Of a DNA stretch of 64,000 nt, positions 1 through 64,000 are shown piece after piece (position 1 is the stretch's first letter; each line of letters opens with the position of its first letter). Source of the DNA: Brachyhypopomus gauderio (taxonomy: Eukaryota; Chordata; Actinopteri; Gymnotiformes; Hypopomidae); NCBI RefSeq assembly GCF_052324685.1, contig NC_135218.1, positions 10,686,516 through 10,750,515 of the forward strand, in the 5' to 3' direction. The notes under the pieces were generated by a model, which saw only the letters and a program-made list of their open reading frames with translations, did not search any database and was not told the DNA's origin. A program made the position numbers and the translations under genes.

Positions 1-890
1 GTGTTCCCATCCATGCATCACATCCAGCGCCCACATACGTTAGCCCGCCTGGCCATAAACGTAGCAAACCCAAAAGTTACTGTGATGTGAGATTTATTAA
101 AGCTCTCACACACGGCCAGTCAGACTAAAGAAAAACAGTTTCATTTTTTATAGTCTACTGTAATTATAACCTATAGCTGCTTACACTGTTTCTTCCGTGA
201 TGCGTGAAACAATAATAATGAAGCATGTATTATTTTTGTTGTTGTCGTTTTGGTGCTCTTAATGACCTAACTAAACACCTTTTCGTGATATGTCAGTCTC
301 ATAATTCGTACTTGAGATGTATTATGTGAGTAGTCTATTGCATGGTGCACGCCTTCTCCGGCGTTTGCTTTCACAAGAACCTCCCTCCAAATACACATTT
401 AAGCTCCCTTTAGGCACACACGCTTTACCATGTATCAGCTTCTGATATGACGCAGAAATTTCTGAAACATAGGGGAAAACTTACTATTTATAAACTGAGA
501 ACGTCTCGTTTTAATTTATTTCAGGGATCGCAGTAAATCACTGGATAGCAAGTAAACAGTCATTATACTTTGATCTATGGGCGCTCTGAATTTCAGGACC
601 ATTATAATCGACTGTACGTTCGGTACTACGTAATGTAGTTTTAATTATATGTTGCCATCTACTGGTGCAACTATCCTTTAAAGCGTTATTTCCACCACCT
701 AGTGGTGGAATATAATACATCAGAATTAAGTTTGTTAATTGGGAATTTAGTGATTTGAGCCAAAATGGAGGACTTACATAAGATTTCAATTCATTTATTA
801 AACTCAATAACAGACCACCAGTCCAAAAGAAAAATATGTTTATTAAAAAAAATAAACAAAAGCATTTGCACAAAGACTTAGGAGTTAAGT
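1..890. other. Intergenic sequence downstream of rassf1
   Basis: AT-rich sequence beyond the probable 3' end of rassf1. I see no splice-consistent coding exon, RNA gene or transposon end on either strand. The open frames here are short and low in complexity. Confidence 0.5.
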
Positions 891-906
891 GAAACTTGTG
901 ATTTTT

Positions 907-912
907 TTTATT
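907..912 (-). terminator. rassf1: Candidate rassf1 polyadenylation signal
   Basis: AATAAA on the minus strand about 480 bases past the rassf1 stop codon. It is the first good hexamer cluster downstream; another AATAAA follows near 838. Transcript ends were not verified. Confidence 0.4.
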
Positions 913-1391
913 AGGTGACAGGACAAAAAAGAAATGAAAAGACACTTAAATGACATAAAAACATACAAAGACAGAATAACAGTATTTGATAAGGAACAAG
1001 ACTTAAGGTGTGTGTGTGTGTTTTAATAGACAACAGCAACTCTAAAACCTCACACTCAGTGAAGCCTAGGGGAGTTCTGTTGACTCTCCATAGAAACACA
1101 GGGTCTTTTCTATGGGAATCTCTGTGTGCAGTCGTTCAATCACACATCATTCACGACAAGTTGGTTCTGATTTCACTCGTCCATTTCCCAGCTCACTCGC
1201 TCGCGCTCAGCCACGATTCACTCTCCTCACGTACGCACATCTGCTTGCGCTCTTGCGCTCCCACACGTTCGCTCACTCTCACTCCCTGTCATCGCACTGA
1301 TGACAGTCCTCATGGGTCTTTGGACAACAACAGAGACCGAGACCCCCTAGTGGCGCTCAGTCAGCAGTGCAGGCTCAGAGGGTCGGCGCCG

Positions 1392-4086
1392 TCAGCCCGG
1401 GTTCGAGCTGACCAGCGCCTCCTTCATGCGGTCGCGGGCGAGAGTGTAGCGCTGTACGATCTGCTTCACGTGTTCCTCCTCCTCACGCTTCAGAATTCGC
1501 AGGAAATTCTGAAGCTCTGGCATAGAGAATGCATCCCACTGGAAGAAAAAACAAATGATGGCAAATACTTTTTAAATAAAAGTGTTAAGAACAACATGAA
1601 TCTTTTCCTGTGCTCATGGCTCTCTCAGTAAGGGACACACCCTCAAGGAGCTACCTAATTATCCAACAAGAGAAGGGATAATAAAGTGTAGAGTTCTGTA
1701 GACAATGTTACATTTCTTGCTTTTAGTAAGTTATTTTCTTAATGACAATTTGTGAAATTCATCTTAAAAGATGTTTTTGTATACAATGGTACGCCCATTT
1801 TTTGTAATGTGTTATTGTGTTTTGTAGATGTGTTATTGTGTTTTGTAGATGTGTTATTGTGTATACTGTAGACTGCTGGTAGTTTTCCTGACAGTCACTT
1901 ACATTGACCTCGCCGGTCTCATTCTCCTTCAGCACCAGACTCAGGACTTTGTCGTTGGGTCCGGCACACAGGCGCAGGTAAAGTGGACACTCATCATCAG
2001 AGAGCTTCCGTAGGTACACTGGGGTCAAGAGAAGGTTAGAGAGACACGGTTACATGGACATCTAGCAGCTGTCCACGCTAAAGAATGTGAAGCAATCTAC
2101 GAAATTCTAAACCCAATCCACAACACACACACACACGAAATCCTAACTCCCACTGAACTGGTTAAGGAGGGCTGGTACATGTTACACAAGTGAAACACAA
2201 GGTTCACTTTTCACATTAAAAAGGTGAATTCACAGCACTGCACCCCAACAGTTTCACACCTTGCTCGTGACGCTCGGTACGTTCAAACAGTGCAAACTTG
2301 GCAGGATTGTCGATGACGGTGAACTTCTTGAGCAGGGCCTGGATCACGTCTTTGGCGCGGGTCTGAGAGCTGATGTGCAGGTGTTTAGCCGTGTCCTTGG
2401 GAAGGTAGAACGATGTGCGTCTCTTTACGACTCCGCCCCTCTTCCCACTGGCCGACTCTTGGGCCGCAGTACGTTTATGTGGAGGCGGGACGGACACTGG
2501 CCTGACCAGCTTCAGATGAACTTTAATGAAGCCAGTGTAGCTGCCATCTTTGTTCTGTGTGCAGTTCAGACAATATAATAGGGAACAGGTTCTGCATCAG
2601 TGCACTGGCTAAGTAAAATAAACAATATGAAAGGGAAAATTAACAAAAGAATATAAATGGAAATTTTAAGTTTTATAGAAGTTTAATTCAGTTGGATAAA
2701 TGTTTTCTTTAGTCATTTTAAGTCTTACCATACACATGAAGAGGTTGCTATTGATCTGTGCATTATACTCCTTTACTTTGTGCTGGATCTCTGAAAGTGA
2801 AAATTCTTGTTTCTTACTCTCAATTACCTCATCCTGTGGGGGAGAGAAAGATAAGAGTATATTAATCATCATTTCTGTTAGGTTCTAATTTCCTGACAAC
2901 AGTGGGTGGATAAGTCTATTACCTCCTACATTGAGTCATCATTAGCATTTAGTTCACATTAATCGAAGGGTAATTACTGGTGCTCATTAATCTCTGATGC
3001 TACTGGGTGCTGGCAGACAGCTGTCTAGAACTTCCCCAGAAATCCACTGACAGAAAAGCATCTGGACTTCATCACCTCAGATGCCTTCCAGGCAAAGCAC
3101 GGAGCCCACATGGAGATTGTGTGGGAGTCAGGAGATGAATCACGCATTTCTCACACATAACTCTCATGTCACAAATCTGTGCACAACTGACTGCATGAGG
3201 ACAGCTGTGCTGATGGGTCAGGTCATATAATTGTCTTAGGTTGAAAAAGGATACGTCTTTTTAAGGTCTCACCTCTTTGAATATGTGTGGAGTGCTTAAC
3301 TCGCACTATGAGAGTTCCAGTGCTTTATACATTTTAGATACCAGTATGGCATATGCTACCAGGATATACTACCAGGATACAAGCTCACAAGAGATGGTGG
3401 GGTAGTTTCAAAAACCGTCTCACACAATTGAGAGAACAGCTGGAGACAACAACTGACCTCTTACAAAAAGTTCATACCCGACATTACCATGCGCCACCAC
3501 AGCAAATCTTTTTACTTGTTCTTTCTTAGGTGAAGTACAATATTTAACTTTCACTTTCTTAGGTGAAGTAATGTCTCACGCTCTTCAAATAGCAGATCAT
3601 TTTGTATTCCATGTTGAATTAAAGTAACATAATCCAGTACTCTTTTCAGTTAGCCACCAAGTTGCATCAGACTTCCTACATTTCCTGTTGAATTAAATGG
3701 GGCAGACCCATGATGTCACTGCTAGCCAATCACATCCATGAGCCCATCCTATTTCTCGTGAGAATGACACCATGTGGATTGTTGCAGCTGCCCGGTCATG
3801 CATGTCTTGGGTTTAGAGCTTGAATTCCTGAACCTGGTTAGTGTAAAAATAGCTCCTTCCCCCCTCCTGCCTTTTCCCTAGAGAAAGAAGGCCTCCCTTG
3901 TGTGCCTTTACCATGTGGGAGTCAAACAGCTTCATTTTTCATTAGTGTAGTCATGCTTCCTGTTTCCTGTCTATACACAAACATATTCATCTGGTTTAGT
4001 CAGAAAATGTAACACTATTACAATGCTACAGCTTCTATTAATTATATTTATATTGTACTCAAACATCAAATTTCCTCTTTACACTA

Positions 4087-4182
<96 letters not shown>

Positions 4183-5391
4183 TGGGTGTGAACAAGACCC
4201 ATATAACTAGGAACAATAGGCAGCTTTCAAAGATGCAGAAGTGGACATGGTTTATAAAGAAAGTGACTGTGTCCCAATTTCAAATGAAAGGCACCTATTG
4301 ATCCTGAAAGGTCAGGATCTGACCCCAAGACCATAGCTTACTGAGACCCCTCCTGACAAACTGCTTTAAACACCCCTCATTTAATAATAAAGTGCACATT
4401 TGTCACCATCACTAGATCAATACATGTAAAGCTTAACGACTCACTTAACACACTGCAATCAAAAAAATCAATAATCAATTAGATAAAAGTCTAACGAGAG
4501 AGATAGGCTTGTCTGATCTCAAGGGTCTTCACCGATCAGGGTGTGCTTGCATTGACAAAAAAACTAATAATAATAACAATATGTCCCACAAGAAAATACA
4601 TGTGTAAAGATGTGTTTTCATTATAGGTTAAGAAACCTACTACACCATTAACATTCTATGACAGAAACAAACAAGACAGATGAGTCTAATGTAAGCCAGT
4701 TTGTCATGAAACAAATTAGTACACACTAATAATCAAGTTTTGCATTTGACTACCCCGTCTGTGAATTCCACTGGTTTCAAAATAAGTGTTGATGTTTAAT
4801 GTGACCATCACCCATGCCAAAGTAAGCAGAAGCAGACAGTGAGTCATGCACCCAAACACCCTCGTGTCTCCCTCAGCGCGTCTACGGGCCTGCCTGCGGT
4901 TCCAGCTGAACACTACCAACACATTACCTGCTCTTTCCCTTTAACATGCACACATTGGAAACAGTCAAATGTACTTGTCAGGAAATCAAGCAAAAAATAA
5001 ATGACATAATTAGACAGAATACTCTAATAAAAGGTAGTATATCTATAAGGCTTCAACAATACATCATGCATTAATTCAATGGTTTAATGCAGTTTAATGA
5101 AGAGATGCATGTAGCTCTTCCTGCTGGAACATTCACAACATCTAGTAAAATAGTAGCGATCGTAACAAGTGAAACCGAGACAATGTTTGGACTCTTGCGA
5201 GCAGGGCGGACGGGAACCTCCTGCACAAACATCCTCACCTTCTCTTTTTTGGGTTTGTGAAAGAAGGAAGTTCGTGCGGTGAAATACTGCTCCAACTCCG
5301 AGTCCGAGTCGCTGCAATACCCGCTACTCGTCGAACTTCCCCAAGTCTTCTCAAAAGACGGGGTTTGCTCGGAACCAGTAACCCCACTCAT
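1392..5391 (-). CDS. rassf1: Rassf1, RASSF1C-type isoform from an internal first exon
   Basis: Alternative product lacking the C1 zinc finger. The first exon 5391-5239 encodes 51 residues and ends in phase 0 at a GTGAGG donor, so it splices directly to shared exons 2833-2729, 2554-2260, 2018-1903 and 1538-1392. The total is 271 residues, against 270 for human RASSF1C. The N-terminus contains TSSGYCSDSDSELEQYFTAR followed by a basic KPKKEK end, the hallmark of the RASSF1C/RASSF3 start. RA and SARAH domains are the same as in the long form. It probably has its own promoter in 5400-5900. The two-promoter gene structure is known in mammals; here it is inferred from intact exons. Confidence 0.93.
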
Positions 5392-8097
5392 TGTAAGAAT
5401 ATCTGGAGTTCGTAAATCTGTTCAAGGTTAGATATTAACCGCTTGGTTAGGCTTCTCAGTGAAAGAAAGTAGTTTTTTCTGCTGAAAATGAAACTATACC
5501 GCCTGTAAAATCCACACTTAAGCCGCACTGTCAAAAAAGTTAATAATTCTTATTAATCGCGAACTATCTGATGCTGTTATCGTACAGTACGCCTATATAT
5601 CCGGCCTCGAACGAGATAATGTAACAGTTTTCACCGTTTCCACGTTGCTGCTTCCTCACGCCGGATGCGCCCCACCCTCACAGTTGAGATTGGAAAATAC
5701 ACAAGCTGAACCAGCCCCGCCATGATTGGCTGAAAACGGGAAGTTCCAACACGACGGTGACGTCATAGCCAGGCGCCATTCTATCGCGCGTCGTTACGCG
5801 CGGGAAGAAAAGCTCAAACCATGGAGCATCGAAGTGCTGATTGGCTGGGCGTACAGTTGCGTAGGCACACGGGGACAATCGGCCTTCTGTTGTCTGTTCA
5901 TTTATTTATGCATTTACCTATTTAATGGCGTAAATTACAAAATATACATTAATAAAGCATAAAACTCTCCATCTCGACAATGATGATAAAAAAATCTAAT
6001 TGTAAACTAAACGTGATCATGATTAAATGTGATAACTGTTTATTAACCATTACTGTACAAGTTAACATTTAGTCATGTTAACATTGTAACATGACTAAAG
6101 GGAATGACAAATCAGAGAAATTGAAAGTTGAAATTGTGCTTCTCTCTCAGTACATTTTTGAAACGCTCAGTAGCCTGCAGAATATAAAACAAGTTGGTGT
6201 CTACTGTATGGTATATCAATAATGGAGTATAAAATAACTGGAAGTAAAACTGGGTAACTTCTATCGATGAATATGTCAGCCCAGTCAGCGTTGTTCTGCA
6301 GGGATGTGGGAGTGTAATGGAATTTTGCGGGAGCAGAATCCAAAGTCTCAGTACACTTTATAAAACGTGGTTCATTATTAAATGCATTCAGTAAAGGTCT
6401 TAAGCATATACTGGTCACAGTGCAATAATTGTCTCTGCAGTGTTTTACTAATTTCCTTTAAAGGCTGCACTAAGAGTTTACAGTTAATAGCATGCTGATG
6501 TTTGTTGCAAAACAAATTAATGATTGTTAAAACATATTGGTGATTATTGAAGCTAATGATGTGTTTGTCTCCCTGTCACTGGCCTGACCAGCACCTCTGT
6601 TCAGAATGTTTATATTTTTTGTGCATATTCAGAGAGCAAATCTCTTGCTTCTCTACTGTAATTATATTGTATTTACACAGTTTATGTTTTTGAAGCTTTT
6701 ACATATTTACTCCACTGTATTACAAGTGATAAATCCTCATTTTGATTGCCGTGCATAGTCATGCAGCTACTGTTTTTAATCCGATTGTCTGTTGACTTGA
6801 CACTATAAGATATAACTTGCAAAACACTAGGTAATGATATTGACTCCTGTAGTTTAGTAGTAGTCTGACTCAATGGTGTCTTGAATTCTGGCCTATCCGT
6901 ACTATTACCTAGGATGTATTCTGTGATCAGAAGCAAAGCACATTGTAAGTCGCTCTGGATAAGAGCGTCTGCTAAATGCCGTAAATGTAAATGTAAATAT
7001 AGGTATGGTTCTGAGAGGGTAAGCCACTTTCCCTGTGGTCATTTTACAGATTAGCATTCCTCAATATTTACTGACAATGCAGTACAGTAAGAGAAGAAAG
7101 TGTCAATGTGAAAGAAATCTCCTGAACAGCAAAACATTTCTCATTGCATTCATAGCAAGTTTTACTATAGGCAATGTGGGCTTTGTTTATTGGCCATTTT
7201 ATTGGAAAATCTGAGTTGGGATTGAACACGACAGGTATTGATGCATCTGAATATTGAAAAAAAAAGTTTGGGGGGACTGAAAATATATCCCTTGCATATC
7301 TCAATCAGCAGTAATACGTTTGTTCATAATACTCCATAATGATCAGGTCATACTGTGCTCATAAGCACACTCAGTAGTGATCGCTGTGATTGGTAAGAAT
7401 TAGCTCAAAAACGCTATTCAAAATGAGAAAAGCCTGACTGTGACTCAGGAGGTGTGAAGTTAAACAACATGTTAATTGTTCTTTTTGCAATGAGGGTTTT
7501 TAATTGTGCAAAGTCACAGTGATTATGAAGTGGTGGTAGAGTTTTTGTTTGCATCCCTACTCACACAAAATGTCAGCGTCTAACAGTAAACACACACATA
7601 ACCTTGCAGATGTACAGTTAGAGACTATCTGTTCCACTGTACATGGAACACCTTGCATGTGTCCAGTTAGAACCCTTGTGTTCCATTTCACTACAAACAC
7701 CTTTTAAGTGCACAATTAAATTAAAGCCGTGTTTCAGTGTACTAGAAACACTTTGCTGGTGTACAAATAGAGCACTGTGCTCCATTGTACTTGAAACACC
7801 TTGCAGGTGTACAGTTAGAGCCATGTGTTCCACTGCACTAGAAACACCTTCAGGTGCCATGTGTTGCTATGCCTATTTTGTATTAGTCATCTTCTATCCA
7901 TTCATCATTAGTTAGTTTCTACTTGCTGAATGTTTTTGGCTGAAAGTATCAAAAACACAGCAGAGCTCTGCCTATTACCAGTTCACCACCCACAAATCTG
8001 ACACTACAATGGAAGTGTATTGGAATGATCAGACACCGAAATACTTCCACTTTACAGCATGGTTAATTTAAATTAAGCATGCAGTTCAGCATAAATG

Positions 8098-8138
<41 letters not shown>

Positions 8139-11100
8139 GCAAATATATACTGTATTACTCATTTACTGCCCTGCTGCATAGGTAGTGAGTTTTTGTAGAC
8201 CCCATAATCCACATTAGGGCATTAGGTTTGGTATTGCTTAATAATATCATAACCTCTTAGCCATCCATTATTTTACTTATTAATCTTAAGGCACATTATT
8301 ACTACTGAACTGTGAACTGTGAATTAAAACTAATGTGAAATAAAGCATTAAAGATTGGAGCCAATGGCAAGACCTGGAAGATTAAATGTTTGATTTTAAG
8401 TTTTACCTATTAGCCAGTCAGCACTGTCCCTGTGATTAAAAACAAAGATTGAGCAGTAATAAATAGGGCACAGAGGGTTAGATGAATAGTGAGAGCCAGA
8501 GGTGGATTACACTCTGTATCTTCAAGGTAGATGCATCTAATAAGGTAGCAAGTGAGTGCAGGTAATTTAAATGGGGCTAAATTGGGCTATAGTGCACCTA
8601 TATATAGTGACGTTTGTATTGTCAGACAATATTGTTACTACTAAGCTAACGATGGGTTTTTAGTAAACGACAAGACACCTTGTGAAATTGATACGATTTA
8701 CTGTTTTGCTAAACTTCCTGGTACAAAATGCACTTAAGACCTTAAACAGATGCACAATTAATTATTTACCTACTGTCACGCTACGGTCCCCGAACCCTTC
8801 CTTTGGGGCGTGTGTTAATGTTGTCTGCGTCTATTCGTCTGCGTCTGTGTACCTCCGTGGGTGTGGGTGCGTCTTGTCATTATCCGTCTCACCTGTGGCT
8901 CGTCTCGTCATCACGTGGGGTTGATGTGGTCTGTCTATTTAATGTGCGTTCGCGCAGTGTCTTGTGCTCGTCGTTGTCTACAGTCTGCACGTTGTGTGCT
9001 GTGTGTGAGTGTTTATCGTGCGCTGATTGCGCAATACTTGTTGTTAAATTAAAGTGACTGTGTGTGAACAACCGGACTCGTGTCTCGTCCGTCTCTCTGG
9101 CGCCACCGGCACAGAACGACGAGCCGACAAGAGACACCAAGCCATGCCAGGCTACACCACCCGGCCAAAGAAGGGCAAGAAGCCCAGCAAGCGCCGCCAT
9201 GCCTCTGCTCCTGCCCCACACCGCGCGGCCACCGTAACTCCCGAACTGATGGAGCAGGACCCGTTATGCAGCATCATGCTGCTTCGGTCTCGGGAGGCCA
9301 AGACGGTGGAAATGGCGGAGTATTTCCGCCAGACCGCGGTGCGGATGTGGAAGGAGCGACACCCCTGTCCAACCAGAGACCTCTCGCCCCTGAGGGTAGG
9401 CTCCCTCGAACTCTGCTCCACAGAGAAGACTCCTGAGAGCGAGTTCGAGGGGGAGGAATCGGAGAGTGAGGAGGAAGAGGAAGATCAGGCTCCCTCGGTT
9501 TGTTCCGCCTCCACCGTGGACTACGGTGAGGAGGAGGACTACCCTCCATCCGTTTGCTACGCCCCCACGGTGGACTATGGTGGGGGAGAGGGGAACGAGG
9601 AGGACTACCCTCCATCTGAGTGCTCCGCACCTGCCGTGGGCTACGGTGAGGAAGAGGAGGAGGAAGACGACGAATACCCTCCGTCAGACTGCTCCGCACC
9701 AGCCGTGGGCTACGACGAGGAGGTGGAGGAGTTCGAGTCGGAGGAGGAAGGCAGTCCGCCTCCCTCGGAGTGTTCCGCTGGGACTGTAAAGGGGAGGTGG
9801 ACACCAGAGACGGTCCCATCCTCCGATCGTTCCGGAGGAGAGAGGATGGACTGCTCCCGGGGTGGCAGCCCGGAGCAGTCCATGGAGTGGGACCAAGGAG
9901 AAGAGGAGGAGGAGATGGAGACCGCAGGGGATCTCCCAGGCGGTCCGCTCGGGGCGTCCGCCGGTCGCGCAGCACCCGGCACGTCCGCCGGTCGCGCAGC
10001 ACCCGGCACGTCCGCCGGTCGCGCAGCACCCGGCACGTCCGCCGGTCGCGCTGCACCCGGCACGTCCGCCGGTCGCGCTGCACCCGGCACGTCCGCCGGT
10101 CGCGCTGCACCCAGCGGAGGATCCGCAGCAAAGACCGGAGGAGGACCGTCCGCTGCAGCACCGGCAGCTCCCGATCTCTCTCCCCTTGTCGCTCTACTCC
10201 TGGCGCGTAGTCTGGCGCCTGTTTCATGTTTGTGTATGCCAGTGTTCGTAAGTCTTCCCATTTGTGTGCCTAACCCGTTTTTCCCTTTCGTTCCACTATG
10301 TGTAAGTGTACCTGTGTGTGTGTTTGTGAATGTCCCGTTAAATGTGTCTAACGTGTTTTCCCCCGTCTTCCCAGGGAGGGTGTTCTAGACTGTGCGTGGC
10401 GGACTCTCCGCCGAGGGCGGTCATCTCCCAGACGCAGGACTGGGCGCTTCAGATCCGCCCATCGACGTGGGTTCGGGGCACTCAGTCCTGTTGGCACCCC
10501 GGGACGGGTAGTGCCCTTGGTGGGGGCGTCTGTCACGCTACGGTCCCCGAACCCTTCCTTTGGGGCGTGTGTTAAATGTTGTCTGCGTCTATTCGTCTGC
10601 GTCTGTGTACCTCCGTGGGTGTGGGTGCGTCTTGTCATTATCCGTCTCACCTGTGGCTCGTCTCGTCATCACGTGGGGTTGATGTGGTCTGTCTATTTAA
10701 TGTGCGTTCGCGCAGTGTCTTGTGCTCGTCGTTGTCTACAGTCTGCACGTTGTGTGCTGTGTGTGAGTGTTTATCGTGCGCTGATTGCGCAATACTTGTT
10801 GTTAAATTAAAGTGACTGTGTGTGAACAACCGGACTCGTGTCTCGTCCGTCTCTCTGGCGCCACCGTCACACCTACATAACAACTTATGCCATTAGGATG
10901 AAAACATTGAAAACATTTAAACTGTTTCATTTAAATCATATATATAACTTCATATAATAAGACAGAAACTAAACAAAATCATTTCCAATTTTGGAATCCA
11001 AAAAAACAGTAAAACATTTTAACACCTATATATAAGGTAAGGACTTCTGAGGAAGTGACCTGTGGCTGCATGTCTTACCACATTGGTATCCGTTTCACTG

Positions 11101-13366
11101 CTGTCTTGGGCATCATCAGAGTGATCAGCAGTAGAGCTCTGATCTTGACTGCAGTCCAGTTTAATTAGTGCTCTACAGCGGTAGTGGCATGTGAACCTAC
11201 AGTCTGGTGGAACACACAGGGTAAGAGCCTATGAGAAGGTTGATATATTTGTAGTTCTTAGTTATCAGATCACTAAACATTTGGTGTGTGTGTATGCTTC
11301 TATCTTAAGGAGCATAAAAACATGCGTGTGTGTGATGATACAGATCCATCAATGACCTCCATGTAGTTTGTTTGAAAAAGGGCAGCCTTGCTGGATAATG
11401 GTTGCTAAAATGATTTCTGGTTACTGCTTCATTTAGTAAGACCTTGGGCAATGAAAGAAAATATGGCTGAAAAATAGGAAATGTTTTTTTTTTTTTTAAA
11501 TAAAGCATTTATCCATTTTAACCATTTAACAATACTGAACAATACTGAAATATGGATCCATTTTAACAATACTGAACAATAAACACAGCGAACACCTAGG
11601 CTTAACACATAGATAAGCTTAATGATTATTTAGTACCTATCTACTTCCCTAGAAACTGGGACTAGAAACTATTTTAGAAAGTGACACTGTGCTGGAATTC
11701 ACTAAACGATATGCAGAACCTGACCAAATGACTAAAACATAATGATATATTTATAGTTATCACTAAATATCAGCCAGAATAGAGAAGTGAAAATGTCTTA
11801 ATCAGGTTAAAGTCTGACTCAGTATATCATTTCTATAAAATGGCAGCTGTTTCACGTTTACACCAAAGCAAAGACCAGAGATGACAGACTGAATGGAAAC
11901 CACATGTTGAACAGGAGAGGACAGAAAGCAGGAATTCCATGAGTCAGATGAAATATAAAATGTTTCCAAGAGTTATAAAAGAGCGTAAGGATACAAGAAC
12001 GGTGAAAAGACTGCAAAACTGGAGTGAGTGTATGCATTCGTTTTGCATGAACAAAAAGCAGAGGCAAGCAGAAGAAAAAACAGCCAATCACAAGAGGAGG
12101 AGACACTGCAAGGGACTGTGGGGGAGAAAGGAAAGAAAGAACAGTTGCCTCAGCAGGAAACATGTTGTTTTCATATGTACCATTTTGTGGTTCACAACAA
12201 TTCATTCCAAACCCTCGTCTTATATACAGACACGTATAAGTTCCATATCCACACCCTCGCTTAAAGCCCTAAATTCAACCGTGTGCTAACAGAGGAAAAT
12301 TCTGTCATGTTCAGATATAAACATGTTTCATTCCCATAAATAGCATTATACAATTTATTAAAAATGATACCATGAACCACAGAAAAAAGAGAATTGTGTT
12401 TACAACCACAACCTATAAATTATCACCAACATAGTAATTTATAGAATATACCTGAAGATTTCTATTCATATGCCTATTACTGATATGAGAGAGAGACAGA
12501 GAGAGAGACAGAGATTGTAGTAAAGTGCACAACGTTTCCAGAGAAACTGGGCATTTCAGACAGAGGTCCTTCATCAGCTGTGCAATATTGCACAGCTGAT
12601 GACGGACCTCTGAAACAAAAGGAGAAGGAAACTGGGTAAAAGTAACAGATGTGACAGCGAACAAGACATCTGTCAAAGCCACAACACATCCCTTACTCAA
12701 TAAACCACATGAACACCCAATTCAGTTTAATTAGCTGGGCTACACATCTGTTCTTGGAGAGCAAGAACATATAGTTGACAATAATTGCTTGACACCTTAT
12801 CTGTAGCTATACTGGTCTGGAGCTCAATGTATCTGCTTGAATAGTGTCAGAGCTTTTCAGTCTGAATGAGTGTCCAGTCCTATACAGCTGGTTCTACAAA
12901 TCTAGATAATATATTTACTTTACAATGATTCGTTGAGTTGGCCTGGCATTATTATATTGTCCAATCACAGTCCATATTATCTGCTTTATGTCAAACACTT
13001 ATTGTACGGGGGAAAAAGAAAACCACAAACACTTTCACACAGTAACTCACTGGCACATCGCAGGCTCTGTTTGTACACCCCCCAGATGAAGTCTCCACAG
13101 AGGTCACACCAGGTGGGTTGAGCGTGGCTGCATGGCTGGAAGTTATGCCCCTCCCCCGTCTCCTCCACCAATCGTGGATCCTTCAAACTGTCTCCCAGTA
13201 GCCTGATTATCCTGACCCGGTTGAAAAGCTCAGGAACCTTCCCAGGGTTTATCCTCAAGGCATTGACTCTCTCCAGACGAGGCGTCCGGGGTGGCACAGG
13301 CGTCGCCAGCTCGATGCGGTCCTCCACTGCAAGCTCCTTAAGCTCAATGAACTCCCCCAAAGACAT
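1392..13366 (-). CDS. rassf1: Ras association domain family member 1, RASSF1A-type isoform
   Basis: Scaffold protein of the RASSF/Hippo network: it binds Ras-like GTPases through its RA domain, MST kinases through its SARAH helix, and microtubules. Coding exons on the minus strand are 13366-13051, 11203-11079, 2833-2729, 2554-2260, 2018-1903 and 1538-1392. All junctions are GT-AG and phases agree, giving 367 residues (human RASSF1A is about 340). The C1 zinc finger is complete: H74, C87, C90, C104, C107, H112, C115 and C123 with exact C1 spacing, split by intron 1. The RA domain is in exons 4 and 5 (about residues 225-315, FYLPKD and KFALFERTERH motifs). The last 48 residues are the SARAH helix (MPELQNFLRILKREEEEH). 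The intron between exons 2 and 3 is about 8.2 kb and holds the 1C first exon and an LTR element. The start is the first Met of a frame matching RASSF1A N-termini. Identification is by recalled family sequence. Confidence 0.95.
1803..1866. repeat. 21-bp tandem repeat, three copies
   Basis: The unit gtgttattgtgttttgtaga is repeated three times in the last rassf1 intron, close behind the exon 5 donor at 1902. Simple intronic minisatellite. Confidence 0.7.
4089..4181. repeat. (AT)n microsatellite, about 93 bp
   Basis: Uninterrupted AT dinucleotide tract in the rassf1 intron between exon 3 and the 1C first exon. The methionine-tyrosine-isoleucine reading frame across it is an artefact. Confidence 0.95.
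5392..5900 (-). promoter_or_regulatory. rassf1: Probable RASSF1C promoter region
   Basis: Directly upstream of the 1C start codon the sequence becomes CpG-rich (TCGCGAAC, ACGCGCGGG, CTATCGCGCGTCG) compared with its AT-rich surroundings. GATTGGCTG, an inverted CCAAT box, is at about 5724-5732 and a second GATTGGCTG is at about 5840. There is no TATA box at a suitable distance. The promoter role is inferred from position. Confidence 0.5.
6936..6997 (+). mobile_element. Orphan L2-type LINE 3' tail
   Basis: GTAAGTCGCTCTGGATAAGA, then GCGTCTGCTAAATGC and (ATGTAA)n. This matches the 3' end of the L2 element at 57605-57670 almost base for base. Nothing LINE-like precedes it, so it is a severely 5'-truncated copy or a SINE using the same tail. 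It lies in a rassf1 intron, opposite in sense to rassf1. Confidence 0.75.
7600..7870. repeat. Degenerate tandem repeat, unit about 46-48 bp
   Basis: Five to six diverged copies of a unit built around gtgttccactgtacttgaaa, caccttgcaggtgtacagtt and agagcca. Divergence makes the open frames on both strands look protein-like, but they are repeats of a non-coding unit in a rassf1 intron. Confidence 0.7.
8101..8136. repeat. (ATT)n microsatellite
   Basis: About 12 copies of a TAT/ATT trinucleotide in the rassf1 intron. Confidence 0.9.
8774..9113 (+). repeat. 5' long terminal repeat
   Basis: 340-bp LTR. GTCTATTTAATG at about 8932 may serve as a TATA-like box and ttaaattaaagtgac near 9041 as a loose polyadenylation context; both are inferred. 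CTGGCGCCACCGGCACA forms the 3' edge. Confidence 0.88.
9144..10388 (+). CDS. Acidic repeat protein of the LTR element, function unknown
   Basis: ORF of 414 residues from the first Met inside the element (MPGYTTRPKKGKKPSKRR); the frame is open further back into the LTR. I do not recognise it. In order it has: a basic N-terminus (KKGKKPSKRR); about 60 residues of possibly folded sequence (MLLRSREAKTVEMAEYFRQ); a strongly acidic region with about five diverged modules of the form EEDYPPSxCSAPxVxYGEE; a second acidic stretch (GEEEEEMETAGD); six tandem copies of the nonapeptide SAGRAAPGT from a 27-bp repeat at about 9955-10112; and a hydrophobic cysteine- and valine-rich C-terminus. No zinc knuckle, aspartic protease or polymerase motif is visible. 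The position is that of gag. The tail may be non-coding sequence that happens to be open. GC content is far above the flanks. Coding status rests on the long frame and protein-level repeats only. Confidence 0.55.
   Translation: MPGYTTRPKKGKKPSKRRHASAPAPHRAATVTPELMEQDPLCSIMLLRSREAKTVEMAEYFRQTAVRMWKERHPCPTRDLSPLRVGSLELCSTEKTPESEFEGEESESEEEEEDQAPSVCSASTVDYGEEEDYPPSVCYAPTVDYGGGEGNEEDYPPSECSAPAVGYGEEEEEEDDEYPPSDCSAPAVGYDEEVEEFESEEEGSPPPSECSAGTVKGRWTPETVPSSDRSGGERMDCSRGGSPEQSMEWDQGEEEEEMETAGDLPGGPLGASAGRAAPGTSAGRAAPGTSAGRAAPGTSAGRAAPGTSAGRAAPGTSAGRAAPSGGSAAKTGGGPSAAAPAAPDLSPLVALLLARSLAPVSCLCMPVFVSLPICVPNPFFPFVPLCVSVPVCVFVNVPLNVSNVFSPVFPGRVF
9955..10112 (+). repeat. 27-bp tandem repeat, six copies, inside the element ORF
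   Basis: The unit GTCCGCCGGTCGCGCAGCAC plus CCGGCAC is repeated in frame and encodes SAGRAAPGT. Copies differ only at one synonymous position (gcagca or gctgca), in blocks of three each, which suggests very recent duplication. Confidence 0.9.
10531..10871 (+). repeat. 3' long terminal repeat
   Basis: 341-bp copy of the 5' LTR with a single-A insertion and one substitution near the end. It is followed by the target duplication CCTAC at 10872-10876. Confidence 0.9.
12554..12615. repeat. Near-perfect palindrome (hairpin arms about 30 bp, no loop)
   Basis: The arms CAGCTGATG...GGACCTCT and their reverse complement meet at GCAATATTGC, with a small mismatch and a 3-base indel. The left arm continues into a sequence (cccagtttctctggaaacgt in reverse) related to plus-strand 18084-18140, so one arm derives from a dispersed repeat. 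It lies in the first RASSF1A intron. Confidence 0.75.
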
Positions 13367-15005
13367 GCTTCAATTAGCACCAGCCTTCTTCAACACAGTT
13401 CACACAAGCCCAACTGACTGTTGAAATAAACTGTCTGCAGGGTCTTTAAATCAGTGTGTAGTATGATTTGGAGTCAAGTATATCTTACTGCGTCCACTCC
13501 AATGGTCAGTGTCTTTAATGTTTTAAGGGATCCCGTTGCTTCAGAATTTACATGAGTGAAGGTCTAAAAGTTTTTGATGGTTTGGATGTAAGTGCAAATG
13601 TAAATGTCTTTTTCAAAAAATATTTATCTTAATCATTTTTAGATTTCAATTGAATGGCATTTTTGCATTTAAGAAACATGTATCTTTATAAAAATATGTC
13701 ACTTGAGCTTCATAGACTGGTAAATAGCTTAAGACTACAAGCAAGTAATTAGACTAGTTGTTTGGGACTAGCTAGGGACTTTCTAGCTAGTGAGTTTTTG
13801 TGCGTTGAAAATAAATAGTGGTTTAGTGATAGCAGAATCTTGATTTTGTTTTAGCAGAATCTTGCAAAACGTCAGTTCAGTGAATAGAGGCCTTGTGAAG
13901 GGGTACTGTCATTTTTACATCCGAATCAAAGTTCTTAAAGGAAAAGATAAAGATGCTCATTGAGAGGCATTTCCGTCCCGTTAAGATTTGCCATATAGTT
14001 CGCATACTGTAAGAATGTAGACATGAGGTCCGATTCAAACTAGGTTTTGTTGAGCACAGGAATTCCTTAATAGCCTACATACCATATTTTTACTACACAA
14101 GGATATGGACTATTTAGTTTAGATACGGTTTAATCTAAAAAGACCGGGCAAAAAATAAGTGTTCAGTTTGTTCTTAGAACAACACGGATCCATCTGTGCT
14201 GCGAGATAATCCAACGTGCACATTAAGCGCAGAAGCGGAGATTTACGTCGATCATGACAACCGTTATAAATAACTTTAACTTGTACGAAGAGTAACTGTA
14301 GATTACTTATCAGCATTTTGTGTGTTTAGAGAATAGTTGCTAATGGTGAAGTCCACAGTTCATCTTGTAGATGTCTTGCGGCACGAAACGGTCCTAAAAG
14401 TTTCTTATTTCCAGCGAGGTGCGAACTGCTGCTGAGACCTGCAGAATTCTTACATAATCCAGAATAAGATTTAATAACGGTGCGCGTCGCCCGTCCACTT
14501 CCTGAGTGTGTTCACACACTCCTCCTCAGTCCGCGTAATGGTGCCTGGGGCCCGGGCACCCCCCTCCTCCTCCTCCTCCGATAAGAGTATACAGCACAGC
14601 GGGGGAGAACACACTCATTCAGTTACACGAGGCTGACTTAATACCATTGTAATTGGTTGCTTAATACACTCGTTTATGGTCTGACTGAAGCAATTGTGTT
14701 TAGTAATGCTTAAGTAAGCCGACAACGTACGCTTCGTGTGCAAGAAGAGTGCAAATAATTAAACCAAAGCCACGTTGTTTTATTTTTAAAGAGTTTTATT
14801 ATTTTGCAAAGGTGAGTTTCCTCAAACACACTGGCTAGGCAGGGAAGCTTCTGTTCCTCAATTCTCACCATAACCATAGCAACCTATAAGATAAAGGTCA
14901 TTGAGATAATGGAGTTTAAAGTCACTTTATCCGTGTGCTCTTCTCTGTGACACTGCGTCTGCAGTCTCTCTCTCTCTCCCTCCTCTCACAAAGCTGCACG
15001 GTCTC
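13367..15005. other. Intergenic region and probable RASSF1A promoter
   Basis: Between the RASSF1A start codon and the zmynd10 stop codon. The first part holds the RASSF1A 5' leader. CCCTGCAG at about 13435-13442 on the minus strand could be a leader splice acceptor. A GC-rich patch at 14480-14600 (GCGCGTCGCCCG, CCTGGGGCCCGGGCACC, then CTC repeats) is the best promoter candidate. AATAAA on the minus strand at 14778-14783 is the likely zmynd10 polyadenylation signal. No further gene is visible. Confidence 0.5.
14778..14783 (-). terminator. zmynd10: Candidate zmynd10 polyadenylation signal
   Basis: AATAAA on the minus strand about 225 bases past the zmynd10 stop codon. Confidence 0.45.
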
Positions 15006-20807
<5,802 letters not shown>

Positions 20808-20931
20808 CCTTGCAGGGCGACTCTCGAGGTTAAATGTATAAGCCAGACACCGTGTGAACTATGAAACAGACTTTTATTAAAATCCCGAAAAACAGCGTAG
20901 CTAGCTAGCTAGCTTCTCCCAGCGAACTCGC

Positions 20932-20945
20932 GTTACTATGGTAAC
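20932..20945. promoter_or_regulatory. zmynd10: RFX-type X-box
   Basis: GTTACTATGGTAAC fits the palindromic X-box GTNRCC-N(0-3)-RGYAAC with one mismatch (T for C at position 6). It lies 125 bases upstream of the zmynd10 ATG. RFX factors and FOXJ1 are known to drive motile-cilia genes through such sites; use of this site is inferred. Confidence 0.65.
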
Positions 20946-21181
20946 TGGTGTACGCAGACACGTGTATAGATTTCTGCTTCCAGTAACATCACTGAACATA
21001 GTGTATGTTAGGGAACTTACCAAATCTGTTGGAGATTAAGAAAATAAGGACGAGGCAGACGTAAAAGAAATTTGTTTATTTGTTAGTTACTACATTTCAT
21101 TTAGGCACAGTCATCCTCTCTAGCAGCCTAATTTACTGTCAAAAGGTCACAGTACAGCAACCTCAGTCAGTTTCTTTGCAG

Positions 21182-21187
21182 TTTATT
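21182..21187 (-). terminator. nprl2: Candidate nprl2 polyadenylation signal
   Basis: AATAAA on the minus strand about 160 bases past the nprl2 stop codon. Confidence 0.4.
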
Positions 21188-21348
21188 CACCACTAGAAGT
21201 AATAAACTTTTCTTAGGTTTCTTCGGGATGGCTCCGTTACGTGCACATCGGCTTATGTTCCTGGAGTTCAGAGGTGAGCAGGTTTGATCCCGGGTTTTCT
21301 GGGTCTCATGTTGATGTAAACACGATTAGGTTATACCACCAGATTATA

Positions 21349-24552
<3,204 letters not shown>

Positions 24553-25547
24553 GATCGAATAGCGTGAAGCTGTCTACAACACGTATTGTTTTGCTTCCAG
24601 TACATGCTTTTATTTCAAAATTTACTACACTGGGTTTTTTAAATCTCTACATATATCCTGATAAAATTCACCTAATCACTCACCAATAAAATATTTACAA
24701 ATTAAGAAAAAAAAATGTACAATATAGTATTTAGTTTTAATTTGAACTTAAGCTTAAAATTGTAATTTAAAAATAATTTGAAAATGTAATCAAATTGATA
24801 AATGAGATCAAATTGATAATGTGATATGCAGTCCTCAGTTTGTTGTTGATGTTGCAGGACTTAACACTAGGATTACTAACATTTTCTAACACACTTTTTA
24901 AAGATTTTAAAATATATGCCCCCGAGTAGCGATTCTAAAGATCTCGACTTTTATCATATACCGGAAACAAGAAAACAGCTCTTTAATGTTGCTTACCGTG
25001 GGTGACTGTAGGAAGTACACGAGCAAGTTTGAATGTAAGATCAACATGAAAGCACGTTGTAGCAAGTAGGCTATATGACTACCTAAATTTAATGTTTAAT
25101 TTGCAGTATTTTACGGTATTTACCATTATTTGCTGGGTTCCTGATCAAACAATCAAGAGTATAACAAAGGCCCTGGATATTTCTTACTAAGTAAGCTAGC
25201 TAGTTAGCTTATAAAAAGTCCAATATGTGCGATGCTATGTAGCTGACAGGCTAACCGGCCGGTAGTAGTTACCTCAGAGTGGCGCTAGCAGACATGAAGT
25301 CAGGAGCTAAACCAGCTAGCGCATGCAGCAAGCTCAAATATTTCACTACTTTGATTATCAGTTCTCTACTACTGTTCCTTCAGCTGCAATTATTTGGTAT
25401 AATAAAAAAAAAACTAACGAGTCTTAAGGTTTGGTCAGCTGTAGACACTGTTTTCCATGTTTTTATACGAAAAATTCTGCGTTTCTGTAGGTAATGTTAA
25501 AGGCCCTGAGAAGATAATTCTGATTACAAGTTACAAAGCGGCCAGAC
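24553..25547. other. Head-to-head intergenic region of nprl2 and thumpd3
   Basis: The 1-kb gap between two start codons on opposite strands must hold both promoters. It is mostly AT-rich. TTTCTGTAG at 25482-25490 is a good splice acceptor, so thumpd3 may have a non-coding first exon further left, perhaps near 25250-25340 where CGCTAGCAGACATG and GCGCATGCAGC (NRF1-like) occur. No clear TATA box. Confidence 0.45.
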
Positions 25548-28500
25548 ATGTCTGCGTGTGAACGCCAGGGGGCGCTGCAGCCCTTCTGTGCCACCATAGG
25601 CGCCACCGTCCCTACAGGGTTTGAGCACACAGCAGCAGAGGAGGTCCAGGAGAAGATAGGAGCAAGTGCCACAATTAGCAGAGACCGAGGCAGGATATAT
25701 TTTGACATAAGAACGGACAGCCTCTCTAAGGTTGGTGTATTATGTGTGCAGCAAATAAAGAAAATGCTTGTTTCTGTTGTTCACCAGGAATGTACAAATG
25801 AGTAGCAAATGGACTGCTGAAAACCATCGTAATGACATACAAGATTTTTAGAAACCCTACATGCCCAGACATGTTATTTTTAAGCAAATAACCACGACGG
25901 TGAGAAATTTGTTGCTCAAGATTGTGCTCGCACATGTGACACGTCCTAAATGCCCAATGATTCATATTGGCTAGATAGATGTTCTTAATAGAATAGAAAT
26001 TAAAGTGTGCATATATGGACACTTGCATGCAAGGGGGGGGGGTGTCATTTTCTAGTCAGGTGTCAAATTATATGTTTGCAACCAAGTGATTTTCCAATAT
26101 TGCCCAATACTAGAATGATGGAGTTAAACAGGTTGTATGAGTTGCCTTGTAGAATAAAGCACAAAAAAGGGGGGAGGGGGTGCATGTGTTCTCGAATCAA
26201 CTCAAAAATTGAGCCCTAACCTGCAGCTAAGTACACTTTCATATTTGCATTCAAGCAGAATACAATACATCAAGGATACAAAATTTCCCCATCAGTGTTG
26301 TCTCAAACTAAATCAGTGTTTTTCCTTTTTAGGTACATCACCTGAAATCTGTGGACAATCTGTTTGTTGTAGTACAGCAATATGACAACTACCAATTCAA
26401 AGACACAAAGGTATGCATTCAACCCAGCAATGGAGGCGTTCGTAGGTTCTAGTTTGCACGTATCAGCCGAAGAGCTGGTAATATGCAGAACATTTATGAG
26501 CGGTGCATTTCTTTTTGTGACTTGTGTGGGAGCACAGAATGGCTTTCAATAGCAGATCCGTTTTCCTAACAGGAAGAGGCATTATCAGACCTGCAGCAGC
26601 TGCCTCCTACTCTGCCTTGGGCCAACGCTATGGAGGTCTGGAAGATGAACAACTCTCTGAAGAAGAGGAGAGGTCGCAGGCGAGGACCTGTGGCAGCCAG
26701 ACCGAAGCCAAGCGGGGACACGGCAGACCCCGAGAAGCTGGGGGACGACCCCGATGCACCAGCGGTGGAGGTGAAGCAGGACGACGGGCGCGAGGCAGAC
26801 CCGGACCCGGACCCGGAGGAGCGAGGCCAGGAGGTGGAGGCCCAGCCCCTGAAGTTCCGTGTGACGTGCAGCAGAGCTGGCGACAAGCACAGCTTCACGT
26901 CCAACGACGCAGCCCGAGACTTTGGTGGTGCCGTGCAGGAGTTTTTTCAGTGGAAGGCGGATATGACTAAGTTTGATGTGGAGGCAAGCCTGAATTTGTT
27001 CTGTTTAATATGCAGTGTTGATAAGAGTTGACTGCTTAATTCTTGTAAATGCGTATGGTATTATTGTTAACATGTTTCAGAGAAAGGAAGTGATTGAAGC
27101 TATTTAAGATAAGGTTATCTTAAAATAAAGTTAGGAGTGGTTTAGTCTTAAGTTTTTGTTTTCTGTTTAAAGATTTTTAATTGCTAATCTTCCCATTATT
27201 CATTAGGTACTGTTGAATATCCATAACAGTGAGGTGGTGATCGGCATTGCTCTTACAGAGGAGAGCCTACACCGAAGAAACATAACACACTTTGGCCCCA
27301 CGACTCTACGCTCTACCTTGGCCTATGGCATGCTTAGGTCTGACATTACCTACTTTAAATCAAGTGAACCTAAAATTTTCATTTCCAGAGCTCAGTCAGA
27401 GATTAGTATCTATACTATCTGGGGTCTATTCAGTTCACATGGTGAATGGCAGTTTGAAAATAACACACTCCTTTTATTTTTTGTAGACTTTGCAAGCCAC
27501 AGATGTCCGATGTGATAGTAGACCCCATGTGTGGGACTGGAGCCATACCTTTAGAGGTGAGGATTTGTGTGAACTGCTTTGTGTGTAAACCTGCATTTTA
27601 TTTTGTCTATTGTGTAATGTTTAAAGCATATCCCGTTAAACCAGTCTTACCTTTTCAGGGAGTCACAGAGTGGTCACAGTCATTCTTCCTTTCGGGAGAT
27701 AACAATGATATGGCCATCAGTCGAACGGTGAACAACATCAGTCATATTCTAAAGAGAAGGCAAGATGGCGGAAGGTGAGGCTGTAAACAGTGTGTTTTTT
27801 AAAATATATAAATGGAGTCTTTTTTACTTGTTTCCACATTACTTCACATTCTGACCAATATTTGCAAACACACACAGGAAATCAGGATTTGTGTTCATGT
27901 TTAGTATGTATCCAAATAGTTTTCTGTATTATTGCAGTACTAAGTTTGTTAAATAGACATTAGTTTACATTAAAAGATGCACTGATGGAATTTCTTGTTT
28001 TGATGCAGCACTTTTCCAGGTTTACCTATAGATACTGCTCAATGGGACTTGTGTCATCTGCCCATGAGGACGAGCTCTGTTGATATCATCACTACTGACA
28101 TGCCCTTTGGAAAGAGGTACAGCCCTCCTCCTTAACTAAAGTGGTCACTGAATTGGTACTGGAATTTTCATACACTCAATATTGCTACAGTGTGATCTAT
28201 ATCTGCCGCTAATCTGAGTAGTTCATGCTTTTGAACTGACCCGCATGCACTAAGCACGATACACCACGGTGCGCACGCGTCCAGAATTACACACACACGG
28301 AGGCAGTGAGGGGAAACCACAAGTCTGATGATGGTGCTGATATGCAATGAAGGCTGATGAATTTGCAAACGTCCATTTCACACATATAACATGAGGAGGA
28401 CTATGTTAAGTGTGCTTCTTAAAACTGTCCAGATGTGTGGTGAGTCAGCTTTTATTACCAAAAAGTGGAAGAGAATAGCAGGCCATACTTTGTCATTAAA

Positions 28501-29570
28501 TTGTATTAGGAATCATGGGAGAATGAATCATGTTCGAAGTGTTTGAGGTTGGCAGACTTCACCAGGCCACTGCAGAGTGATGAGGAATATTGTGTTGGAT
28601 TGTCAGAAGGCACAAATGCTCGTCTCTTCTTCCTGAGGTTGCATTGCCACATACCAGAAATGTCTGACTTTTCAGTGCATCACCAAAGATTCTATTTAAA
28701 AATGTTTAAAATATTGTGATGTGGTGTGGAAAACATGGCATTTGGGTTACTTGGTGGAGAATAATAATACTACGGTACACACAATAGGACGTTAGTCATG
28801 TTTGTTGGCTGTTTGTTTCTGCTGTTGTTTAGAGAGGCTTCCATAATACCATCTTCTCTGTTTTACTGACCCTTGCAATGGTCTTTCAGCCTTTCATACA
28901 TTCATACATTTATTTACATTTTTTTGTATCCTAAAAGAATGGGTTCCAGGAAGAAAAACTGGGATCTGTACCCATCGTGTCTTCGGGAAATGGCTCGGGT
29001 GTGCAGGCCAGGCACAGGAAGGGCGGTGCTTCTCACCCAGGACAAAAAATGCTTCATTAAGGTAAGATCATCTGTTCACGGACACCTGAGATGTCACAGC
29101 TGTGGGAAGCCTTTCATTTTGGTGGTGACTTTGTTGGTGTTTTAGGAAGAAACCTGATGCTTTGGCATTCAAATCGTTTCTGGTATGCCACCATAGCCAT
29201 TATCATGTGATCCAAGAACAATATTTCAATTGTAGAGTGATTTTAAAACAAATGGGGACATCTTTTGCCAGGGATATTTATAAGTATGAGTATCCTACAA
29301 ATAGCCTGAGCAGGGAGAAATGGCAAATGCAGCGTTATTAAATCCAGTTTGTTTACTTGTCGTGTATGTGTTTATCTTGTGCAGGCACTAGCAAAGATGG
29401 GGGGGCTGTGGAGGAAAGCGCACACTGTTTGGGTGAACGTAGGAGGGTTACATGCTGGGGTGTTCGTGCTGAGACGCACGGGGACATTTTATGATGCTGG
29501 TCCAGAAGCTGAGCAACCTCAAAAGGTTCCTGAGTCACAAGGAGCAGATGTGGAGGAGAAAATGGTTTAG
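25548..29570 (+). CDS. thumpd3: THUMP domain-containing protein 3, tRNA (guanine-N2) methyltransferase
   Basis: SAM-dependent methyltransferase; the human protein with TRMT112 makes m2G at tRNA position 6. Nine exons: 25548-25730, 26333-26410, 26573-26983, 27207-27337, 27487-27556, 27659-27774, 28009-28116, 28938-29061 and 29385-29570. Phases agree throughout, giving 468 residues (human 507). The N-terminus has IGATVPTGFEHTAAEEVQEK and RDRGRIYFDI. The THUMP region runs through exons 2-4 with a charged, low-complexity linker in exon 3. The Rossmann-fold motifs are VDPMCGTGAIPLE (about residues 279-291) and the catalytic TDMPFGKR (D360-P-F-G). Eight introns are GT-AG except the third, whose donor is GC (GAG|GCAAGC): the only GT nearby would delete the conserved V-E before VLLNIHN. 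The start codon is the first Met of the frame. Confidence 0.95.
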
Positions 29571-29710
29571 TCCGCAATGTCTAAAAGATGGACACCCCCA
29601 AGTTTGGTCATATATCTGAATTCATTTCACAGCCAGAAGATTTTAGAATGCTTACAGTGTGAGTTTGTGAATATGCATATATTGATCTCAGTTTACCAGC
29701 CTGTATGTTT

Positions 29711-29716
29711 AATAAA
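29711..29716 (+). terminator. thumpd3: Candidate thumpd3 polyadenylation signal
   Basis: AATAAA 141 bases past the stop codon, followed by a GT/T-rich stretch (gagtttttctttttgttttt) at about 29732, a good downstream element. Confidence 0.6.
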
Positions 29717-31036
29717 TGTGTGATTAAAAACTGTGAGTTTTTCTTTTTGTTTTTTTGTTGTTTTTTTTTTTTTTGGACTAAACTTCCTGCACGTAACATG
29801 AAACTTCTTAGAAGTTATTGGCTTTTCTTTCCTGTCTGTAGAAGTTTAATGGTGACAGCAGATTGTTCAGATTACTGAAAACTAAAAAAAAAAATAGATT
29901 ACAATAAATGAAAATATGTGCATTTCACACCCTTGAGTTGTTTGCAGATTAGCCCCAAACTCCTACACAACTAGTATGTTTTCAGATTGCCCCATTCATG
30001 GACGACTCCACCTACTCCCAAGCTTGATGAATATCACATGGAATAGGCAGGGAAACATTATATTGTCTCGTGGCAAGTTGTTTATCACAGTTGTGAAATA
30101 CTTCAGACCATTTGGGGATTCTTCCTGAGGGGATTCCATTATTTGAAAGGTTTGTGGTGGTAGAAAAGATGGATAAGCCAAGATGCTATCACAAGGGAAA
30201 AGCTGTTCTGTAGTCTTAAGACCCTTATCATGTATAGTAAAACGTTCTGAAACAGCTGACTGCCATCAAAATGAAGATGCAACTCATTCACTCGTCAATT
30301 AATTTTTCAAATATCTAATAGTGACAATATGTACAATATGTAACCCGTCCATAGCTATGAATCTCTTGGGCATCACTCTGAATGAAGCCTCTGAATTTGC
30401 CCCTCTGAACCATTTCATTGGTGCACTTAACTACTAAATATGCTGTGTTTCCAGTTAGATTTGAGGTATAATGATGTTGGGTCAGGCTAAAATCAGGTTC
30501 CTCTCTTAGGGAGCGACCTGTTCTTCATGATGCATTTGCTATTTCTCCATCAATAAGGCCTTCAATAAGCCTCTGAACCTGCCCCTTTAAATGTGTTCAC
30601 CTATATGCCCACTGCTCAATATGCCATGTTGTGTGCTGGTATTTCGTCTGATTCATTTGTGTTCTAGAACAGCATTTCTGTGGTTTTAGTTTTCAATTCT
30701 AAGAACATGTTTCCTTACGTTAGAAATGCTGATGAATTCAATCGTCATGTACAAATTGCATACAATTGCAACGACTTGAAATAGAAACCATTTTACATAA
30801 GGAATGCTTTCATTATATTTTAATATTTTTTTCTACATTCACAAAATCAGTATGGGAAACAATAACCTCTTAAATGTATGTTCATATGCTCGTTTGTTTA
30901 ATCTATCTCTTTTAAACAAAGTGCGCAGCAAACACGCATCGTGAACACACCCTTTATGAGTAAGGAACCCACTTGAGCGTCGTTCCCTCTTCACAGTGAT
31001 TCACTCGGCGTTCCCGTCTGCGCGCGCCTCCTCAAA

Positions 31037-31044
31037 TATAAAAG
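31037..31044 (+). promoter_or_regulatory. ptgis: TATA box of ptgis
   Basis: TATAAAAG 80 bases before the ptgis start codon, in a GC-rich setting (TCTGCGCGCGCCTCC to the left). Initiation about 30 bases downstream would give a 5' leader of roughly 50-55 bases. Confidence 0.65.
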
Positions 31045-31123
31045 CACGCGCCACTCAGACACAAGAAGAGTTCTACATCATTTACATCGGTCAGCTCACT
31101 TGTAAATCAGACTAAATAGGACA

Positions 31124-41588
<10,465 letters not shown>

Positions 41589-41835
41589 CCATCTGCTGTC
41601 CTGAACACAGCTGTTTAACCAACCCATCCATACATATTTATTTTCTATGCTTTCAAGATTTTATGACTATGTAAATATAACTGTAAATACATATACTGTA
41701 TTATTATGTGCCTTTAAATATATTTTCAGTGCTATATTAACAAATTTATGCTGTGGGAAGAAAATATTACTGAATATTTTTCAATTGTATTAGAAAATTA
41801 GCCATAGTTAAGTTTCTGGGCATTGTGTAATTGTC

Positions 41836-41841
41836 AATAAA
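41836..41841 (+). terminator. ptgis: Candidate ptgis polyadenylation signal
   Basis: AATAAA about 250 bases after the ptgis stop codon. Confidence 0.55.
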
Positions 41842-42808
41842 AACACAGAATATGAGACACGTGAGATGCCTGCTCAACACTCCACATACGTAACGAATGC
41901 GTTGCTTTCATTTCCACATCACAGCATTAGTTTGATTAAGCGCCACAAGTGCCATAAAGGCTGCAGGGTCCTAATATCACTGCACTCTGTCACTGTGTCC
42001 TTGTACAAGACACTGATCCTAAACCTGTTCAGAACAGCGTGTAATGGCTCTCTGGTCAGATTTATGAAGGGTCCAAACTGACATCTGAAATAGTGCATCA
42101 GAAACGAAGTGGGAAACTCCCCAAAAGATATGCAGTTCGTTGATAGATCAATGATAAGAGATATATTAATATGCCTTGTGACTTGTCCATGATTACAGCT
42201 GTGTTTGCACTCGCCCGAACCAAAGCAAAACGTTCAATAAAAGCATTTTTGTAATTTTGTACAAGTAATTAAGACTATTCAACTCCACCGCAATACGAAT
42301 TGGCCTACTTACAGAGGTAAAAGGGACCGTATCCCATATTTCAACGTTTTAAGACGCAAGAGGTCATTCGAGCTCCGTTCAGCAATGCAAGACATTACAG
42401 TGAGTGTTAAAATAAAATGGCTTATTGCTGGCGGGAGTTATGTTTGCCATTATAATGTCTTTGTTTATATGTGCGCTGTGATGTTCTAAACATAACGGCA
42501 GATTCCCATCTTACTCAACTTACTGGTAAGGAAGCGCTGAAAATCGTTTTGGAAGGCAGCAAAGACCGTAAACAAAGTCGGGAACAAAATGATATCTAAA
42601 TTATGAAGTATACCACAATAACCCAAGCCATGTAGAAGATTTATCGCGCCAGAGATTTGTAATGATTCCCTTGATGATTCATGACTAGGAACAAGCTGGT
42701 CTCAGGCGCACCCACAATAATCTTCCAGAATACTGACTTCTCAAAAAGTCTAGCCAATGTTTAACGGAAAAGAGCAAATTCTGGTAGGGGCATGGGTGTT
42801 TGTGTATG

Positions 42809-42810
<2 letters not shown>

Positions 42811-42875
<65 letters not shown>
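42811..42875. repeat. (GT)n(GA)n compound microsatellite
   Basis: About 20 GT units running directly into about 12 GA units, upstream of kcnb1. Confidence 0.95.
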
Positions 42876-44299
42876 GGCAGCCCTCTCTGCAGAACTAACA
42901 GTCTAAGCTGCCACCCAACCGTCACGCACACACAACCTCCCTTAGCAGGCGAAAAACATCGTGTGGACTTACTGCTTATATCCTACTTGTTGACGTTCGC
43001 TGTCTGTGAAAAAAAACAGAGAATAATGGACCAGCGAATGGGCAGCACACGTTTATCTGTTCGAGTATACCGTGAAGATGATACCAAAGAAACGGAGGGA
43101 AAGGAGAATAGCTAATAAACTACAAGCTCACAGCCGACTCCAGGGTTGCCGCGCCTGCCTTGAATCTGTCCCCATGACACACGGGTACGTAGCGCAGTGG
43201 CGTTTTTACCATGATTATGATTTTACCAAGTTATTACGGGAGGCTACTTGTGTGGCTTCTTCTGGTGCGAGTGTTTTCACTAGATCAGTGTTCTCTAGTT
43301 TGTTGGCTGTTTATATCTACGTTTGCCAAATAAATCAGAATTAAATTGCAGTTTCTGTGGAGGAATATCACACATTTCCTGACATTATATCTGGTTTTAG
43401 ACAATGGTGTGATAAAGTCGTTAGTTTGTAGTGAAGAATTTTTGTGAACTTTTGGCAACAGCTAGAACGCATTGATCACTTTGTATATTGGCAGAACACT
43501 GTGAAAATGTAAATTAGAAAACCTGCTATTCAAACTACTATTCAAACTACATTTCTCCATGTATATGTTAATGTTTATAGCAATACATAATGACTATTCC
43601 TGTTGCATATTTTGTACGTTTGTGTCCAATTTTGTAAGTTTATATTTATATTTTGTAAGTTTGTGTCCAAATAATGTATATATAATTTTGCTGTACTACT
43701 CGAATCTCCATAAAAAAAAAAAAAAAAAAGACTTCAAGTTGCCAAGTGGTTAATGTGTGTTAAATTATAAACATAACCTGCTTGTGTGTGTTAGTAGAGC
43801 TATTATCGCTCTAGGAGAGATGAGTAGGGCAGAGGAATACCTACAAATGTCAAGTCGGTATACACAGACTCTGTTTTAAAGAACTCTATGATTCACACTT
43901 TGGCTAATCCTTAAAAATTGAGTTCAGTGTCCGATAAAGAGAAGAGACACTGACGTGAATAAATGGTTTTTTTAGGGACGCTGGTTTCAGCACTGGACAG
44001 CGATCATTTAAAAGCAAGTTTACTGTAATTCACTCTTACAGCGAGGCAGCCATATACCGGATTATAATTGCGCAGATATTTTGGTTAGTGGATGAAGAAC
44101 CCGGCATTGTGTTTTAGTTATCTTCTTATGTTGTCTCTGGAGTTCTGAGTACTTTATATTTATTTTCATCCTTTTTTGCAGATGCAAGAATGAAGGCGAA
44201 CAAATCCAAATTTAGGCGATAGCTCTTCTCCTGGGTTGTGTCTTGGACACCTTCAACGATACTCCTTTGGTCTTCTATAAGAAGAAAGCACTATAAGAG

Positions 44300-44854
44300 A
44301 TGATTAAAACCGGCTCTCGTTCAACCACCTCCGTACCTCCGGAGCCAGTGGAGATTATCCGGAGTAAGACATGCTCCCGACGGGTGAGATTGAATGTTGG
44401 CGGACTCCTACATGAGGTGCTGTGGAGAACCCTGGACCGGCTGCCCCGAACAAGGCTCGGTAAATTACAAGACTGCAACACTCACGAATCCATAATGGAA
44501 GTATGCGACGACTATAACCTGGACGATAACGAGTATTTCTTCGACAGACATCCAGGGGCCTTCACTTCCATCCTGAATTTCTATCGCACGGGAAAGCTGC
44601 ACATGATGGAGGAAATGTGTGCTCTGTCCTTCAGTCAGGAACTGGACTTCTGGGGCATAGACGAGATCTACCTGGAGTCCTGCTGCCAGGCTCGGTACCA
44701 CCAGAAGAAGGAGCAGATGAACGAGGAACTGAAGAGGGAGGCCGAGACTTTACGGGAGAGGGAGGGCGAAGAGTTCGACGACACCTGCTGCATGGAGAAG
44801 CGCAAGAAGCTCTGGGACCTTCTGGAGAAGCCCAGCTCGTCCTTCGCCGCAAAG
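44300..44854 (+). CDS. kcnb1: Voltage-gated potassium channel Kv2.1, first coding exon (partial gene)
   Basis: Pore-forming subunit of the neuronal delayed rectifier. This exon encodes the first 185 residues and ends in phase 0 at AAG|GTAACA. It starts [20 protein letters not shown]; an in-frame TAA six bases upstream fixes the start. [20 protein letters not shown] begins the T1/BTB tetramerisation domain, followed by [20 protein letters not shown] and the Kv2-typical [20 protein letters not shown]. The Kv2 NAB region ([20 protein letters not shown]) follows. The known gene has its only other coding exon, with six transmembrane segments, beyond a very long intron; I do not find it before 64000. 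Kv2.2 (kcnb2) is the alternative, but ptgis next door favours kcnb1. TTTTTTGCAG at 44172-44181 suggests the exon starts at 44182. Confidence 0.93.
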
Positions 44855-46213
44855 GTAACAAGCTTCGTGGAGAGCTAGCCTGCTTTTCATTCACCCAGTG
44901 GCCTTATTTTTGCTCCCCATAAAAAAAATGCCCTTCATCATTCACTGCGTGAACGTACCTGTTTCAATGATCTAGCATGCGGTTTCCAGCATTCTAGCGT
45001 ATTTAGCCTAGAAGACGTACATCAGAAGCAACCGGACCCAGAATGGTATGATTAAAAAAAACAGGGCTTTTAAAAAAGGGTTATCCAAGAATGCATCCAG
45101 ACATCTTTTAGATGTGCAGTAATGGAGGTGTAATAATAACCTACATGAAACTGGAGCAGGGCAAAGTGACAGTGCTATAATTTGAATTACATGGGAGTGG
45201 TCCAGAAGAGTCAATATCCTTTGCTCTTCTATGTGTTTTCTAAGTAAGTGCTGTCATGTTATTTTCCATATCAAGCTAATTGCAAAACGCTATGCTGATG
45301 GAGTTAAAGTAATGCGCCAGCGTGTCCACGAGAAGCCTCCAGAATCAGTTTAATGTAGTTCCAGTGGAGTATGCATGGCATTAGCACTGCTAGAGGAGCT
45401 GCAGCTTTGATATTATCAGTAATTATATGCTCTTAACCCACAAATGCTCTTGAACTCCACATTTGTCTACACTACTGACAGAATGTGAGATCAGAGTGGA
45501 GCGCACCTCTGACATTTCTACACTCTTATGGAAATACATTACATACAGTAAAGTGATGCAGTATCTGCATTATGTGACAGTGTTAGTTTTGCTATGTGGC
45601 AGAGATGTTCATTGAATTAAACATTTTATAATAAAAAATACATTTACACAGCCATGTATCATGCATATAATTACATAAGTGCATATGAGGGACCCTCCTA
45701 TAACTTATTAATGTGCTTTACTATAAATGCTGGTCAGGTCTAATTAGCAGTGCACACTCCTGTCAAATGATACCCAGTGAGTCCCACATTACGCATATAC
45801 ATCACGGTGCAATTAGCTTAGAAGGGACCTGCTTTGTAAATCCATCCTGTAGATCTACTTGCTGATTATCACAAGTCAGATGACTTTGGATATTTCCCAC
45901 TTATCTACTTTTCCACAAGTCACAGATAGTTACTCGTTAGAGTAACTATACTCGAGAATGGAGGACATATGAAGAAGGAGGCATAAAATGACAAGACGTG
46001 TTCAGTTACATATTTCAGCACTGGATGTCTTTGATGACACTTAGCCACAGAAGTGTCAGTAATCATAGAGAGACAGGGTTCAGTTTGAAGAGGATTGTGC
46101 TCCTACTTAAGCACACTCTCTAGGGTATGAGGGCTTCTTCACAACTTTCAGTTACTCTTTCTCAAGAGTTTGTCTCTCAGACAGTTTCTTTCTTACCTCA
46201 GTCACAGACAGGA

Positions 46214-47230
46214 GTTGAGATACAGCGTCTTTAATCACACACTCATCCTGCTCAGGTGTTGAGATACAGCATCTTTAATCACACACTCATCCTGCTCAGG
46301 TGTTGAGAGACAGCATCTTTAATCACACACTCATCCTGCTCAGGTGTTGAGAGACAGCGTCTTTAATCACACACTCATCCTGTTCAGGTGTTGAGAGACA
46401 GCGTCTTTAATCACACACTCATCCTGTTCAAGTGTTGAGAGACAGCGTCTTTAATCACACACTCATCCTACTCAGGTGTTGAGAGACAGCATCTTTAATC
46501 ACACACTCATCCTGCTCAGGTGTTGAGAGACAGCATCTTTAATCACACACTCATCCTACTCAGGTGTTGAGAGACAGCATCTTTAATCACACACTCATCC
46601 TACTCAGGTGTTGAGAGACAGCGTCTTTAATCACACACTCATCCTGTTCAGGTGTTGAGAGACAGCGTCTTTAATCACACACTCATCCTACTCAGGTGTT
46701 GAGAGACAGCATCTTTAATCACAAACTCATCCAACTCAGGTGTTGAGAGACAGCATCTTTAATCACACAGTCATCCTACTCAGGTGTTGAGAGACAGCAT
46801 CTTTAATTCCACACTCATGCTACTCAGGTGTTGAGAGACAGCATCTTTAATTCCACACTCATCCTGCTCTGGTGTTGAGAGACAGCGTCTTTAATCACAC
46901 ACTCATCCTGCTCAGGTGTTGAGAGACAGCATCTTTAATCACACACTCATCCTGCTCAGGTGTTGAGAGACAGCATCTTTAATCACACACTCATCCTACT
47001 CAGGTGTTGAGAGACAGCATCTTTAATCACAAACTCATCCAACTCAGGTGTTGAGAGACAGCATCTTTAATCACACACTCATCCTACTCAGGTGTTGAGA
47101 GACAGCATCTTTAATTCCACACTCATCCTGCTCTGGTGTTGAGAGACAGCATCTTTAATTCCACACTCATCCTGCTCTGGTGTTGAGAGACAGCGTCTTT
47201 AATCACACACTCATCCTGCTCAGGTGTTGC
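46214..47230. repeat. 44-bp minisatellite, about 23 copies
   Basis: The unit GTTGAGAGACAGCATCTTTA, ATCACACACTCATCC, TGCTCAGGT recurs about 23 times in tandem. Variants (GCATC/GCGTC, CTGCT/CTACT/CTGTT, CACAC/CAAAC, TTCCAC) recur in separated copies, as expected from block duplication. No unique spacers. Confidence 0.95.
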
Positions 47231-50179
47231 TGTTGCTGTTCACATCGCAAACTGCATGTTAGCATCCTCTGTGCTTCTCCCAGTTCTTGTAAAATATACG
47301 GGACCAGTTTCCCTGAGTTAGACTAAACAGAATTTGCAGACAGAAATGTGATAATGGGATTCACCATTATCACTATGCTTTAGTCCAAAGGTAGGCTTAA
47401 TCTGTGATTGGAAAACCATCCCATTTCTGAATTTCAATAAATCTTATGCTATATCAGATAGAATATCAGATATCAGATACAAACACAAAAAACTAAACAG
47501 TCCTTTAATGCTTAACAAGTCTTTTAATGCCTTTAAAAGGTGTGTTTTCTGAATTATCCATTGGTCACATCATAATTGTCAGCACAATTGTTCAAAGTAT
47601 TAAGGTGTCTAGATAGATACTAGAGCTGACCCATATCAAAAACACAGGCCTTGAATGGTTTGCAGTCAGACCTCCACTGTAAGTTGTTTGTTGGAAAAGT
47701 TCAAAGTGTTTCAACTTTTGCGGCATGAACTAAGATGCAGCGAAACGTCAACAGATGTGAGAACACATGAGTGGTCTCAAGCAGAAGAGGAAAGTTCTAG
47801 ATGGAGAAGAGGTTCATCAGCATGGTGGATTCCTTCCCTTCTCTAGCTATATAACTCCACATCGCCATGAGAGATTATCTGCGTCAGGCGACGTTCTTAT
47901 ATAAGTTCCGTGAATATGTGTTATTCTAAAGTCCTCGCATATATAAACAAACACTTTGTTTAACCAAAGGGATTCTAAGCCATCTCAGAGCACCTGCATA
48001 ACCTTTCTTCCTGCTATCTCTCTCAAATATCCAAGTCAGTGGACTCACACAAGCCTGCTGCATGGCCAGTGAGCAGGAGGCTGATAAGCTGTGCAAATCC
48101 TGTGAGACTAATGTGACCCTGCTGGATAGGTTCACCTCTGCTTACCCTCACGCTCCAGAGAGAGACTCAACCTCCGCAGAATTTTCCCAGCATCATCTTC
48201 CTCGGCTCAGTGAAACGCACGCCACACTCCCAGAGACTTTCCCAGGCGACTTTCAATGCAGATGACGCAGGAGCTGCTTAATCCGAGACATAAATGACGG
48301 GAATCGGCTTCTGACTTGTTGGCTGTCTATAAATAGGCTTTAACAGGTCTTGATGTTTTGGGTGGATCTCGCTCAAACTGAAATATATACAGGAGATTCT
48401 TTCACGCCTGTTTGTTTTTGCACGTTTTTTCTCTCGTGTGTTAGTACAGAGGTATCGTAAAAAGTCCTCCCTTTTTCGTGATAGCAAATATCACAACATT
48501 GGGAGTTCAGAGAGAGTGAGCCGTGAGAGAATGAAAGAAAGAGAGAAGATGGTGGCGTTTCTTGCAGTGCCTGGGTTAAGAGATGAGCCCCGGGTCCATT
48601 CTCTCCGGCTGGTGCCACGGATGACTCTGTGATAAACGTGTCAGCAGAGGGCTGTGCAGCAGCTGTGCAGCAGCGAGCTTGTTTCTCTGTGCTTAATTGC
48701 AGGTCAGCAGGGTTGGAACTGTGCCACGCCCCTTACGCAGATTCCAATGCATGTATTTTTCAGCGTGGATGAATTTTTAATGGCGCATTAATTATGCTTG
48801 ACTTTGTGCGGAGGCCAAGGAAGGTGCAATCTGGACTATCCATAACTCTCACTGTCACCCTCCTGCCCAATACTGTAGAGTTATCACCTCCAAAAATACA
48901 TACAGGAGACAGACTTCTCCACGGGTGAGATTCTTCACTATCAGAAAGCCAGAGAGAGTAATATGTGCCTTATGCTTAGAGGTTTTATGTGGCACATCTT
49001 TTGAATTTACATTAGCGTGAGCTAATATCTTATCATATCTTATAGAGAGATTCAGAAGGACATAGCCTAGAAGAGATCCAAAACTGTCTGACAGTCCCAG
49101 TGTAAAATATGAATGCAACATTGTGTAATATGTAGCATGCTTGTTATGAGAGGCGCAGCAGAAAATTAATGGCCACTCTGGAGCAGGAGTAAAGTGTTTC
49201 ACCTGCCAGGCTCACAAGACTAACGGGTGTTTGTGTGGGCCATAACGTGAAGCATAAGGCAGAGTTTACATTCTACAATGTAAAGTAAATCTTATCTACG
49301 TTATGCACATGTGCAGAGTACAAATGACCTCTGTCTTTGGGCACGACAGCTGACTATGTGTACTTGGTCTAAGGAGGCAATTTCGTCTTAATATTGGACT
49401 AAGTGATAAGAGAAACTTTAAGAGAACTTTAAGAGAATCGTTTTTGTGGGTTGGGAATTCTCACCTGTACACAATTATATACACAAACAGATATGACTCA
49501 GCATAAACACCACTACTGTTCCATTGTCCATTAAAGGTTTTGATTTCAACCACAGGCAACTCATTCATACCCTCCAGCACAGATAAGGTGCCATCTCATC
49601 CCAGAGATACCCTACACTGTACCACCAGCGGGGGTGGAAGACAGGAGAACACCACTAGAGTTCAGTTAAGACTCTCTGTCCTCTAAAAGTCAAACACTGG
49701 AATCTAAAACCACTGCAATGCTGGCATGAGAAGAGAAGCCTTCAGAGTGACGGTGAAAGCTGATTCTTTGAGTTATAAGTCTTTGCACATTAGCAATTAT
49801 TGGACTCCTGATCTAATTCTGACATTTGATATTTGAACACTTTGTGAGTCGGGATAGAAATAATAGCTTCAGTCGTTTGAAAGGGCTATGTGATTGTTTT
49901 TAAATTGAGGAGTGTTTGAAAAATCAGTGCCCTTCTCTTTTAATCAACAAACTACACTTCAATTATGGACCAAGTCATGCTGGAAGAAGGTACAAACCTG
50001 CAGTCTTCTCTTTACTGCTTCCTTCACATTCTCCTGAATCAAAAGCGTTCCACAGCTGGTAGTTCTCTGGATAATTGCATTAAGATGTAACCAGAGCTGG
50101 ATGTTGCAAGGACAGGCCATCCACAGGCATCAGAGTGAAGCCAAAAATACATCACTGACCACAAAACCTCAAGGGGCAG

Positions 50180-50241
<62 letters not shown>

Positions 50242-50245
50242 AGAG

Positions 50246-50274
<29 letters not shown>
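50180..50274. repeat. (CA)n microsatellite with internal GA block
   Basis: Two CA runs separated by gagagaga in the kcnb1 intron, followed by more GA-rich sequence. Confidence 0.95.
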
Positions 50275-50277
<3 letters not shown>

Positions 50278-53200
50278 AGAGAGAGAGGAAGAGAGAGAGA
50301 GAGCAAACAAGTTGAGGATGCATGATGTATTCATTTTAATGAATAAGACCACTTTAAAGATTGGGAAAGGCAAGAAATTGCTTGAGTTCATGTTGGTATG
50401 ATCTAATCACCCATCACCGTTGACATAAGCCCTGCAAAATCTATAAGACTGCCTACCTTTGCCTCTCACATTCATCTCACGTGCACCACCTTACAGACGG
50501 ATGTGTGGAAGCACACAGTGGAGAGAATTTTATTCTCCATCCAGTCCCAGACCAACAAACACATACCACAACCGTAGCCTATTTGCATGAAGTCTCTGTG
50601 ATGGTACAAATGTTACATGCAGTACATACATTGAGTTACAATGGAGGTATTGAATCTGAACCTCTGTTTTCTATGAGATTCATTGTCAGTTGTCCCACAA
50701 GGAACAAGGCTGCTCTGAATGATTCCTCAATGACCTGCGTTTGCCTTTGAACTTGAATGGTAAAGGGCTATTTTTAATTGACGCTCCCTAAATTTAGACA
50801 ATGGCATTGAGCAAGAGCAACCAAAGGCTATGAATTGTTTTTCAACAATGAGCAGAGATTAGTGTTATGGATTTCTGGGCATGGATGTTATTTGGTCAAT
50901 GAGAAGCAGCCCTGGTGACAGATAGGGTATTATTAGTTTAATTAGTCATTAGTGGATCACAAACTGCTGTGTCAGTGTGCATCAGGAATCACGACTGGAC
51001 TGTTTGTGCGGTTGGTCTGAGCCTAAAAACCAGCCAAGAGTGAATCCCGAGTGGTGGCAGGTTTAGGATGAAAGACCAGGGTTGAAGATTAAGATTAAAG
51101 ATTAGGATGTGTACAGTGTTAGACGCTGACTGTGGGTTAAGTTTGGCGCATGTGGTCTGACTTTTCCCCTTGATAAAGGTGATTTATTGCAGACCTCAGT
51201 ACAGGTCTCTGGGATGTAGGTAGAATGCATAAGGGAAATTGCATCTCTGTGAATTTTCCATCTGTGCTGCCATGGTGCATTAGGCTTTCATCAGAAGTGG
51301 ATGGTTTTGCCTTGGATAACAATCCATTTATAGTACACAGTGCATTTCATCAAAGGGCATCCAAGAAGATACAGTCTACTATCATGAAATGAAACATTTG
51401 CCTCCTAAAACTATCTATGTAAGATATTTTTCTCTACCCCAAATTCAAATGCCTGTAGTAAGTGCACTCAGAGGCCTGGTTGAGAGTGGCAGTTCAGTGT
51501 AATTAACTCTTTGGGCTTCCTGAAAACCAGCTCTGGTATTAGAGCCTGCCAACCTGTTCAGGGTTGCCAGGGAGATAGGTGACCTTCATTAGCATATTGC
51601 AGAAAGGGGAGGGGCATGGTGCATTTGTACTAAAGGATCTAACACTACCTCTCCAATGACATTTTCTTCCAACATTTACACAAACATGCACACACGCACT
51701 TTAGCATATTCAAACGTGGATACAATGATAATAGTCACAGCTAGAAGTGTATTGTATAGATGCACCACAGTCTGGCTGTAATGGGAGTGGTCAAAAACAG
51801 CACTGTAGTGTGTTGGGACAGTTGTGACCTGGAATCATTGTTGTTCTTGGACCATTTTCACCATGCGCAAATGTGTTACAATTAAGAAATGTTTTTAGAG
51901 GCATAGAATCCAGGATTTCCTGCAGTCCTTGTTCCTAAATGTGTTCAGTGGCTTAGGAAAAGAGTGGTACGGATAATTAGGCCATTGAAAAAATGAGCTA
52001 CTTTCTCTTCAGGTGGCCATGTACTTTTTGTGGGCCGCCTTCCTAGCACACTTCTGCAAAATGTGCCGCTTGACTTTCATGTGTACCACTCCTCCCCATG
52101 GATGGCTTTACCTTTTTAACCTTTTATCTGTGACTTTTTTCTCTTTCTCAAAGACATTGCCAAGCCATGTGTCAAGCATTTTTAAGTCATAACTATCAGC
52201 AATGTCTTTGATTAGGAGGGCGGAGTGATGGGGGACCTTCCAAACGGAAGCCTTTAGCGCGTGAGAGGATAGCCATTTGTCAGTGCCAAGGCTACTTGTC
52301 TGAAGATTTCATTCACTTATAACGGAGCTGCAATCATCTTTCAGTGATGAGGTGTAGAGGATAACCATGGAGCAGGAGTGGCAAATAAAGGGCATAGAGT
52401 AAACCAATCAACAGGCCTCTCCTCTTCTCCTCCTCTCCTTACGGACCTCCTCCACTCCGTAGAAAACTTAGCATGAAGGAGCAGATGGTGTCGAGCACCT
52501 GAAACACTTACTAACCATCCGCTGTGCCCGGGAGAGGCTGATCCACTGCATTCACTAGCACTCCCAAGCCAGTACTGGCACTTAACAGCAATCTAGCCTA
52601 GAGCACAGGACCGGCAGAATGTACCACTATTACATTTGAATCACTTCAGAAATACAGGCTTCTGCTGCCGATAGTGCCGTTTCCGATAAGAATGCGGACC
52701 TACACTTTTAGATTAGCTCATCTCCTCATATCACCGTAACAACAGTAAAGCAGGTGCATTATTAATTGGTGAGGTGACACCTAGACACAGTTTAATTAAC
52801 AGAGTGTCTTTTAACATACTCTGTGCCTGTCATATAAAACCGAAGGCCAGTTCTATCCCCACTGGACTGTGTCCAGATTAGAATAGTGTTGACAATATAA
52901 TCTTGTGTAGAACAATCTAACAAGCATCATAATTAAACAGTGTACTAAAATATATTTTTTTCATGTTTAGCACAGGTTTAAAAACATATACATCTATTCA
53001 TTCATGAAAGACAAATGTAAGATTCTACTATTGCTACCAAGCTTATCAATCACGATCAGTCCTTTGAACAATACTAATATTTTATATATACCATTTATGA
53101 TTTAGTTACATTTTTGCCCAATTTGGGTTATCCTAGCCTTAGGGTTCCACTAATCTGGCATGAGATCTTTTCTAGCCACCGACTGCAAAGCAACGCTATG

Positions 53201-55395
53201 TGTTCCAAGCACATACCACTAAGAACTTGAATCTTCACACCATCAGGCTGATGTTTGATTCAGCCAGTACACCATCCTGGGTGGATATAGAGTCACCACC
53301 ACTGTCCAGACTGACCCTGTGGGAATGAGGCCAGACACATTTCACCAAATGGATGGAATCCAAACAGTACCAAGATGCTGGGTGTTTGCTTGGGCCCCAA
53401 TATGGAGTAAACCAACACTGATGTTAAATGATATTTAAACTCTTGATTGTGCACTTTAATTAGAACAATGACACACAACAGTAACCTGTGTGGCAGACAA
53501 ACAAAGACTTCACTCTGCACATTTTACCGCTGCGTTGACTTTGCCAGCGCTGCTCCATAGCAAAACGAATCAGCTGTCATGTAGTAGCTCGCTCTGCTTT
53601 GTGTTGCTTTGGCCAATCAGTAATTACCTGAAACAGACACTGAATCCTCGTCCTGCCAACTCTACTCTACAAGAGCCAACAGGCATGATAAATAAAAGAT
53701 CAACTGAATGAATGAGTGTGGGCAAGAGCTATAGACACACATAATGGCCCCGTTCATTCAGGCTTTAGCTCCAGCATTATGAACTAAGTGGAATCATTTA
53801 ATCAGAGTTGTGGTGGAGCTGTGCTGTTGTGGAAGACCAGAGAGGAAGATCCTCTCTTGCAGTTAATGAAGAGGGCGACTAAGATGGGTCTCAGGGACTT
53901 AGACTGCTGGAAAGCTCTGACCTCATCAGTGTTGAATTACCAAATCATCAGGCTTTAGGGGGACACTGGATCAACAAACAAATAGATTGAGTTGCAGTAA
54001 GTCGGCTATTTGGTCACATGAGACATGGAAAGTCATTTACTGCTGTTAACTGTTAACTGTTCACTGAATGGAGTCTGGAATTTAGAAAGTTCCCAATGAG
54101 TCTCTCCCTGCACTGTGTTATGACAGAGAAGTTCAGAGGTCTCTTCAGGAAAAACGCCTGCTTTTGAAAAGTCTCTGCTGCAGTCAGGACAGTGTTGGCA
54201 ACACAGCACTTTCTGTACCCGAGTGCCGGCGTAAACTATAGCTGAGGGACAGATGGATGAGTGATTGAAGACTTGTGTGGCTATCCAGATGGGAGAGACC
54301 TCTTTGGCTTTAGTTTTAGACAAACACACAGAGAGAAAACGCTGAACAAATACACATGGTCTGCTAATAGCGTAGCCCTATTCACATAGTGAGCCTAGAG
54401 TCATCTAAGACTACAATGGTCACAAGCAGATCAGACATGATAGGAGATAGTAGAGACAAGGCAAACGAATGTAATAGCATTGTAAGGTCATAAGAACAAA
54501 TATTGCAATTTATCACAAAATACATTCAATGAGCAGTGGAAATATATTAAGAGCTTTCTACATTAATTAATGAACATTATTGAAACATACTCAGGTTGCC
54601 ACAAAATGAATTATCAGAGAAAATAGCAGAAAAAAACCCAGCAAAATACTTAACACAACACCACTTTATTATTTTTTATTTTAACAATATGTGACTAACT
54701 GAAATTAGCAAAAAAATTTAAACCCCCCACATGCATTTAGAGATTAAATGCATATAGAGATAAATGTACTGATGAGACATGACCATTATGCTGCAATTTC
54801 CAGTTGACAGACACTTGGTTAAACAAAGCAACTACTAAACTTGCCTACAAAATGGATTATAGGATAACAAAGGCCTCTCTAAGGTTCAGAGGGAGTTCCC
54901 TTCTGCTCCTCTGATTCACACTTTATTTGATTCATGGGGGTATGTGGAGTTGAAAGGGCAAATGTGGCACCCATGTGTGGCTTCTATCGATTCACCTGCT
55001 GCCCATTCCCCAACACCTACCTAGAGTAGGAAAGAATGTTGGTTGCCATAGCAATGGACCACGGAAGATGTTACCAAGGGGATGCCTGGCTATTCCACAG
55101 GGAGGAAATAGTTGTAAGGAGTCTGGGTGGATTTCTGAGTCAGGGCCCCCCGCTCCCCGTAGTTGTCTCCTACAGGAAATCAGCTATTAACGCACATCTC
55201 AGGGAGTTACTCTGAGGACAGAGGAGCTGTGGCCAGCATCAGCTGGCGTTAGGAGCGCAGTGCAGACAATATGAACCTGAAAGCAGTGACCTTAAGCCTG
55301 ACCCTAAAATATCAATAGCGGTCCACAACAGGAAGGTTGCACGTCCTCATCCCAGTTCTCAGGATCCAGTGGATGGTCCATACTGTTGCTCATAC

Positions 55396-57391
55396 ACAGG
55401 TCCCTATTGACCTCTTATGTCCCCTCTCTTCCAAACCCACAAGATCCTCCCCACCTGCTCCTTGGCTCTCGGACACCCTACGTAACAACCGACGAGAACT
55501 GAGGATGGTTGAGAGGCGATGGAGGAAATCGAAGCTTACTGCTGATCTTCGCTTGTATCAGTCTCTCCTGTCCCTATTCTCCATGGAACTAACTGCTGCC
55601 AAGACATCATTCTACAGAGAGAAGCTGGAGGCATCTACATCAGATCCACGCAAGATGTTCAAAATCTTCTCTTCTCTCCTCAAACCCTCCCCCCCTCCAA
55701 CTCCCACTTCTCTTACTGCAGATGATTTTGTCACCTTCTTTGAAGAGAAGGTCAATACGATTCGCAGCACCTTTTCCCTAGTCCCTGTTCCCACTGTGTC
55801 CCCTCCTACTCCTCCCTTTTCTCTAACCTCCTTCTCTCCTCTCTCAGCTGAGACGGTGCTTCAGCTGCTGACATCCAGCAGTCCCACCACATGCCCTCTG
55901 GACCCCATCCCATCCACACTCCTCCAGACAATCTCCCACGAACTCCTCCCTTTCATCTCGACCATCATCAACAACTCCTTATCTTCAGGAATTGTGCCAT
56001 CATCATTCAAGGCGGCTAGGGTGGTGCCAATCCTAAAGAAACCCAACCTTGATGCCACCAACATCAGCAACTACAGACCGGTATCTCTCCTCTCATTCCT
56101 TTCTAAGATCCTTGAACGGGCTGTACACAACCAGCTATCCTCTTTTCTCTCACAGAACCAGCTTCAGGACCCCAACCAATCTGGCTTCAAGCCGGCACAT
56201 TCTACGGAAACTGCACTCATTGCAGTAACTGAGAAACTCCATGCGGCTAGAGCAAATGGACTATCATCAGTTCTGATTCTGCTTGACCTTTCGGCTGCCT
56301 TTGACACAGTCAATCATGAGATCCTTCTGTCCATCCTCTCAGGCCTTGGTATCACTGGCAATGCATGGACATGGTTTGCATCCTACCTGGAGGGTCGTTC
56401 CTACCAAGTAACATGGGGAGGATCAACATCCACGCCATGCAAACTCTCCACCGGTGTTCCACAAGGCTCAGTACTGGGTCCACTTCTTTTTTCCCTTTAT
56501 ACCCGCTCTCTGGGTGAGTCAATATCTGCACATGGCTTCTCTTATCACTGTTATGCGGATGACACCCAGCTCTTCTTTGCCTTCCCACCCTCTGACACAC
56601 AGGTTTCAGCTCGAATCTCTGCATGTCTGAAAGACATTGCCTCTTGGATGGCAGCTCACCACCTAAAGCTTAACCCAAGCAAGACGGAGATGCTGTACAT
56701 CCCTGCAAGAGCCAGTCCTCATCGTGATCTTTCTATCTCATTCGAGAACACCGTGATCACTCCATCCATGGAAGCGCGTAGCCTTGGTGTAGTTGTCGAC
56801 AATCAGCTCTCCTTCACGGCCCACGTTGCTAACACAACACGATCATGCAGATTCGCCCTTCACAACATTCGGAGGATTCGGCCATTTCTCTCTAGGGAGG
56901 CCACTCAGGTCCTTGTCCAGTCCCTTGTTATCTCAAGACTGGACTACTGCAACTCCCTACTGGCTGGTCTTCCTATGCATGCCATCAAACCCCTGCAACT
57001 GATCCAGAACGCTGCAGCTCGGTTGGTCTTCAACCTTCCCAAGTTCAGCCATGTCACTCCCTTGCTGTCCTCCCTCCACTGGCTTCCGGTAGCTGCCCGC
57101 ATCAAATATAAAACCCTGGTGTTGGCCTACAAAGCAAAGGATGGTCCAGCTCCTCCTTACTTGATGGCCATGGTAAAACCCAGATGCATACCTAGAGCCC
57201 TCCGCGCCTCAAGTATGTCTCGTCTTGACCCTCCATCATCCAGGACACATGGGAGACAAGCATCCAGACTTTTCTCTGTCCTGGCTCCAAGGTGGTGGAA
57301 TGAACTTCCCTTGTGTGTCCGAACATCGGAGTCACTTGCTGTCTTCAGACGCCGACTGAAGACCCACCTCTTTCAAGTGCACTTTGCATAA
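55396..57391 (+). CDS. L2-type reverse transcriptase ORF (5' truncated, otherwise open)
   Basis: About 665 codons without a stop. An open frame from 55337 adds non-element residues at the start. RT motifs in order: YRPVSLLSFLSKILERAV, QSGFKPAHSTETALIAV, LILLDLSAAFDTVNHEIL (catalytic Asp), GVPQGSVLGPLLFSLYT and YADD at 56552-56563. The C-terminal region with HWLPVAARIKYKTLVLAYKA and WNELPLCVRTSESLAVFRRR is typical of fish L2/CR1 elements. There is no apurinic endonuclease, so it cannot retrotranspose alone. The intact frame suggests a fairly recent insertion. Confidence 0.9.
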
Positions 57392-57670
57392 TTATGCTTT
57401 GTCTATTGTACTTTATCGTCTCTTTCCTCAGGTATTGTGCATAATTGGGTTATAGGAATTGTTTACTGTCTTTTTCCTCAGGGGATGTGTATATTCAGGT
57501 ATAATTGTTAGGTATCATTTGACTTTCGTCTAGTGGTTTTTCCAGCTTAGAGTACCTTGTGTTCTATTCTACCTTGGAGATTCCAAGCAACTACATAGCA
57601 CTTTTGTAAGTCGCTCTGGATAAGAGCGTCTGCTAAATGCCATAAATGTAAATGTAAATGTAAATGTAAT
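55396..57670 (+). mobile_element. L2-clade LINE, 5'-truncated, with 3' tail
   Basis: The coding part starts between the endonuclease and RT domains, so the endonuclease is missing. The element ends in the conserved tail GTAAGTCGCTCTGGATAAGA, GCGTCTGCTAAATGCC and (ATGTAA)n at 57605-57670. It is in the same orientation as kcnb1 within its intron. The left border is approximate: L2-like protein similarity begins near 55396. I saw no target duplication, which is usual for this clade. Confidence 0.9.
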
Positions 57671-58630
57671 ATCTCCCTATACAAAGCCCTTAAGAACACT
57701 CACTGTTTAGCGCAGGCATAGAGGGAGCTGGGTTAGAATTAAAACAGTGGAGAGTGTGGTGGGTCCCCGGGACTAGGTAGAGGAACACTGCTCTAGAGGA
57801 CCTGTAGCGTGCAGACAGTAGAGTGCAGATCCAAGAGGGATGGAGAAGTAATTATTATTCAGGGTGACGGTCTGATAATTAGGAACAATGAGAGAAGCGG
57901 AAGGAGAGAGAAATGTTAAAGACACAAATGAGACAGAGAGATGTGGAAAATGTAGGTGAGAGACAGAGTGAAAGGGTGAGAGACACACGTGTCTGAAAGT
58001 GATAGTAAGGTTTGGAAGATTGCACACCTGTCCAGCTCTGCAGTGAGACACACTCCACAGGGACTTTTAAAAATCATTTGGAAACTAGTTACGCTCTAAG
58101 TCTTGAGGCACACACAAACTCACTCACACATTTCTGTCTGACACTGGCACAGCCAATCTGGGTTGCGCTGTAAGTGATTTGTACTGACAAGAGCTGAATC
58201 ACTTGGTCACGCCGCATCAGGGTGCCTCACAGTTGGCTGATTTCCCAGAGGTCACCGCTCTGATTAAAGAGAACGGTGTATGAAAGCCTTCCGGCCCACC
58301 AAGGAAGCCACCGCAGGTATCATGATATCACACCTCAGGGAACAGAGAGAGCCCTGGGATAGGGCGAGCCCTCTGGAGGGATAGAGAGAGGGATGAGAAA
58401 GAAAGAGAGAGATACTACACACAAAGTGGAAATAGAAAGAGCCAGAAGAGATTTGAACATCAGCCAGAGAGGAAAGAGGAGAGAAAGAGGGAGAATGATC
58501 ATGAGAAGAGAGAATACATGAAATAAGTTATGGACGATAAGCATGTAGACAACAAATATAGCAGGGTGATGGAGCTTCCATGAACCCCCCTTACACATAG
58601 TGGGGCTTAAAGGAGAGAAGATACAAATAT

Positions 58631-58631
<1 letters not shown>

Positions 58632-58721
<90 letters not shown>
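58632..58721. repeat. (GT)n(GA)n compound microsatellite
   Basis: About 27 GT units followed by about 17 GA units, in the kcnb1 intron. Confidence 0.95.
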
Positions 58722-58723
<2 letters not shown>

Positions 58724-60569
58724 TAAGAGAGAGAGACAGGGGAGGGGAGGGGGGGGCTGGTGTTTTGTTGATTATTGCCACAAGCTGTGACCATGGAGAC
58801 ATAGAGTCACTGGGTTGTGGAGAGGAACTTTTTCAGTAGTTTTCCATTGCAGTTTACATTATGTTCAGTAGCATTTATACTCAGCTGAACATTTGACCTA
58901 TGTAACAACATAAACAACAGAAGTGTTTTTGAAATGAACGCTAATGTGGATCCTTTTCCTACACACATATGCAAATAGTGGCACAGATTGTAGGATATGG
59001 GGCAGCAAGCTCGGATCACACAGAGGAGAAAAAGACCAATGTTTTCTCCTTTACAGACTGCATAAGGAAGATTTAACGATGAGTTTAAAGAACTCTGGAC
59101 CATTCAGATTTACAGTGTGATTGGTTGTAATCAAAACACGCACAAAGTAACTTTATACAACAGTTAGTTTATACATCCATACATACAAATAGGAAAAATA
59201 CAAAATATAGAAAAAAGAAGAATTTAGAGAATGAAGAATTACCTGCTATTTTTATTCTGTGAATATTATTATTACTGGCTAAATAAGTCCTGAGGAATGC
59301 AGTACTTGTATTAATACTAACTAGGATAATTATGCACATGTCCAAAACTGAGATAGTAAAGTGTTTTTGGGTGGGTGGGTGAAGGCTTTCAATCTATATA
59401 TGACAACGTCTTATTATACGTACATGTGTGTCTGAACCTGTTCTGAACCCACGTGCATTCTGAACACGCGTGTGTTCGGGATAGCGTCTGAACGTCAGTA
59501 TGAGAAGGAGTACAGTTGATTGGTGTGAGCGTAAAAGGAGAAAGAGACTTTTCTAGGTCAGCACAGGAAAGTGGAGTATCTGGATCAGGTTCTATTTAAA
59601 ACTATGCTTTGGGATAAAATACCTTTCATTGATATTCATATCAGTCTTAAAAGACCACAAGGTAATGCATAAAGTTTAATATTTTACAGCTTTGCAGAAC
59701 TTATTTTGATAGTCAAAAAACCAAACAGACCTCATCAGAGGTATTTTAAGGGGTTGTTATGGCTGCAGCATATTCCAGTAATATAGGACAGTGATAAAGG
59801 CCATTAATCGGTTTGCGCTCTTAGCAATTTCGCCGGTTCCATATAAAGCCTGTTATACTGAAGCATGCAGACTCAGCCGTGTGCAGGTGCTAAGACCTGT
59901 CTAAGAGACAAATATCAGGCAGTTATGCTCTAATGTCCTCAGGTGTTGCTGCTATCCCAGCATGCCTGCTTCCAGGCCACCAGCGCTGACGCTGTTCAAC
60001 ACCGCCTGCGCGGTTACCATAGCGAGCGCTAGTCCTGCAGGGAATGCACCCATGCTAATCAGGAAGCTCCCATTTCTAGATCGCACTTTTCTACGCGGAC
60101 CGTAGGTAAGGGAAGAGTCCGGCTCAGCTTTGAGATCTTGGGTTTTTCTTTTCTTAAAAGAAACTTAATTTAGGTCAGTCCTTATATCTAATGGAGAAGC
60201 AGGTTTTAAGGAAATGGCTGAGGAAGTGTTTACGTCTGAGGTAGAGGTGGACCACTCTGATGTAAGGCAGCGTACCACCTCGCTGTAATCAGCAGGGTTC
60301 CTGGCTCGCAGCCCTGTGATTCGTCTACAGCAGTTGTTCAGTTCTCCTCTGTCTCTGGATAATTCTTAATGCTCCTGTTTTAGCACCAGGGGTCCCGGCT
60401 GAACGCTAGACTCTGGGAAAGACCTCACTGGCCTTGGGGTCCGGTCTCTCTTTTGGGATGTTCACGCAGTGAGTGGCCAGACTGGTTTCTGAACATTGGA
60501 GTGGAGGCAGTGGAGGCAGCTAAACTGACACGCAAGGATTGTAGTTAGACTAGTTAGACAGCCTCTATA

Positions 60570-60570
<1 letters not shown>

Positions 60571-60600
<30 letters not shown>
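60571..60600. repeat. (GA)n microsatellite
   Basis: About 15 GA units in the kcnb1 intron. Confidence 0.85.
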
Positions 60601-60601
<1 letters not shown>

Positions 60602-61585
60602 CTCGAGCACAACAGTCACTAATGCCTATAATGAATAGATTACCTGTACAGAATGATATATCTACCTGTAAAACTGTATATATATCAGAACAATAAAAGG
60701 CCCTGTATATCCTGGTCTCACCCATTACTGTGCAGGTACCTAGACATAAAATGTTCACTCTAAAAGTGCCTGATGCCATCTTAAATGAAACAATAAGCTC
60801 ACAAGTAAAATTCCAATTGGCAATTCTCAAACTATTCTATATAATTCTGACTGTGGGTTATTTCCCTGACTTCTGAAGTCAATGTCTCACAACACCCATT
60901 TCAAAAGTGGAGATAAATTCATCCCAAGTAACTACTGTGTGAACTGTGAGTGGGGAATGTTTGCTGTAGTATTATTAGTTTGAGTCTTATAGGTTTCCTT
61001 GTGTAGCACAGCGTTTCAAATGAAGGTCAGACGGGATCCATACCAAATCATAGCAATCAGATTATATTTATACATCAGAACTAACATGTTAGCAATAACA
61101 AAAAATAAAATATTTGCATGTTTCATTGACAGTTTGGCACAGTGGTCCATTCTGCAAAGTTCTTGAAACTGGTGAAGGATGTCAAACATATTAAATTATT
61201 ACATTTAATATGTAATATTAATTTAATATAACATTATTAAATCCATGTACACAAACAAGTGCATTTCCATGTCATTAAACTGTCCACCATTTTAGAACAC
61301 TGCAGTAACTGGTCTCTCTACTCAGAAGTCGCGCAAGAAGACAAGAAATGATGCCTGTAGGCCTGAATGGGGTCAACTTCAAATCTGAAATAAAGATTCC
61401 TATATACTACATACTACATACATTAACAAAAAAGAGTCATCCCCACTCATATCACTCTGCCATGCTGAGAGCTGAACAACAAACCAAAAAACAAAGAAAA
61501 TCAAACCAAATTATAACACCTTAAAAACTAAACTACATCACCCAATGGAGAAGACCTCTATGAGCACAAAAACAAATTGTTGCAG

Positions 61586-62450
61586 TGTAGTCTGGCTCTA
61601 CAGTGCTGTCTGGCCCTACAGTGTTGTCTGGTCCTACAGTGCTGTCTGGCCCTACAGTGTTGTCTGGCCCAACAGTGTTGTCTGGCCCTACAGTGTTGTC
61701 TGGCCCTACAGTGTTGTCTGGCCCAACAGTGTTGTCTGGCCCTACAGTGTTGTCTGGTCCTACAGTGCTGTCTGGTCCTACAGTGTTGTCTGGCCCTACA
61801 GTGTTGTCTGGCCCTACAGTGCTGTCTGGTTCTACAGTGTTGTCTGGCCCAACAGCGTTGTCTGGCTCTACAGTGTTGTCTGGCCCAACAGCGTTGTCTG
61901 GCTCTACAGTGTTGTCTGGCCCCACAGTGCTGTCTGGCTCTACAGTGCTGTCTGGCCCTACAGTGTTGTCTGGCCCCACAGTGCTGTCTGGCTCTACAGT
62001 GCTGTCTGGCTCTACAGTGTTGTCTGGCCCTACAGTGTTGTCTGGCCCAACAGCGTTGTCTGGATCTACGGTGTAGTCTGGCCCTACAGTGTTGTCTGGC
62101 CCTACAGTGCTGTCTGGCTCTACAGTGTTGTCTGGCCCCACAGTGCTGTCTGGCTCTACAGTGTTGTCTGGCCCAACAGCGTTGTCTGGCTTTACAGTGT
62201 TGTCTGGCCCTACAGTGTTGTCTGGATCTACGGTGTAGTCTGGCCCTACAGTGTTGTCTGGCCCCACAGTGCTGTCTGGCTCTACAGTGCTGTCTGGCTC
62301 TACAGTGTTGTCTGGCCCTACAGTGTTGTCTGGCCCAACAGCGTTGTCTGGATCTACGGTGTAGTCTGGCCCTACAGTGTTGTCTGGCCCTACAGTGCTG
62401 TCTGGCTCTACAGTGCCGTCTGGCCCTACAGTGCTGTCTGGCCCTACAGT
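61586..62450. repeat. 18-bp minisatellite, about 48 copies, with higher-order structure
   Basis: The unit TCTGGCCCTACAGTGTTG recurs about 48 times. Because 18 is a multiple of three and the unit lacks stops in several frames, it is open for about 300 codons on both strands; the minus strand reads (GPDNTV)n and the plus strand (VVWPYS)n, (CCLALQ)n or (LSGPTV)n. The marker variant TGGATCTACG recurs at 62061, 62223 and 62349, 9 and 7 units apart, showing block duplication. No start context, splice site or codon bias supports translation. Confidence 0.95.
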
Positions 62451-63341
62451 GTCGTTTATTCTATTATTTTCTCGTCTTATCTGCATAATATTCTTTAATG
62501 TTAATTACAGTTCTTTTCATGGTAATTACTAATAAGGTATAAATTCCTTAGTACATTTTGTAAATGTTCATGCTTGTTTTAATATTGCTATTGTTTTAGT
62601 ATTCTTTTGGCAATATTGTAAATGAAAAGCTTACTTATTTGAAATCACGAGAGAGAGAGAGAGAGAGACAGAAAGAGAGAGAGTCAGTGAGAGTGATAAG
62701 TACTGCTTTTACTTCTAGACAAAGATATAGGTCTACCTGCTGACCTGCACTCATTCAATCTTTCTTTCACACTTGTCCTTTAGGCCCCGCCCTTTTCCAC
62801 TCCCTCCCCTCTCACCTGTCCTCCCGCTTCTATATCCAGTGTCCAATCAACTCGCAGCTCTCCCGTTCTTTTATTTGTTTGTCATTCTATTCCATGCGAA
62901 CGCATGCTTGATCAACTGTGTAATCAATGTTGTAATACAGCAGTGCTGACTCAGAACACATATTAAATATCGCTGCTTTTACAAATCTCTTGTACTGTGT
63001 GTGTACACAGATATTGATTGGGTTTCAAAACAGGACAGATTGTCTCAGCATTTATTATTATGGGTGCATGCTTTTTCTGGAATGGCTTCTCAGAGCAGTG
63101 GACCAGTAGGACAGAATACATGCATGAGGATTCCCACTACTATAGCGATCTATACTGTAGGGTTAGAGATCTATCAGAGATTCAGCTCTCATTCCAGTTT
63201 CCAACACTGGCTTCATGTAGATCTCACCCACAGCTCTGCTTATGAAATAAGCACAGGAAAAACTGGAATTTGTGAGTAGTTTAGCTTAGTTCTGCCTGGT
63301 TCTTCCAATGACGACCTTAGAGATGTTTCCAGAAACTTTGA

Positions 63342-63343
<2 letters not shown>

Positions 63344-63405
<62 letters not shown>

Positions 63406-63414
63406 TGTGTGTGT
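63344..63414. repeat. (GT)n microsatellite
   Basis: About 35 GT units with one GA interruption near the right end of the window. Confidence 0.95.
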
Positions 63415-64000
63415 ATCTACCTCTCGATCATCACTTTTGCCATCAGACTATTTTAGCCCTTCCAACTATGAGAGCTCTCACCAACAAACAACACTGGAGG
63501 CCCACCAGAGCCCCAGCCCTGTGTAGGACGTGATGGGGGCAGGGAAGACTTACCACCAGACACAACTTCATACTCCCCTCAGAGCTGGCTGGCTATTGTA
63601 TCTGCTACATTGTAGCTTCCTTTCCATTTACTCTTTTATATGATTAACCCTTTCAGGGATCAGTTACATTATCCAGTGATTTGCCAAGTAAGGATTTTTG
63701 GCACTGTGTCCTCAAAATCTGAAAGTTCATTGGCAGCGTCTTGAAAACTGCTCAACTGTATTGATACGTTACAACATTTAGTTTTCTGAGTTTCTAATGA
63801 TTGTACTCACTGGTGCGATCATTAATGCATTTTATAGACCCTTGAGAAACATTTTAACAAAATTTCTTCATTTTGTATTCATTTTATGTTGAAATAGATT
63901 TATGTATATTTCACCAGTTTTCTCCCAGAGAGTGGATCTTACATGAGTACCATGGACAAAAAGAAGATTAAGGCATGTGAATGTAGCATGTCTGACCCAT

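Follow-up and report, generated by a model that had tools for sequence, protein, structure and literature searches.

The LTR retrotransposon at positions 8774-10871 of the window (the whole 64,000-nt stretch of Brachyhypopomus gauderio DNA analysed here) is probably a self-primed, helper-dependent, non-autonomous element that works like the Tf1/sushi retrotransposons and keeps a protein maintained by selection. The common view of non-autonomous LTR elements is that of passengers lacking selected genes. A family that numbers hundreds of copies, has no pol and yet keeps a selected protein departs from this picture; such a protein suggests that an element parasitic on other jumping elements bears its own useful gene. 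This leads to the testable question of whether a retrotransposon parasite can evolve its own gene, and whether this gene acts in cis. The element is genuine and recently active.

As read from the sequence, the element is 2098 bp long and consists of two direct LTRs around a single long ORF; all features described below lie on the forward strand (+), except for the target-site duplications, which have no strand. Alignment of the LTRs places the 5' LTR at 8774-9113 (340 bp) and the 3' LTR at 10531-10871 (341 bp), and the only differences between them are a substitution (G at 9109, T at 10867) and a single-base indel. The target-site duplication CCTAC is found at 8769-8773 on the left and at 10872-10876 on the right. 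An earlier reading of the DNA made from the letters alone (the sequence-only reading) had reported paired LTRs, TG...CA ends and a 5-bp CCTAC duplication, all of which were confirmed by direct reading and alignment. The LTR contains a TATA box (TATTTAA, 8936-8942), identified from the sequence and from its constant 30-nt distance to the putative self-primer in other copies, and a poly(A) signal near its 3' end (ATTAAA, 9048-9053). The G-rich region directly ahead of the 3' LTR (10518-10530) is the presumed plus-strand primer. The copy in the window is complete and young. Outside the element, the window contains putative exons resembling kcnb1 and ptgis, of which Pfam confirms only a BTB domain, at 44300-44875.

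Primer sites for tRNA usually start with TGG. A tRNA-type primer site was looked for in the first 30 nt (9114-9143) that follow the 5' LTR, where no TGG starts. The putative primer-binding site (PBS; AACGACGAGC, 9115-9124), one nucleotide past the LTR, is the exact 10-nt complement of 8966-8975 (GCTCGTCGTT), the likely RNA 5' end and self-primer, which starts 30 nt downstream from the TATA box, counted from the first base of the box. A PBS match of at least 10 nt occurs somewhere in 241 of 20,000 shuffled LTRs and is thus not rare; with the location constrained, a match as good was obtained in 13 of 50,000. Manual reading of 41 copies found the exact self-primer/PBS match in 34, always 30 nt from the TATA box despite differing LTR lengths, and seven copies without it. 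Genome-wide, the combination TATTTAA-N(13-33)-GCTCGTCGTT is present 3162 times, against a single occurrence of the reversed control, and among the matches listed the spacing is exactly 23 nt in 97 of 100 promoter/self-primer sites. A possible second duplex of the Tf1 type could form between GTGTCTC in U5 (9080-9086) and its complement GAGACAC behind the PBS (9131-9137). GAGACAC lies 1-12 nt behind the PBS at 700 of 793 sites, GTGTCTC is found in the R-U5 region of 43 of 49 copies, and both are present in 41 of the 49. For the window sequence, both flanking duplexes reach at least seven pairs in 706 of 5000 shuffles, i.e., not beyond chance. The minimum-energy fold of the leader is no better than shuffles (z 0.47) and does not contain the self-primer helix, in a type of free-energy folding that is unable to show crossing pairs, and the helix offers no demonstrable covariation because it is invariant where intact. 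For the Tf1/sushi group, a published account describes self-priming as common, with the RNA 5' end pairing with the PBS and two more duplexes flanking it (PMC10085805). Judged by sequence, the signals of the element have the layout of self-priming Tf1/sushi elements; the sequence-only reading was right about the LTR anatomy but overlooked these signals.

The ORF (9144-10388; ATG at 9144, TAG at 10386-10388) starts at the first AUG of the inferred RNA and encodes 414 amino acids, arranged as a basic N-terminus, a helical segment, acidic modules, an A/P/G/R nonapeptide array and a hydrophobic tail. In 5000 dinucleotide-preserving shuffles of the internal region (9114-10530), the longest ATG ORF had a mean length of 95 and a maximum of 403, and the ORF of the element exceeds it in every shuffle. 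By composition, residues 1-30 carry a charge of +9 and the middle is strongly acidic. Repeat spacing and comparison of copies delimit the acidic EEDYPPS-CSA modules (9468-9791), which are followed by the in-frame array of 5.9 units of 27 nt (9955-10112). The spacings of the acidic repeats (54, 66, 69, and 81 nt) and of the array are all multiples of three, and the numbers of acidic modules and nonapeptides vary between copies with the frame preserved. In the tail (10182-10385), 19-residue averages of hydrophobicity reach 2.12, and comparison of copies identifies it as genuine protein and the best-conserved part of the ORF. The description of a 414-codon ORF with acidic EEDYPPS-like modules, an in-frame nonapeptide array and a hydrophobic tail has thus held up.

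Pfam contains no family for the whole ORF at E<=1 nor for three pieces of it at E<=10, NCBIfam gave no match, and the PDB sequence search returned a single chance-level match (E 0.47); no gag-pol is thus recognisable in the window ORF, where the sequence-only reading had seen no zinc knuckle, protease, RT or integrase. Fold prediction of residues 1-105 from the single sequence (mean pLDDT 70.7) yielded predicted helices at codons 33-72 (9240-9359), with block means of pLDDT of 82-98 for residues 31-70, a high confidence even without an alignment; Foldseek found no match for this fold in PDB and BFVD at E<=0.001. On these searches, the protein matches no recognised family in the libraries covered. 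The ORF is unlikely to be an extremely diverged gag with a retained role in building or joining the particle, a reading under which the element would be gag-only, like TR-GAG. The position of the ORF right behind the PBS, its start at the first AUG, the basic N-terminus and the purifying selection described below would all suit a gag, but no gag, capsid or zinc-knuckle match was obtained in Pfam (E<=10), NCBIfam or PDB, and the N-terminal 105 residues are predicted to be helical only at 33-72 and have no Foldseek relative at E<=0.001. In addition, a strongly acidic middle followed by a hydrophobic tail is not what is expected of a nucleocapsid.

The genome searched for further members was that of the window itself (796.5 Mb, 840 contigs). 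A protein search with the first 269 residues gave at least 251 matches, from the best 143 of 3819 candidates scored, and manual reading found a stop in 15 of about 136 N-terminal matches among those listed. Forty copies, hand-picked across the identity range from the best-scoring matches, were fetched, making 41 with the window copy. In 34 of the 41, the ORF runs uninterrupted from its ATG through to a common C-terminus, an upper estimate of the intact fraction because the fetched copies were best matches. A usable LTR pair is present in 37 copies (36 of the 40 fetched and the window copy); the pair of L023 was excluded because its repeat spans a tandem junction. The length is 2.05-2.30 kb in 35 of these 37 copies, the others being L019 (3.6 kb), where additional sequence interrupts the ORF tail, and L033 (1.5 kb). 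Exact 5-bp target-site duplications together with TG..CA ends were found in 32 of the 37, and the LTRs are identical in nine pairs and at least 99% identical in 25, indicating that several copies are young. The PBS sequence CACAGAACGACGAGCC has 793 exact copies in the genome (reversed control, 0), 734 of which are followed within 5-35 nt by the ORF start ATGCCNGGNTA. Among the 59 sites lacking this usual start, nine lie within the first 100 sites listed, and the eight of these that were fetched all hold a relative of the ORF, in which the start is altered, the leader shortened or the frame broken. No copies were found in collections of viral, prokaryotic, phage, and plasmid sequences, as expected for a fish element. 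The family is large and numbers hundreds of copies, including very young ones. Capture of the ORF from a host gene, which the element would carry along or use, is improbable: the libraries searched contain no known retroelement protein that the ORF resembles, which fits a host origin, but all 40 places read among the at least 251 genome matches are element copies, and no single-copy host homologue appeared among the best candidates scored.

The sequence-only reading had named full gag-pol copies elsewhere, from which the element could be an internal deletion, as the finding that would speak against it, and had proposed a search for an autonomous partner with the same LTRs. Among the copies read no such source appeared: the size of 35 of the 37 LTR-paired copies (2.05-2.30 kb) leaves no space for pol, and the eight fetched PBS exceptions all carry a relative of the ORF. 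The partner was sought and not encountered among the sites read, which comprised eight of the 59 PBS exceptions, about 10 of 29 G-tract variants and 24 sushi-type loci, nor in the other G-run/TGTCACG contexts examined. The sushi-type integrase C-terminal domain PF24626 has 1765 candidates in the genome; many of the best 150, which were scored, lie in frames of ~1500-1650 amino acids, and the abundance of these integrase ends makes helpers plausible. Twenty sushi-type 3' ends had no blastn match to the LTR or 3' region of the element at E<=0.01, four further loci gave scattered weak blastn matches only (best E 0.003, in simple repeat), and the LTR starts at the 24 loci differ from that of the element or were not recognised. 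The G-tract variants are genome sites where the G-tract ahead of the LTR start TGTCACG(C/T)TACGG contains a different base. The sequence at 19 of the 29 is GGGGGAGTC, and nine of these 19 carry TTCTAG, the sequence found at the ORF stop, at the distance expected from the element (42 such sites genome-wide); one other variant (C24:3154282) lies behind a tail match, so that about 10 of the 29 are explained. A pair of promoter sites 7.7 kb apart (C1:3272904 and C1:3280653) has no listed PBS and could be the partner. That the element arose by internal deletion from an autonomous element which shares its LTRs and survives outside the sites read is quite improbable. Room for such a survivor is provided by 51 PBS sites, about 19 G-tract variants and the C1:3272904/C1:3280653 pair, but 734 of 793 PBS lead to the ORF start, the ORF is present at all eight exceptions that were fetched, the total length is just 2.05-2.30 kb in 35 of the 37 LTR-paired copies, and a pol-bearing relative alone would not account for a selected ORF.

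Comparison of copies indicates that the ORF is under purifying selection, strongest on the hydrophobic tail. In pairwise comparisons, whose pairs are not independent, pN/pS is 0.39-0.51 for residues 1-100 and 0.47-0.55 for a middle piece of the ORF; for the tail it is 0.19 in pairs at middle distance and 0.15 in distant pairs, with a weaker constraint in very close pairs (0.48). Median dN/dS is 0.34 for residues 1-100 (41 copies) and 0.08 for the tail (23 copies). Summed changes in the tail amount to 266, 102, and 1041 at codon positions 1, 2, and 3 (1041 of 1409 at position 3), and pS is smaller than pN in both shifted forward frames. For residues 1-100, the +2 control frame likewise gives pS < pN, and the +1 frame is about even (pS 0.147, pN 0.151). 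The five acidic modules inside the window ORF show the same kind of constraint between each other (pS 0.61, pN 0.30; 122 of 221 summed changes at codon position 3), with the pattern reversed in the +1 and +2 frames; one antisense frame resembles the coding frame here because the wobble position is common to both. A search with the 68-residue tail returned, as the best 150 of 3912 candidates, 150 stop-free matches with at least 84% identity, and length differences among the aligned intact copies stay in frame. The purifying selection holds across synonymous differences of about 0.4 (pS). Random breakage of the ORF in most copies, which the sequence-only reading had set as a second argument against the element, was not what the copies showed, with 34 of 41 open in a sample of best matches and pN/pS below 1.

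It is very improbable that the frame is open by accident and that the constraint acts on RNA sequence or structure. The GC-rich repeats do yield long ORFs on the opposite strand too (317 amino acids), and a very stable hairpin is predicted for the 3' region; against this stand the excess of changes at codon position 3 of the tail (1041 of 1409), pS < pN in its shifted frames, the similar behaviour of the acidic modules and the in-frame length differences of aligned intact copies. For the tail and the acidic modules, the frame controls rule out a constraint on RNA only. That the hydrophobic tail is an intron is hardly conceivable and was rejected. The acceptor-like site at 10374 is strong, ranking 19th of the 4340 AG sites in the window by a weight matrix, but the donor-like sites at 10248 and 10302 rank only 333rd and 219th of 4055, the donor at 10302 is impossible in the L034 group because CVNV there replaces CVSV, and the tail is under selection (pN/pS 0.15 in distant pairs).

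For the preferred reading, a self-primed and helper-dependent element with a selected protein, the following course of events is conceivable. The RNA 5' end would fold back and prime minus-strand synthesis, and reverse transcriptase, RNase H, integrase, and the particle would be supplied in trans by some sushi-type chromovirus of the genome. A frame held by selection in a helper-dependent element suggests that the protein serves its encoding RNA. The chances appear evenly balanced that the protein prefers the RNA that made it (cis preference), as deduced from selection, because otherwise broken copies would be mobilised equally and selection would be unable to keep the protein. How this might work is a tentative guess: either RNA or a nuclear import factor may be bound by the basic N-terminus, and the conserved Val/Pro/Cys/Phe-rich tail may anchor the protein to a membrane or to the partner particle, so that its own RNA is delivered for packaging. 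More speculatively, this pol-less lineage could be regarded as a "satellite with a gene," whose protein, outside all known retroelement protein families, would enable it to package its own RNA in particles captured from sushi-type chromoviruses, or would even supply something that the partner needs; should the latter be true, the pair would represent a two-part retrotransposon.

The regions of the element outside the ORF differ strongly in their variability. Pairwise distances, calculated for 33 of the 41 copies, have a median of 0.026 in U3 and 0.035 in the 3' untranslated region, compared to 0.326 in R-U5, and the jump in divergence between U3 and R-U5 is located at the self-primer. The R-U5 regions of 38 copies fall into 11 types that are at least 20% apart (median 33%), and at least eight pairs of copies have leaders and N-termini at a distance below 0.03, yet differ by 28-39% in R-U5. 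These patterns suggest that R-U5 is exchanged in the first strand transfer between co-packaged RNAs and that U3 and the 3' region are strongly constrained. The 3' untranslated region is predicted to form a hairpin (10390-10543) that runs across the G-run into U3, over the plus-strand primer, and is very stable (-95 kcal/mol, z -4.44); the region is conserved in sequence among copies. Covariation in this hairpin was sought and is not supported, as 11 of 23 distinct paired changes keep a pair, a count reached by 1676 of 5000 random placements, vs. 10.2 expected. Part of the inner arm of the hairpin is lost in L042 and L046, and the LTRs of L042 are identical. With 11 R-U5 types at least 20% apart against a median U3 distance of 2.6%, the family is suited to the study of template exchange between co-packaged RNAs, and constitutes a ready data set for this and for self-priming.

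Several known systems share part of these properties. Other families in the same genome, represented by seven loci (L081, L082, L086, L088, and L083-L085), have a G-run followed by TGTCACG at the LTR start, as in the element, and six of the seven also have a CACCTG block in U3. L083-L085 have long repeat-rich frames ahead of the 3' LTR; however, the 1.2 kb covered at these loci has no convincing similarity to the ORF of the element, with weak matches only (to the tail in L086, and to the repeats, on the opposite strand, in L083-L085). Among the titles listed in searches of the literature, none describes such an element. Among non-autonomous LTR elements, TRIMs are described as smaller than 1000 bp and LARDs as having LTRs of about 4.4 kb, neither with coding capacity (PMC3532108). 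Like these, the element has LTRs and replication signals and no pol, but its 2098 bp and selected ORF are unlike a TRIM, and its 340-bp LTRs and, again, the selected ORF are unlike a LARD. TR-GAG elements have a gag domain as their sole coding part. Both TR-GAG and BARE-2 are non-autonomous LTR elements that need a helper (PMC10552921), and the element resembles them in this respect. It differs from TR-GAG in that its ORF has no gag match and is unlikely to be a gag diverged past recognition, and from both in that no autonomous relative sharing its sequence was found among the sites read. The gag, protease, reverse transcriptase, and integrase of an autonomous LTR element are not recognisable in the window copy, and the size of 35 of the 37 LTR-paired copies points the same way; this and a protein without library match set the element apart from the Tf1/sushi group (Ty3/gypsy chromoviruses such as Tf1 and sushi-ichi), and its LTR start differs from those of the sushi-type loci in the same genome. 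Because it is without pol, the element is classed as working like sushi and not as a phylogenetic member. What it has in common with this group is the complementarity between the presumed start of the RNA and a PBS right behind the 5' LTR, the absence of a tRNA-type PBS, the G-rich tract, the TG..CA ends, the 5-bp duplication, and a poly(A) signal near the LTR end, where the poly(A) motif of sushi LTRs is also described (PMC3601003).

Within the family of the element, the pol-less LTR retrotransposon at window positions 8774-10871, the R-U5 part of the LTR is hypervariable (fetched copies L009-L048 and window 8976-9113), while the flanking U3 and the primer-binding site (PBS) are nearly constant. 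When these copies and the window copy were compared, 11 R-U5 types were distinguished, which are at least 20% apart (median 33%), and different R-U5 parts were found on near-identical bodies. At the other end of the window element, a very stable hairpin is predicted at 10390-10543, where it spans the region of the plus-strand primer and extends into the start of U3; its predicted fold is far more stable in the sense RNA (-95 kcal/mol) than in the antisense RNA (-65 kcal/mol).

At three places in the genome of the same fish (G000), family copies follow one another in the same orientation at intervals of about 1.8 kb (C12:16197044-16201231, C2:13358235-13360638, and C3:8676178-8678638), and these are apparently tandem units with common LTRs, as in L023, a copy with a repeat over a tandem junction. 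On contig C1 (3272904-3280692), two promoter/self-primer sites share a strand and are separated by 7.7 kb, and none of the exact PBS matches listed lies near them; the pair is possibly a longer relative or two solo LTRs.

LTR starts with TGTCACG also occur in other families. L083, L084, and L085 (C1 near 522564, 3283181, and 5462697) form a separate family, in which a long repeat-rich frame with PVPATQERSS-like repeats and a Val/Pro-rich end extends to the 3' LTR; pol was not apparent by eye in the 1.2 kb inspected. In an additional family (C1:795738-804844; L081, L082, L086, and L088), GGGGGGTC or GGGGGATC precedes TGTCACG, and the spacing of six such sites at about 1.8 kb suggests a tandem array of LTR elements with common LTRs.

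Further repeats in the window are a LINE (55337-57646) that has a UnaL2-type 3' element and whose reverse-transcriptase frame is 684 aa long, a second, isolated UnaL2 3' end (6932-6985), and two tandem arrays, one with 88-bp offsets (46209-47229) and one with offsets that are mostly multiples of 18 bp (61583-62455), in which several frames are open on both strands.

At L087, another of the fetched loci, a frame that by eye is a putative reverse transcriptase and RNase H leads directly into the G-run and LTR, and integrase was not seen by eye behind it. This apparent arrangement resembles the gene order of Gmr1.
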